In this document: piece by piece, positions 1 to 64,000 of the stretch
Numbering within the stretch: position 1 is the stretch's first letter
Layout of the letters: every line of letters starts with the position of its first letter
Source: Enterobacteriaceae endosymbiont of Donacia tomentosa
GTDB lineage: Bacteria > Pseudomonadota > Gammaproteobacteria > Enterobacterales > Enterobacteriaceae
NCBI RefSeq assembly: GCF_012571135.1
Contig: NZ_CP046216.1
Coordinates: forward strand, 306,108 to 370,107
Length of the DNA stretch: 64,000 bases
Reading direction: 5' to 3'
The notes under the pieces: model-generated
Told to the model about the DNA's origin: nothing
What the model saw: the letters and a program-made list of their open reading frames with translations, nothing else
Databases searched by the model: none
Translations under genes and position numbers: made by a program

Positions 1-1613
1 AAATTATTGTCTTTTTTATTTTTTTTAATGCTTTTATTTTCTATATTCTTCATATTTAAAATAATATTTATTATTCTATTTTTACGATCAATATTATTAA
101 TTTTTCCTTCCACAGAATTTCCTACTTTAAAATATTTAAAAATATTATCAATTTTACAATTTTTTTGTTCTGATAATTTGGCATTTCCTATAATGCCATC
201 AGAAAATTTTATTTTTATATTTTTTTCATCAATATTAGTGATAATACCAGTAACAAATTTTTTTTCTTTTTGTTTTTTAAAATAGTAATTTAAAGGATCT
301 TCAGTTAATTGTTTTATCCCTAAAGAAATTCTCTCCCTTTCAGAGTCAACTTGAAGAACTATAGCTGTAATATTTTCTCCTTTTTTATATTTACATACTT
401 CATCTTCACCATTATAAATCCAAGATAAATCAGATAAATGTACTAAACCATCAATACCTCCATTTAAACCAATAAAAATACCAAAATCTGTTATGGATTT
501 TATTTTTCCTTGAACATGATCTCCTTTTTTATGAATTTTTGCAAATTCAAGCCATGGATTTAAAGTACATTGTTTTATCCCTAAAGAAATTCTTCTTCTT
601 TCTTCATCAATATCTAATACCATTACTTCTACTTCAGCATTTACAGTTACAATTTTTGTGGGGTGAATATTTTTATTTGTCCAGTCCATTTCCGATACGT
701 GTACTAAACCTTCTACCCCTTCTTCAATTTCCACAAAACAGCCATAATCAGTTAAATTAGTTACACGTCCTATTAATTTACTATTTTCTGGATAACGTTT
801 AGAAATAGAAACCCAAGGGTCTTCTCCTAATTGTTTTAATCCTAAAGATACTCGAGTTTTTTCTTTATCAAATTTTAATATCTTAACTAAGATTTCTTCT
901 CCAATACTTACAACTTCACTTGGATGTTTCACTCTTTTCCAAGCCATATCAGTGATATGTAATAATCCATCAACTCCACCTAAATCTACAAAAGCTCCAT
1001 AATCAGTTAAATTTTTAACTAATCCTTTAATTTCCATGCCTTCATACATAATATTAAGTAATTGATCTCTTTCTACACTGTTTTCTAATTCTATTACTGC
1101 TTTTCGAGATATAACAACATTATTACGTTTTTGATCTAATTTTATCACTTTAAATTCTAATTCTTTACCTTCTAAATGTGAGGTATCTCTAATTGGCCTA
1201 ATATCTACCAAAGAACCAGGTAAAAAAGCTCTAATACCATTTAAATCTACAGTAAAACCTCCTTTAACTTTACCATTAATTATGCCTATAATATTAGTAT
1301 TATTGACATTAGCTTGCTCTAACATTAACCATGATTCATGTCTTTTAGCTTTTTCTCTAGAAAGAATAGTCCCCCCAAAACCATCTTCTATGGCATCTAA
1401 AGCCAAATCAACAATATCTCCTATTTTAATTTCAATATTACCTTTCGAATTTTTAAATTGTTCAATCGGAATTAACGCTTCCGATTTTAACCCAGCATCA
1501 ACTAAAACCGAATCTTTTTCAATAGAAATGACTTTACCCGGTATTATAGATCCTATATTAACAATTTTATTTTTTAACGATTTTTCAAATAATTGAGCAA
1601 AATATTCAGTCAT
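1..1613 (-). CDS. rpsA: 30S ribosomal protein S1 (partial, C-terminal end beyond the window)
   Basis: S1 binds mRNA on the 30S subunit and helps start translation of leaders with weak Shine-Dalgarno sites. The reading frame opens at an ATG at 1613 ([14 protein letters not shown]) and is still open at base 1, so 537 codons are visible and about 20 are missing compared with the 557-residue E. coli protein. The two N-terminal ribosome-binding OB folds and the RNA-binding S1 repeats are clear, for example [33 protein letters not shown] and [11 protein letters not shown]. The sixth repeat is the most divergent. No convincing Shine-Dalgarno sequence precedes the ATG, which is also true of E. coli rpsA. 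It lies downstream of aroA and serC as in E. coli, but cmk, normally between aroA and rpsA, is gone. Identification is secure. Confidence 0.97.
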
Positions 1614-1955
1614 ATTAGTACTTTTAAATATTTTAAATAAATATACACTTAAATCATATTAAGTATTATTTTTTAAATAACTCATATAATCCATTTATGA
1701 GAATTAAATATAATTTAAAACTTAAATTTATTTTCATTATAAATAAAATATTTTATATTATAAATAATTTATTTTCTTAATAAACATTAAATTATAGTTT
1801 CCAGTAATATAAATATATTTATTATATAAATAATAGTTACTAACGTTAACATTAATAATATTTTTCTGCAACTGTATGAACAAATTTTATAATAATAAAT
1901 TAAACAAATTTAAAAATATGTTTATATTAAATATTTTTAATTTTTAAATTTAATA
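1614..1955. other. Spacer replacing cmk
   Basis: This 342-base A/T-rich spacer holds no convincing reading frame. In E. coli the cytidylate kinase gene cmk sits here, so the spacer is probably its eroded remnant plus the rpsA leader. The only item I can support is a promoter-like pair for rpsA at 1821-1849. Confidence 0.6.
1821..1849 (-). promoter_or_regulatory. Putative sigma-70 promoter for rpsA
   Basis: On the minus strand TTAACG (1844-1849) is followed after 17 bases by a perfect TATAAT (1821-1826). It would leave an untranslated leader of about 200 bases, in keeping with the long autoregulated rpsA leader of enterics. A chance match is possible in such AT-rich DNA; the G/C-containing -35 box and ideal spacing favour it. 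Confidence 0.45.
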
Positions 1956-3248
1956 TTAATTATAAAAACAAATTTTTTTAAATTCTTTAAAAAAATTTGG
2001 ATATGTTTTATTAACACATTGAGGATTAATAATACTTACTAAATTATTAGATAATGATAATAATGAGAAACACATGGCCATACGATGATCATTATAAGTT
2101 TCAATTATAGCTTTTTTAATATTTTTTGGAGGAGTAATTACAATATAATCTCTTCCTGTTATCACATTAGCACCAGTTTTTTTTAATTCATTACTCATTG
2201 CTGTTAAACGATCAGTCTCTTTGACACGCCAATTATAAATATTTTTAATAGTCGTTACTCCATTCGCAAATAAACCAGTAACAGCAATAGTCATTGCTAC
2301 ATCAGGAATATCATTCATATCCATATTAATAGCATTTAAGATATTACGAGTACAACTAATATAATTTTTACCATAATGTATTATTGCGCCCATTTTTTGT
2401 AAAATAGTTACGTATTTTATATCTCCCTGAATACTATTTTTATTAATATTTATTAATTTAATTTTACCTCCTTTTATTGCTGCAGCAGATAAAAAATATG
2501 ATGCAGAAGAAGCATCACCCTCTATTATATATTCTCCGGGAGAGATGTATTTTTGTTTTCCAGTAATTATAAAATTTTTATAATTATTATTTTTAACTTT
2601 TATCCCAAAGATAGCCATTAATTTAATTGTTATATCAATATAAGGTTTTGATACTAAATTATTTTTGATAGTTATTGAAGTATTGTGTTCTATTAAAGGG
2701 CAAATAATTAATAAAGAAGTTAAAAATTGACTGGAAATAGATCCTTCTATCTGTATATTTTTTGTTCCTGTAAATCCTCCTCCTAAATATATAGGAGGAT
2801 AATTTTTCTTCTCTAAATATTTTATTTTAGCTCCGCCATATCTTAAAGTATCAACAAGATCTTTTATCGGCCTTTCTTTCATGCGAGGCTCTCCAGTTAA
2901 AACAATATCACAATTATCATTTAATGATAATAGTGCTGTTAGCGGTCTAATTACTGTACCTGCATTTCCAACATATAATTCTAATTGTTTTTTTGGTTTA
3001 ATAATTCCATTATTTCCAATAATTGTACATATTTTGTTATTACATGATAAAGTAAATTTTATTCCTAATAGTTTTAATGCATTTAACATATGATGAATAT
3101 CATCGCTATTAAGTAAATTAATTAATTTTGTAGTTCCTTGTGCTAAAGAAGACAATAATAATGCTCTATTAGAAATACTTTTTGACCCGGGCAACTTAAT
3201 ACAACCTTGGATTTTATTTACAGATGGAAGTGTTAAAATATTTTTCAT
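1956..3248 (-). CDS. aroA: 3-phosphoshikimate 1-carboxyvinyltransferase (EPSP synthase)
   Basis: This enzyme joins shikimate-3-phosphate and phosphoenolpyruvate to make EPSP, the sixth step of the shikimate pathway. The 430-residue protein is full length. Substrate-binding motifs are all visible: [13 protein letters not shown] near the N-terminus, [41 protein letters not shown] and YNDHRMAM close to the end. The catalytic Asp and Glu in the DIPD and KETD motifs are kept, so the enzyme looks functional. It follows serC by 34 bases on the same strand, the conserved enteric serC-aroA operon. With aroB and aroK elsewhere in this window it supports an active chorismate pathway, the usual reason for keeping it in a nutritional symbiont. 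Confidence 0.97.
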
Positions 3249-3282
3249 AAATGTCTTTTAAAATTTAAATTTATAATAACAC

Positions 3283-4377
3283 TTATGAATACATTTTTTC
3301 AAAATCATTCATAAAATTTATTAATTTTTTTATTCCTTCTATAGGCATAGCATTATATATAGATGCTCTTATTCCTCCTATAATACTATGTCCTTTAAGA
3401 TAATATAATCCATTTTTTTCTGAATTTTTTAAAAAATTTTTTTCCATATTAGTATTAGGTAGATGAAAAACAACATTTGTAATTGATCTATTATGTTTTG
3501 AGATTTTATTTGTATAAATATTACTTCTATCTATAGTATTATATAATAATTTTGCTTTTTTCCTATTTATATTACTAATATATTTTACTCCTCCTATTTT
3601 TTTTAACCATTTTAATACTAATCCAGATAAGTACAATGAAAATGTAGGGGGGGTATTAAACATGGAATTATATTTTGATATAATTTGATAATCTAATACA
3701 GAAGGTAATTCTTTACGTTTTTTCTTATTTTTAGATATTAAATCTTTTTTTATGATGATTATTGTTAATCCTGCTGGACCAATATTTTTTTGAGCACTAG
3801 CATAAATCATACTATAATTATTAATATTTATTTCTTCTGTTAGAATAGAAGATGATAAATCTGCTATGACAATTTTATTTTTAAAATTAGGTTCTTCATT
3901 TACAGAAAGACCTTCTATTGTTTCATTAGAACAATAATGTAAATATTTTGAGTTTTTATCTAAATCCCAATTTTGCATTTTTTTAATATAATAAAGATTA
4001 TTTTTAATTTTAACCGTATTAATTATATTAGGTATACAATATTTTTTAGCTTCTTCTATTGCTTTACTAGACCAATGCCCAATATTAGCGTAATCCGCAT
4101 TCTGATTATAATATAATAAATTCATTGGTATAGCAGAAAATTGTGTTCTAGCACCTCCTTGACAAAATAATATATCATAGTTTAAAGGAATTTTAATTAA
4201 TTCACGTAAATCATCTTTAATTTCCTCAATTAAATGAACAAAATTCTTATTACGATGACTAATTTCCATTACCGATATATTTAATTTATTCCAATTTAAT
4301 AATTCACTTTGTGCTTGTTTTAAAACTTCTATAGGCAATGAAGCAGGACCTGGACTAAAATTAAATATTTTTTTCAT
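3283..4377 (-). CDS. serC: Phosphoserine aminotransferase
   Basis: A PLP-dependent class V aminotransferase that converts 3-phosphohydroxypyruvate to phosphoserine and also acts in pyridoxal phosphate synthesis. The 364-residue protein is full length and begins MKKIFNFSPGPASLPIEVL, as in E. coli. The PLP lysine lies in YASAQKNIGPAGL, and CQGGARTQF and HSIIGGIRASIYNAM are family signatures. It is the first gene of serC-aroA. The gene upstream in transcription is not the E. coli neighbour: mrdB ends about 100 bases away, so a rearrangement or deletion joined these blocks. The A/T-rich 105-base gap should hold the serC promoter, but I see no clear one. Confidence 0.97.
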   Translation of the reverse strand: MKKIFNFSPGPASLPIEVLKQAQSELLNWNKLNISVMEISHRNKNFVHLIEEIKDDLRELIKIPLNYDILFCQGGARTQFSAIPMNLLYYNQNADYANIGHWSSKAIEEAKKYCIPNIINTVKIKNNLYYIKKMQNWDLDKNSKYLHYCSNETIEGLSVNEEPNFKNKIVIADLSSSILTEEININNYSMIYASAQKNIGPAGLTIIIIKKDLISKNKKKRKELPSVLDYQIISKYNSMFNTPPTFSLYLSGLVLKWLKKIGGVKYISNINRKKAKLLYNTIDRSNIYTNKISKHNRSITNVVFHLPNTNMEKNFLKNSEKNGLYYLKGHSIIGGIRASIYNAMPIEGIKKLINFMNDFEKMYS

Positions 4378-4482
4378 TTATAATTAACCTATTTTTATAA
4401 AATTATTATATTAATATATTTAAAAGCAAATTTTTTAAAAAAATTGTAAATATTAAATGATTTTTTAAAATTTTTTTAAGAA

Positions 4483-5574
4483 CTATTTATCATGTGTATA
4501 AATAGACATTGCAATTCCAAAATTAGCCATAAAAACTATAAGAGATGATCCTCCATAACTAATTAGAGGTAACGGAATTCCTACAACCGGAACTAACCCA
4601 CTCACCATCCCAATATTGATAAATACACATAAGAAAAAAATTAATATTATTTCACTAATCATTATTTTTCCAAAAAGATTTTTTGTTTGTAATGCTAAAT
4701 ATAATCCTCTTGATATTAATAATGTGTATAAAGTAATTACTAATAATACCCCTAAGAAACCAAATTCTTCTGCTAATGCAGAAAAAATAAAATCAGTATA
4801 TTTTTCTGGTAAAAAACCTAATTGTGTTTGTGTGCCATATTTCCATCCTTTGCCAAATAAACCTCCAGAACCAATTGCTATTTTAGATTGAACAATATGG
4901 TATCCTTTACCTAAAAAATCTCGTTCTGGATTTAATAAAATTAAAATTCTTTCTTTTTGATAATCATGTAGTAATAAAAACCATATTACGGGAGTGCAAA
5001 TTATTAATAATAAAAAACTATTAATAATAATTAACCAAGATAATCCAGACAAAAATAATACAATTAATCCAGACATACTAATAAGTATTGCAGTACCCAA
5101 ATCAGGTTGTTTCGCTACTAAAATACAAGGTATAGAAATAATAATTATAGTTTTAAAGAATGTTTTTATATCAATAGGATATTTATCATTAATAATATGC
5201 ATAATTATTAGTGGTACTGCTATTTTAACTATTTCTGATGGTTGAAATTTAAGAAAACCCAAATCTAACCATCTTTGAGCCCCTTTTGATGTATGGCCCA
5301 TAATATGTACTATTATTAATAAAATGACACAGAATAAATAAAATAAAACAGATCCTTTTTTATAAATATATGGCGGAATTTGTGCGCTTATCATCATAAC
5401 TACTAAACCTATACAAATTTGGATTAATTTATTTCTAAATAAATTATAATGTATGCCACAAACACTTGATGTGATTATAAGACTTAATATTAAAATTAAT
5501 ATAATTAATATCACTAAGATGGGATCTGTATGTAATTTTGAGTACATAAATTTTTTTACATTTTTTATTAACAT
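4483..5574 (-). CDS. mrdB: Peptidoglycan glycosyltransferase RodA (MrdB), SEDS family
   Basis: RodA is an integral membrane SEDS glycosyltransferase that polymerises lipid II during cell elongation, in partnership with PBP2. The 363-residue protein has about ten hydrophobic membrane segments starting near residue 19 (the HTDPILVILII region). It carries the SEDS signatures QPDLGTAILI, ERDFLGKGYHIVQSKIAIGSG, GFLPEKYTDFIFSALAEEFG and GIPLPLISYGGSS. It follows mrdA by 33 bases, the conserved mrdA-mrdB pair, while rlpA and dacA, which follow in E. coli, are absent. Retention with PBP2 implies a murein wall and probably a rod or elongated shape. Confidence 0.96.
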   Translation of the reverse strand: MLIKNVKKFMYSKLHTDPILVILIILILILSLIITSSVCGIHYNLFRNKLIQICIGLVVMMISAQIPPYIYKKGSVLFYLFCVILLIIVHIMGHTSKGAQRWLDLGFLKFQPSEIVKIAVPLIIMHIINDKYPIDIKTFFKTIIIISIPCILVAKQPDLGTAILISMSGLIVLFLSGLSWLIIINSFLLLIICTPVIWFLLLHDYQKERILILLNPERDFLGKGYHIVQSKIAIGSGGLFGKGWKYGTQTQLGFLPEKYTDFIFSALAEEFGFLGVLLVITLYTLLISRGLYLALQTKNLFGKIMISEIILIFFLCVFINIGMVSGLVPVVGIPLPLISYGGSSLIVFMANFGIAMSIYTHDK

Positions 5575-5607
5575 AGTTATTTTAAAAATATATTTTAAGT
5601 TAAGAAA

Positions 5608-7467
5608 TTATTTTTTTTTTAAAATATAATCAAAAATTTTTCTGGTAGTAACACCTATTAATATTTTATGACTATTATTATTCTCAATAATAATTGTCAT
5701 TGCTATTATAGGATTATTAAAAGGAGCAAAAGCAATAACAAGTTTATGATCTCTTAATCTTTCTTCAATAGTATTAATATTATAAATTTTTTTATTTTTT
5801 AAACTAAAAACTTGAGCAGTACCAGTTTTTGCTGCTATTTTATAATTTTTTGTAGAATGAAGATATGTATACATAGTTCCTTTTTTTTTATTAGCTACAT
5901 TATACATGCCATGTTTAATTATGTTCCAAATATTAATTGGAGTACTTATAATTTTTTGATGTTTTGGTTTGTAATAATAAACATTATTGCTTGCTATTAT
6001 CTTTTTTAAAAGATGTAATCTAGAAAGAACCCCATTATTAATCAAAATTATTAACGCATTATGCATTTGTATAGGAGTAGCATTCCAATAACTTTGTCCA
6101 ATACCTACAGAAATAGTATCACCTATATACCATGGGGCTTGAATATTTTTAATTTTCCATTTTTTTGTAGGCATATTTCCTAATTTTTCATTATACAAGT
6201 CAATATTTGTTAATTGTCCATAACCAAATTTAACCATCCAATCATGAATTTTATTAATACCTAAATCATAAGCTATACGATAAAAAAAAGAATCAGAAGA
6301 TTCTTGTAATGCTTTTATAACATTTAAATACCCATGACCATTTTTTTTCCAATCTTTATAAGATTTATTAGTTTTAGGAATTTTCCACCATCCTGGATCA
6401 AATAAAATTGTATTTTTTCCTATTAAATTTAATTTTAAAGCAGTTAAAGATAAGTATGGTTTAATAGTTGATGCAGGAGGATATATTCCTTGAATAGTAC
6501 GATTAATAAGAGGTTTATTAGGATTATTTAACAAAATATTTAAATTTTTTCGATTTAATCCATTAATAAATATGTTAGGATTGAAACTAGGTGTAGATAC
6601 CATAGCTAGAATATTTCCATTTTTAGGATTACTTATAATAACAGCAGAACGACTATCAGCCATTAATGAATAAATATATTTTTGTAATTTTAAATCAATG
6701 GTTAAATAAATATCATGTCCACTATATGGTTTTTTCTTATAAATTGTATATATAATATCACCTTTACTATTTATAGCAACTTTTTTATGACCTTTCTCTC
6801 CATGTAAAAAATGTTCATAATATTTTTCAATTCCTGTTTTACCTATTAAAACATTAGAAAAATATCTATTAGATATATTTTTTTTTTTTAAATTCTTTAC
6901 ATCTTTAGAAGAAATTATTGATACATAACCAATAACATGCGAAAATGCATTTTTATAAGGATAAAAACGTTTTTGATATATTTGTAAATATACTCCAGAT
7001 AATTTATATCTGTTTATAGAAAATTTAGCAATTTCAATATCAGTTAAATTTGTTTTTAATACTACTGGTATAAATTGGTCATGTTTTTTTTTTTTTTCTA
7101 AAAAAGTAATTATATTTTCTTTAGAATTATTAAATTTTATAATTTTGTATAAATCTGTAACAGTTTTTGAAATATTTTTAATGTTATTAGGAATTACTTC
7201 TAATTGATAATTTATTTTATTAATTGCTAATGGGACACCATTTCTATCATATATAAACCCTCTACTAGGTTCTACATATAAATTTTTAGTATAATTTTTT
7301 TTAGCTCTTATATTATATTTATTAAAATTTGTAATTTGTAAATTATATAAATTATATATTAAAACAATTAATAGTAATGAGGATATTTGTATTGAGATTA
7401 ATATTCTTTTAGAGAATATTTCTAGTCTTATTTTGTAATTTTGTAAAAAATCCTGACGTGATTTCAT
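5608..7467 (-). CDS. mrdA: Penicillin-binding protein 2, peptidoglycan transpeptidase
   Basis: PBP2 cross-links new murein during elongation together with RodA. The 619-residue protein has one N-terminal membrane anchor (about residues 20-45), a dimerisation domain and a C-terminal transpeptidase domain. The penicilloyl-serine motifs are all present: STIK within YPPASTIKPY, SSD within QESSDSFFYR, and KTG within AAKTGTAQVF. The enzyme should therefore be active. Two long homopolymers lie in frame (14 A/T at 7084-7097 and 12 at 6878-6889), both encoding Lys-rich stretches in divergent parts. It lies between holA and mrdB; nadD, cobC, rsfS and rlmH, which separate holA from mrdA in E. coli, are lost. 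Confidence 0.96.
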   Translation of the reverse strand: MKSRQDFLQNYKIRLEIFSKRILISIQISSLLLIVLIYNLYNLQITNFNKYNIRAKKNYTKNLYVEPSRGFIYDRNGVPLAINKINYQLEVIPNNIKNISKTVTDLYKIIKFNNSKENIITFLEKKKKHDQFIPVVLKTNLTDIEIAKFSINRYKLSGVYLQIYQKRFYPYKNAFSHVIGYVSIISSKDVKNLKKKNISNRYFSNVLIGKTGIEKYYEHFLHGEKGHKKVAINSKGDIIYTIYKKKPYSGHDIYLTIDLKLQKYIYSLMADSRSAVIISNPKNGNILAMVSTPSFNPNIFINGLNRKNLNILLNNPNKPLINRTIQGIYPPASTIKPYLSLTALKLNLIGKNTILFDPGWWKIPKTNKSYKDWKKNGHGYLNVIKALQESSDSFFYRIAYDLGINKIHDWMVKFGYGQLTNIDLYNEKLGNMPTKKWKIKNIQAPWYIGDTISVGIGQSYWNATPIQMHNALIILINNGVLSRLHLLKKIIASNNVYYYKPKHQKIISTPINIWNIIKHGMYNVANKKKGTMYTYLHSTKNYKIAAKTGTAQVFSLKNKKIYNINTIEERLRDHKLVIAFAPFNNPIIAMTIIIENNNSHKILIGVTTRKIFDYILKKK

Positions 7468-7498
7468 TATTGCTTATTTTACCTATAACTCTAATATT

Positions 7499-8527
7499 TT
7501 ATAAAAATAAAAAAACTAATTTTTCTAAATCTATCCAGAAATATTTTTCTATATAATTATTTGTTTGAAAAGACTTTATTTTTATTTCTATTTCTAATAA
7601 TAATTTAATTAATAAATATAACTTATGACTATTAATTCTTTTCAGAATGATTTTAAATAAATTTTGTTTAGTTATTGAAATTATAAAAAATTTTTTAAAA
7701 ACTATTTCTATAGAATATTTTTTTATACTTCTATATATTTTTAAAAGTAAAATAATACTTTTTTGTAATTTATTTAAAATAATATATGGATTTTCTTGCA
7801 TATACTTAATTTTATTAATTATATTAATACTATTTTGTATATTACCTGATAGAATAGAACTAATTAAGTCATTATTTTTTATATATTTAGTATTATTAAT
7901 AAATGAAAAAATCATATCTACAGTAACATGATTATCTTTTTCTTTTAAAGAAAAAGAGGTTAAAATTTGATTTAGAAAATTTAAATTACCTGAACAAAAA
8001 TATTGTAACAAATCTAAAATATTATTATCGATTAACAAATTTAATTGCTGAACTCTATATTTAATCCAATTAGCTAAATTAGTATTACTTAATTTATTAT
8101 ATTTTTTTAAAAAAATATAATCGTTATTATTTATAATATTTTTTATTATATTATCAATATTTTGATTTGTTTCATTATTTATTTCTAAAATTAGTATATT
8201 TGTATTACGAACTAATTTAGTTAAATACATTAGTTTACTTTGATATTTTAATAATATTTTTTTATCTAAAATAATTAAATGTATAAATTGTTTTTTACAA
8301 AAAAAATCCATTGTAGAAAATTTGGAAAAAATATAACTCCAGTCTATATTTATATCTATAATAATAGAATTACATTTTATATATTCCAACTTATTTAATT
8401 TTCTAAATAAAATATCGATACTTCTTCTTATAAAGAAGAATTCACTACCAGTAATTATATAACAAAAATATTTTTTATTATAAATACAATTATCAAATTT
8501 GTTTAAAAAAAAATTATTCATTGTCAT
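7499..8527 (-). CDS. holA: DNA polymerase III delta subunit
   Basis: Delta is the clamp-loader subunit that opens the beta sliding clamp. The 342-residue length matches E. coli (343), but the sequence is highly divergent and rich in Lys, Asn and Ile, so the call rests on length, an N-terminal segment reading YIITGSEFFFIRRSIDIL like the family N-terminus, and position between leuS and mrdA as in E. coli. lptE, between leuS and holA in E. coli, is gone. Two ATGs (8527 and 8521) open the frame two codons apart; either could be used. It would work with the minimal DnaX found at 54.9 kb. Confidence 0.85.
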   Translation of the reverse strand: MTMNNFFLNKFDNCIYNKKYFCYIITGSEFFFIRRSIDILFRKLNKLEYIKCNSIIIDINIDWSYIFSKFSTMDFFCKKQFIHLIILDKKILLKYQSKLMYLTKLVRNTNILILEINNETNQNIDNIIKNIINNNDYIFLKKYNKLSNTNLANWIKYRVQQLNLLIDNNILDLLQYFCSGNLNFLNQILTSFSLKEKDNHVTVDMIFSFINNTKYIKNNDLISSILSGNIQNSINIINKIKYMQENPYIILNKLQKSIILLLKIYRSIKKYSIEIVFKKFFIISITKQNLFKIILKRINSHKLYLLIKLLLEIEIKIKSFQTNNYIEKYFWIDLEKLVFLFL

Positions 8528-8597
8528 TAATTAATAAATTTTTTTTAAAATATAGCACAGAATATGTTATTAAATATATTGAAAATATTAATATTTT

Positions 8598-11147
8598 TTA
8601 ATTTATTTTAGTAACAAAATTAAATATTTTATGTGGAATATATATTGTTTTTATAATTTTTTTATTTTTTATATATTTAGATATTTTAGGATTTGAATAT
8701 ATATATTTAATTATATTACTCTCTTTTTTTTGATATTCTAATGGTATAGAAATACTATATTTTTTTTTACCATTAATTTGTATTACAACATTAAATATAT
8801 TTATATTATTATTATTAATATTAATTACATTTGGCCAAGATTCATTATCAATATCATTTTTATTACCCAGATGTTTCCACAAAATAAAACAAAAATGAGG
8901 AGCAAAAGGATATAATATTTTCAATATTATTTTTAAACTATTAAAAATTATAATTATATCAGTTTTATTATATATTTTATATTTCCTAATTTTATTTACT
9001 AAAGACATAATAGATGCTATAGACGTATTAAATATTTGTTTTTTTTCAAAATTATGAGTAACTATTAAAATAGTTTTATTAACGTAATCTTGTATAATTA
9101 TCTGTTCTTTATTATAATTAATTTTTATATTACTGTTAATATTTTTATGCAAGTGTAAATATAATTTTTTATATTCATAAATAAATTTCCATAGCTTATT
9201 CAAAAATCTAAACATTCCTTTAATCCCAGCTTCATTCCATTCTAAAGACATAGTAGGAGGAGCCGCAAACATAATAAAAAGACGTAAAGTATCAGCGCCA
9301 TATTTTATAATTATATCTTGGGGGTCAACTCCATTATTTTTTGACTTAGACATTTTAACCATACCATTATACTTTAATAACCTTCCTTTTTTATCCAAAA
9401 ATTGTACAATGTTATTACTATCTTTTTTAAAGATGATTTTTTTTGGAGACACCCAATTATATTTATTTTTTTTATCTATATAATAATAGGAATCAGCTAA
9501 CACCATGCCTTGACATAATAAATTTTTAACTGGTTCATCAGTATCAATTAACCCTACATCTCTCATTAACTTATGAAAAAAACGAAAATACATTAAATGC
9601 ATAATTGCATGTTCTATCCCACCTATATATTGATCTACAGGAAGCCAGTATTTAGCATTTTTTTTATCTAAAATACCTTTATTATAATGTGGACAAGTAT
9701 ATCTAGCATAGTACCAAGAAGATTCTATAAAAGTATCAAAAGTATCAGTTTCTTTTTTACCTATATAATTATGAAATTTATATTCAAAATATTTATAATG
9801 ATTTTTTATTTTTTGATGATAATTGTCTTGTATTTTTGTGCTAAAAATTTTCTTAGGAAATGAATATGGTAAATCATTTTCTTTAAAAGGTATCAATTTC
9901 CCATTATTTAAAGTTATTATTGGAATAGGTGTTCCCCATAAACGTTGTCGAGAAATACTCCAGTCTTTTAAATTAAAATATTTTTTATAAGATGCAACTT
10001 TTTTATAAATTAAATTATTATTTATTAATGAATCATAATTTGTATTATTTTCGATTTTATTGGGAATAACTATTTCATTTCGAGTAATTGGTATTTTACA
10101 ATTTTCCATTATAAAGAAATCTTGTTCATTATATTTTGGAACTCCCATTGAAGCTTGAATATTATATATATTAGATATATAATTTACAATTATTATGGGT
10201 AGTTTTATTTTTAAAATATCGTTACTAGCGAACAAATGACTATTAATAAATTTTATTTTATTTGAAAAATATTTATTCTCTTCTAAAGAAGAATAAGATT
10301 GTTTAATAAAATTTTTAATTTTTTCATTATAAGGTATTTTATTACAAATAGGATTACTAAATATAATTTTTATAAAAGAAATATCATTATATTTATATAT
10401 ATTTTCCTTAAAAACATTAAAATTAATTTTAGTATTAGTGACGTTAAAATTTATTTTTATCCCTTCTATTTTACCTATCCAATTTTTTTGCATGTTTTTT
10501 ACTTGTTTTGGCCAACCTTTTAATATTTTTAAGCCATCAAGTAATTCTTCAGCATAATTAGTAATTTTTAAAAACCATTGTGTTACTAATTTTTTTTCAA
10601 CTTTACTATTACATCTCCAACAAATATTGTTAATTACTTGTTCATTAGCCAATATAGTTTTATCATTCGGGCACCAATTAACAGGTGATTTTTTTTTGTA
10701 TGCTAATCCTAATTTATATAATTTTAAAAAAAACCATTGTTCCCAGCGATAATATTCTGGTTTAGATGTTGTAATTTCTCGACTCCAATCAAAACTAAAA
10801 CCTAATGCTTTTAATTGTTTTTTCATATAATTAATATTATTTTTAGTCCATATATCTGGAGATATATTATGGTTAACAGCCGCTGTTTCAGCAGGTAAAC
10901 CAAAAGCATCCCATCCTATTGGATGTAAAACATTTTTTCCTAACATACGTTGATATCTAGCAATTACATCACCTATTGTATAATTTCTCACATGACCCAT
11001 ATGTAATTTTCCAGATGGGTATGGTAACATCGAAAGGCAGTAAAATTTTTTTTTGTTATAATTTTCAATAACTTCGAAAGTTTTTTTCAAATCCCATTGT
11101 TTTTGGACGTAAGGTTCTATTTCATTAGGAGCATATTTTTTTTTCAT
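8598..11147 (-). CDS. leuS: Leucyl-tRNA synthetase with degenerate editing domain
   Basis: This class I synthetase charges tRNA-Leu. At 849 residues it is nearly full length. The catalytic core is intact: PSGKLHMGH (HIGH box, about residue 45-52), WDAFGLPAE, the zinc-type cysteines in VNWCPND and NICWRCN, DWSISRQRLWG, and VKMSKSKNNGVDPQ (KMSKS). The CP1 editing domain (about residues 225-415) is present in size but strongly eroded. The threonine-rich TTRPDT segment of E. coli is replaced by FKENIY (about 246-251), and the GTGAVMAVPGHDQRD segment reads NIQASMGVPKYNEQD. Hydrolytic proofreading is therefore likely weak or absent; that is inference. Neighbours are holA downstream and ybeY upstream, in E. 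coli order with genes removed. Confidence 0.96.
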   Translation of the reverse strand: MKKKYAPNEIEPYVQKQWDLKKTFEVIENYNKKKFYCLSMLPYPSGKLHMGHVRNYTIGDVIARYQRMLGKNVLHPIGWDAFGLPAETAAVNHNISPDIWTKNNINYMKKQLKALGFSFDWSREITTSKPEYYRWEQWFFLKLYKLGLAYKKKSPVNWCPNDKTILANEQVINNICWRCNSKVEKKLVTQWFLKITNYAEELLDGLKILKGWPKQVKNMQKNWIGKIEGIKINFNVTNTKINFNVFKENIYKYNDISFIKIIFSNPICNKIPYNEKIKNFIKQSYSSLEENKYFSNKIKFINSHLFASNDILKIKLPIIIVNYISNIYNIQASMGVPKYNEQDFFIMENCKIPITRNEIVIPNKIENNTNYDSLINNNLIYKKVASYKKYFNLKDWSISRQRLWGTPIPIITLNNGKLIPFKENDLPYSFPKKIFSTKIQDNYHQKIKNHYKYFEYKFHNYIGKKETDTFDTFIESSWYYARYTCPHYNKGILDKKNAKYWLPVDQYIGGIEHAIMHLMYFRFFHKLMRDVGLIDTDEPVKNLLCQGMVLADSYYYIDKKNKYNWVSPKKIIFKKDSNNIVQFLDKKGRLLKYNGMVKMSKSKNNGVDPQDIIIKYGADTLRLFIMFAAPPTMSLEWNEAGIKGMFRFLNKLWKFIYEYKKLYLHLHKNINSNIKINYNKEQIIIQDYVNKTILIVTHNFEKKQIFNTSIASIMSLVNKIRKYKIYNKTDIIIIFNSLKIILKILYPFAPHFCFILWKHLGNKNDIDNESWPNVININNNNINIFNVVIQINGKKKYSISIPLEYQKKESNIIKYIYSNPKISKYIKNKKIIKTIYIPHKIFNFVTKIN

Positions 11148-11284
11148 ATAAATAAATAATATATAAATATATTCAATTCAAATAATGTTATTATCAGAGG
11201 ATCATTCTAACATTTAAAATTAGGAATTTACATCAAAATTTTAATCTAAAATAGATAAATATCATTTAAATAATAAAATAATTT

Positions 11285-11743
11285 TTAAAGATAAGGATTA
11301 CTATATCCTAATAATTTAAGTATTTTAATTTCTTTAGTCTCCATAATATATGCTTCCTTAGCATTCTTATGATTATAATTTAATAAATGTAAACCCGAAT
11401 GTATAATTATATGAGCCCAATGAGCTTTTAAATTTTTTTTTTGTAAAGTTGATTCATTTTCAATAATTTTACTACATAAAATAATTTCTCCAAAAAAAAA
11501 TTTTTTTAAGAAATTTTTTTCTAAAGAAAAACATAAAACATTAGTGGGTTTAGAAATTTTTAAAAATTTATTATTAAGTTTTTTAATAGTATCTTTTTCT
11601 ACTATACTTACAGTAATGTCAAATTTTTTAAAATTAGTTTTAAAAAAAACCATATATAACCAATGATATATATCATTTTTATATGGTACGTAACAATTAC
11701 ATTTGCTATAATTATAGTAATTTAAAATTAAATTAGTAAACAT
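11285..11743 (-). CDS. ybeY: Endoribonuclease / rRNA maturation factor YbeY
   Basis: YbeY is a small zinc metalloprotein involved in 16S rRNA 3'-end maturation and ribosome quality control. The 152-residue protein keeps the zinc-binding HxxxHxxxxxxxxxH pattern in AHIIIHSGLHLLNYNH near the C-terminus and the conserved KPTNVLCF strand. The arginine next to KPTNVL in E. coli (R59 in TYRGKDKPTNVL) is replaced: the matching segment is KFLKISKPTNVL, giving leucine at residue 61. It starts 14 bases beyond the miaB stop; ybeZ, which lies between them in E. coli, is deleted. The N-terminal half is otherwise poorly conserved. Confidence 0.92.
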   Translation of the reverse strand: MFTNLILNYYNYSKCNCYVPYKNDIYHWLYMVFFKTNFKKFDITVSIVEKDTIKKLNNKFLKISKPTNVLCFSLEKNFLKKFFFGEIILCSKIIENESTLQKKNLKAHWAHIIIHSGLHLLNYNHKNAKEAYIMETKEIKILKLLGYSNPYL

Positions 11744-11757
11744 AAATATTCTACATA

Positions 11758-13095
11758 TTAATTCTTAACAATAGAAATAAATACTGCATATAGAGAATAT
11801 AAATAACAATCAATTATTTTTACATTAATAAATTGCCCAATATAATTATTTTTACTTGTAAAAAAAACAATTCTGTTATTTTCTGTTTTGCCAAAATATT
11901 TATTATTTTGTGGCGATATACCTTCCACTAAAATAGTCTGTATCGTGTTTAGCATCTTATAACTAAATTTTTTAACTTGTTGATTTATATGATATTGTAA
12001 TAAATGTAATCGTTCTTTTTTTTCTTTTATATCTACATTATCTTTCATTTTACTTGCAGGAGTACCTGGTCTAGGAGAATAAATAAAACTATAACTCATA
12101 TCTAAATCAACATCTAAAATTAACGAGATAGTTTCATTAAAATCTTTTTTTGTTTCTCCTGGAAAACCTACTATAAAATCTGAACCAATTTGCATATTAG
12201 GTCTAATATTTTTAATTTTATGTATAATATTTGTATATTCAAAAATATTATATCTTCTCTTCATTAAAGACAAAATCTTATCAGAACCACTCTGTACTGG
12301 TAAATGTAAAAAATTTACTAATTGAGGAATCTTTTTATATACATTAATTAACTGATTATCAAAATTTTTAGGATGACTAGTAGTAAATTTAATTCTTTTT
12401 ATATCTTTAATTTTAGATATCATGATTAATAAATCAGTAAAATTAAAAATTTGCCCCTTATCATTTTTATATTGATAAGCATTAACATTTTGTCCTAATA
12501 AATTTATTTCTTTTACTCCTTGAGTAGATAAATTTTTAATTTCCAAAATTATATCTTGATAGGGTCTACTTATTTCTTTTCCCCTAGTGTAAGGAACAAT
12601 ACAATAAGTACAATATTTATTACAACCTTCTATTATAGTAACAAAAGCACTAAAACATTTTGTTTTTGTAAAAGGAAAATATTTAAATTTTTCAATGTTA
12701 GGAAAACTAATATCAATTAAATATTTTTTAAATTTTCTAACATTATTTATCATCATAGGTAATTTATGAATAGTTTGAGGACCGAAAATAATATCAACAT
12801 AATATGCTCTATTAAGAATATTCTTACCTTCTTGTGAAGCAACACAACCACCAACCCCGATTATAATATTAGGGTTATCTTTTTTAAAATTTTTCCACCT
12901 TCCTAACTGATGAAATAATTTTTCTTGTGCTTTTTCTCTAATAGAACATGTATTCAATATTAAAATATTAGCATCTTTAACTGATTTAGTAACAATACAA
13001 TTTAATTCCTTTTCCATTATATCAGCTATCTTAGATGAATCATATTCATTCATTTGACAGCCCCAAGTTTTGATATATAATTTATTTTTTAACAT
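11758..13095 (-). CDS. miaB: tRNA-2-methylthio-N6-dimethylallyladenosine synthase
   Basis: MiaB is a radical SAM methylthiotransferase that adds the 2-methylthio group to i6A37 of tRNAs reading UNN codons. The 445-residue protein has the N-terminal UPF0004 domain ([19 protein letters not shown]), the radical SAM cluster cysteines in [17 protein letters not shown], and a C-terminal TRAM region. The three auxiliary-cluster cysteines are visible (WGCQM, LNTCSIR, VGGCVA). It needs reduced flavodoxin, and fldA lies 2 kb away. It is directly downstream of the metT-leuW-glnU tRNA genes and may be read through from them. It is slightly shorter than E. coli MiaB (474) at the C-terminus. Confidence 0.96.
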
Positions 13096-13161
13096 TATTT
13101 AATTATTTAAAATTAATTGACTTAAAAAATATAAGAATGATAATCTTCATTATGACAAAAA

Positions 13162-13234
13162 CTGGGGTACCTGGATTTGAACCAGGGAATGCCGGTATCA
13201 AAAACCGGTGCCTTAACCGCTTGGCTATACCCCA
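13162..13234 (-). tRNA. glnU: tRNA-Gln (anticodon TTG)
   Basis: Folds as a cloverleaf with acceptor stem TGGGGTA/TACCCCA, anticodon loop TTTTGAT giving TTG, and T arm GGTTCAAATCC. Nearly identical to E. coli glnU. The CCA end is not encoded. It is the last tRNA of metT-leuW-glnU, the E. coli order. Confidence 0.97.
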
Positions 13235-13245
13235 TTTTTTCATTA

Positions 13246-13336
13246 TGCGGAAGACGAGACTTGAACTCGTATAATATCATAATCTTAAATTGCCAGAACC
13301 TAAATCTGGTGCGTCTACCTATTCCGCCACTTCCGC
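13246..13336 (-). tRNA. leuW: tRNA-Leu (anticodon TAG) with enlarged variable arm
   Basis: Class II tRNA with acceptor GCGGAAG/CTTCCGC and anticodon loop TTTAGGT. The variable region between the anticodon and T stems is about 22 bases, against about 13 in E. coli leuW, and is nearly all A/T. CCA is not encoded. Confidence 0.96.
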
Positions 13337-13358
13337 AAAACATTTTTTATCTAATTAG

Positions 13359-13433
13359 TAGCTACGATGGGAATTGAACCCATGACCTCAGCGTTATGAG
13401 TGCTGTGCTCTAACCAAACTAAGCTACGTAGCT
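13359..13433 (-). tRNA. metT: Elongator tRNA-Met (anticodon CAT)
   Basis: Cloverleaf with acceptor AGCTACG/CGTAGCT, so 1-72 is A-T where E. coli has G-C. The anticodon loop is CTCATAA and the T arm ends in TTCAATTCC. It is the first gene of the tRNA cluster, just after a strong promoter. CCA is not encoded. Confidence 0.96.
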
Positions 13434-13449
13434 AAAAACTTATTCTTAT

Positions 13450-13478
13450 ATTATGTAAATATATAAGCATGACGTCAA
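13450..13478 (-). promoter_or_regulatory. Sigma-70 promoter of the metT-leuW-glnU tRNA operon
   Basis: On the minus strand TTGACG (13473-13478) is followed after exactly 17 bases by CATAAT (13450-13455). Expected transcription start is about 10 bases before metT. The G/C-containing -35 box in otherwise A/T spacer makes this one of the best promoter matches in the window. A perfect 14-bp palindrome, TTTGTTTAAACAAA, lies at 13487-13500 between this promoter and divergent glnS. Confidence 0.7.
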
Positions 13479-13536
13479 CTAATTTATTTGTTTAAACAAA
13501 AATTTTTACATTAATTTAATTTTAAAAGAGTAAAAA

Positions 13537-15204
13537 ATGAAAATATATAAAGATTTTAATTTTTATAAAAAAAATTTTATTTTTCAAATAGTAAATAGTG
13601 ATATTAAAAATAAAAAATATACTTTAATTTGTACTAGATTCCCTCCTGAACCTAATGGGTATTTACATCTTGGTCATATAAAAGCTATTTGTTTAAATTT
13701 TACAATAGCAAAATATTATAATGGAAAATGTTATTTAAGAATTGACGATACTAATCCTAGTACTGAAAATATTAAATATATAGAAGCTATAAAAAAAGAT
13801 CTATTATGGTTAGGTTTTAAATGGGATGGCAAAATAAAATATTCATCAGATTATTTTAATATTTTATATAAATATGCTATAGAATTAATTAATAAAGATT
13901 TAGCTTACGTTGATGAATTAAATATACAAGATATTCGTAAATATCGTGGTACTTTATTACAACCAGGTAAAAATAGTCCATATAGAAATCGTCCAAAAAA
14001 AGAAAATTTAGAATTATTTCAAAAAATGCGTTTAGGTTATTTCCAAGAAGGAAGTATGTCTTTACGAGCAAAAATAGATATGAAATCAAATATTATTATT
14101 ATGAGGGATCCTGTTTTATACAGAATAAAATATAGGAAACATCATCAAACAGGAAAAAAATGGTGTATATACCCTACTTATGATTTTAGTCATTGTATTG
14201 CTGATGCTTTAGAAGGAATTACTCATTCATTATGTACATTAGAATTTCAAGACAATAGAATATTATACAATTGGATATTAAATAATATTAATATTAACGT
14301 AAAATATTATCCTAAGCAGTATGAATTTTCACGATTAAATATAGAAAATGGCATTACTTCAAAAAGAAAAATAAATTTCTTACTCCAGAATGGAATTATC
14401 AAAGGGTGGGATGATCCTCGTTTGTTTACTATTTCTGGATTAAGAAAAAGAGGATATACTCCGTCTTCTTTAAAAAATTTTTGTTATAAAATAGGTATTA
14501 CTAAAAAAAATAATATTATAGAAATATCTTCTTTAGAATCTTCTCTAAGAGAAGAATTAAATAAGACTGCATATCGAACAATGGCAGTATTAAAACCTTT
14601 AAAAATTATTATTAAAAATTTTCCGAAAAAAAAAAAAATAAAATTAATAGCTCCTAATCATCCTCATAATCCTAAAATGGGTAGTAAAATTATCTATTTT
14701 ACAAAAGAAATATATATAAACTTATTAGATTTTATGGAAAAAGACACAAAAAATTATAAAAGACTTGTTTTAGGTAAAGAGGTAAGATTAAGACATGCTT
14801 TTGTTATTAGAGCTGAAAAAATCATAAAAGATAGTTTTGGAAAAATTAAATATATATATTGTAGTTATGATCCAAATACTTTAGGAAAAAAAATAGAAAA
14901 AAATAGAAATGTTAAAGGAGTTATTCATTGGGTATCCTGTTTATATTCCATTCCTGCTACTTTTTATTTATATAAAAATCTACTTTTAAAAAATAATACA
15001 GAAAATATTAATGATATTACTTCTATGATTAATACAAAATCATTATCAATATATAATGGTTTTGTTGAAAGTAATTTATTAAAAACTAATAATAGTCATT
15101 TTCAATTTGAAAGAGAAGGATATTTTTATTTAATTTATAATAACCAAAAAGAAAAAACAATGTTTTTTAATCGGATTGTTTCTTTAAAAGAAAATTATAA
15201 TTAA
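13537..15204 (+). CDS. glnS: Glutaminyl-tRNA synthetase
   Basis: This class I synthetase charges tRNA-Gln directly. The 555-residue protein matches the E. coli length. It has TRFPPEPNGYLHLGH (HIGH box) near residue 35, RIDDTNP, the tRNA-binding GWDDPRL, and SKRK in ITSKRKINFL as its KMSKS-type motif. The C-terminal anticodon-binding beta barrels are recognisable but divergent. A run of 13 A at 14626-14638 encodes part of a Lys-rich loop and is a likely slippage site. The ATG is preceded by AAAAGAG at usable spacing. It is convergent with fldA across a perfect hairpin and divergent from the tRNA cluster, as in the ancestral order. Confidence 0.97.
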   Translation: MKIYKDFNFYKKNFIFQIVNSDIKNKKYTLICTRFPPEPNGYLHLGHIKAICLNFTIAKYYNGKCYLRIDDTNPSTENIKYIEAIKKDLLWLGFKWDGKIKYSSDYFNILYKYAIELINKDLAYVDELNIQDIRKYRGTLLQPGKNSPYRNRPKKENLELFQKMRLGYFQEGSMSLRAKIDMKSNIIIMRDPVLYRIKYRKHHQTGKKWCIYPTYDFSHCIADALEGITHSLCTLEFQDNRILYNWILNNININVKYYPKQYEFSRLNIENGITSKRKINFLLQNGIIKGWDDPRLFTISGLRKRGYTPSSLKNFCYKIGITKKNNIIEISSLESSLREELNKTAYRTMAVLKPLKIIIKNFPKKKKIKLIAPNHPHNPKMGSKIIYFTKEIYINLLDFMEKDTKNYKRLVLGKEVRLRHAFVIRAEKIIKDSFGKIKYIYCSYDPNTLGKKIEKNRNVKGVIHWVSCLYSIPATFYLYKNLLLKNNTENINDITSMINTKSLSIYNGFVESNLLKTNNSHFQFEREGYFYLIYNNQKEKTMFFNRIVSLKENYN

Positions 15205-15216
15205 ATATCTATTCTG

Positions 15217-15253
15217 CAAAATTAGTGATATTAAAACAATATCACTAATTTTG
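15217..15253. terminator. Bidirectional hairpin terminator between glnS and fldA
   Basis: A perfect 16-bp stem (15217-15232 with 15238-15253) encloses a 5-base loop, AAAAC. The stem ends in TTTTG on both strands, so it can serve the two convergent genes. It is among the most perfect non-tRNA hairpins I see in the window. Confidence 0.8.
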
Positions 15254-15268
15254 TAAAATAGTGAATAT

Positions 15269-15781
15269 TTAAATTTTTAATTCTTTACTGATTTGTTTAA
15301 TCCATATTTTAATTCGAGAATTAGTTAATTCTGGTTGTCTATCTTCATCAATAGTTAATCCTAAAAAATAATCTTTATTCTTTAAACTTTTCGTATTATA
15401 AAAAGAATATCCTTTAATTGGCCAATATCCTATAATTTTTGCTTTATTTTTTTTTACTATGTCATATATAATTTTTATTGCATCACAAAAATATTCTCCA
15501 TAATCTTCTTGATCTCCACATCCAAATAATCCTACAATTTTTCCCTTAAAATTTATTTTTTGTAAAGTAGGTATAAAATCATCCCAATCATATTGAACTT
15601 CACCATAATACCATGTAGGTATACCAAATAAAAGTCTATCAAAATTTTCAATATCATTTTGTCTAGTTTCCGAAATATTAAAAATTTTAGTTTTATTTTG
15701 ACCTAATTGTTTTTGTATATTTAATGCAACATTTTCAGTGTTTCCTGTATCACTACCAAAAAAAATACCTATATTTGACAT
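15269..15781 (-). CDS. fldA: Flavodoxin I
   Basis: Flavodoxin carries electrons on FMN to radical SAM and isoprenoid enzymes; MiaB in this window is one known client. The 170-residue protein has the FMN phosphate loop [11 protein letters not shown] near the N-terminus, the [15 protein letters not shown] loop and [18 protein letters not shown]. All are typical of long-chain flavodoxins and close to E. coli FldA (176). It lies 25 bases downstream of ybfF on the same strand, in ancestral order with fur and ybfE missing. High conservation in such a reduced genome marks it as essential. Confidence 0.97.
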
Positions 15782-15806
15782 CTTTATTATATGTCCCCTA
15801 GAAAAA

Positions 15807-16580
15807 TTATGTATAATAAAAATCTAAGATTTTTTGTAAAACTAATTTTGTATTTTTAATATGTAAATTATGATCTGCATATGGAATATTATATATTTTA
15901 GCAAAAGGAAATTGTCTAAATATTTGATTATAATAATCTTTATTAATATAATTTGATTGCATTCCTTTTAAAAATAAAATCTTCCCCATCCATTGAGGAA
16001 TTATATCCCAATTTAATATATTTTTATATTCATTTTTTAAAAAAAAAAGATCAAATTCCCATTTACCAAACTGAAATGATTTTAATAATAAATTTATTGT
16101 AAATTCATTATTAATATAATATTGCATTATTTTATAAGCTTCTTTCCTTGTAAAAATATTTTTTTTATCTATTTTTTTTAATGCATGAAAAATTTTTTTA
16201 TTAAAATATGTATATTTTACCGGAGCTATATCTAGTATAATTATTAATTTAATAAATTTTGGTATAAATTTTGTAAGGCTCATTGCAATTTTTCCTCCCA
16301 TAGAATGGCCTATAATAATAATATTATTTGTTATATTTAAAAATTTTAAAGTATGCAACACATCTTTAGATAAAGACACATAATCCATATTTTTATGCCG
16401 AGGAGATAAACCATGATTTCTAATATCTAATAATACTATTTTACATTTTAAATATTTATTTAATAAATTACCTATTGGGTATAAACTGTTTTTATTCCCA
16501 AATAATCCATGTAAAATAATAATTGTATTATCAGTAGATATATTATTTTTTGCGGGTAAAATTAAATTATTTAAAATCAT
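15807..16580 (-). CDS. ybfF: Alpha/beta-hydrolase, YbfF-type esterase
   Basis: YbfF is an alpha/beta-hydrolase esterase active on acyl-CoA-like and small esters in E. coli; its cell role is unclear. I take the ATG at 16580, giving 257 residues starting MILNNLIL, close to the 254 of E. coli. An upstream in-frame TTG at 16610 is less likely. The oxyanion-site motif [13 protein letters not shown], the nucleophile elbow [17 protein letters not shown] and the histidine in YADHNLH make a plausible catalytic set. It is the probable first gene of ybfF-fldA; a TATAAT lies about 20 bases upstream of the ATG on the coding strand, without a clear -35 box. Its survival in a reduced genome is notable. Confidence 0.9.
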
Positions 16581-16717
16581 AATAAATATCTTATGTATTA
16601 TACAGTACAAATTATTATATAAAATTTAAATTCAAAAAACTTAATTTTTAAAATTTAAAAAAATTATGATACTCTTAGTATAAGTTATAGTTAATTGTTT
16701 ATTTTAAAAAAAATACT

Positions 16718-16745
16718 TTTACATTAATATTCTTTTAATTATAAA
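16718..16745 (+). promoter_or_regulatory. Putative promoter of pgi
   Basis: TTTACA (16718-16723) and TATAAA (16740-16745) are separated by 16 bases, placing a start site about 40 bases before the pgi ATG. The match is good, though base composition raises the chance level. Confidence 0.45.
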
Positions 16746-16791
16746 GAACTTTAAAATAAAATTAAATTTTATTAAAAATATAATATTTTAT

Positions 16792-18399
16792 ATGAAAAAT
16801 ATAAACCCAACAAAAACTAAATCTTGGCAAATTTTAAAAAATCATTTTGTGAAAATGCAAAAAGTGACTATTAATCATCTTTTTAAAAAAAATAAAAATA
16901 GATTTGTTAATTTTTCTATCAATTTTAAAAATGAGATTATTTTTGATTATTCAAAAAATATAATTGATAAAAAAACAATATATAATTTAATTAATTTAGC
17001 AAAAGAAACAAATTGTATAGAAGCAATTTATGATATGTTTTATGGAGAAAAAATTAATGTAACAGAAAAACGTGCTGTTTTGCATGTAGCTGCACGTTAT
17101 AATAAAACTAGTTTTTTTTTAAAAAATAAAAGTATATATAATAATATAGATTCTATTTTAGAAAAGATAGAATATTTATCTAACAATATAATTTCAGGAA
17201 AATGGAAAAGTTATACAAATAAAAAAATTAAAAATATTATAAATATAGGAATAGGGGGTTCTAATTTAGGCCCATTAATGATAATTGAATCATTGCGAGC
17301 ATATAAAAATAATCTTAATATATATTTTTTATCCAATGTTGATTATTCTCAATTAATAAATATTACTCAAAAAATAAAACCAGAGGAAAGTTTGTTTATT
17401 GTTTCTTCAAAAACATTTACAACACAAGAAACTTTAACTAATTTTATAAGTATAAAAGAATGGCTTATAAAAAATATTGCTTTCACCAATTTAAATGATT
17501 TATTATCTCAACATTTTATTGCTATTACAAATAATATAAATGCTGCAATTCAGTTAGGTATTAGTAAAAATAATATAGTACCGTTATTATCTGAAATTGG
17601 TGGACGTTTTTCTTTATGGTCTTCTATTGGATTGCCTATATCCTTATCTATTGGCTTTAATAATTTTAAAAGATTATTAGAAGGTGCCATGGAAATGGAC
17701 AATCATTTTTTTACTAGTCCTCTAAATAGTAATATCCCAGTTATTATGGCCTTAATTAGTATTTGGTATAGTAATTTTTGGAAAACAGAAACAGAAGCTG
17801 TAATACCTTATTCTAATGATATGCGTTTTTTACCTCAATATTTACAACAATTAAATATGGAATCTAATGGCAAATCTATAGATAGGAATGGTAATAAAAT
17901 ATTTTATGAAACAAGTCCCATAATATGGGGTGATGTTGGTACTAATGGACAACATTCATTTTTTCAAATGTTGCATCAAGGGACAAAAATAATTCCTTGT
18001 GATTTTATTGCCTCAGTTATACCTAATTTTTTTTCACAAAACCATCATAATAAACTTATTTCGAATTTTATTGCACAAACTCAAGCATTAGCTTTTGGTA
18101 ATATAAAAAATAATACACATGAGAAAAATATATATAAATTATGTTTTGGCAATAATCCAAGTAATTCAATTTTTTTAAGAAAAATTACACCTAATAATCT
18201 AGGTTCTCTTATTGCTTTTTATGAACATAAAATTTTTATACAAGGTATTATTTTAAATATTTTTTCTTTTGATCAGTGGGGTGTTGAATTAGGTAAACAA
18301 ATAGCTAATATTATATTGAATAATCATTTTGAAGAGGATATTAAAAATAATGACAGCTCCACTAATGGATTAATTAATTTTTATAAATTATTTAATTAA
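16792..18399 (+). CDS. pgi: Glucose-6-phosphate isomerase
   Basis: Interconverts glucose-6-phosphate and fructose-6-phosphate at the top of glycolysis. The 535-residue protein is close to the E. coli 549. Family motifs are intact: NIGIGGSNLGP, SSKTFTTQET, GGRFSLWSSIGLP, QQLNMESNGKS, GTNGQHSFFQMLHQGT (catalytic His) and FDQWGVELGKQ (catalytic Lys). It stands alone, divergent from ybfF and convergent with deaD, which is not the E. coli context, so it probably marks a rearrangement boundary. Retention suggests that host sugar feeds glycolysis or the pentose phosphate route, with rpe also kept here. Confidence 0.97.
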   Translation: MKNINPTKTKSWQILKNHFVKMQKVTINHLFKKNKNRFVNFSINFKNEIIFDYSKNIIDKKTIYNLINLAKETNCIEAIYDMFYGEKINVTEKRAVLHVAARYNKTSFFLKNKSIYNNIDSILEKIEYLSNNIISGKWKSYTNKKIKNIINIGIGGSNLGPLMIIESLRAYKNNLNIYFLSNVDYSQLINITQKIKPEESLFIVSSKTFTTQETLTNFISIKEWLIKNIAFTNLNDLLSQHFIAITNNINAAIQLGISKNNIVPLLSEIGGRFSLWSSIGLPISLSIGFNNFKRLLEGAMEMDNHFFTSPLNSNIPVIMALISIWYSNFWKTETEAVIPYSNDMRFLPQYLQQLNMESNGKSIDRNGNKIFYETSPIIWGDVGTNGQHSFFQMLHQGTKIIPCDFIASVIPNFFSQNHHNKLISNFIAQTQALAFGNIKNNTHEKNIYKLCFGNNPSNSIFLRKITPNNLGSLIAFYEHKIFIQGIILNIFSFDQWGVELGKQIANIILNNHFEEDIKNNDSSTNGLINFYKLFN

Positions 18400-18423
18400 A
18401 ATATTTATAAAAAAATAAATATT
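18400..18423. terminator. Weak A/T-only hairpin after pgi
   Basis: AATATTTAT (18400-18408) pairs perfectly with ATAAATATT (18415-18423) around a 6-A loop directly after the pgi stop. It contains no G/C, so termination strength is doubtful. The rest of the convergent pgi-deaD gap to 18647 shows nothing else. Confidence 0.3.
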
Positions 18424-18647
18424 AGAAATATATAACATTAAGTAAATTAATTCTATTAAAATTAATTTTTTATAGATTAATGTATAAAGGTTATATTATG
18501 ACATAATTTTTATAAAATACATAAAAATATAATAAATTTTCTTATTTTAGAAAAAGATTTTACATATTTTATAATTATCTAAAAATTTATTAATAACAAA
18601 ACAAAATTATTTATTAGATTTTTATTAGTAAAAATTTTTCTTTATGT

Positions 18648-20342
18648 TTATACTCTTTTTTTATAAAAATTATTTTTTGATTTTTTCATATAATTAAATT
18701 TTTTATTTTTTATCATTTCAAAATTAATATTTTTATTTAAAATTTTTAAATTTGTAGAATATTTTAAAAAATTTTTTTTAATTAATTTTGATAATTCAAC
18801 GGTAGAATAATAAGTAAATAATTTTATATTACCAATATGATAACTATTAATTTCAGCACTATTAATAATTACACCCACAATATGACGTACTTCTACTCCA
18901 TCTTTTTTTCCTATATTTATACGATATAAATCCATATTATTTTTTATATTTCTATAATTTTTCTGATATTGATTTTTAATAACACGTAATTTTTTATGAA
19001 TTGTTCTATCTGTATTAAATAAAGGATCTGGAGGTAATATTAAAGGTCTTTTACCTTGAGCCATTTTTAATAAAATTGCAGTTAGTGTTTCCTGATCTAT
19101 ATTATTTTTTAATGGTAAGTGTAATAAAATATTTTTATATTGTTCTATATCTTGACTCTTTAAATTTTCTTGTATTTTTACTACAAATTTTTCCAATCTT
19201 TTTTGACTTAAGATCTCAGATGAGGGTAACTTTATTTCATAAATATTACATTTTAAAATACGTTCAATATTTTTAATTAATTTTTTTTCTCTATATTCTA
19301 CAAACATTAAAGCTTTACCCTTTCTCCCCGCTCTACCTGTACGTCCTATACGATGAATATATGATTCAGCATCCATAGGAATATCGTAATTTATTACTAA
19401 GTTGATTCGATCAACATCTAGACCTCTTGCAGCAATATCAGTAGCAATTAAAATATCTAAATTACCATTTTTAAAACGGTCTAATGTTTGTTCTCTAATA
19501 TTTTGACTCATGTCTCCATTTAAAGGAGCACTATTATAACCAAAATGTTTTAAAATATCAGATATTTCCATTGTAGAACTTTTGGTTTTAACAAAAATTA
19601 ACGCTGCATTAAATTTTTCAGATTCTAAAAACTTCATTAAAGCATCTATTTTTTTTCCATATACGATCCAATAATTTTGATTAATATCAGGAATTGTTTT
19701 AATATTTGTTTTTATTGTTATTTCATATGGTTTTTTCATGAATCTTTTAGATATATTTTTTATCCTTTTTGGTATTGTTGCTGAAAATAAAGAAGTTTGA
19801 TAACCTTTTGGTATTGTAGATAATATGTTTTCAACATCTTCAATAAAACCCATTCTTAACATTTCATCAGCTTCATCTATTACTAAACTTTGTAATTTTG
19901 ATAAATTTACTGTTTTTCTTTTAATATGATCTAACAAACGCCCTGGAGTAGCAACAATTATTTGTGGCCCCAAACGTAAATTTTTAAATTGTATATGATA
20001 TGCTTGACCACCGTATAATGGTAAAACATGTACTCCATTCATAAATTTAGAAAAAATAGAAGTTGCTTCTGCAACTTGAATAGCTAATTCTCTTGTTGGT
20101 GTTAAAATAAGAATTTGAGTTCTTTTTATATATACTTTTAAATTATTTAATAAAGGAAGGGTAAAAGCTGCAGTTTTCCCACTTCCTGTTTGTGCCATAC
20201 CTAACACATCTCTACCTTTTAACAAATGAGGAATACATTTTTTTTGTATTGGAGAAGGTATACAATATCCTATTTCATTTAATGATTTTAAAATAAATTT
20301 ATTTAACCCAAGTTTTTCAAAAGTAATTTCAATATTAGTCAT
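18648..20342 (-). CDS. deaD: DEAD-box ATP-dependent RNA helicase DeaD (CsdA)
   Basis: DeaD unwinds RNA in ribosome assembly and mRNA decay, especially in the cold. I place the start at the ATG at 20342 (MTNIEITFEKLGL), matching E. coli MAEFETTFADLGL, not the in-frame GTG three codons upstream; AGAGG lies 12 bases before this ATG. The 564-residue protein has all helicase motifs: AQTGSGKT (Walker A), PTRELA, TPGRLLDH, DEADEMLRMGF, SATIP, ARGLDV and HRIGRTGRAG. The DbpA-like RNA-binding region (YRINIGKKDGVEVRHIVG) is kept, but the Arg/Gly-rich tail of E. coli is reduced to a short basic end. nlpI, between pnp and deaD in E. coli, is missing. Confidence 0.97.
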   Translation of the reverse strand: MTNIEITFEKLGLNKFILKSLNEIGYCIPSPIQKKCIPHLLKGRDVLGMAQTGSGKTAAFTLPLLNNLKVYIKRTQILILTPTRELAIQVAEATSIFSKFMNGVHVLPLYGGQAYHIQFKNLRLGPQIIVATPGRLLDHIKRKTVNLSKLQSLVIDEADEMLRMGFIEDVENILSTIPKGYQTSLFSATIPKRIKNISKRFMKKPYEITIKTNIKTIPDINQNYWIVYGKKIDALMKFLESEKFNAALIFVKTKSSTMEISDILKHFGYNSAPLNGDMSQNIREQTLDRFKNGNLDILIATDIAARGLDVDRINLVINYDIPMDAESYIHRIGRTGRAGRKGKALMFVEYREKKLIKNIERILKCNIYEIKLPSSEILSQKRLEKFVVKIQENLKSQDIEQYKNILLHLPLKNNIDQETLTAILLKMAQGKRPLILPPDPLFNTDRTIHKKLRVIKNQYQKNYRNIKNNMDLYRINIGKKDGVEVRHIVGVIINSAEINSYHIGNIKLFTYYSTVELSKLIKKNFLKYSTNLKILNKNINFEMIKNKKFNYMKKSKNNFYKKRV

Positions 20343-20753
20343 GTAATACACATGCCTCTTTAATAATTAATTTAAAAAAATTAAAATATTAGTAATTATA
20401 TTACAATTGATAGATGTTTTTATAAGATATATATTGTATATAATTAATAATTAATAATTAATAATTTATAATTTAATTATTATTCCAATAATAAAAATTA
20501 TTTCAAATTTTTATTATTAAAATAATGTTTTATCACTATTTTAAGTGAAATATAGTCTGTAATTGTGATTTAAATATATTAAACATAATTACAAGTATTT
20601 AGAATTATTCAGTGTAAAAAATTTTTTATTATTAATATTTTATATGGTTTTTTTAGTAAATGTTTATACCTTTTTTAAAAAAAATTATTTAATAAAGATT
20701 TTTGATTTAAAATTAATTAAATAAATTTTCTATAAAAAATAAATTATAAAAAA
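20343..20753. other. Spacer where nlpI was lost, with repeats and stems
   Basis: This 411-base A/T-rich stretch between pnp and deaD has no gene. It holds a short tandem repeat (20442-20466) and one long stem: TGTAATTGTG (20558-20567) pairs with CATAATTACA (20584-20593) with one G-U on the plus strand. On the minus strand, the direction of the flanking genes, the same position is an A-C mismatch. It could be remnant nlpI plus the deaD leader. Confidence 0.5.
20442..20466. repeat. Heptamer tandem repeat
   Basis: Three perfect tandem copies of AATTAAT (20442-20462) followed by a degenerate fourth. Likely a replication-slippage product in the pnp-deaD spacer. Confidence 0.7.
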
Positions 20754-22844
20754 TTAAATTTTATTTACAGCTGCTTTTATACTTAATCTAATTCTTCCTT
20801 GTCTATCTATTTCTATAACTTTAACAAGAACATTTTGTAATAATTGTAAATAATCACTAACTTTATTTACATGTTTATTTGTAATTTGGGAAATATGTAC
20901 TAAACCTTCTTTTCCCGGTCCTATCGAAATAAAAGCGCCAAAATCAACAATACGTATAACTTTTCCATTATAAATTTGACCAACTTCTATATCAGTTGTA
21001 ATTTCCTCTATACGACGAATAGCAAATTTTATTTGCTCATGATTTTTAGCAGCTATTTTAACAATTCCACTATCTTCAATTTCTATAATTGTATCCGTTT
21101 CCTCTGTAAGAGCTCTAATAACAGAACCACCTTTACCAATCATATCTTTAATTTTTTCTGGATTAATTTTAATTGTGTGAATTCTAGGAGCAAACTCAGA
21201 AATATTTTTTCGAGGAAAAGAAATAACGTTTTTCATTTTTTCTAAAATATATAACCTAGCAATTTTAGCTTGAGATAAAGCTAATTTTAAAATCTGATAA
21301 GTTATTCCTTCAATTTTCATATCCATTTGTAATGAAGTAACTCCTGTATTAGTACCAGCAACTTTAAAATCCATATCCCCTAAATGATCTTCATCTCCTA
21401 AAATATCTGATAATATTACAAAATTATTTTTTTCCTTAATTAAACCCATTGCTATCCCAGCCACTGCATTTTTTATAGGTATCCCGGCATCCATCATAGC
21501 TAAAGATGCTCCACAAACTGAAGCCATAGAAGAAGAACCATTAGATTCCATTATTTCTGAAACAATTCGTACTGTATAGGGAAAATTATCAATACTGGGC
21601 ATAACTGGTAACATAGATTTTTTTGCTAAACATCCATGACCAATTTCACGTCTTTTTGGAGAACTTAATATACCTATTTCACCAACAGCATAATAAGGAA
21701 AATTATAATGAAATAAAAAATTATCTGTTGTATTATTCGTCAAATTATCTAAAATTTGTGCATCCTTTGTTGTACCTAAAGTTGCTGTTACTAAAGCTTG
21801 AGTTTCTCCTCTTGTAAAAAGGGCAGAACCATGTGTTCTAGGAAGAACTCCAGTACGTACATCTAGACTACGTATCATATCATGTTCACGACCATCAATA
21901 CGCAAATTTTTTTTTATTATATTTGTTCGTACTATTTGTTTTTCTAATTCATAAAAAATTTCATTTATATCATAAATTAAAACATTTTCATATTCTTCTT
22001 GTATAAATGCTAATGTTTTAGATTTGATTGAATCAATTTTATTTAACCTATCTTGTTTTTTTTCAATACGATATGCATCAATTAAATCTTTTTTAGATAA
22101 AAAAATAATTTTTTGTTTAAGTTCTTTATTAATACTATGTAATAACCATTCAGTTTCATTCTTTGAAACTTCATTTGACAATTTAATAATATTATCAATT
22201 AAAATTTGTTGTTGATTATGACCATATATTATTGCGTCTAAAATTTGATTTTCAGTTAATAAATTAGATTTAGCTTCTACCATCAAAATAGCTGTTTTAG
22301 TACCAGTAATAATTAAATCTAATTCACTATTTTTAATCTCCTTAGTGCTAGGATTTAATATATATTGTTTTTTAATAAAACCTACACGTGCTGTTCCAAT
22401 AGGACCATTAAAAGGAATTCCTGATAAAGTTAAAACAGCAGATGCTCCAATAATAGCTACGATATCAGGATTAATATCAGGATTTATAGACATAACAGTT
22501 GCAATAATTTGCACTTCATTTAAAAATCCTTTTTTAAATAACGGTCTTATAGGACGATCAATTAATCTAGAAATTAATATTTCATTTTCACTAGGCCTTC
22601 CTTCTCTTCGAAAGAAATTTCCTGGAATACGTCCAGCAGCATATGATTTTTCTTGATAATGTACAGATAATGGGAAAAAATTTTGTTCTGGTTTAACTTT
22701 TTTATCGACCACTAAGGTGACAAAAACAGCTGTATCATCAATACTGACCATTACAGCTGAGGTAGCCTGTCTAGCTATCATTCCTGTTTCAATGGTCACA
22801 GTATTATTTCCATAACAAAACCGATGAATAATAGGATTTAGCAA
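20754..22844 (-). CDS. pnp: Polyribonucleotide nucleotidyltransferase (PNPase)
   Basis: PNPase degrades RNA 3' to 5' by phosphorolysis as a trimer and in the degradosome. The gene starts with TTG at 22844, as in E. coli, preceded by AAGGA nine bases upstream, and encodes MLNPIIHRF. The 696 residues contain both RNase PH folds, with the active-site region [19 protein letters not shown], then the KH domain ([15 protein letters not shown]) and the S1 domain ([23 protein letters not shown]). The protein stops shortly after the S1 domain, so the acidic C-terminal tail of E. coli is gone. It follows rpsO as in enterics. A small CTATG/CATAG hairpin lies in the rpsO-pnp gap at 22902-22914. Confidence 0.97.
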
Positions 22845-22944
22845 AATAAATATCCTTTTTAAATGAAAAAATTATCTTTGTTTAAAAAAATAAATATGAA
22901 TCTATGTTGCATAGTTTTAACTAAACATAAATATTTAAATTAAT

Positions 22945-23214
22945 TTATTTTCTTAATCCTAAATCTCCAATTAGTATATTATAATCATGTAGATTCTTTC
23001 TTTTAAAATAATTTAATAATTTTCTACGTTGTGATATCATTTTAAGCAGTCCTCTACGTCCATGATAATCTTTTTTATAAATAGAAAAATGTTTATGTAA
23101 ATAGTTAATTTTAAATGTTAATAAAGCAACTTGTACTTTTGTTGATCCTTTATCTTTCGAATTGAGGCCATATTTTTTAATAATCTTGATTTTTTTATTT
23201 GTATCAAAACACAT
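22945..23214 (-). CDS. rpsO: 30S ribosomal protein S15
   Basis: S15 binds the 16S rRNA central domain and nucleates platform assembly. The 89-residue length equals E. coli. Conserved parts include [29 protein letters not shown] and the final LGLRK. It sits between truB and pnp, the classic order. The 52-base truB-rpsO gap gives little room for an independent promoter. Confidence 0.97.
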
Positions 23215-23266
23215 AACTTAACTCCGTTAAATTATTTATAAATGAATAATAAAATGACAAAATTTG

Positions 23267-24217
23267 TTAAATAACATAATTTACTAACTTATGTTTTATA
23301 ATATACCCAGTTTTATCAATAATACAAATACCTACAAATTTTAATGAATTAAACTCAAATATACGAAATATTGTTTGAGTAATAATAAATATTTTTTTTA
23401 TTTTCACTTTTTGCCCACATTTTATCGTATAAATTACTCTATAAGAGAGATATAATTTTGGTAAATTACTTATCATATAATCTATGGGTAATAATAATTT
23501 ATATATTAGTGAAATATTTAACTGATTATTTTGATAATTTTTAATTAAAAATTTTAATTGTTCTAATGTTATTACATTTTTATTAAAAACTGAGATATGT
23601 GATATTTTTAATCGACGTAATTTGATTATATGAGCTCCGCAATTTAATTTATCTCCTAATTCATCAATAATACTCCGAATATAAGTTCCTTTGGAGCAAT
23701 AAATTTTTAATTTAATTTTATTTTTATCAAATGCTAATAATTTTATCTGATAAATTGTAATTTTTCTTTTTTTTAAATAAGAAAAATTAATACCCAATCT
23801 AGCATATTTATAAAGTGGAGTGCCCTTATATTTTATTGCAGAATACATAGGAGGAATTTGGTTAATTCTTCCATGAAATAATTGAAGAACTTTCATTACT
23901 TCTATTTTAGAAATATTAACATCTGTTTTTTTAATTAACATTCCATCTTTATCAGCAGTATCTGTTTTTTCTCCTAAAAGTGCTGTAACTATATATATTT
24001 TATCAGCATTAATAAGATAACTACTAAATTTAGTGCATTCTCCTAAACATATGGGTAATAAGCCGCTTGCAAGAGGGTCTAATGTTCCAGTATGTCCTGC
24101 TTTTTTTACTTTAAAAATAAATTTGATGCGTTGAAGTATTTTATTTGACGTAAAACCAATAGATTTATCAATTAATAATAAACCATTGATATTTTTTTTT
24201 TTTATTATTTTTATCAT
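23267..24217 (-). CDS. truB: tRNA pseudouridine(55) synthase
   Basis: TruB makes pseudouridine 55 in the T loop of tRNAs. I choose the ATG at 24217 (MIKIIKKKNINGLLLIDK), giving 316 residues against 314 in E. coli. An in-frame TTG at 24256 would overlap the rbfA TGA by TTGA and add 13 residues, so a translationally coupled start is possible. The catalytic Asp is in GHTGTLDPLASGLLP; CSKGTYIRSIIDELG is a second signature. A 12-base A tract at 24192-24203 falls in the first codons and could cause slippage. The C-terminal PUA-like part is divergent. Confidence 0.95.
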   Translation of the reverse strand: MIKIIKKKNINGLLLIDKSIGFTSNKILQRIKFIFKVKKAGHTGTLDPLASGLLPICLGECTKFSSYLINADKIYIVTALLGEKTDTADKDGMLIKKTDVNISKIEVMKVLQLFHGRINQIPPMYSAIKYKGTPLYKYARLGINFSYLKKRKITIYQIKLLAFDKNKIKLKIYCSKGTYIRSIIDELGDKLNCGAHIIKLRRLKISHISVFNKNVITLEQLKFLIKNYQNNQLNISLIYKLLLPIDYMISNLPKLYLSYRVIYTIKCGQKVKIKKIFIITQTIFRIFEFNSLKFVGICIIDKTGYIIKHKLVNYVI

Positions 24218-24252
24218 ATTTTTGATAATTATATTCTTTATATAAGAAGCAT

Positions 24253-24618
24253 TCAAATTTTCTTTATTTTAATATTATTTAAAATATCATTAATATATTT
24301 ACTATTATTTAGAGAAGAATCTAAAAAAAATTTTAATTTTGGAATTTTACGTAATTTAATTTTTTTCTTTAAAAGAAATCTAATATATTCTTTAATATTA
24401 TTTAAATAAAAAATTGAATTTTTTTTATTATTTAATTCTTCTTTATAAGATAATATTGCAAATATCTTTGCATATGATAAATCTTTTGATATTAAAACAT
24501 CACTAATTGTAATAAATTTATTTATTCTTATGTCATTAATGTTATTTTGTATTATCTGTGATATTTGTTTTTTTAATTCATATGAAATACGTAATTTACG
24601 ATACAAATATCCTCCCAT
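24253..24618 (-). CDS. rbfA: Ribosome-binding factor A
   Basis: RbfA is a KH-fold cold-shock factor that matures the 30S subunit near helix 1 of 16S rRNA. The 121 residues cover the core fold, with YRKLRISYELKKQISQII at the N-terminus, SKDLSYAKIF and RKIPKLKFFLDSS. The flexible E. coli C-terminal tail is shortened. It lies between infB and truB as in enterics. Conservation is modest but position and motifs agree. Confidence 0.93.
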   Translation of the reverse strand: MGGYLYRKLRISYELKKQISQIIQNNINDIRINKFITISDVLISKDLSYAKIFAILSYKEELNNKKNSIFYLNNIKEYIRFLLKKKIKLRKIPKLKFFLDSSLNNSKYINDILNNIKIKKI

Positions 24619-24678
24619 TAATTTGTTATTTAATTTATTAAAACTAATCTTACAAAATAATTATTTTTTTATAATTAA

Positions 24679-26955
24679 TTAATTTTTTTCAAATACTTCT
24701 ATTTTATCCCCAATATGAATATCATTATAATTTTTAATACTAATACCACACTCCATTCCATTACGTACTTCATTAACATTTTCTTTAAATCTTCTTAAAG
24801 ATTCTAGAACACCTTCATAAACAATAATATTATTTCTTAATAATTTTATTGAATTATTTCGCTTTATTATTCCATTAATAACGTTACAACCAGCAATAAT
24901 ACCAATTTTAGGAAAAGTAAATATATTTCTTACTTCGGCTAATCCTAATATTTTAGATACGTATTTAGGAATTATAATTTTTTTCATGTATTTTTGGACA
25001 TTTTCTATTAAATTATAAATAATGGAAAAATACCAAACTTTTATATTTTCTGATTTAATAATAGTTTTTGCAATATTATTTGCTTTTATATTAAAAGCAA
25101 TAATAATAACATTATTCTTAACTGCATGCGCTAAAGAAATATCTGTTTCATTAATATCTCCAACTCCAAAGCTAATAATTTTTACATTAATTTTTTCATT
25201 AGACAAATTTAATAATGCATCCTTAATAGCTTCAACAGTTCCTTGAACATCTCCTTTTAATAAAATATTTAATTCATAAACTTTCTTATTATCTAAATTA
25301 GAAAAAACTTTTTTAAATAATTTTTGTTTGCTAGCTAATTTTTTTTCACGATATTTATTTTTTCTATATGTCGCAACTGCTTTCGCTTTTTTCTCATCAC
25401 GTACTACTATTACAGTATCTCCAGCATAAGGAATTTCTGATAACCCTAAAATTTCTACAGGAGTTGATGGTCCTGCCTCTAATACTTCTAAACCTTGATA
25501 ATTTCTTAGTCCTCTTATTTTTCCATATGTAAAACCACATAATACTATATTTCCTTTAGTTAACATACCTTCTTTTACTAAAATATTAGCTATAGGGCCT
25601 CTTCCTTTATCTAAATAAGCTTCTATCACTGTTCCCCTAGCCATACCTTTATTAACTGCTTTTAATTCTAATATTTCTGCTTGTAATATAATTGCATTAA
25701 GTAAATTATTTATTCCTTCTCCTGTTTTTGCTGAAATATTAACAAATATATTGTTTCCTCCCCATTCTTCAGAAAGAAGACCATATTTACTTAATTCACT
25801 TTTAATTTTTTCAAAATTTGGAATATTCTTATCAATTTTATTAATAGCAACAATTATAGAAACCTTTATTTTTTGAGCATGTTGAATAGCTTCTATTGTT
25901 TGAGGCATAACTCCATCATCTGCTGCAATTACTAAAATTACTATATCCGTAATTTGTATTCCTCTAAATCTCATAGAAGTAAAAGCTGCATGTCCTGGAG
26001 TATCTAAAAATGTTATATTTTTATTATTAAATGTTACTTGATAAGATCCTATATGTTGTGTTATCCCACCTGCTTCTTGTAAAGTAATATTACTTGACCG
26101 AATATAATCTAATAATGAAGTTTTTCCATGGTCAACATGTCCCATAATAGTAACAACAGGAGCTCTGTAAACAGGTGTTTCATAAGCATTATTTTTTTCA
26201 TTAATTAATAATTTTTCCATATCATTTTCATGACGTAAAATAACTTTATGGCCCATTTCTTCTGCAATTAATTGTGCTGTTTCTTGATCTAATAATTGAT
26301 TGATATTTGAAATTTTTTCTCCCATATTAAGTATAATTTTGATTAATTTAGAACTTTTTACTGCCATTTTATTTGATAATTCAATTACACTAATATTTTC
26401 ATTAATAATAATATTTCGGTTAATACTTTTGATAGGTTTTTTAAAATTTTGATATAATTTACAAGATTTTATTTTGTAATTTCTATTATATTTTTTTTTA
26501 TTTTTATTTTTATTAAAAGTAATACTACTATTATTTGAATTTAAATTTTTTTTATTAAAATTTTGTGGAGTATAAAATTTTTTGAATGATAAATTTTGCT
26601 TTTTGTATATTTTTTTCTTGTTTTCTAATCTTGCTTTGTTTAAAATTATATCTTTAGTTTTTTTATTTTTATTTAATAAAAAATTTTTTTTTCGGATTTC
26701 TATTTTTACAAATTTTTTTTTATCTTTATTATTTATATTTAAAATATTATCTGTTTTTTTTTTTAGTGTTAATGTTCTTAAAATTTTTTTTTGTTTATTT
26801 TTTAAAAATATTAAAAATTCTTCTTTTTCTTTTAAATTAACTATATCATTTTCTGATTTATAATTTCCCTTAGTAGAAAAATATTCTAATATATTTTTCA
26901 CTGAATTTTTTGTTTCAATTGCCAAAGATTTTATAGTTATAACAAAATCTCTCAT
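24679..26955 (-). CDS. infB: Translation initiation factor IF-2
   Basis: IF-2 is the GTPase that brings fMet-tRNA to the 30S subunit and promotes subunit joining. At 758 residues it is shorter than E. coli (890) because the N-terminal linker is cut and has become a Lys/Asn-rich low-complexity region (about residues 40-180). The G domain is intact: [44 protein letters not shown] and SAKTGEG. The C-terminal fMet-tRNA-binding region ([21 protein letters not shown]) is conserved. It lies between nusA and rbfA. Confidence 0.97.
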
Positions 26956-26981
26956 GCTTACTCCTATATTTTAAACATTAA

Positions 26982-28481
26982 TTATTTATCACTTTTTTTA
27001 TTAAACCAACAAATATTACGAGCAGCCATAATTATTTGACCTGCTTTTATTTCATTTAGATTATCAATATCTATTATATCCTCAATACTTTGTTCTGCTA
27101 ATTTTTCAATAGTCAAAATTCCTTTTTTTATTAAGGATTTGGATAATTGGTTATTCATTCCTTTTAATTGTAATAAATTATTTTTAATTTTTTTATTATT
27201 ATCTTTTTCTTTTTTTAAAGATAAATTTGTATAAATATTTTTTGCTAATTTTTTAATTTTTTTTAAATCATTTATAGTTAAGTTAAAATTTTTAGTTATT
27301 TTATATAATTCATTTATATTTATACACATGATTTCTTCCAAAGAAGAATAACCTTTATCTACTAACTTTTTTGATAATTTTGGTTCCAAATTAAGATATT
27401 TTATAAACATATTTATAGTGGTGTTTTTTTCTTCTTGATGTTTATGATGTAAATCATTATTAGTCATAACATTCAACTCCCAACCACTTAATTGAGAAGC
27501 TAAACGAATATTTTGGCCATTTCTTCCTATCGCTTTTGCTAAATTATTTTCTTCTACAGCTATATCTATAGTATGTTTTTTTTCATCTAATATTATTGAC
27601 GCTATATTAGCGGGAGACATAGCATTAATAACAAATTTTGCTGGATTTTCATCCCACAAAATAACATCAATACGTTCACCATGTAATTCATTTGAAATAG
27701 CCTGCACTCTGGCGCCTCTCATACCTACACAAGCTCCTACCGGGTCTATTCTTTTATCATTTGTTTTAACAGCTATTTTTGCTCTAGATCCAGGATCTCT
27801 AGCAACTGCTTTAATTTCAATTAATCCTTCTTCTATTTCAGGAACTTCAATACGAAATAATTCTATTAACATTTGAATTTTAGATCTACTAATAAATAAT
27901 TTTGTTTCTTTTATACTCGTTTGGACACTAAAAAGTAATCCTCTTATTCTATCTCCTGATCTAAAATTTTCTCTAGGTAACATATCTTCACGTAAAATAA
28001 TAGCATCCGCATTATTACCTAAATCTAAATTTAGATGACTTCTATTTACTTTTTTTACTATTCCACTTAATATTTTTCCTTTTTTTTTTCTAAATTGAGC
28101 AACTATAACTGCTTTTTCAGCTTCTCTTACTTTATGAACAATAACTTGTTTAGCTGTTTGTGTTGTAATTCTGTCAAAAACAATAGATTTAATTTGATCA
28201 TAAATATAATCCCCTATATTTAGGGTGTTATCTTCAATACGTGCAGCTTCTAGTGTAATTTCTTTAGTAGGAAAATGTACTTTTTTAACAACTAACCATC
28301 TTCTAAAAGTATTGAAATTACCATTTTTACGATCAATATTTACAAATACCTCTATATCTTGTTCATATTTTTTTTTTGTTGCACTTACTAAAGCACTTTC
28401 CATAGCTTTAAATATTATTTCCCTGGGTAAAGATTTTTCATTAGACACTGCTTCAACAACAGCTAATATCTCTTTATTCAT
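26982..28481 (-). CDS. nusA: Transcription termination/antitermination protein NusA
   Basis: NusA binds RNA polymerase and nascent RNA, controlling pausing, termination and antitermination. The start is the ATG at 28481 ([19 protein letters not shown], like E. coli), with GAGG about 9 bases upstream; the in-frame extension upstream is not supported. The 499 residues hold the N-terminal polymerase-binding domain, S1, two KH domains ([17 protein letters not shown] and [15 protein letters not shown]) and both C-terminal acidic repeats, ending MAARNICWF. Retention of both acidic repeats is noteworthy in a reduced genome. rimP, the usual upstream gene, is missing. Confidence 0.97.
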
Positions 28482-28877
28482 CCTAGTTATCCTCAAACAC
28501 ACACCTCTTGAAATTAGGAAATTAATTAGGAAATTAGATTATCTTTACAAAAATTATTAATTTTATAAAAAATATTTTTATTTTTTTAAATATAAAAATA
28601 ACTTTTAAAATAATATTTCTAATATTTATATATATAATTTAATCATTTTTACTAAAACAAAAAATACTTTTTATATTTTAATTTAAATTTATTATTTTTT
28701 ATTAAAAAAATTAGGAATATATTTTCAAAATATGTAATATTTTATTATCCTTCAGTTATAATAGTTTTTGATTTATTTATAAAATAAAAAATATGAAAAA
28801 TTATAATTTTATAAAGTTATTAATAAATATTATTAATTAATTAGGAATTAAATAAAAAATTGATGTTAACAAATTAG
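28482..28877. other. Spacer where rimP was lost
   Basis: About 400 bases between metY and nusA, close in size to rimP (about 450 bases in E. coli), without a readable gene. The octamer ATTAGGAA occurs four times here: at 28513 and 28525 in the tandem repeat, and at about 28710 and 28840. Confidence 0.55.
28512..28536. repeat. 12-bp tandem duplication before nusA
   Basis: Two perfect adjacent copies of AATTAGGAAATT (28512-28523 and 28524-28535), about 30 bases upstream of the nusA start on its coding side. Either slippage or a duplicated leader element. Confidence 0.75.
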
Positions 28878-28954
<77 letters not shown>

Positions 28955-29013
28955 TCTACCTTATGAAGTTACATGATATGCTAAAAATACAAATAATGCA
29001 ATACTAATTTTTA

Positions 29014-29102
29014 TACCGAAGACGGGACTTGAACCCGTAAACCCATAATATAAGGGTACTACCACCTCAAGGTAGCGTGTTTACCAATTTCACCACATCG
29101 GC
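29014..29102 (-). tRNA. leuU: tRNA-Leu (anticodon GAG)
   Basis: Class II tRNA with anticodon loop TTGAGGT and T arm GGGTTCAAGTCCC. Its acceptor GCCGATG/CTTCGGT contains a T6-T67 mismatch plus the G1-T72 wobble also present in E. coli. It is 25 bases after secG, the conserved secG-leuU pair. CCA is not encoded. Confidence 0.95.
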
Positions 29103-29127
29103 ATGAGTATATGAGTATAACTTCTTC

Positions 29128-29403
29128 TTATTCAGAATTATTTATATTCTTATGTAATTCTACAATATTATTTTTATATTTTTTGACATTAAGATTACTC
29201 AGTATTAAACTTATAATAAAAAATAAAAAGGTTAAAATAATAATACATCGAGTGATAATTTTATTTGGCACATTTGTGTTAAATGGTGTTTTTGAATTAT
29301 TTATAGAAGAACTAATATCTGTTGAATCATTATTTTGAAGCATAATAATAACAATTAGAAATATTGAGATAAAAATAAATAAAATTAACAAAAATTTATA
29401 CAT
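29128..29403 (-). CDS. secG: Protein translocase subunit SecG
   Basis: SecG is the small two-helix subunit of SecYEG that assists SecA cycling. The 91-residue protein has a first membrane segment MYKFLLILFIFISIFLIVIIMLQ and a second at about residues 52-70 with FLFFIISLILSN. Both match the E. coli landmarks IMLQ and FFIISLVL. The Gly-rich loop between them has become Asn/Ser-rich and the C-terminal tail is short. Context settles the call: it precedes leuU as in E. coli. glmM and folP, which lie between secG and ftsH in E. coli, are missing. Confidence 0.9.
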   Translation of the reverse strand: MYKFLLILFIFISIFLIVIIMLQNNDSTDISSSINNSKTPFNTNVPNKIITRCIIILTFLFFIISLILSNLNVKKYKNNIVELHKNINNSE

Positions 29404-29446
29404 AAAAATGCCAATAAATTAATTTATCAAAAATATACCTTTAGTA

Positions 29447-29474
29447 ATTGTATAGAAATAAAAAAAAAATGCAA
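29447..29474 (-). promoter_or_regulatory. Putative promoter of secG-leuU-metY
   Basis: On the minus strand TTGCAT (29469-29474), a 16-base spacer and TACAAT (29447-29452) lie 44 bases before the secG ATG. Confidence 0.4.
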
Positions 29475-29726
29475 CATAAATATATTGCTTGTTTCAACAT
29501 GAAAAATTTAAATAATGATTTATTAAAAGATAAATCTTATAACCAATATATTTTTTATTGTAAACTAATTCTCAAATATATTAACCAAAATTATATATAA
29601 ATTGTTTATACTATGGTAAAAAATTAATTCTTTTTTTTACAAAATGTAAATTTTATTTATTTTAATTTGTAAATATTAATAAAGACAAATTTATTTTAAT
29701 TTTTTTTAGAAAAAATTTCTTACTGT

Positions 29727-29754
29727 TAAAGAAAAAAATATATTTTTTTCTTTA
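29727..29754. repeat. 28-bp perfect palindrome
   Basis: TAAAGAAAAAAATA followed directly by its exact reverse complement. On either strand it forms a hairpin with a tiny loop; it may be a relic terminator of the lost genes. Confidence 0.65.
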
Positions 29755-30038
29755 TTAAATTATTTTTTAATTTCATTAATAATTTTTATATTTTTAATTA
29801 AAAAATATTTTTTTTCACAAAAATGATATTGATTAAAGTAATTTAGATATTTTAAATAAAAATAATTTTTTTAAAACAATTTATTCAAAATACAATATAT
29901 TTTATTAATAAAATGCAGTTTTAAAAAATAATAAAAAACCTTATTATTTCACTACTTTATATTCAGTATCATTTTTTTAAAAGTATTTATAATATTTTAT
30001 ATCATAATTTTTTCGAACTAAAAGATTACATTTTTTTA

Positions 30039-31886
30039 TTAAATGTTAGTTGTTTTGTTATTATTTATTTTTTTATCATATTTAGGTGGCCTTACTTTTT
30101 TTCTAGACATTAAATCATTAATTTGCACTATATCTATAGTTTCATATTGAACCAGAGCATCTTTCATTGCATGTAAAATATCAATATTCTCTTTTAAAAT
30201 TTTAAAAGCTCTGTTATAATTTTCCTCAATTAAATGTTTAACTTCTTGATCAATTATTTTTGCAGTATTATCTGATATATATTTAAGTTTAGCTACAGAT
30301 CTACCCAAAAAAATTTCTTCTTCTTCTTCTGCATATAATAAAGGCCCTAATTTTTTAGAAAAACCCCATTGAGTTACCATGTTTTTTGCTATATTTGTTG
30401 CAATTTTAATATCATTAGATGCACCAGTAGATACATATTGTTCTCCATAAATTATTTCTTCAGCTATTCTCCCCCCATATAATGTAGATATCTGACTTTC
30501 TAATTTTTGACGATTCATACTAATTATATCTATTTCTGGTAAAAAAAATGTTACTCCTAAAGCTCTACCTCTCGGAATAATTGTAACTTTATGTACAGGA
30601 TCATGATCTGGGACCAATCTACCAATAATTGCATGACCTGCTTCATGATAAGCAGTGGCTTCTTTTTGAGATTCTGTCATTACTAAAGAACGTCTTTCAG
30701 AACCCATCATAATTTTATCTTTTGCTTTTTCTAACTCCAACATAGAGATAGAATTAAGATTTTGACGAGCTGCAAATAAAGCTGATTCATTTATTAAGTT
30801 AGCTAAATCTGCCCCTGAAAAACCGGGAGTACCTCTAGCTAAAATTAAAAGATTTACATCTTTTGATAAAGGTATTTTTTTTGCATGTATTTTTAATATT
30901 TGTTCTCTACCTCTTATATCTGGTAAACTAACAATTACTTGCCGATCAAAACGACCAGGTCTTAAAAGAGCTGGATCTAATACATCAGGACGATTAGTAG
31001 CAGCAATTACAATAATATTTTCATTATCATTAAATCCGTCCATTTCAACTAGCATTTGATTTAAAGTTTGTTCTCTTTCATCATGCCCACCTCCGAGTCC
31101 CGCTCCTCTGTGTCTCCCGACAGCATCTATTTCATCAATAAAAATAATACATGGAGAAGCCTTTTTAGCTTGATTAAACATATCTCTAACTCTAGAAGCT
31201 CCTACTCCTACAAACATTTCGACAAAATCAGAACCAGAAATAGTGAAAAATGGAACTTTCGATTCTCCAGCAATGGCTTTCGCTAATAAAGTTTTTCCTG
31301 TACCAGGGGGCCCTACCATTAAAATACCTTTTGGTATTTTTCCTCCTAGTTTTTGAAATTTTTCTGGTTCTTTTAAATACTCAACTAATTCTTTAACTTC
31401 TTCTTTAGCTTCTTCACATCCAGCTACATCATTAAATGTAATTTTTATTTGATCTTTTGTTAACATTTTTGCTTTGCTTTTACCAAAAGATAATGCTCCT
31501 TTTCCACTCCCTTGAAGTTGTTTTACAAAAAAAATCCATATTCCAATTAGTAAAAACATTGGAAACCAAGAAATAAAAATAGATAAAAATAAACTAGGTT
31601 TTTTAGGAGGTTCTCCAAATACTCTAATATTTTTGGTAGATAAAATTTTAAGCAAACGTGAATCATACATAGGTAAATAAGTTACATATTTATTATTATT
31701 CTTTTTAAGAACATAAATTTTTTTTTCGTTAATTCTAACTTCTTTTATTTTATCTTGATTAATTTCAGATAAAAAAGTTGAATATTCCATTTTATTTTTT
31801 TTATTTGTTTTATTTGGATTAAAACTCTGGTAAACAGATATTACTATGATTGTAATTGCTAACCAGAGAATTAGATTTTTTACCAT
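30039..31886 (-). CDS. ftsH: ATP-dependent zinc metalloprotease FtsH
   Basis: FtsH is the membrane-anchored AAA+ protease that degrades misfolded membrane proteins and regulators. The start is the ATG at 31886 ([18 protein letters not shown]), matching E. coli MAKNLILWL; an upstream extension would overlap rlmE. The 615 residues show two membrane segments (about 5-24 and 95-120), Walker [18 protein letters not shown], Walker [13 protein letters not shown], the second region of homology [20 protein letters not shown] and the zinc site [11 protein letters not shown]. The C-terminus is shorter than E. coli's. It follows rlmE by 49 bases, the conserved rlmE-ftsH operon. Confidence 0.97.
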
Positions 31887-31935
31887 ATCGTTCAAAACGA
31901 ATAACCCCTTTGTGACTGTATTAATATATTTTATA

Positions 31936-32568
31936 TTAGTTTTTATATCCTTTTGCAACAATATAAATTTCACATGATTGAGATCTTGAAGCATTAGGTT
32001 TTCTTATTTTAGAATATTTAAATATAGAATTAATTTGTTTATAGTATTGATTAAAACCTTTTCCTTGAAAGGATTTAACTAAAAAATTTCCATTATATTC
32101 TAATGTTAGATAACATAATTTTAATGCTAATTTATTTAGATAAAGGGACCTTGGTATATCTATTTCTTTTACTCCTGAAATATTTGGAGACATATCAGAT
32201 ATTATAATTTGTACTTTTTTATTATTTAATTTTTCTTTTAATAAATTTATTGTATTAGGATGACATAAATCTCCTTGAATAAAATCAACATTATTAATAG
32301 ATTTCATTATTGATTTATCACAAGCGATAATTTTCCCTTTATTTCCAATTTTTAATGAAGCAAATTGTGACCAACCACCTGGAGAAGCACCTAGATCAAG
32401 GACTATCATATCTTTCTTAAAAATTTTGTCTACTTTGTGTATTTCTTCTAATTTAAACCATGATCTTGATCTGAATTTATTTTTATTTTTTTTAACTATT
32501 TTTATATAAAAATCATTAGAATTATTTTTTAACCATATCTTTGATTTATTATTTTTTTTATAATTCAT
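31936..32568 (-). CDS. rlmE: 23S rRNA 2'-O-ribose U2552 methyltransferase
   Basis: RlmE (FtsJ/RrmJ) methylates U2552 in the A loop of 23S rRNA late in 50S assembly. The 210 residues match E. coli (209). The SAM site [11 protein letters not shown] and the catalytic K-D-K-E set are all present: [30 protein letters not shown] and [10 protein letters not shown]. It is the first gene of rlmE-ftsH and lies next to the end of rpoC, an order not found in E. coli, so the spacer between them is a rearrangement junction. Confidence 0.96.
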
Positions 32569-32634
32569 GAAGTTATTTGTTAAATATAATAATTAATAAA
32601 AAAATGCTATTTAAAAAAATTTAAGACATAAAAA

Positions 32635-32663
32635 ACTATACTAGAATAAAATAATTTAGTAAA
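32635..32663 (-). promoter_or_regulatory. Putative promoter of rlmE-ftsH
   Basis: On the minus strand TTTACT (32658-32663), a 17-base spacer and TATAGT (32635-32640) lie about 65 bases before the rlmE ATG. Confidence 0.45.
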
Positions 32664-32734
32664 TGGGAATAATCAAAAAAATTTTTATTCAGTATAAAAA
32701 AATATAATATTAAATTTTATCATAAAACAAAATC

Positions 32735-32756
32735 TTATTTATAAATTTATAAATAA
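32735..32756 (-). terminator. Possible terminator after rpoC
   Basis: A perfect 22-bp A/T palindrome beginning TTATTTATAAA lies about 85 bases past the rpoC stop and is followed on the minus strand by GATTTTGTTTT. The absence of G/C makes its strength uncertain. Confidence 0.35.
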
Positions 32757-32840
32757 ATTTTTCAATTTTGTTAAAGATTATATTTTCAATATTTGAAATT
32801 TTTTTACAAAAAATATAAATAAATACTATACCTTTTTATT

Positions 32841-35800
32841 TTAATTAGCATTTAACAATTCAGTTAAATTGGCGGAAGCAGAATCTACTGAAGAAGTATT
32901 CTCATTTTTATTATTTATTTTTTTTTTGTTAATATGCTTTATGTGATAAGAATATCCAGTTCCAGCAGGAATTAATCTACCAACAATAACATTTTCCTTT
33001 AATCCTTTTAACTCATCATATTTACCTGAAACAGATGATTCTGTTAATACTCTTGTTGTTTCTTGGAAAGAAGCAGCTGAAATAAAAGAAGATGTTGCTA
33101 AAGAAGCTTTTGTAATACCTAATAAATTTCGAACATATGATGCTGTTTTCTTTCCTTCTTTTTTTAGTTTTTTATTTTTAATTTTAATTAAAGATACTTC
33201 TATCTGTTCTCCCTCTAAAAAATTTGAATCTCCCATTTTTACTATAGTAGCTTTACGTAACATTTGTCGAATAATAACTTCTATATGCTTATCATTTATT
33301 TTAACACCTTGTAATCGATAAACATCCTGAACTTCATTAATTATATAATTTGTAACCGCATTAACACCTCTTAATCGCAAAATATCATGTGGAGATTCAG
33401 GACCATCTGAAATAATATCTCCTTTATTAATTAATTCACCCTCTAAAACATTAAGTTGTCTCCATTTTGGAATCATTTCTTCATATGGTTCTTTATTTCC
33501 ATTTATAGGGATAATAATTATACGTCTTTTACCCTTTGTTTCTTTTCCAAAAGAAATAATACCACTAATTTCTGCTAAAATAGCTGAATCTTTAGGTTTT
33601 CGAGCTTCAAATAAATCTGCTACTCTAGGTAACCCTCCTGTTATATCTCTAGTTCCTCCCGATTCTTGAGGGACTTTTGCTAAAATATCTCCTGCATTAA
33701 TTTTTATTCCATCTTGTAAATGTATTATTGACTTATTTGGTAAAAAATAATGAGCTGGCATATCAGTACCAGGTATTATAACATCTTCTTTATTATGGTC
33801 TATAATTTTAATCATAGGTCTAAAATCTTTTCCTATAGCACTTCTTTCAGAACTATCCAACACTACAATAGAAGATAATCCTGTTAAATCGTCAGTCTGC
33901 TTTATGACAGTTTGTCCTTCTAACATATCAACAAATTTTATGATTCCATTGACTTCACTAATAATAGGCATTGTATGAGGGTCCCAATATGCAACTATTT
34001 CTCCAGCAACAACATTTGAACCATTTTTTTTTGTTATAACAGCTCCATATGGTATTTTGTAATTTTCAATAATTTTATTAAATTCGTTTAATATTTTTAA
34101 CTTAGCATTTCTGGAAATAACTACTAATTTTCCATCAGAATTAATAACAGATTTAATATTAGTTAAGTTTATAATTCCTTTATCTTTTACCTGAATACTG
34201 GAAGTAGTAGCAGATCGTGAAGCTGCACCTCCAATATGAAATGTTCGCATTGTTAATTGAGTTCCAGGTTCACCTATAGATTGCGCAGCAATCACTCCTA
34301 TAGCTTCTCCTTTATTTATAATATGTCCTCTAGCTAAATCTCTACCATAACAATATGCACATACTCCAAAATTTGTTTCGCAACTAACTACAGATCTTAC
34401 TTTGATACTATCAACAGTATTTTTTTCTAAGAGATCACAATATTTTTCATTTAATAATGTATTACGGTAAATAAGAATTTCATTTAACCCTGGTTTAAAA
34501 ATATTTTCTGCAGTAACTCTACCTAAAACTCGTTCTCTTAATGGTTCTTTTATATCACCTCCTGTAACAATAGAAGATATTTGTATTCCTTTTAAAGTAA
34601 AACAATCATCTTCTGTTATAACTAAATCTTGTGCAACATCTACTAATCTACGAGTTAAATATCCCGAATTCGCGGTTTTTAAAGCAGTATCGGCTAATCC
34701 TTTTCTAGCACCATGAGTAGAAATAAAATATTGTAAAACATTCAATCCTTCTCTAAAATTAGCAATAATTGGGGTTTCAATAATTGAACCATCTGGTTTT
34801 GCCATCAATCCTCTCATGCCAGCAAGCTGTCTAATTTGAGCTGCAGACCCTCTAGCCCCAGAATCTGCCATCATAAAAATGTTATTAAAAGAACTTTGTT
34901 TAACTAGATTTCCCTTTTTATCAAGTACTTTTTCAATTGATAAATTTTTCATCATAACTTTAGCAACTTTTTCATTTGCAGCTGCCCAAATATCAATAAC
35001 TTTATTATATCTTTCGCCAGCTGTTACAAGTCCAGATTGAAACTGCTCTTGAATTTCTGTTACTTCAGAATCAGCTTCAGCAATAATTTTTGTTTTATTT
35101 TTAGGAATTATAATATCATCAATTCCTACAGATGAACCTGATTTAGCTGCATAGTAAAATCCAGTATACATAATTTCATCAGCAAAAATAACTGTAGATT
35201 TTAATCCTAAAACTCGATAACATACATTTAATATTTGTGAGATATCTTTTTTCCCTAAAGTTTTATTAATCATATAATACGGTATTCCTTTAGGAACATG
35301 ATTCCAAAAAATAGCTCTACCAATAGTTGTATTTATAATAATATTATTTTTAATCCATGAGTTTGTTGCTGAATTTTTAGTATATTCTTCTATTTTTACC
35401 TTTACACAAGCATGTAAATCAGCTTGTCCTGTGATATAAACACGTTCAGCTTCATTTGAGTCTGTTAATATCATCCCTTCACCTTTTGCATTTACTTTAT
35501 CCTTAGTCATATAATATAATCCTAAAACTACATCTTGTGATGGGACTATAATAGGCTCTCCATTAGCAGGAGATAAAATATTATTAGTAGACATCATAAG
35601 AATTCTAGCTTCTAATTGAGCTTCTAAGGTTAGAGGTACATGTACAGCCATTTGATCACCATCAAAATCTGCATTATAAGCAGCACAAACTAAGGGATGT
35701 AATTGTATTGCTTTCCCTTCAATTAAAATAGGTTCAAAAGCCTGTATTCCTAATCTATGTAAAGTCGGAGCTCTATTTAATAAAATAGGATGTTCTTTTA

Positions 35801-37046
35801 TAACTTCATCTAAAACATCCCAAACTATGGGTTCTTCTCGTTCTACCATTTTTTTTGCTGCTTTAATAGTTGTTGCTAATCCTTTAATTTCTAATTTACC
35901 ATATATAAATGGTTTAAATAATTCTAATGCCATTTTTTTAGGTAAACCACACTGGTGTAAATGTAAATAAGGTCCTACTGTTATTACTGATCTTCCTGAA
36001 TAATCTACCCTTTTCCCCAATAAATTTTGTCGAAATCGACCCTGCTTACCTTTAATCATGTCAGCTAATGATTTTAAAGGACGTTTATTAGATCCTATAA
36101 TTGCCTTTCCTCTTCTACCATTATCAAGTAGTGCATCCACAGCTTCCTGTAACATACGTTTTTCATTTTTTATGATAATATCAGGTGCTGATAATTCCAA
36201 TAAACGTTTTAATCTATTATTACGATTAATAACACGACGATATAAGTCGTTTAAATCAGATGTGGCAAATCTTCCTCCATCTAAAGGTACTAATGGTCTT
36301 AAATCAGGAGGTAAAACAGGTAATACTGTCATTATCATCCATTCTGGTTTATTACCTGAATTAATAAAAGACTCTAATAGTTTTATTCTTTTAGAAATTT
36401 TCTTTCTTTTAGTTTCAGAATTAGTATTATTTAATTCATTACGTAATGATTTACATTCATGTTTTAAATTAATATTTTTTAATAGTGATTGTATAGCTTC
36501 TGCACCCATTTTTGCTTCAAATTCATCACCAAATTCTTCTAAAGCATTAAAATATTGTTCTTCTGATAAAATCTGTTTTTTATTCAATGAAGACATCCCT
36601 TCTTCGATTACAACATATGATTCAAAATATAGTACTTTTTCTATATCTTTTAAAGGCATATCCAGTAATAATCCTATTCTAGAAGGCAATGATTTTAAAA
36701 ACCATATATGAGCAATAGGAGATGATAATTCAATATGCCCCATTCTATCTCTTCTTACTTTAGTTTGTGTTACTTCTACTCCGCATTTTTCACAAACAAC
36801 CCCTCTATGTTTTAAACGTTTATATTTACCACATAAACATTCATAATCTTTTATAGGTCCAAAAATACGCGCACAAAATAAACCATCTCTTTCAGGTTTA
36901 AAAGTACGATAATTAATTGTTTCAGGTTTTTTTACTTCTCCATAAGACCAAGATCTAATCATTTCAGAAGAAGCTAAAGAAAGTTTTATTGCATTAAATT
37001 CTACTGTTTTATTTTGTGATTTTAAAAATTTAAATAAATTCTTCAC
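32841..37046 (-). CDS. rpoC: RNA polymerase beta' subunit
   Basis: Beta' forms half of the RNA polymerase active site. The 1401-residue protein is essentially full length (1407 in E. coli) and starts with GTG at 37046, as E. coli rpoC does. The N-terminal zinc site ([20 protein letters not shown]), the catalytic [12 protein letters not shown], the bridge helix/trigger loop region ([19 protein letters not shown]) and the second zinc cysteines ([13 protein letters not shown]) are present. It follows rpoB by 78 bases and ends the large str-secE-rplKAJL-rpoBC block. Confidence 0.98.
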
Positions 37047-37124
37047 AAATTTATTACCTCAATCATCTTATTAATTAACAAAAATTTTTAAAATATTAAT
37101 CATTAAATGATGTTTAATTGCTCA

Positions 37125-40100
37125 TTACTTATTTTCTAAATTAATATTTATACCTAATGAACGTATTTCTTTAAGTAAAACATTGAAAGATTCAGGTATA
37201 CCTGGGTCCATTTTATGATTCCCATCAACGATATTTTTATACATCTTTGTTCTACCATTTACATCATCAGATTTTATTGTAAGCATTTCTTGTAAAGTGT
37301 ATGCTGCACCATATGCTTCTAATGCCCAAACTTCCATTTCCCCAAATCTTTGACCACCAAATTGAGCTTTTCCTCCTAATGGTTGTTGTGTGACTAAACT
37401 ATATGATCCTGTGGATCTAGCATGCATTTTGTCATCTACTAAATGATTGAGTTTTAACATATACATATAACCTACAGTAACTTCCCTTTCAAAGGGTTCT
37501 CCAGTACGCCCATCATATAATTTAATTTGTCCAGAAGTAGGTAAATCTGCCAATTTTAATAATTGTTTAATTTCATTTTCTTTTGCACCATCGAAAACAG
37601 GTGTTGCTATTGGCATCCCTATTTTTAAATTTTTTGCTAAAGAAAATATTTCTGCATCAGTAAATTTTTTTAAATTAATTTTTTGATAAGTATTATTACC
37701 AATATCATATGCTTTTTGAAGAAAAGAACGAAGTTCTTCTATGTTTTCTTTTTGTTTTAGTAATAAATTAATTTTATTTCCTATACCTTTAGCTGCCATT
37801 CCTAAATGAGTTTCTAATATTTGCCCAATATTCATTCTAGATGGGACTCCTAAAGGATTTAATACAATATCAACAGGAACACCCATATCATCATATGGCA
37901 TATCTTCTATAGGACAAATTTTAGAAATAACTCCTTTATTACCATGTCTTCCTGCTATTTTATCACCAGGTTGTATTTGTCTCTTAACAGCTAAATTTAC
38001 TTTAATAATTTTTAAAATACCAGGAGCTAAATCATCACCTTGAGTAATTTTTTTTTTTTGTAATTTAATTTTTTTTTCAAAAAAAAATTTTAATTTTTGA
38101 TATTGTTTGATATATTTATTTATTTTTTTTTGTTGTATTGGATCTCTTAGAGAAAGAGATATTAACCAATTAATATCAATATTATTTTTATATTCTTTTA
38201 TAATTATATTATTATTTTTTAATAAGAGTTTAATTTTTAAAAAAATATCATGTTCTAATATTTTCTGTTCTGCTGTTAAATCTTGTTGAATCTGTTTTAA
38301 TTGCATTTCTTCAATTTCTAAAGTTCTTTTATCCTTTTTTATCCCATCTCTTGTAAATATTTGTACATCAATAACAGTTCCTGATATCCCATTAGGTACT
38401 CGTAAAGATGTATCTTTTACATCCGAAGCTTTTTCTCCAAAAATTGCACGCAATAATTTCTCTTCTGGAGATAATTGTGTTTCTCCTTTAGGAGTTACTT
38501 TACCAACTAGAATATCTCCGTTTTTTACTTCAGCTCCAATATATACAATACCAGATTCGTCTAATTTAGATAAAGATGATTCACTTACATTCGGAATATC
38601 AGAAGTAATTTCTTCTGGACCTAGTTTAGTATCACGAGAAATACAAGATAATTCTTGTATATGTATAGTTGTAAATTTATCTTCCTGAACAATTTTTTCT
38701 GATAATAAGATTGAATCTTCAAAATTATATCCATTCCATGGCATAAATGCTACTCTCATGTTTTGCCCTAAGGCTAATTCCCCTAAATCAGTAGCAGGAC
38801 CATCAGCTAAAACGTCGCCTTTTTTTATTAATTCGTTTAAATTTACACATGGTATTTGATTAATACACGTATTTTGATTAGATCTTGTATATTTAGTTAA
38901 ATGATATATATCTATATTTTTTTTTTTATCTATAATTTGTTCATTTATTTTCACAATAATTTTTGAAGAATCTACATATTGTACAATTCCTGAATTTTTA
39001 GCAATAATGGTAACTCCAGAATCGACGGCAACAATTCTTTCCATTCCAGTACCAACTAAAGGTTTTTCTGTTTTAAGCATTGGAACTGCTTGCCTTTGCA
39101 TATTAGCGCCCATTAAAGCACGATTAGCATCATCATGTTCTAAAAATGGAATCAAAGATGCACCTACGGAAACAATTTGTTGTGTAGAAACATCCATATA
39201 ATTTATTTGATCTTTTTTAAATAAACCAGATTCTCCTTTATAACGACATGTAATAAATTCATCAAGTATATAGCCATTTTTATCAATATTAGTATTAGCT
39301 TGAGCAATAATAAAATTACCCTCTTCTATTGAAGATAAATAATCAATTTTATTAGTTACTAAACCATTACATACAAAACGATATGGAGTTTCTAAAAAAC
39401 CATATTCATTTGTTCGTGCATATACTGATAATGAATTTATTAAACCGATATTAGGCCCTTCTGGAGTTTCGATTGGACATACTCTCCCATAATGAGTAGG
39501 ATGTACATCTCTTACTTCAAAACCAGCTCTCTCTCTAGTTAAACCCCCTGGTCCTAAAGCAGAAATACGACGCTTATGTGTAATTTCAGATAATGGATTA
39601 TTTTGATCCATGAATTGTGATAATTGACTAGAACAAAAAAACTCCTTGAGTGCAGCAGAAATTGGTTTAGCATTAATCATGTCTTGTGGCATTAATGTTT
39701 CTATCTCTCCAACTGATAATTTTTCTTTTACCGCTCGTTCAACACGTATTAATCCTATACGAAACTGATTTTCAGCCATTTCTCCTATAGAACGTATTCT
39801 TCTATTTCCTAAATGATCTATGTCATCAATATTACCTTTTCCATCCCGGATATTAATTAACTTCTTAATCACATCAATAATATCTTTTTTATTTAGTATT
39901 CCAGAACCATTTATATCATGACGCAATAATGATAAGTTAAATTTCATTCTTCCTACAGGAGATAAATCATAACGATCTTCTACAAAAAATAATTTTTTAA
40001 ATAACATTTCTGCTGCTTCTTTTGTAGGAGGCTCACCTGGTCTCATCATTCTGTATATTTCAACTAAAGCTTCTAAACGATCAGTAGTGTTATCTAATTT

Positions 40101-41153
40101 TAGTGTTTCCGAAATATAAGCTCCATGATCTAAATCATTAGTAAAAATTGTTTCAATTGTATCGAAATTATTTTTTATAATTTTATTTATAGATTCTTTA
40201 GATAAAGAAGAGTTAGCAGTAATAATAATTTCTCCTGTAATATTATCTATATAATCTTTTGAAACTATTTTACCTATTAAGTATTCTTTAGGAATATTAA
40301 TATAATTAATTTTATCTTTTTTTAAATGATTAATATGTCTTATGGTAACTCTTTTTCCTTTTTCCACATAAATAATGTTATTAAATTGAATATCAAAAGT
40401 AGCAGTTTCTCCCCTTAATCTATCTGGAAATAATATCATTGATAATTGATTATTTTTGATTTTAAATATATTTTTTTCAAAAAAAATATTTAATATTTCT
40501 TCCGTATCATAATTTAAAGCACGTAAAATTATTGTAACTGGTAATTTCCTTCTTCTATCTATACGTACAAAAATATGATCTTTAGGGTCAAATTCAAAAT
40601 CTAACCATGAACCTCTATATGGAATGATACGTGCATTATATAAAATTTTACCTGATGAATGTATTTTACCTTTATCACTATCAAAAAAAACTCCTGGACT
40701 TCTATGTAATTGAGATACAACTACACGTTCAATACCATTAACTATAAAAGTCCCATTTTTTGTCATTAAAGGTATTTCACCCATATATACTTCTTGTTCT
40801 TTTATATTTTTAACTGATAATTCTGATGTTTCTTTATCATAAATAATTAATCGTAATGTAACACGTAAAGAAGCAGCATAAGTCATACCTCTTGTATGAC
40901 ATTCTTTTTCATTAAAAAGTGATTTTCCTAAACGATAATTGATATATTCTAATTTGCAATGTCCGCTATAACTACATATAGGAAATATATTTTGAAATGC
41001 AGCTTCTAAGCCATACTGCCCTGTGGGGTCTTGTTGTATAAATTTTTGAAATGAATCAAGTTGAATAGAAAGTAAATAAGGAATATTCAAAACTTGAGGT
41101 CTCTTTCCAAAATTTTTGCGAATGCGTTTTTTTTCAGTTTGAGAATAAACCAT
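37125..41153 (-). CDS. rpoB: RNA polymerase beta subunit
   Basis: Beta forms the other half of the polymerase catalytic cleft. The 1342 residues equal E. coli length. The rifampicin pocket ([19 protein letters not shown], then [12 protein letters not shown]) has the rifampicin-sensitive residues, and [12 protein letters not shown] and [20 protein letters not shown] are conserved. A lineage-specific Lys-rich segment near residue 1000-1040 includes 12 consecutive A on the coding strand (38048-38059). It follows rplL by 65 bases, as in enterics. Confidence 0.98.
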
Positions 41154-41218
41154 ATGGTTCCTCAGTTATCTGATCAAATTAAAGCAACTAATTTAAGTGA
41201 ATATTTATTCAAATAAAA

Positions 41219-41587
41219 TTATTTAATTTCTATTTCTGCTCCAGAAATTTTTAATTTAGATTCTAATTCAGAAGCTTCTTTTTTACTAATAGATTCTTTT
41301 AAGATTACAGGAGCTGATTCTACTAAATCTTTAGCTTCTTTTAATCCTAAGCTCATTATACTTCTTACAGCTTTTATAACAGCAATTTTATTAGTACCTA
41401 TACTTTTTAAGTATAAATTAAATTCCGTTTGTTCTTCTTTTTCTTCTGGTTTTTTATCATTAATTAAATTATTTGTTACTGTAGAAGAAACACCAAATTT
41501 TTTTTCCATAGAATTTATTAATTCCATTACATCAGCAACAGACATAGATTCTATAGCTTCTATTATTTGTTCTTTAGTCATCGACAT
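41219..41587 (-). CDS. rplL: 50S ribosomal protein L7/L12
   Basis: L7/L12 forms the multicopy ribosomal stalk that recruits translational GTPases. The 122 residues include the N-terminal dimerisation helix ([22 protein letters not shown]), a short hinge and the C-terminal factor-binding domain ([24 protein letters not shown]). The hinge is less Ala-rich than in E. coli and carries Asn/Lys/Glu. It follows rplJ by 50 bases. Confidence 0.97.
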
Positions 41588-41637
41588 GATATTTTATTTT
41601 CCTAAAATAAAAAATATTTAATCTAAAAAAATTCAAT

Positions 41638-42117
41638 TTATTTAATATTTTTAATTGCAGTTAAAATTTTAACAAATTTTCCTACAGAAATTTCTTTGAT
41701 AATATGTAAAAAACGTGATAAAGCTTCATTATATGTAGGTAACGAAGCTAATATATCAATATCTATTAGCTTTTTATTAAAAGCAGCAGATTTAATTTTG
41801 AAATTATTATTAATTTTCGCAAATTCCGTAAATAGACGAGCAGCAGCTCCTGGATGTTTAAGTGAATAACCAATTAATATTGGACCATTTAATTGTGATT
41901 TTAAACATTGAAAATTACTATTTTGCATAATTAATTTTAATAATCTATTTCTCACAATTATTACAGACACATTATTTTTTTGACTTTTTTTTCTTAGTAA
42001 AGTTAAACTATTAGTATTAACTCCAGTAAAATCAGCAATTACAGCTGATAAAGAACACTTATCTATTTTATTTATTTTTGCAACAATCATTTTCTTTTTT
42101 GTAAGATTTAATGGCAT
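41638..42117 (-). CDS. rplJ: 50S ribosomal protein L10
   Basis: L10 anchors L7/L12 dimers to 23S rRNA and, with L12, represses its own leader in E. coli. The 159 residues begin MPLNLTKKKMIVAKI and contain VRNRLLKL and GPILIGYSLKHPGAAARL. A 126-base leader separates it from rplA and carries a strong promoter match, as in E. coli where a second promoter serves rplJL-rpoBC. Confidence 0.96.
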   Translation of the reverse strand: MPLNLTKKKMIVAKINKIDKCSLSAVIADFTGVNTNSLTLLRKKSQKNNVSVIIVRNRLLKLIMQNSNFQCLKSQLNGPILIGYSLKHPGAAARLFTEFAKINNNFKIKSAAFNKKLIDIDILASLPTYNEALSRFLHIIKEISVGKFVKILTAIKNIK

Positions 42118-42207
42118 TAGATTATTGCACTCCTAATATTTTATAAAAAATTACATTATAAATTAGTAATTTAATAATTACATTAAATTTTTTTATTAAA
42201 AATTGGT

Positions 42208-42235
42208 ATTATAATATAAATTTTTTTTTTGTAAA
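42208..42235 (-). promoter_or_regulatory. Promoter of rplJL-rpoBC (PL10-like)
   Basis: On the minus strand TTTACA (42230-42235), a 16-base spacer and perfect TATAAT (42208-42213) begin directly after the rplA stop. E. coli has the PL10 promoter in the same rplA-rplJ gap, so position and sequence agree. It leaves a leader of about 85 bases before rplJ. Confidence 0.65.
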
Positions 42236-42243
42236 GTAAAAAA

Positions 42244-42945
42244 TTAATTTAAAAAAGTCATACAATCTTTAGTAATATTTATCGCCACTCCCATAGTAGA
42301 TGATATACATATTTTTTTAAAAAAATTATTTTTTAAAGACAAAGGTCTATTTTTTTTTAACATTGTTAATAAACATATTAAATTTTCCTTAATCATTGTA
42401 TTATTAAAATTTATTTTCCCTATACTAGTATGAATTATACCATTTTTATCGTTACGATAATTAATCTGTCCATTTTTTATTTTTTTTATAGTTTCCTTAA
42501 CATTATTAGTTACTGTACCTAATTTAGGATTAGGCATTAATCCTTTTGGCCCTAATATAGGACCTAATTTACTTACTATCTTCATAGCTGATAATGTAGC
42601 AATTACTACATCAAAATTTTTTTCACCATCAGTAATTCTTTTGGCTAAATCTTCCATACCAACAAATTCCGCTCCTTCTATTTTTGCCTGTTTTGCTTCT
42701 ATACTATCGGCAAAAACAGCAACTCTTACATATTTACCTGTTCCATGTGGTAAAAAAACATTACCACGAATATTTTGATCAGATTTTTTAGTATCTATAC
42801 TTAAATTAATGGCAACATCAATTGTTTCATTAAATTTAACTGTACTTAATGTTTTTAAGTTGATAATAGCATCTTCAATAGAAAATTGTTTTTTTAAATT
42901 TATTTTTTTATGAATTAAATTCATACGTTTTGTTAATTTTGACAT
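42244..42945 (-). CDS. rplA: 50S ribosomal protein L1
   Basis: L1 builds the mobile L1 stalk and in E. coli represses rplKA translation. The 233 residues match E. coli (234). Landmarks include NIRGNVFLPHGTGK, KLGPILGPKGLMPNPKLGTV and GTVTNNV. It starts 6 bases after the rplK stop, which suggests translational coupling. Confidence 0.97.
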   Translation of the reverse strand: MSKLTKRMNLIHKKINLKKQFSIEDAIINLKTLSTVKFNETIDVAINLSIDTKKSDQNIRGNVFLPHGTGKYVRVAVFADSIEAKQAKIEGAEFVGMEDLAKRITDGEKNFDVVIATLSAMKIVSKLGPILGPKGLMPNPKLGTVTNNVKETIKKIKNGQINYRNDKNGIIHTSIGKINFNNTMIKENLICLLTMLKKNRPLSLKNNFFKKICISSTMGVAINITKDCMTFLN

Positions 42946-42951
42946 TATATT

Positions 42952-43380
42952 TTAATCCTTAATTTCTAACCCCATCGAAAGAGCAGTACCTTCTATAGAA
43001 AGCATCATCGATTTAATATTAATGCCTGGCATATCATCATATTTAGCTTCTGCTATTTTACGAATTTGATCTCGTTTAATTACTCCGATTTGTTCAATTT
43101 TAGGTTTACTAGATCCTTTCTTAATACCCAATATTTTTTTAATCATTGCAGATGCAGGAGGTGTTTTAATAATAAATGTAAAAGATTTATCTGTATAAAC
43201 TGTAATTATAACAGGTATTGGTATACCTTTTTCTAAATTATTAGTTTTTTCATTAAAAGATTTACAAAATTCCATAATATTTACACCATGTTGACCTAAT
43301 GAAGGTCCTATAGGAGGGCTAGGATTTGCACTACTTGCCGGAACTTGTAATTTTATATAAGTTTTTATTTTTTTTGCCAT
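42952..43380 (-). CDS. rplK: 50S ribosomal protein L11
   Basis: L11 forms part of the GTPase-associated centre with the 23S rRNA 1070 region. I take the ATG at 43380 ([15 protein letters not shown]), giving 142 residues as in E. coli, rather than an ATG two codons upstream that lies too close to the TTAGG ribosome-binding site. [20 protein letters not shown] and KTPPASAM are conserved. It follows nusG by 61 bases. Confidence 0.97.
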
Positions 43381-43441
43381 TAGCATACCTAATTAATATA
43401 TTTGAAAAAAATTTTTTATTAAAATAAGAAAATATATTTTT

Positions 43442-43987
43442 CTATCCTTTTTCTACTTGACGAAAATCAAGATCAAGTGGAGTTGCCCTGCCAAAAATGG
43501 ATACAGAAACCTTTAATCGGCTTTTTTCATAATCTACTTCTTCTACAACACCATTAAAATCTGAAAAAGGTCCATCATTTACTCTAATCATTTCTCCTGG
43601 TTCAAATAATATTTTTGGTCTAGGTTTATCTCCAATTTTTTGTAATCGACCTATAATCGTATCTAATTCTTTATTACTTATAGGTATAGGACTTTCAGAA
43701 GAACCACCTATAAAACCTAAAACTTTGGGAATACTACGTACCAAATGCCAACTAGTATTAGACATAATCATATGAATAAATATATACCCAGGAAAAAATT
43801 TACGATCACTTTTATATTTTTGCCCTCCACGTATTTCAACTACAGATTCAGTTGGTATTAAAATTTTTCCAAAAAAATGCTTCATATTATAAATTTTAAT
43901 ATATTCTTTTAACGATTTTGCTACATTATTTTCAAAACCAGAACGAGCTTGAATTACATACCATTTTTTTTGTAAAGATTCAGACAT
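43442..43987 (-). CDS. nusG: Transcription elongation/antitermination factor NusG
   Basis: NusG binds the beta' clamp and couples polymerase to Rho or the ribosome. The 181 residues equal E. coli. The N-terminal domain ([20 protein letters not shown]) and the KOW motif ([25 protein letters not shown]) are intact. Its ATG follows the secE stop with no gap, so the two genes are almost certainly coupled. Confidence 0.97.
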
Positions 43988-44374
43988 TTATGACCTCATA
44001 CCAGTTAAAAACGATATTAAATAAATTAAAAAATTATCTAAAATCCAAAAAATAATTGATATAATTATGGTAATTATTGATACAACTAAAGTTGTATTCC
44101 AAGTATCTTTATATGTAGGCCAAATTACTTTTCCAGTTTCTATACGAGCTTCACGTATAAAAAGAAATATTTTTTTACCTTTATTTGTAGATAATACAAT
44201 TAAACTTATTAAAGTAATTACAAAACAAAATAATACCAAACGAATAGATAAATCTAGATTTTGATAAGTATAATTACAGAAAATAGCTGAAATTAATAAA
44301 ATTATACTAGTAACCCATTTTATAATTTCAATAATACGTCTAGTTATATTTTTTTTAAATTCTACAATATTCAT
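43988..44374 (-). CDS. secE: Protein translocase subunit SecE
   Basis: SecE clamps SecY in the translocon. The 128 residues contain three membrane segments (about 18-34, 45-62 and 93-122) and the essential conserved stretch REARIETGKVIWPT, as in three-helix enteric SecE. It lies 177 bases downstream of tuf across a hairpin with a T tract, and directly before nusG. Confidence 0.96.
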   Translation of the reverse strand: MNIVEFKKNITRRIIEIIKWVTSIILLISAIFCNYTYQNLDLSIRLVLFCFVITLISLIVLSTNKGKKIFLFIREARIETGKVIWPTYKDTWNTTLVVSIITIIISIIFWILDNFLIYLISFLTGMRS

Positions 44375-44482
44375 TTTATATTAACCAATAAAAATAAATT
44401 AAGCATAAAATAACAAATAATAATATATAAAAGATTATAAAATTTTTTTATTAACTAATAAGTAATTTTATACTTAAATCTT

Positions 44483-44528
44483 AAAAAGAATCAAAGGGAG
44501 TAGTATGCGTCATAACTGTAATTCCCTT
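44483..44528 (-). terminator. Conserved-looking attenuator/terminator between tuf and secE
   Basis: On the minus strand AAGGGA pairs with TCCCTT (44523-44528 with 44494-44499), enclosing an inner TATG-ACG-CATA hairpin extended by two further pairs. The stem is followed by TGATTCTTTTT. Its G/C content stands out from the surrounding A/T spacer, so it is probably selected. It may end or attenuate tuf transcripts while letting some read into secE-nusG. Confidence 0.6.
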
Positions 44529-44551
44529 ATCCTCTTTTATTTTTACAATTA

Positions 44552-45736
44552 TTACTCTATAACTTTTGTGACTACTCCAGCTCCAACAGTACGGCCACCT
44601 TCACGAATAGCAAAACGCAATCCATTTGTCATCGCTATAGGATTTATGAGCGTAACATTCATATTAATATTATCTCCAGGCATAACCATTTCAATATTAG
44701 ACGGTAATTCTATAGTACCTGTAACATCTGTTGTTCTAAAATAGAATTGAGGACGATACCCCTTAAAAAAAGCGGTATGTCTTCCACCTTCGTCTTTAGA
44801 TAAAATATAAACTTCTGCTTCAAATTTAGTATGTGGTTTTATAGATCCTGGTTTTGCTAAAACTTGTCCTCTTTCTATATCTTCTCTTTTAATGCCTCTA
44901 AGTAAAATTCCTACATTTTCTCCTGCTCTTCCTTCGTCTAATAATTTACGGAACATTTCAACACCAGTACAAGTAGATTTAATTGTATTTCTAATCCCTA
45001 TGATTTCAACTTCTTCACCTACTTTAATAATACCTCTTTCTACCCTTCCTGTGACAACTGTACCTCTACCAGAAATAGAAAAAACATCTTCGATTGGTAA
45101 TAGAAATGGCTTATCAATTATTCTTATGGGTTCTGGAATATAATTATCTAAATAATTTGCTAATTCAATAATTTTTTTCTCCCAAATAACATCTCCTTCC
45201 AGCGCTTTGAGTGCAGAACCATGAATTATAGGCGTTGTATCACCTGGAAAATCGTATTGAGATAATAAATCTCTTACTTCCATTTCTACTAATTCTAATA
45301 ATTCTTCATCGTCAACCATATCACATTTATTTAAAAATACGATAATATATGGCACTCCTACCTGTCTTGCCAATAAAATATGTTCTCTAGTCTGTGGCAT
45401 AGGCCCATCGGTTGCTGCTACAACCAAAATAGCACCATCCATTTGAGCCGCCCCAGTAATCATATTTTTTACATAATCTGCATGACCTGGGCAATCTACG
45501 TGAGCATAATGACGTACTTTAGTATCATATTCAACATGGGAAGTATTTATAGTAATACCTCTTGCTTTTTCTTCGGGAGCATTATCAATTTGTTCAAAAG
45601 CTTTAGCTGCACCTCCATATTTTTTAGATAAAACAGTAGTGATAGCTGCTGTTAAAGTTGTTTTACCATGATCAACATGTCCTATTGTACCTACATTAAT
45701 ATGAGGCTTAGAACGTTCAAATTTTTCTTTAGACAC
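44552..45736 (-). CDS. tuf: Elongation factor Tu
   Basis: EF-Tu delivers aminoacyl-tRNA to the ribosome. The 394 residues equal E. coli and start with GTG at 45736 ([26 protein letters not shown]), as E. coli tuf genes do, with AAGGA upstream. The G motifs [16 protein letters not shown] and NKCDMVD, and the C-terminal [14 protein letters not shown], are intact. It is the only tuf gene seen here. It has fusA upstream (the tufA context) but secE downstream (the tufB context), so it looks like a recombinant of the two ancestral copies. Confidence 0.98.
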
Positions 45737-45786
45737 AGAATAATATCCTTGTTAATAAATTAATTTTTTATAATTTAATTAAAATT

Positions 45787-47904
45787 TTAAATTTTAGATC
45801 TAGAATCAATAATTGTTTTTGCAATACTATTAGGTGTTTCAATATATTTTAAAAATTCCATGGAATAAGAAGCTCTACCTTGGCTATAAGAACGTAAATG
45901 AGTGGCATATCCAAACATTTCTGATAATGGTACTGAAGCACTTATAATTTTACCAGTAGATATATCATTCATGCCTTCTATAATTCCTCTTCGACGATTT
46001 AAATCACCAATCACATCACCCATATACTCTTCAGGAGTTTCTACTTCTACTTTCATTATAGGTTCAAGTAAAATAGGATTAGCTTTTTTAAATGCATTTT
46101 TAAACGCAATAGCTGCTGCTGCTTTAAAAGCTAATTCTGAAGAATCTACATCATGATAAGATCCATAATGTAATCTTACTGAAATATTTACTACAGGATA
46201 ATTTGCCATTGGTCCTGATTTTAATTGTTCTTGAATACTTTTATCTATAGCAGAAATATATTCACTAGGTATTACACCACCTTTTATATCATTAGTAAAT
46301 AAATAACCACTACTATTTTCTTGAGATGTTATTGGAGATATATCTATAACTACATGACCATATTGTCCTCTACCTCCTGTTTGTTTTATATATTTCCCTT
46401 CAATGTTAGTCACACTATTTCTAATAGTTTCACGATATGAAACTTGTGGTTTACCAATATTAGCAGAAACATTAAATTCTCGTTTCATTCTGTCAACAAT
46501 TATTTCTAAATGCAATTCTCCCATTCCTGCAATTATAGTTTGGTTAGTTTCTTCATCAATCCAAGTTCTTAAAGAAGGATCTTCTTTTATTAATCTATTT
46601 AATGCTAAACCCATTTTTTCTTGATCATTTTTTGTTTTAGGTTCAAGAGCAATAGAAATAACAGGTTCAGGAAATTCCATTGTTTCAAGAATAATACATT
46701 TATTTAAATCACATAAAGTATCACCAGTTGTAACATCTTTTAATCCAATCGCAGCTGCAATATCACCAGCATGAACTTTTTTTATTTCCTCTCTTTTATT
46801 TGCATGCATCTGTACGATTCTTCCAATACGTTCTTTTTTTTCTTTTATTGGATTAAAAATAACATCACCACTACTAACAGTTCCTGAATATACTCTAAAA
46901 AAAGTTAGATTACCCACAAAAGGATCATTAGCAATTTTAAAGGCTAATGCTGAAAATAATTCATTATCATTAGCATTACGAATAATGGAGTCTTTTGAAT
47001 TTTGATCTGCAATTCCTCGTATAGGAGGTATATCTATAGGAGATGGTAAATAATCAATTATTGCATCTAATAATGATTGAACTCCTTTATTTTTAAAAGC
47101 TGAGCCACATGTTATTAAAGTAATTTCATTGTTCAATACTCTTTGCCTTAATGAAGATTTTAATTCTTTTTCAGAAATAGTGAAGCCATTTAAATATTTT
47201 TCCATTAATTCTTCATTTTGTTCTACCGCTACTTCTATTAGTTTTTGGTGCCATAATTGAACTTCTTGTTTCATGCTCATAGGTATAGTTGAATAATTAC
47301 AATTTATACCTTGATTTTCATCATCCCAATTCAGAGCTTTCATTTGAATTAAATCAACAATACCAGTAAATTTATTTTCGGAACCAATTGGTAATTGTAA
47401 TGGGATTGCTTCAGTTGATAAATTATTTTGTATTTGTTTCACTACCTTTAAAAAATTTGCTCCCATGCGATCCATTTTATTAACAAAAGCAATTCTAGGA
47501 ACTTTATATTTATTTGCTTGTCTCCATACTGTTTCAGATTGAGGTTGTACTCCTCCTACTGCACAATAAATCATAACAACTCCATCTAAAACTCTCATAG
47601 AGCGTTCAACTTCAATAGTAAAATCTACGTGTCCTGGAGTATCAATAATATTAATTCTATGCGATTTATATTGATTAAACATTCCAGACCAAAATGCTGT
47701 AGTTGCAGCTGATGTAATAGTAATCCCTCTTTCTTGTTCTTGCTCCATCCAATCCATTGTGGCAGCACCATCATGTACTTCACCTATTTTATGATTTACC
47801 CCTGTATAAAATAAAATTCTTTCGGTTGTAGTAGTTTTTCCAGCATCAATATGTGCACTAATACCAATATTACGATAACGTGTTATAGGAGTTGTACGAC
47901 TCAT
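45787..47904 (-). CDS. fusA: Elongation factor G
   Basis: EF-G catalyses translocation and, with RRF, ribosome recycling. The 705 residues are full length. G motifs [35 protein letters not shown] and NKMDRMGA are intact, as are [11 protein letters not shown] and the domain IV/V regions. It lies between rpsG and tuf as in the enteric str operon. The 180-base rpsG-fusA gap is wide for an operon and may hold a promoter; I see no clear one. Confidence 0.98.
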
Positions 47905-48084
47905 ATTATTCCTCTATTTTATTACATAAATATTCTAAAATTATATATGTTGCACATGATTTTTTTTAATAAAATAACTAATATTAAGTAATATTGATTG
48001 GTTACAAGCATATTTTATAGATTAAATGGTTCATTTTTAACAATAATTAAGATAAATTAGATTTTATTTACAATTAAATATTTA

Positions 48085-48555
48085 TTACCAACGATAATGT
48101 GCAAATGCTTTATTAGCTTCTGCCATACGATGTATTTCTTCTCTTTTTTTAACAGCATTTCCTTTATTTTCTATAGCATCAGATATTTCATTAGCTAATT
48201 TTAATATCATAGATTTTTCTTGTCGTTTTCTTGCTGCATTTACTAACCAACGCATGGCTAAAGTATTTCTTCGTATAGGTCTTACTTCTATTGGTACTTG
48301 ATATGTTGACCCTCCTACTCTTCTCGATTTAACTTCCACAATTGGTTTTACATTTTCTAATGCAGTTAAAAAAACTTCTATTATATTTTTTCCAGATCCT
48401 TTTGCAATTAAATTTAATGCAGAATAAACAATAGATTCCGCGATAGATTTCTTACCATCCACCATAACTATATTAATAAATTTAGCTAATAAATCTGATT
48501 CACATTGAGAATCTGGTAATATTTTTCGTTGACTAATTATACGTCGACGAGACAT
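48085..48555 (-). CDS. rpsG: 30S ribosomal protein S7
   Basis: S7 nucleates the 30S head and contacts E-site tRNA. The start is the ATG at 48555 ([15 protein letters not shown]), giving 156 residues; the upstream in-frame ATG is not supported by homology. [21 protein letters not shown] and [14 protein letters not shown] are conserved. The rpsL-rpsG gap is 54 bases against about 96 in E. coli, where it carries the S7 repression site, so that control may be reduced. Confidence 0.97.
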
Positions 48556-48609
48556 AAGATACTCCATTTTTCTAAAATATTTATAAAATTATGTAAAATA
48601 ATACTAATG

Positions 48610-48981
48610 TTATTTAGGTTTTTTTACCCCATATTTTGATCTTCCTTTTTTACGATTTTTAACACCGGTACAATCTAGAGCTCCTCTAATTGTATGATAT
48701 CTTACTCCTGGCAAATCTTTAACTCTACCACCTCTTATTAAAATAACAGAATGTTCTTGTAAATTATGTCCTTCACCAGAAATGTAAGAAGTTACCTCAA
48801 ATCCATTAGTTAATCTAACTCTACATACCTTACGTAAAGCAGAATTTGGTTTCTTAGGAGTTGTCGTATATACTTTTATACATACTCCACGTTTTTGAGG
48901 ACAAGAATTTAGTGCTGGGACATTTGTTTTAGCTATTTTACGAATTCTTGGTTTTCTAACTAATTGATTAATTGTGGACAT
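48610..48981 (-). CDS. rpsL: 30S ribosomal protein S12
   Basis: S12 sits in the decoding centre and affects accuracy. The start is the ATG at 48981 ([15 protein letters not shown]), giving 123 residues like E. coli. The loop [19 protein letters not shown] carries the wild-type lysine linked to streptomycin sensitivity. It is the first ribosomal gene of the str block, just after tusB, as in enterics. Confidence 0.97.
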
Positions 48982-49047
48982 TATTTTTCCTAAAGTTAGC
49001 ATATTTACTATTACTACATAATTATTTATTTTTATGATAAAAAATTT

Positions 49048-49347
49048 TTACCATATTATTTGTTTTTTATTTTTAATAATCAAATCAACAAAATTTTTAT
49101 AATCAATGCGTATTATTTCACTAGAAATATCATTTTCTAAGCCTCTAGCTAATATATCATTATTCATGCCAAAAATTCCAAATTTCATTTTTTTTCTAAT
49201 TCTAATAATTTTTTTTATTGATATACTATTTTTTAATCCAGCTAATATTCCATCTTGGATTAAAAGTAAATCATCATTTTTTTTTAAAAAATTTAATAAC
49301 AAAGAAAAATTACAAGATAATGGTGAATTAAATAAGGTATATAACAT
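49048..49347 (-). CDS. tusB: Sulfur relay protein TusB
   Basis: TusB is part of the TusBCD hexamer that passes persulfide sulfur to TusE and MnmA for 2-thiolation of U34 in tRNA-Lys, -Glu and -Gln. The 99 residues align with E. coli TusB through MLYTLFNSP, LLLIQDGILAGL, LARGLENDIS and the terminal IIW. It is the last of tusDCB and precedes rpsL, as in E. coli. Confidence 0.93.
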   Translation of the reverse strand: MLYTLFNSPLSCNFSLLLNFLKKNDDLLLIQDGILAGLKNSISIKKIIRIRKKMKFGIFGMNNDILARGLENDISSEIIRIDYKNFVDLIIKNKKQIIW

Positions 49348-49362
49348 AAATACATTTATTGA

Positions 49363-49728
49363 CTAAAAATTTAAAATTATATTGTAATAATTAAGTTTAT
49401 TTTTCCATGAATCATAATTCATAATTTTCACAGGTATAACCCAATCATCTTTTTGATAGTTTTTTATTCCTAAAATATCTAATGATTTAGAACAAACAAA
49501 AAAATTCCTGATGTTACATAAATTCAAAATTTTAAAACTTATACTATAGTTTTTTAATAAAATTTTTTCTGGTTGTTGTTGTTTTTTTATTTGTAAAATT
49601 CCCTCTCCCATAAAAAATAAAGCTATATCCTCAGTAAATGAGGATATAGAAATCACTGTATCCAGCCCTTCAGTTCCGATACTACTACCGTAAGGAGATC
49701 TTGAAAACATAAATGCTATTTTATTCAT
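49363..49728 (-). CDS. tusC: Sulfur relay protein TusC
   Basis: TusC is the middle subunit of TusBCD in tRNA wobble 2-thiolation. The 121 residues match E. coli TusC (119) through KIAFMFSRSPYGSSIGTEGLD, ALFFMGEGILQI and CSKSLDILGI. Its start overlaps the tusD stop by one base (TAATG), a sign of translational coupling. Confidence 0.94.
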   Translation of the reverse strand: MNKIAFMFSRSPYGSSIGTEGLDTVISISSFTEDIALFFMGEGILQIKKQQQPEKILLKNYSISFKILNLCNIRNFFVCSKSLDILGIKNYQKDDWVIPVKIMNYDSWKNKLNYYNIILNF

Positions 49729-50123
49729 TAAAATTGAACTAAGCGATCACAAGTTAATAGAGATTTTGTTAATGTACTTAAACTAGTGATTTTAAATTGG
49801 TTACTAATTATATCACAATTTTTTCCATAATTTAAGAAATTATTTATATCACTATTTTCGATTATACCTCTTTTTATAGCAGATGTAATACAAAAAAATA
49901 AATCTATACTATACTTAATACTTAATTTATTCCATGAATCAATTAAATTAAATTCATCTTTGTCAAATTTAATATTTTTATTTGCATTATATACTCCATC
50001 ACGATAGAAAAATATGCTTTTTACAATATGTTTTTTTTGTATAACTGCATTAGCAAAAAGATATGCTGAATAAGCATTTTGTGTGCTATATGGAGCTCCT
50101 GTAACTAACAATACAAAAAACAT
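49728..50123 (-). CDS. tusD: Sulfurtransferase TusD
   Basis: TusD carries the catalytic cysteine of the TusBCD relay. The 131 residues align with E. coli (128): VTGAPYSTQNAYSAYLFA, FFYRDGVYNANK and the active cysteine in FFCITSAIKRGI, ending LTCDRLVQF. Full retention of D, C and B implies that s2U34 synthesis is under strong selection. fkpA lies upstream on the same strand as in E. coli. Confidence 0.95.
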   Translation of the reverse strand: MFFVLLVTGAPYSTQNAYSAYLFANAVIQKKHIVKSIFFYRDGVYNANKNIKFDKDEFNLIDSWNKLSIKYSIDLFFCITSAIKRGIIENSDINNFLNYGKNCDIISNQFKITSLSTLTKSLLTCDRLVQF

Positions 50124-50232
50124 ACTATTTCATATAACCAAAAAAATTATTTATTATAATTTTATACTTAATTTTATATTTAAAAAAATTTACCTTCCAA
50201 CATTTGGAATATATACCAGATTTATTTTTCTA

Positions 50233-51084
50233 TTACTTAGACAATGGTTTTTTTATGTCTAAAAGTTCAATATCAAATATTAAAGTAGAATTATTTGGAA
50301 TACCAGGCATCATTTCTTGACCATAAGCTAATTTAGGAGGCACAACTAATTTAATTTTACCACCAGTTCTTATGTATCTTAATCCTTCTTGCCAACCAAG
50401 AATTACTCTTTGTAAATTTACAAATAATGGCTCTTTTCTGAAATATGAATTATCAAATTCAGTACCATCTATTAATGTACCTTTATAATTAACAACAACG
50501 ATTACATCACTTTTGATAATTCTTTTTCCAGATCCCATTTTTTTTATTTGATATAATAATCCAGTCGAACTTCTCTTTACATTTTTTTCTTTTAAAAATG
50601 TTTTAATATAATTTTGAGCTTGTACACTACTTTTATTTACTTTATTCTTTATTTCTTTTTCTGAAAATTTTTTCATGCCTGATTCATATAAACTAAGTGA
50701 TGTTGCTATTTCCTGATTAGACATTTTAATTCTTTTATTTAAATAATCTTGAATACCCTGAATAAGAAGATTTTTTTGTAACTTAATTTTAAATTTATTT
50801 TGTAACTCAAGTGAATCCTCTAAATACTTTCCTACAGACACACCTAAAGCATAAGACATTCTTTGTTGTGCAGTTTTAAACAATTGTTTTTTTTGGCTTT
50901 TTAATCTTGGATTTTTCTTTTTAATAATTTTTGTTTTAATGCTTTTATTTTTCTGTTTCCATAATTTTACATTTTTACCTCTATATAGAGGTACAGCAGC
51001 ATTAATGGCACTAGAAGCACCTAGACCAATACTTAAAAGTAATATCATTAGTATTGATGTTTTTTTTCTATTAAAAAATCTCAT
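50233..51084 (-). CDS. fkpA: FKBP-type peptidyl-prolyl isomerase FkpA (periplasmic)
   Basis: FkpA is a periplasmic chaperone and prolyl isomerase. The 283 residues start with a basic, hydrophobic signal peptide (about residues 1-30, ending SSAINAA), then a Lys-rich stretch, an N-terminal dimerisation domain (QRMSYALGVSVGKYLEDSL) and a C-terminal FKBP domain (VVVNYKGTLIDGTEFDNS, VILGWQEGLRYIRTGGKIKLVVP, AYGQEMMPGIPNNSTLIFDIELL). Slightly longer than E. coli (270) because of the Lys-rich insert. GGAG precedes the ATG. It implies a working Sec pathway and a periplasm with clients to fold. Confidence 0.95.
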   Translation of the reverse strand: MRFFNRKKTSILMILLLSIGLGASSAINAAVPLYRGKNVKLWKQKNKSIKTKIIKKKNPRLKSQKKQLFKTAQQRMSYALGVSVGKYLEDSLELQNKFKIKLQKNLLIQGIQDYLNKRIKMSNQEIATSLSLYESGMKKFSEKEIKNKVNKSSVQAQNYIKTFLKEKNVKRSSTGLLYQIKKMGSGKRIIKSDVIVVVNYKGTLIDGTEFDNSYFRKEPLFVNLQRVILGWQEGLRYIRTGGKIKLVVPPKLAYGQEMMPGIPNNSTLIFDIELLDIKKPLSK

Positions 51085-51158
51085 TGGTTCTCCATAAATA
51101 TCTGATAAGATTAGTTTTCTTAAAATTATAATAAATTTTATAATTTTAAATATAAAAC

Positions 51159-51176
51159 AAGATAATCAACCATCTT
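51159..51176 (-). terminator. Weak terminator candidate after asd
   Basis: On the minus strand AAGATGG/TTATCTT (two G-U pairs) encloses TTGA and is followed by GTTTTATATTT, about 85 bases past the asd stop. Confidence 0.35.
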
Positions 51177-51258
51177 ATTTTATATAAAATATTACTTTTA
51201 ATACAAAAAAAAAACAAGTTAAAATATATTATTTTTCTGAAAAAATTATTTAAACAAC

Positions 51259-52365
51259 TTAAATTAATAATTTTAACATTCTTCTTAAAGGTTCAGAAGC
51301 TCCCCAAAGTAGTTGATCACCAACAGCAAATATTGAAAAACAATTTTTATCTATATTTAATTTTTTTATTCTACCTACAGATAAACTTAATGTTCCACTA
51401 ACAGATGAAGGAGTAAGTAAATTAATAGTATCACTATAGTTATTAGGTATAATTTTAACCCATTTATTATGAGAATTTAATATTTCTGTAATATTATCTG
51501 TAGATAAATCTTTTTTTAACTTTATAGTAAATGATTGACTATGAGAGCGTAAAGTAGCTACTCTTACACATATACCATCAATTGGTATAATTGTATTTGT
51601 ATTTAAGATTTTATTAGTTTCGAATGTTCCTTTCCATTCTTCTTTTGTTTGTCCATTGTTTATTTTTTTATCAATCCAGGGAATTAAATTATTAACTAAA
51701 GGCGCTAAAAAATTTTTTTTAGGAAAGTTTGTATTATTCATTAATGTTGAAATTTTTCTTTCAATATCTATAATAGAAACAGACGCATCATTAATTAGAT
51801 GAGATATATGATTGTATATATATCCCATTTGTATAATTAATTCTTTCATAAATTTAGATCCAGCCCCTGATGCAGCTTGATATGTAGATACTGATATCCA
51901 ATCAACTAAATTATACTTAAATAATCCTCCTAGAGACATTAACATTAAACTAACAGTACAATTACCTCCTACAAAAGTTTTAATCCCCATATTTATTTTC
52001 TTTTTAATAAGATTTAAATTTATTGGATCTAAAACAATAACTGAATCTATTAACGTTCTTAAATTAGAAGCTGCATCTATCCAATAACCATTCCATCCTT
52101 TTTTACGTAACTGAAAATAAATTTTATTTGTATATTCACTACCTTGACATGTTATAATTATATCTAATGAAGATAGAATTTCAATATTATAGGCATCTTG
52201 TAATATTCTACATTTATTTTTAATATTTAAAGGGATAGTGCCTCCATGTTGTGATGTTGTAAAAAAAATTGCATTAATACCGTCAAAATCTTTTTTTTTT
52301 ATCATTCTATTAATTAATACAGACCCTACCATGCCTCTCCAACCAATAAAACCGACAGTTTTCAT
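51259..52365 (-). CDS. asd: Aspartate-semialdehyde dehydrogenase
   Basis: Asd reduces aspartyl phosphate to aspartate semialdehyde, the branch point for lysine/diaminopimelate, threonine and methionine. The start is the ATG at 52365 (MKTVGFIGWRGMVGSVL) with GAGG six bases upstream, giving 368 residues (367 in E. coli). The NADP loop GWRGMVGS, the nucleophile in GGNCTVSLML and the histidine in LRSHSQSF are intact. It stands alone between fkpA and ung, away from its E. coli context. It supplies diaminopimelate for the murein used by RodA/PBP2 and possibly essential amino acids for a host. Confidence 0.97.
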   Translation of the reverse strand: MKTVGFIGWRGMVGSVLINRMIKKKDFDGINAIFFTTSQHGGTIPLNIKNKCRILQDAYNIEILSSLDIIITCQGSEYTNKIYFQLRKKGWNGYWIDAASNLRTLIDSVIVLDPINLNLIKKKINMGIKTFVGGNCTVSLMLMSLGGLFKYNLVDWISVSTYQAASGAGSKFMKELIIQMGYIYNHISHLINDASVSIIDIERKISTLMNNTNFPKKNFLAPLVNNLIPWIDKKINNGQTKEEWKGTFETNKILNTNTIIPIDGICVRVATLRSHSQSFTIKLKKDLSTDNITEILNSHNKWVKIIPNNYSDTINLLTPSSVSGTLSLSVGRIKKLNIDKNCFSIFAVGDQLLWGASEPLRRMLKLLI

Positions 52366-52618
52366 TGTAATCCTCACAAATAAATATTGTTATTTATATT
52401 GTACTTACCATAAGAATGGTTTTTTATTTAAATATTATTTAACAATTCAAATTGTTATTAAACACAATAATATTATTTTTTATAAAAAATATCTTTCTTA
52501 ATAAAGAAAAATTATAATATAAAAAATGTTAATTTATTTAATAAAATTAAGTTTTAATATTTTTTTAAAAAAATATTTTTTATAATTTTTTTTATTAAAA
52601 TACTTTTTGATATATTTA

Positions 52619-53302
52619 CTAAATATTTTTTATATTCCAATTAATAGGATTTTTTTTATTATCAATGAGATATTTATTTGTTTTAGAAAAATGTTTACAA
52701 AAATAAAATCCCTTGTAACAAGATAAGGGTGAAGGATGAGAAGTAGTTAAAATTAAATGTTTTTCTTTTTCTATTAATAAAGATTTTTTTTGTGCATAAG
52801 AACCCCATAATAAAAAAACTATATTTTTATGGTAATCACTTATCATTTTAATAATATTATTTGTAAATATTTCCCAACCTATATTAGAATGTGAATAAGG
52901 GTGTCCTTTTACAACAGTTAAAATACTGTTTAATAACATTACTCCTTGAGTGACCCAGTCAATTAAATAACCATGATTTGGAATATTAAAATTTACTATA
53001 TCGAATTTTAAAGCTTTATAAATGTTTTTTAGTGTAGGTGGTATAATTATACCTGGCATAACTGAAAAAGCTAGTCCATTTGCCTGATTTATACCATAAT
53101 ATGGGTCTTGTCCAAGGATAACTACTTTTATTTTTTCAAATTTTATTTTTTTAAAAATATTAAAAATATATTTTTTTTTAGGATAAATAATTTTATCATT
53201 ACTAATGTCTGTATTAATTTTTTTTATTAATGATATGAAGTATCTTTTTTTTTTTTCTTTTTTTAATAAATCTTGCCATATAATATTTTTATGTTTAATC
53301 AT
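52619..53302 (-). CDS. ung: Uracil-DNA glycosylase
   Basis: Ung removes uracil produced by cytosine deamination, starting base-excision repair. The 227 residues match E. coli (229). The catalytic Asp is in GQDPYYG, where E. coli reads GQDPYHG, so the residue after the tyrosine has changed from His to Tyr. LLNSILTV, LLWGSYAQKK and HPSPLS (catalytic His) are intact. A 12-base A tract lies in the coding strand at 53245-53256. It is divergent from rpsF. Retention is notable because few repair genes survive in such genomes. Confidence 0.95.
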   Translation of the reverse strand: MIKHKNIIWQDLLKKEKKKRYFISLIKKINTDISNDKIIYPKKKYIFNIFKKIKFEKIKVVILGQDPYYGINQANGLAFSVMPGIIIPPTLKNIYKALKFDIVNFNIPNHGYLIDWVTQGVMLLNSILTVVKGHPYSHSNIGWEIFTNNIIKMISDYHKNIVFLLWGSYAQKKSLLIEKEKHLILTTSHPSPLSCYKGFYFCKHFSKTNKYLIDNKKNPINWNIKNI

Positions 53303-53418
53303 GTATTATTATCTCTATAAATATAATTTGTTAAATTTCTTTATAAAAGAAACTTTCTTATGTTATTATTAATGTTTTAAAATAAAAGATAATTTTATTA
53401 AAATTAATTTAATTCCTT

Positions 53419-53456
53419 GTTTTTAATATTTTTAAAAACTTCTTTCCATAAGGAAA
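53419..53456 (+). promoter_or_regulatory. Twin hairpins in the rpsF leader, one covering the ribosome-binding site
   Basis: GTTTTTAA/TTAAAAAC (53419-53426 with 53432-53439) is followed by TTTCC-ATAA-GGAAA (53443-53456). The second stem contains the AAGGA ribosome-binding site of rpsF, whose ATG is at 53466. E. coli rpsF is controlled by S6:S18 binding to its leader, but I do not see that motif's bulge here, so only the structure is claimed. Confidence 0.4.
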
Positions 53457-53465
53457 ATTATTGGT

Positions 53466-53828
53466 ATGAGATATTATGAAATAGTTTTAATGATCAATCC
53501 AGACCAAAGTAATCAAATAAATGATATTTTAAAATATTATAAAAATTTTATACAAAATAATAAAGGATCAATCACAAGATTAGAAGATTGGGGTAAAAGA
53601 CAACTGTCTTATCCCATACTAAAGTTACATAAAGCACATTATATATTAATTAATATTATTTTAAACCATAATTTAATCAAAAATCTTGAAAAGAATATAA
53701 AAAATAATGAAAAAATTATAAGATATCTTATAATTAAAACAAAAACAGAAAGAAAAGATGTATCATATATTTTGAAATCTAAAGATGAACGTCAAGAACG
53801 ACGTAATGATATTGTAAAAACAATATAA
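53466..53828 (+). CDS. rpsF: 30S ribosomal protein S6
   Basis: S6 pairs with S18 on the 30S platform. The 120 residues start MRYYEIVLMINPDQSNQI and include RLEDWGKRQLSYPI and KDERQERRND. The acidic C-terminal tail of E. coli S6, where glutamates are added by RimK, is missing. It leads rpsF-rpsR-rplI; priB, between rpsF and rpsR in enterics, is absent, leaving a 90-base gap. Confidence 0.97.
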   Translation: MRYYEIVLMINPDQSNQINDILKYYKNFIQNNKGSITRLEDWGKRQLSYPILKLHKAHYILINIILNHNLIKNLEKNIKNNEKIIRYLIIKTKTERKDVSYILKSKDERQERRNDIVKTI

Positions 53829-53918
53829 ATTAAAATAAATTAATAACAAACAAAATTTTATCTTATATGCAGATTTTTAAGTATTTGATTATTTTTTATA
53901 CTATTTGGAGTTGTATAA

Positions 53919-54146
53919 ATGATACGTTATTTTCGTCGTCGTAAATTTTGTCGTTTCACATCCGAAGGAATCAAAGAAATTGATTATAAGGACATCCATA
54001 TTTTAAAAAACTTTATTACTGAAAGCGGGAAAATTGTTCCTAGTAGGATTACGGGTACTAAAGCAAAATATCAGCGTCAATTAACTAAAGCAATTAAATT
54101 AGCTAGGTATTTATCTTTAATATCTTATACTGATCATCATAAATAA
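53919..54146 (+). CDS. rpsR: 30S ribosomal protein S18
   Basis: S18 forms a heterodimer with S6. The 75 residues equal E. coli: [43 protein letters not shown] and the terminal YTDHHK. No strong Shine-Dalgarno precedes the ATG. The gene is far more conserved than its neighbours. Confidence 0.97.
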
Positions 54147-54182
54147 TTTTTCTAATGTTTAGATAATTTAGGTCATAAAATC

Positions 54183-54632
54183 ATGCAAATAATTTTATTG
54201 GAGAATATTCCTAATTTAGGAAAAAAATCACAAATAATAAATGTAAAATCTGGATATGCACGTAATTTTTTAATTCCAAAAGGAAAATGTATTTCTGCAA
54301 CAAAAAATAATATTAATTTATTAAAAAAACAACTTTTACAATTAAAAATACAATCATTAAATGTTTTTAAAAATGCTGAATTAAGATTAAAAAAATTTAA
54401 TAATATAAATAAAATAATAATAAAATCTAAAGCTGGTAAAACAGGTAGGTTATTTGGTTCAATAGGAAGAAAAGATATAGTAAATAAATTAAAAGAAATG
54501 GGATTTGACATTCTTAAAAAAGAAATAAAATTACCAAAAGGATCATTAAAACAAATAGGAGATTATAGTGTTTCTTTTCATTTCCATGAGAAAATTTTTA
54601 TTGAAAAAATAGTTAGTATAATTAATATTTAA
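54183..54632 (+). CDS. rplI: 50S ribosomal protein L9
   Basis: L9 has two globular domains joined by a long helix and reaches from the L1 stalk base to the next ribosome. The 149 residues equal E. coli. MQIILLENIPNLGKKSQIINVKSGYARNFLIPKG and GRLFGSIGRKDI are the signatures; the connecting helix is Lys/Leu/Asn-rich. It ends the rpsF operon. The following 75 bases hold the ffs promoter. Confidence 0.96.
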   Translation: MQIILLENIPNLGKKSQIINVKSGYARNFLIPKGKCISATKNNINLLKKQLLQLKIQSLNVFKNAELRLKKFNNINKIIIKSKAGKTGRLFGSIGRKDIVNKLKEMGFDILKKEIKLPKGSLKQIGDYSVSFHFHEKIFIEKIVSIINI

Positions 54633-54662
54633 AATTTTACTATACTCTATAAATATATTTTA

Positions 54663-54691
54663 TTGACTAATTAATGATATTTAATTACAAT
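54663..54691 (+). promoter_or_regulatory. Sigma-70 promoter of ffs
   Basis: TTGACT (54663-54668), a 17-base spacer and TACAAT (54686-54691) are a near-consensus promoter. The expected start is close to 54698, about 10 bases before the mature 4.5S stem. Confidence 0.7.
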
Positions 54692-54707
54692 AATGTTCAA
54701 TTATATT

Positions 54708-54805
54708 AAACGCAATTATTTAATCAATATTATTTTGTGAACTCAGTCAGGTCTGGAAAGAAGCAGCTGTAACAAATATAATATGTGAAAAAAATAATTG
54801 CGTTT
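54708..54805 (+). ncRNA. ffs: Signal recognition particle 4.5S RNA
   Basis: The conserved Ffh-binding core AGTCAGGTCTGGAAAGAAGC with its GGAA tetraloop lies at 54744-54763. The ends form a perfect 14-bp terminal stem (54708-54721 with 54792-54805), and a T run follows as terminator. In the tetraloop stem the closing pair is T-A instead of E. coli C-G, a compensated change. At about 98 bases it is shorter than the 114-base E. coli RNA. It targets inner membrane proteins with Ffh and FtsY. It lies just upstream of dnaX, as in E. coli after deletion of the genes between them. Confidence 0.95.
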
Positions 54806-54854
54806 TTATTATATCTTCAATTATCATAATGTATATAAATTTTTCATAATAAAA

Positions 54855-55952
54855 ATGACTTATCAAGTATTAGCTAGAAAATGGCGTCCTCAATCATTTG
54901 ATGATATTATTGGGCAAGATCCCATAGTGCAAGCAATGCAAAATAGTTTATCTAAAAAAAATATTCACCCAGCTTGGATATTATCTGGTTCTAGGGGAGT
55001 TGGAAAAACTACAATAGCAAGAATATTTGCTATGGGGCTAAGTTGTATAAAGGGGATAACACCAAATCCTTGTAATATATGCGATAATTGTATTTCTATA
55101 AAACAAAATACTTTTTTGGATGTAATTGAACTAGATTCGGCTTCTAAAACTAAAGTTGAAGAGATAAGAGATATAATTGAAATTATTAATTATACACCAG
55201 TAAAAGGTAGATATAAAATATATATTTTTGATGAATTTCATATGTTATCAAAACATAGTTTTAATGCTTTATTAAAAATTTTAGAAGAACCTCCTACTCA
55301 TGTAAAATTTATATTTGCTACAACTGAACTAGAAAAAATACCCATTACTATTATATCTAGATGTTTACAATTTCATTTAAAATTAATTAGTAAAAAAATA
55401 ATTTATAAACAATTACAAAAAATTTTAAATAAAGAAAAATTTAAATACGATGTATCAATATTAGATATTTTATCTAATGCTGCTAACGGTAGCATGAGAG
55501 ACGCGTTAAGTTTAACAGATCAATTAATATCTATGGGTTCTTTAACAATTAAAAATGTTTATTTGATGTTAGGATTAGTTGAAAAAAAATATTTATTGTT
55601 ACTAATATATAGCTTTAAAATGAAAGATAATAATTTGATTTTTGAATTAATTAATAAAATTGCTTCTTTTAATGTTAATTGGGATAATATTATCTCAGAT
55701 ATACTAATGTTATTACATAACATATTAAAAGTAAAAATATTAAAGGATATAAATACAAAATATTCTTTACAATATTTTAACTCGAATAATGATGAAAAAT
55801 TTTATAAAAAAATTTTGAATAAATTTACAATTAAAGAGATAAATTTTTTATATAAAGTATTTAATATAGGCAGAAAAAATTTATATTTAGCACCAAATAG
55901 TAAAACAGGTTTTGAAATAATCATATTAGAAGTAATAATATATTTTAATTAA
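54855..55952 (+). CDS. dnaX: DNA polymerase III gamma-type subunit DnaX (short form only)
   Basis: DnaX is the ATPase motor of the clamp loader. The start is the ATG at 54855 (MTYQVLARKWRPQSFDD); an upstream in-frame start would run into ffs. The 365 residues contain Walker A GSRGVGKTT, four zinc cysteines (GLSC, NPCNICDNC), the DEFH Walker B box, and SRC in IISRCLQF. The protein ends at TAA-TAA just where domain III ends in E. coli. The tau-specific domains IV and V, which bind DnaB helicase and the polymerase alpha subunit, are absent, and so is the frameshift region. ybaB and recR, which follow in E. coli, are lost. Confidence 0.96.
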   Translation: MTYQVLARKWRPQSFDDIIGQDPIVQAMQNSLSKKNIHPAWILSGSRGVGKTTIARIFAMGLSCIKGITPNPCNICDNCISIKQNTFLDVIELDSASKTKVEEIRDIIEIINYTPVKGRYKIYIFDEFHMLSKHSFNALLKILEEPPTHVKFIFATTELEKIPITIISRCLQFHLKLISKKIIYKQLQKILNKEKFKYDVSILDILSNAANGSMRDALSLTDQLISMGSLTIKNVYLMLGLVEKKYLLLLIYSFKMKDNNLIFELINKIASFNVNWDNIISDILMLLHNILKVKILKDINTKYSLQYFNSNNDEKFYKKILNKFTIKEINFLYKVFNIGRKNLYLAPNSKTGFEIIILEVIIYFN

Positions 55953-55959
55953 TAAATAT

Positions 55960-55987
55960 TTTACATAGAAATTAAATAAAAGATAAT
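55960..55987 (+). promoter_or_regulatory. Putative sigma-70 promoter of htpG
   Basis: TTTACA (55960-55965), a 16-base spacer and GATAAT (55982-55987) precede htpG by about 64 bases. I found no sigma-32 pattern (CTTGAAA with CCCATNT) in this gap. Confidence 0.5.
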
Positions 55988-56051
55988 TGTATTATTAATA
56001 TTTTATATATCAAAAAAATTTTTTATATTTTATTTATAAGAGAAAACAATT

Positions 56052-57932
56052 ATGCAAAAAAAAGAAACTTTAAATTTTCAATCTGAAGTTAAACAATTAT
56101 TACATTTAATGATTCATTCTCTTTATTCTAATAAAGAAATTTTTTTAAGAGAACTAATATCTAATGCCTCTGATGCTGCCGATAGATTAAGATTTAAAGC
56201 TTTATCTAATCCTGATTTATATGAAAATAATTCTTTATTAAAAGTACAAATTACCATAAATAAAAAAGAAAAAAAAATTATCATTACCGATAATGGTATC
56301 GGTATGACTCGGGAAGAAATTATTGAAAATTTAGGTACAATTGCAAAATCTGGAACCAAAAAATTTATAGAATCATTAAAGGATATTAATAATAAAGAAC
56401 AAGAAGCAAAAAAATTTATAGGAAAATTTGGAGTTGGATTTTATTCTGCTTTTATTGTTTCTAATAAAGTTTCTATAAAAACTAGAGCTGCTGGCATGCC
56501 TTTCAATAAAGGAATTTTGTGGGAATCAACAGGAGAAGGAAATTATACAATTATTAATATAAATAAAGAATTACGAGGTACTGAAATTACTTTATATATT
56601 CGTCCTAAACATGAAGAATTTCTTGATATATGGCGTATAAAGGGAATAGTAAGTAAATATTCAGATCATATTTCTTTACCAATTGAAATAAAAACATACG
56701 ATGAAAAAGAAAAAAAATATAAATGGGAACAAATAAATAAAGCACAAGCTATTTGGTTACGTAATAAATCAGATATTAGTGAAATTGAATATAAAGAATT
56801 TTATAAGCAACTAACATATGATAATACAGACCCAATTACATGGAATCATAGTCATGTTGAAGGTAAACAAGAATATATTAGTCTATTATATATTCCTTCG
56901 AATGTTCCCTGGGATATTAGAAATCGTGATCATAAAAATGGAATAAAGTTATATGTACAAAGAGTTTTTGTAATGGAAGATGCAGAACAATTACTACCTA
57001 AATATTTAAGATTTGTAAGAGGATTAATTGATTCTAATGATTTACCGCTAAATATTTCTAGAGAAATTTTACAAAAAAATAATATTATTCATAACATGAA
57101 AATTACATTAACCAAAAAAATTCTTAACATGTTAATGAATATTTCTAAAACAGAAAAAATATATAATAATTTTTGGAAAAAATTTGGTTTAATTCTAAAA
57201 GAAGGACCTGCTGAAGATATTAAAAATAAAGATACGATAATTAAACTATTACGCTTTGCATCAACATATAATAATAATTCTAAACAAACTGTTTCTTTAG
57301 AAGAATATATAAATAGAATGCCTAACGAACAAAAAAAAATATATTTTTTAACATCCGATAACTATTTAGCAGCAAAAAGTAGTCCACATTTAGAGTTTTT
57401 TTCTGAGAAAAATATTGAGGTATTATTATTAACTGATCATATTGATGAATGGATGATGAGTTATATTACTGAATTTCAAGGAAAATCATTTCAATCAATT
57501 AGTAAACAAGATGATACACTTAACGAATTAATAAAAAAAGACAATAATGCAGATTTTGATCAAATTAAAAAAAATTTTGATCCCTTATTAAGTAAAATAA
57601 AGAATTTATTAGGGGATAAAATTAAAAAAGTAAGTCTAACAACTCGTTTAGTAAAAACACCAGCTATTGTTACTACAGATATAAATGAAATGAGTACTCA
57701 AATGGCTAAATTATTTGCAGCTGCAGGTCAAGAAACTCCAGAAATAAAATATAATTTTGAATTAAATCCTAATCATGTTTTAATAAAAAAAGCTTTAAAA
57801 ATCCAAAATGAAAAGTATTTTTCTGAATTTATTTATTTATTATTAGACGAAGCTATTTTAGCAGAAAAAGGTACTTTAGAAGATCCAAATAAATTTATTA
57901 ATCGTATTAATACATTTTTATCTAAAATATAA
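56052..57932 (+). CDS. htpG: Chaperone HtpG (bacterial Hsp90)
   Basis: HtpG is the dimeric Hsp90 ATPase chaperone. The 626 residues match E. coli (624). ATP-site motifs are intact: [40 protein letters not shown] and [11 protein letters not shown]. The middle-domain arginine region ([11 protein letters not shown]) and the C-terminal dimerisation part ending in [11 protein letters not shown] are clear. Its order after dnaX is ancestral. A strong hairpin terminator follows, so it ends a transcription unit. Confidence 0.97.
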
Positions 57933-57944
57933 GATATAATAATG

Positions 57945-57984
57945 GATGAGATAATAATCTTAGTATTATCTTATCTATTTCTTT
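57945..57984 (+). terminator. Rho-independent terminator of htpG
   Basis: A 12-bp stem with one G-U pair (57945-57956 with 57964-57975), loop ATCTTAG, is followed by TATTTCTTT, 12 bases past the htpG stop. Confidence 0.75.
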
Positions 57985-58037
57985 ATAATTTTAAATTATA
58001 TTTTTTATTATAGAAAATAATTTTATTTTTAAGTAAA

Positions 58038-58066
58038 TTGATACTTAATAAATTATTTACTATTTA
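58038..58066 (+). promoter_or_regulatory. Putative promoter of aroK-aroB-rpe-trpS
   Basis: TTGATA (58038-58043), a 17-base spacer and TATTTA (58061-58066) would give a leader of about 145 bases. That leader contains a 9-bp hairpin, CTTATTTCT/AGAAATAAG, at 58150-58178. Confidence 0.4.
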
Positions 58067-58218
58067 AAAATTTAATTTTATGATTTAATTTAAAATATCT
58101 TATTTTTATTTTTAAGTTAATTTTTAAAAATTTTATATACAAGATATATCTTATTTCTCCTAAAAATAAAGAAATAAGAATTTTATTAACAATAATTTAA
58201 ATTAGTAATATTAAAACG

Positions 58219-58743
58219 ATGGCAGAAAAAAGAAATATATTTTTAATAGGCCCTATGGGAGCCGGAAAAAGTACAATAGGACGACATTTAGCTAATTTAT
58301 TAAATATGGAATTTTTTGATTCAGATCTAGAAATTGAACGTCGTACTGGAGCTGATATTAATTGGGTATTTGATGTTGAAGGTGAAAAAGGTTTTAGAAA
58401 ACGTGAAAAAAAAATTATTAATGAAATTACTAAAAAACAAGGAATTATATTAGCAACAGGAGGTGGCTCGATTCAATCAGAAGAAACAAGAAAATATTTA
58501 TCTTCACGAGGTATAGTAGTTTATTTAAAAACCACAATAGAAAAACAATTAATGCGTACTCAAAGAGATAAAAAAAGACCTCTTTTAAATAATAAAAATG
58601 AATTAGCTCAACAGGTATTAGAAAATTTAGCAAAAAAAAGAAATCATTTATATAATGAAATAGCCGATATTATAATTAAAACAGATAAACAAAGTGCTAA
58701 AATAGTTGCTAATCAACTTATTAACCTATTAGAAAAAAATTAA
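58219..58743 (+). CDS. aroK: Shikimate kinase I
   Basis: AroK phosphorylates shikimate at the 3-hydroxyl. The 174 residues match E. coli (173) and are strongly conserved: Walker [29 protein letters not shown] (shikimate-binding Asp), [16 protein letters not shown] and the lid region [10 protein letters not shown]. No good Shine-Dalgarno precedes the ATG. It leads the cluster aroK-aroB-rpe-trpS, the E. coli dam operon without damX, dam and gph. Confidence 0.97.
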
Positions 58744-58783
58744 TAGTTAATTTAATTTTTTGTGATAAAAAAAGGATTAATAT

Positions 58784-59881
58784 ATGATTAAAACTATTTT
58801 AGTTGCAACAAAAAAACATAATTATCCAATTATTATTGATTATAATTTATTTGATAGTCCTTTGCCATTTACTACATTAAATAATGGTGATCGTGTTATG
58901 ATTGTGACTAATAAAATTATTTTCTCTTTATATTTTAAAAAAATTTTTAATCAACTTAATAACATTGGTATAAAAATAGATTATGTTGTTCTTCCTGATG
59001 GTGAAAAATATAAAACATTACTGACTATGAATATGATTTTTACATCATTATTAGAAAAATTACATAATAGAGATAGTACTCTAATTGCATTAGGAGGGGG
59101 AGTTATTGGTGATATAACTGGATTTGCAGCATCAAGTTATCAACGAGGGATAAATTTTATACAAATACCTACTACTTTACTTGCTCAAGTAGATTCTTCT
59201 ATTGGTGGCAAAACAGCTGTTAATCATGTTTTAGGTAAAAATATGATAGGAAGTTTTTATCAACCTAATTCTGTGATTATTAATTTAGATTGTTTATATA
59301 CTTTATCTAAAAGAGAGTTTGCTGCTGGGATGGCTGAAGTTATAAAATATAGTATTATTTTCGATAATAAATTTTTTTGTTGGCTAGAAAAAAATATTAA
59401 TAAATTATTTAATTTAAATAAAAAAGCTATATTTTACTGCATTAGTAAATGTTGTAAAATAAAATCTAAAATAATTAATGAAGATGAATATGAAAAAAAT
59501 AAAAGAGCATTATTAAATTTAGGTCATACATATGGTCATGCAATAGAATCTGAGTTAGGGTATGGGGTTTGGTTACATGGAGAAGCTATCTCGGCCGGGA
59601 TCGTTATTGCATCTTTTACTTCACAAGAACTTAATTTTTTAAACAATATAGATATAGAAAGAATAATTAATTTATTTAAAAAATGTAATTTACCGATTAA
59701 AGGACCAAAAAATATGTATGTAACTGAATATTTAAAACATATGTACAGAGATAAAAAAATATACAAAAATAAAATACGTATTATCTTACCAATCAAAATA
59801 GGGAAAGCAATTATATGTGATAATATTTCTGAAAAAATTATTGCTAAAGCTATTAATAAATCTCAAAATTTAATGTATTAA
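58784..59881 (+). CDS. aroB: 3-dehydroquinate synthase
   Basis: AroB cyclises DAHP to 3-dehydroquinate, the second shikimate step, using NAD and a divalent metal. The 365 residues match E. coli (362). LPDGEKYKT, ALGGGVIGDITGFAASSYQRG, PTTLLAQVDSSIGGKTAVNH and the metal histidines in NLGHTYGHAIE and LHGEAISAG are intact. AAAGGA precedes the ATG, 40 bases after aroK. Confidence 0.97.
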   Translation: MIKTILVATKKHNYPIIIDYNLFDSPLPFTTLNNGDRVMIVTNKIIFSLYFKKIFNQLNNIGIKIDYVVLPDGEKYKTLLTMNMIFTSLLEKLHNRDSTLIALGGGVIGDITGFAASSYQRGINFIQIPTTLLAQVDSSIGGKTAVNHVLGKNMIGSFYQPNSVIINLDCLYTLSKREFAAGMAEVIKYSIIFDNKFFCWLEKNINKLFNLNKKAIFYCISKCCKIKSKIINEDEYEKNKRALLNLGHTYGHAIESELGYGVWLHGEAISAGIVIASFTSQELNFLNNIDIERIINLFKKCNLPIKGPKNMYVTEYLKHMYRDKKIYKNKIRIILPIKIGKAIICDNISEKIIAKAINKSQNLMY

Positions 59882-59913
59882 AAAATGATTATAATAACCG
59901 AATTATTTGTAGA

Positions 59914-60591
59914 ATGGAAAAATTTTTAATTTCAGCATCTATTTTATCTGCTAATTTTGCTTATTTAGGTAAAGAAATCAATGATGTTATTAAATCAGGA
60001 GCAGATATAATACATTTTGATGTAATGGATAATCATTATGTTCCTAATTTAACTATTGGTCCTTTAGTTTTAAAATCTTTACGTGAATATGGTATTAAAG
60101 CTTTAATTGATGTTCATTTAATGAGTCAACCTGTAGACGATTTAATTATGAATTTTGCAATAGCAGGAGCAAATATCATTAGTTTTCATCCTGAAAGTAC
60201 GAAACATATTGATCGTAGTATTTCTTTAATTAAAGAACATGGTTGTAAAGTAGGATTAGCTTTTAACCCATCAACACCATTATATTATTTAGATTATTTA
60301 ATTGATGAATTAGATTTAATATTAGTTATGTCTGTAAATCCTGGGTTCGAAGGACAAACTTTTTTACCTTATATTTTTAAGAAAATTAGTAAGGTTAAAA
60401 AAATTATTAATAAAAGAAAACGAAAAATTTTATTAGAAGTAGATGGAGGAATAAATCTTGAAAACATAAAAAAGATAGCTACATTTGGAGCGAATATTTT
60501 TGTAATAGGGTCAGCTATATTTAAAAGTCAATTTTCTTATAAAGAAACAATAAGAAATATTAGAATAGAATTAGATAAAATAAAAAAATAA
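59914..60591 (+). CDS. rpe: Ribulose-phosphate 3-epimerase
   Basis: Rpe interconverts ribulose-5-phosphate and xylulose-5-phosphate in the pentose phosphate pathway. The 225 residues equal E. coli. SASILSANFAYLGKEI, IHFDVMDNHYVPNLTIGP, VDVHLM-type IDVHLMSQP, VMSVNPGFEGQTF and LLEVDGGINLENI contain the metal and catalytic residues. In this operon it can serve erythrose-4-phosphate supply for the shikimate pathway together with aroB and aroK. Confidence 0.97.
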   Translation: MEKFLISASILSANFAYLGKEINDVIKSGADIIHFDVMDNHYVPNLTIGPLVLKSLREYGIKALIDVHLMSQPVDDLIMNFAIAGANIISFHPESTKHIDRSISLIKEHGCKVGLAFNPSTPLYYLDYLIDELDLILVMSVNPGFEGQTFLPYIFKKISKVKKIINKRKRKILLEVDGGINLENIKKIATFGANIFVIGSAIFKSQFSYKETIRNIRIELDKIKK

Positions 60592-60637
60592 AATTTAATT
60601 TAAATTAATAAATTTTAAAATGTAAAGTATATATGAT

Positions 60638-61639
60638 ATGACAGAAAAAAAGATAGTATTTAGTGGAATACAACCCACAGGTTGTATAACAATAGGAAAT
60701 TATATTGGAGCTATTAGTCAGTGGAAGATATTACAAAAAAAATATTTTTGTATTTATTGTATAGCAGATCTTCATGCTATTACGATATGTCCAGAAAAAT
60801 ATATTTTAAATAAAAATATATTAGACACTTTATCTATTTGTTTAGCTTGCGGTATTAAACCTGAAGAAAGTATTATTTTTATACAATCACATGTACCTCA
60901 ACATGCACAATTAAACTGGGTTTTAAATTGTTTTACTAATTTTGGTGAATTAAAAAGAATGACTCAATTTAAAGAAAAACAATATTCTAACAAAAATGTA
61001 AATATTGGTTTATTTAATTATCCTGTATTAATGGCTGCTGATGTCTTATTATATCAAACAAATAAAATACCAGTTGGTAAAGACCAAATTCAACATATTG
61101 AATTAACTAGAAATATTGCTCGTCGATTCAATTCAATTTATGGAAACATATTTAAAATTCCAGAAACAATTATTAATAAAAATGGATTTTGTATTAAATC
61201 CTTATTAAATCCTAAAAAAAAGATGTCTAAATCTGATATTAATACTAATAATTTTATTAGTTTATTTGACGATGATATTTTAGTAAAAAAAAAAATTAAC
61301 AATGCTATTACTGATTCTGATAATCCTTCTATTATTAAATACGATTTATATCGCAAACCAGGTATTTCTAATTTACTTAATATATTATCAAATATTACTG
61401 GGATTTCTATAAAAAAATTAGAAGTAGAATTAAAAAATGAAACATATAATGATTTAAAAAAATATCTGATAAAGGAACTTTGTTCTTTTTTAAAAGAAAT
61501 AAGAGAAAAATATTATTTTTATAGAAAAAATGAAAAATATTTAAATAATATTATTTTTTCTGGAGCAGAAATAGCAAAAAAATATGCTAATGTTAGTATA
61601 GATAAAGTCTTTAATGCTATTGGATTATATAAAATATAG
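60638..61639 (+). CDS. trpS: Tryptophanyl-tRNA synthetase
   Basis: TrpRS charges tRNA-Trp. The 333 residues match E. coli (334). The class I signature is TIGNYIG in GIQPTGCITIGNYIGA, and KKMSKSD is the second signature. Both are intact, with VGKDQIQHIELTR between them. It ends the aroK-aroB-rpe-trpS cluster and is convergent with crp; in E. coli trpS and crp also face each other after the intervening genes are removed. The 33-base gap has no clear terminator. Confidence 0.97.
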   Translation: MTEKKIVFSGIQPTGCITIGNYIGAISQWKILQKKYFCIYCIADLHAITICPEKYILNKNILDTLSICLACGIKPEESIIFIQSHVPQHAQLNWVLNCFTNFGELKRMTQFKEKQYSNKNVNIGLFNYPVLMAADVLLYQTNKIPVGKDQIQHIELTRNIARRFNSIYGNIFKIPETIINKNGFCIKSLLNPKKKMSKSDINTNNFISLFDDDILVKKKINNAITDSDNPSIIKYDLYRKPGISNLLNILSNITGISIKKLEVELKNETYNDLKKYLIKELCSFLKEIREKYYFYRKNEKYLNNIIFSGAEIAKKYANVSIDKVFNAIGLYKI

Positions 61640-61672
61640 ATTATAAAATGTTTTATTTTTAAAAAAAAATAT

Positions 61673-62314
61673 TTATCGAGTACCAAAAACTACAATTGTT
61701 TTTCCGTGAGCATAAATTAAATTACGATTTTTAAGAATTTTAAGTGTACGACCTACTGTTTCTCTAGAACAACCAACTATTTTACCTATTTCCTGTCTAG
61801 TAATTTTAATTTGCATTCCATCTGGATGGGTAATAGCTTCTGGGGACTTAGCTAAATTTAGTAATGTTTTAGAAATTCTGTGAGTAACATCTAAAAAAGC
61901 CAAGCTACTAATTTTTTTTGATAAAATTTGTAATCTATTAACAATTTGTGAAGAAATTTTCATTACTATATCATAATTAATTTTAATTAAATTATAAAAA
62001 TTTTTATAAGATATTTCTGCTAATTCACAATCCGTTTTTAGTTTAACTAATGTAATTTCTTTATAAGAATTATTAAAAATAGCTAACTCACCAAAAAAAT
62101 CACCAGCATTTAAATAATTTAATATAATTTCCTTATCATCTTTTTTGTTTTTAATTGAAATCACAACACTCCCTTTTAAAATATAATACAAATATTTTGT
62201 AACATCACCTTGTTTAATTAAAATTGTTTTAGAACAATATTTTTTAATATGACAATAAGATAAAAACCATTCTAAAGTTGAATCTTTTAAAGGGTTAAAA
62301 ATCATTAGTACCAT
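61673..62314 (-). CDS. crp: CRP-family regulator, CRP orthologue with altered cAMP site
   Basis: CRP is the cAMP-responsive global regulator in enterics. The 213-residue protein is clearly the orthologue: [12 protein letters not shown], the cyclic-nucleotide barrel and an almost unchanged helix-turn-helix, [19 protein letters not shown], with the DNA-contact Arg-Glu and Arg. By alignment with E. coli from memory, Arg82 and Ser83, which hold the cAMP phosphate, are Glu86 and Ile87 here, and Thr127 is Leu131; Glu72 and Ser128 remain. cAMP control is therefore probably lost. Two starts are possible: ATG 62314 (keeps the ancestral MVL but abuts AAGG) and ATG 62305 (9 bases from AAGG, 210 residues). 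It is the only DNA-binding regulator in the window. Confidence 0.94.
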
Positions 62315-62369
62315 CCTTTTTTTTATTACACAGAAAAGATAATTTTGTTTTTTTTATAAAATATAATAA

Positions 62370-62381
62370 TATAATATTATA
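62370..62381. promoter_or_regulatory. Back-to-back -10 boxes between crp and metF
   Basis: The palindrome TATAATATTATA places a perfect TATAAT on each strand. For crp a TTTAAA lies 17 bases upstream (62399-62404); for metF the -35 is weak (TTGTTT with a 19-base spacer). The two genes may compete for polymerase here. Confidence 0.4.
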
Positions 62382-62438
62382 TGCATTTTTTTCTTTTATT
62401 TAAAATAAAATTAAATAATTAAATTGTAGAATCATAAA

Positions 62439-63347
62439 ATGAATTATTTTGATATAAACAAACAAAAATATATAAGTAAATATAACAATAATCAATTGTC
62501 AAGTAAAATTAATATTTCTTTTGAAATTTTTCCTCCTAATGAAAATAAAAATAATTCTTTTATATTTTGGGAATTTATTAATACACTAATTAAATTTAAA
62601 CCTAAATTTATTTCAGTAACATATAAAAATACAAATTTTTCTTACAATAATAATACTTTTAATATCATCAAAAAAATTAAAAAAATTACTAATATAGAAT
62701 TAGTTCCTCATTTAACATGTATAAATATGAATAATGATCAGTTATATAATATTGCAAAAAAATATTGGGATATTGGAATTAGACATATAATAGCTTTAAG
62801 GGGTGATAAAAATTTTAATGCAAAAAATTTACAAAACAATAATAATATGATATATGCTTCTGATTTAGTTTATTTTTTAAAAAAAATAGCCAATTTTAAT
62901 ATTTCAGTTGCTGCATATCCTGAAATGCATCCAGAATCAAAAAATATTACAGAAGATCTTAATAATTTAAAACGAAAAATTGATGCAGGAGCAACAAAAG
63001 CCATTACTCAGTTTTTTTTTAATATAGAAACATATTTAAGGTTTAGGGATCTTTGTATTTTAAAAGGAATAAACATTAATATTATACCTGGTATTTTACC
63101 AATAATTAATTTAAAACAATTGAAAAAATTTATAAACATGACAAACATAACAATTCCCCCCCATATAGGGAATATATTTAGAAAAATACCACCACAAAAT
63201 ACAAATATACCTAAATTATTAGGAATAATTATTACTTTAAATATGATTCAAAAACTGAAAAGTGAGGGTGTATGTGATTTTCACTTTTACACTTTAAATC
63301 AACCTGATATCATCCATGCTATTTGTCTTTATTTAGATATTATTTAA
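62439..63347 (+). CDS. metF: 5,10-methylenetetrahydrofolate reductase
   Basis: MetF reduces methylene-THF to methyl-THF with NADH and FAD, feeding methyl groups to methionine synthesis. The 302 residues match E. coli (296). The catalytic Glu in ISFEIFPP, SVTYKNT, PHLTC, IIALRGD, SVAAYPEMHPES, ITQFFFNIETYLRF and the terminal DFHFYTLNQP are conserved. It stands alone between crp and the tRNA cluster, unlike its E. coli context. With asd it suggests a methionine route may be retained. Confidence 0.97.
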   Translation: MNYFDINKQKYISKYNNNQLSSKINISFEIFPPNENKNNSFIFWEFINTLIKFKPKFISVTYKNTNFSYNNNTFNIIKKIKKITNIELVPHLTCINMNNDQLYNIAKKYWDIGIRHIIALRGDKNFNAKNLQNNNNMIYASDLVYFLKKIANFNISVAAYPEMHPESKNITEDLNNLKRKIDAGATKAITQFFFNIETYLRFRDLCILKGININIIPGILPIINLKQLKKFINMTNITIPPHIGNIFRKIPPQNTNIPKLLGIIITLNMIQKLKSEGVCDFHFYTLNQPDIIHAICLYLDII

Positions 63348-63377
63348 CTAAAAAAAAGAAAATAATCAAAAAAACAA

Positions 63378-63452
63378 TGCTGATACCCAGAATTGAACTG
63401 GGGACCTCATTCTTACCAAGAATGTGCTCTAAACCACCTAAGCTATATCAGC
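63378..63452 (-). tRNA. thrT: tRNA-Thr (anticodon GGT)
   Basis: Acceptor GCTGATA/TATCAGC, anticodon loop TTGGTAA. It matches E. coli thrT. CCA is not encoded. In E. coli it directly precedes tufB; here that tuf is gone. Confidence 0.97.
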
Positions 63453-63485
63453 AAAAAAATAATAATATAAAACATACAAATCTAA

Positions 63486-63559
63486 TGGAGCAGGCAGCGG
63501 GAATCGAACCCGCATCTTCAGCTTGGAAGGCTGAGGTAATACCATTATACGATGTCTGC
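63486..63559 (-). tRNA. glyT: tRNA-Gly (anticodon TCC)
   Basis: Anticodon loop CTTCCAA, T arm GGGTTCGATTCCC, and CCA encoded in the genome. The acceptor GCAGACA/TGCCTGC has an A5-C68 mismatch where E. coli has G-C, and the D loop is one base shorter. Confidence 0.96.
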
Positions 63560-63569
63560 ATAATAACTT

Positions 63570-63651
63570 TGGTGGGAGAAGGATTCGAACCTTCGAAGTC
63601 TATGACGACAGATTTACAGTCTGCTCCCGTTAACCACTTGGGTATCCCACC
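63570..63651 (-). tRNA. tyrU: tRNA-Tyr (anticodon GTA)
   Basis: Class II tRNA with acceptor GGTGGGA/TCCCACC, anticodon loop CTGTAAA and a variable arm like E. coli tyrU. CCA is not encoded. Confidence 0.97.
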
Positions 63652-63700
63652 ATAAAAAGTAATATCAAAAACCAAATTTTTATAAAACCAACAATTACTA

Positions 63701-63773
<73 letters not shown>

Positions 63774-63851
63774 ATATTATTTAAATTTAACTAAAAATAT
63801 TTATAATAAATTTATAAAGTTTTTTCTGATAATAATAATACTATAACTGAT

Positions 63852-63966
63852 CCTGGTATTTACCTACTCTTACATGAGGAAACCTCACACTACCATTGGC
63901 ACTACAACGTTTCACTTCTGAGTTCGGAATGGAATCAGGTGGTACCATTGCGTTATATATACCAGG
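63852..63966 (-). rRNA. rrf: 5S ribosomal RNA
   Basis: The minus strand reads as 5S rRNA: ends CCTGGTATAT and TACCAGG pair, and CCGAACTCAGAAGTGAAACG and TGGTAGTGTGAGGT are near-universal enteric 5S segments. At about 115 bases it is close to E. coli's 120. The 23S gene is expected beyond the right edge. The tRNA cluster follows directly, unlike E. coli where murB, birA and coaA intervene. Confidence 0.96.
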
Positions 63967-64000
63967 ATAAATTTAATTTAAATAAGTTAAGTTAATAGTT

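Follow-up and report, generated by a model that had tools for sequence, protein, structure and literature searches.

A full-length CRP orthologue with replaced cAMP contacts in the endosymbiont of Donacia tomentosa

CRP of the D. tomentosa symbiont and its closest described relatives

The laboratory CRP* mutants of Escherichia coli map to positions 53, 62, 72, 127, 140, 141, 142, 144, 148 and 195, and T127I, A144T and S62Y emerged in cya-deleted E. coli (PMC6603298). Substitutions T127L and T127I are recurrent among CRP* alleles, and a classic crp* strain carries the pair T127I and A144T (PMC2743635). These alleles arose in days and retain R82 and S83 (PMC6603298, PMC2743635). A more distant member of the CRP family, DdrI of Deinococcus radiodurans, is reported to bind CRP-type DNA without cAMP, and its Tyr113, the equivalent of Ser128, occupies the pocket in part (PMC11253593). 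DdrI is a remote paralogue in which Arg is kept at the R82 position and the Thr127-type residue is lost. The Plateumaris symbionts belong to the same genus as the symbiont studied here. Their CRPs keep R82, T127 and S128, carry S83T and are also changed at residue 141 (N, D or T), and a core-only cyaA is open in three of the five genomes.

The genome of the Enterobacteriaceae endosymbiont of Donacia tomentosa consists of a chromosome of 484,935 bases and a second contig of 6,762, and the window analyzed is a 64-kb stretch of the chromosome. The crp ORF lacks internal stops (Table 1), and its product matches NF008732, the curated CRP equivalog, with 304.2 bits (cut-off 266) over profile positions 8-214 of 214; the top PDB matches are CRP/CAP chains. 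Compared with E. coli CRP (catabolite activator protein), the symbiont protein is an orthologue of equal length and domain order that keeps the DNA contacts and activating region 1 (AR1), but differs by R82E, S83I, T127L, G141H and A144S and is encoded in a genome without cyaA. An earlier note on this DNA had described a full-length CRP orthologue with its DNA-binding helix kept and with Glu, Ile and Leu in place of R82, S83 and T127, and the alignments bear out each of these points.

Table 1. Features of the crp locus, in window coordinates. Residues follow E. coli numbering, transferred from an alignment with a free-living relative (G032).
Feature	Position	Strand	Basis
crp orthologue, full length	61673..62314	-	213 aa ORF; NF008732 equivalog
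Rewritten phosphate cassette Y-K-E-I-T (80-84; R82E, S83I)	62051..62065	-	alignment
Leu-Ser of the C-helix, part of the pocket (T127L; S128 retained)	61919..61924	-	alignment
C-D hinge and D-helix start T-H-R-I-S (T140, G141H, R142, I143, A144S); many CRP* mutations map here	61871..61885	-	alignment
AR1, AITHPDGMQ (156-164)	61811..61837	-	alignment
Recognition helix (180-193); R180, E181, R185, K188 kept	61724..61765	-	alignment, ORF coordinates

Elsewhere in the cAMP pocket, G71 and E72 are kept. The phosphate cassette aligns without gaps, K81-E82-I83-T84-L85 standing in the same frame as K81-R82-T83-A84-W85 in five Plateumaris-type sisters. Because the sister proteins read K-R-T-A-W opposite K-E-I-T-L, the frame is secure, and the alternative alignment with an Arg-Ser pair that the earlier note had allowed for is excluded. 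R82 is found in all 117 comparison CRPs. The NF008732 model name includes "cAMP-activated", a label that should not be carried over to this protein because its phosphate contacts R82 and S83 are E and I. Residues 169, 170, 180, 181, 185 and 188, which contact DNA, are identical to those of the free-living reference; the translations differ in the recognition helix by I186T, M189I, E191K, D192N and Q193R. M157I is the sole difference from the reference in AR1, the RNA-polymerase contact, and the AR2 residues are eroded. One AlphaFold2 model had a mean pLDDT of 68, with the cassette region (residues 76-87) below 50, and was set aside.

Several substitutions in these symbionts are identical to known CRP* alleles. 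The D. tomentosa symbiont carries T127L and has other residues at 62, 141 and 144 (S62N, G141H, A144S), together with D53N. Both Macroplea genomes combine T127I, A144T and S62Y, the Neohaemonia genome T127I and S62Y, and a further genome (G007) T127I and G141D; G141D is also present in the symbionts of P. braccata and P. consimilis and in G018. Exact matches to a listed CRP* residue are absent from 14 of the 24 genus CRPs, eight of the 24 have nothing from the CRP* list except other residues at 141 or 144, and position 141 is not Gly in any of the 24. Unlike in the laboratory alleles, the phosphate contacts themselves are replaced here, and the new cassette is conserved between species. The 127-128 pair is varied in Donacia-type CRPs (TF, TY, LS, TS, IC, AF). 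An aromatic residue (F or Y) replaces S128 in 13 of the 16, resembling DdrI at this position, whereas the D. tomentosa symbiont retains Ser at 128 and has Leu at 127.

Adenylate cyclase and the cAMP pocket in the genus and the family

In line with the loss of cAMP sensing proposed in the earlier note, the D. tomentosa symbiont genome has no match to PF01295 or PF12633 (cyaA) and none to PF00211 (class III cyclase), the three family models on which cyclase absence is defined here. Between trxA and dksA, the cyaA site in relatives, tblastn detected no remnant. The CRP alignment covered 24 genus genomes (22 loci, with G002 and G020 added), comprising five from Plateumaris hosts (G009, P. pusilla; G011, P. 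braccata; G013, P. rustica; G015, P. sericea; G019, P. consimilis), 16 from Donacia, including D. crassipes (G016) and Donacia piscatrix (G003; L109, 459,119 bases), and three from Haemoniini (Neohaemonia, G017; Macroplea, G020 and G002). CRP is full length in all 24. PF12633 and PF01295 matched the same four of these genomes. The symbionts of P. pusilla, P. sericea and P. consimilis have an open CyaA of 375-396 aa that aligns to residues 1-358 of the free-living CyaA ORF and retains the GS.SS...NSDFDIW stretch; the C-terminal half is missing. The cyaA of the P. braccata symbiont has two in-frame stops, and that of the P. rustica symbiont is a heavily decayed remnant without an HMM match, so that these sister species (loci L037 and L040) represent two stages of cyaA decay.

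Across the 24 genomes the state of the pocket matches the state of cyaA, although the genomes are related and are not 24 independent events. In all five Plateumaris genomes, where cyaA survives as an ORF or as a remnant, the pocket reads GERTTS (71, 72, 82, 83, 127, 128); T at 83 is seen in 19 of the 117 comparison CRPs as well. Where no cyaA match was found the pocket is altered in 19 of 19 genomes, the cyaA site having been checked for remnants in three of them (G000, G008, G017). E82-I83 is present in all 16 Donacia symbionts, and T72, S82, T83 and I127 in all three Haemoniini. In the published tree, Plateumaris is sister to the rest and Haemoniini is sister to Donacia (PMC7289800), so one cyaA loss could account for all 19.

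In the 295 family genomes surveyed, PF01295 gave a match in 209 and none in 86. Eighty of the 86 were tested for CRP, the other six being four members of the window genus, G069 (CRP present) and one more. Four had a full CRP, one a decayed CRP and 75 no match; CRP retention without a cyclase is therefore unusual, and outside the window genus a cyclase-free CRP is rare among the tested genomes. Loss of cyaA and loss of crp coincide in those 75. The four full CRPs are two with an intact pocket (G181, with Glu at 141; genome G141, with Ala at 140), one with Asn at 83 and Lys at 140 (G269), and one with Gln at 82, Gly at 83, Thr at 141 and Gly at 144 (G220).

In six other symbiont genera (G126, G031, G083, G085, G102, G094; L193-L197, L200), CyaA is reduced to the N-terminal catalytic part, with ORFs of about 400-470 aa that contain GS...SDLDIW. 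The C-terminal half of CyaA has been lost repeatedly while CRP retains its cAMP pocket, in these six genera and in Plateumaris symbionts (L036, L038, L039). Among symbionts of other genera that keep a core-only CyaA match, all 10 have an intact pocket, and so does G221, where cyaA is broken. For G301, G167 and G265, CyaA is called from HMM matches and open-frame lengths. In other symbiont genera (L087-L104), no part of the DNA-binding domain has changed more than residues 189-195, where the recognition helix ends, and these changes could alter DNA recognition there.

Constraint on the cassette, the hinge and the DNA-binding domain

YKEIT (80-84) shows zero changes in the 16 Donacia-type species, while positions 77, 78 and 79 show 4, 3 and 7 changes and the sensor-domain mean in the Donacia clade is 1.41 per position. 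Invariance alone is common in the clade, being seen at 57 of the 137 sensor positions; only 15 of these carry a residue that no control has, and five of the 15 are the consecutive positions 80-84. Changes were counted on the published topology (PMC7289800), which was imposed because a trpS/metF tree was weak at deep nodes, and the outcome is independent of topology. Pairwise dN/dS was estimated for 13 chosen pairs by the simple Nei-Gojobori method, which takes no account of the strong AT bias. The sensor domain gave values of 0.15-0.54 and the DNA-binding domain 0.00-0.14, the latter having the smaller value in every pair. Both the DNA-binding domain and the new cassette are constrained. With YKEIT frozen in the Donacia clade, we rejected plain decay; the Donacia pocket looks rebuilt rather than rotting. 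The earlier note had called the pocket broken, which, taken to mean degenerate, does not hold; its proposal that selection is retained on DNA binding and not on sensing stands for the stronger constraint on the DNA-binding domain, but the sensor domain is also under purifying selection.

Hinge residues T140, G141, R142 and A144 are invariant in the 117 comparison CRPs, of which 38 have a known cyclase status (37 positive; G069 negative) and the other 79 are named loci from a best-80 list that is biased towards query-like proteins. Residue 141 changed 9-10 times in the genus, the most of any position in the DNA-binding domain. For a set of sites (140, 141, 144) fixed only after the alignment was seen, the genus P value within the DNA-binding domain is 0.0004; with four, five and six sites it is 0.0021, 0.0018 and 0.0004. 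In 12 other symbiont genera the corresponding values are 0.014 (three sites), 0.052 (four), 0.018 (five) and 0.0027 (six). With all ten CRP* sites set against the whole protein, the genus gives a P value of 0.046 and the 12 other genera one of 0.215. Hinge change as a general mark of cyaA-eroding symbionts is weakened by a P value of 0.076 outside the genus, obtained when the three sites are compared with all control-invariant positions. Change at residue 141 alone does not track cAMP loss, because the residue also varies in cyaA-bearing Plateumaris CRPs. Since the hinge is altered in Plateumaris genomes that keep cyaA, hinge change may precede cyclase loss.

Readings of the altered CRP, its targets and its genomic context

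We consider the D. tomentosa symbiont protein to be probably a naturally evolved, cAMP-independent and permanently active CRP, and a constitutive regulator, as the earlier note had suggested, is its likeliest reading. In reed-beetle symbionts, adenylate cyclase would first have shrunk to the catalytic core and later disappeared, with CRP retained for its binding to DNA. Once cAMP was gone, selection would no longer have held R82 and S83, the contacts to its phosphate. CRP*-type changes in the C-helix, to L or I at 127 and to F or Y at 128, and in the hinge at 141 and 144 would hold the dimer in a form that binds DNA without ligand. The vacant adenine site may be occupied by an aromatic residue at 128 in many Donacia symbionts, and the preserved AR1 would still permit activation at a presumed set of targets. 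We give about even odds to the fuller account, a natural counterpart of the classic cya-deletion experiment, in which the cyclase was trimmed to its core and lost and the pocket was then rewritten, a stepwise conversion to a ligand-free regulator kept through host diversification, with YKEIT either locking the active state or reading a new signal.

Canonical CRP sites (TGTGA-N6-TCACA) are not in excess in the window (18 matches, 20.8 expected), and in 42 upstream regions from six species the site scores equal those of shifted-spacing and scrambled controls. The search for such sites suggested in the earlier note gave a mild excess genus-wide, the pattern matching 92 times and its reversed form 53 times. 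The first genus-wide match per genome lies inside an ORF in all 24 genomes, as do 11 of 12 further matches (one common to the 24-genome check). Consensus scans of the window, six syntenic windows and the genus yielded no usable regulon. FNR-type sites scored no better than the scrambled control, and the aligned region upstream of crp has no evident conserved palindrome.

These scans bear on two other explanations. If the sensor domain were a relic, with CRP no more than a repressor or roadblock that binds DNA, or nearing loss, and its pocket under relaxed selection, then the faster evolution of the sensor domain relative to the DNA-binding domain, the eroded AR2, the canonical sites not found in the window or the 42 upstream regions, and the many cyaA-less family genomes without CRP (75 of 80 tested) would all fit. 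We regard this as unlikely, given a full-length CRP in every genus genome through 75-100 million years of host diversification (PMC7289800), an invariant cassette, sensor-domain dN/dS values that stay under 0.6 in every one of the 13 pairs, and a kept AR1. A nucleoid-type protein binding many degenerate sites, the other possibility raised in the earlier note, is quite improbable. The eroded AR2, and the lack of discrete canonical sites in the regions examined alongside kept DNA contacts, are in its favor, and PMC6603298 refers to a nucleoid-like aspect of CRP in E. coli. The site scans, however, covered a minority of the genome's upstream regions, and a purely nucleoid-type CRP is not favored because AR1, which is needed for activation and not for DNA organization, is kept apart from M157I.

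A pocket re-tuned to another effector, such as a non-phosphate or cationic metabolite, would leave CRP a sensor. YKEIT is unchanged in 16 species, with no drift, and E72 beside E82 makes an acidic pocket, as this reading would have it; new CRP ligands are possible, since laboratory CRP A144T is activated by cytidine (PMC8497467). Pocket residues 127 and 128, however, vary widely among the same species, which is unexpected under a conserved ligand, and no candidate ligand is known, so we hold this reading to be rather unlikely. It is very improbable indeed that the altered pocket still binds cAMP supplied by the beetle, since neither phosphate contact is left and an acidic residue stands at one of the two positions, which is Arg throughout the comparison CRPs. 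Two points favor this reading. Animal cells produce cAMP. The symbionts are intracellular during part of their life cycle (PMC7289800).

A 2025 transcriptome study of these symbionts assigned the role of CRP by its E. coli function and counted it among four to five transcription factors (PMC12508126), in agreement with the few regulators supposed in the earlier note. For the Donacia symbiont examined here a self-made cAMP signal is unavailable, which bears on the role assumed in that study; "cyaA" does not occur in its available text, nor "crp" in that of PMC7289800. A search of titles and abstract openings, covering few subscription journals, returned no cAMP-independent CRP from an insect symbiont. 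Disruption of cyaA or crp turns E. coli into an insect mutualist (PMC9352592), whereas the symbiont studied here dropped one half of the circuit (cyaA) and kept the other (crp). CRP is a textbook allosteric regulator, and here a multi-species natural series has lost the ligand and then the pocket with the DNA-binding output kept, so that the dismantling of allostery can be tested with a few orthologues in E. coli.

In the surroundings of the gene, metF (window 62439-63347) stands upstream of crp, an arrangement that Plateumaris-type genomes share; in other Donacia-type loci (L002-L012) a metF query had no match and a tRNA-like sequence adjoins crp. The D. tomentosa symbiont also encodes an FNR-like protein (L034:6567-7340, minus strand; G000:C1 about 78,566-79,339). 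This protein retains C-x2-C-x5-C and a later LCEIS cysteine, which we take to be probable Fe-S ligands, whereas CRP has lost its signal contacts.
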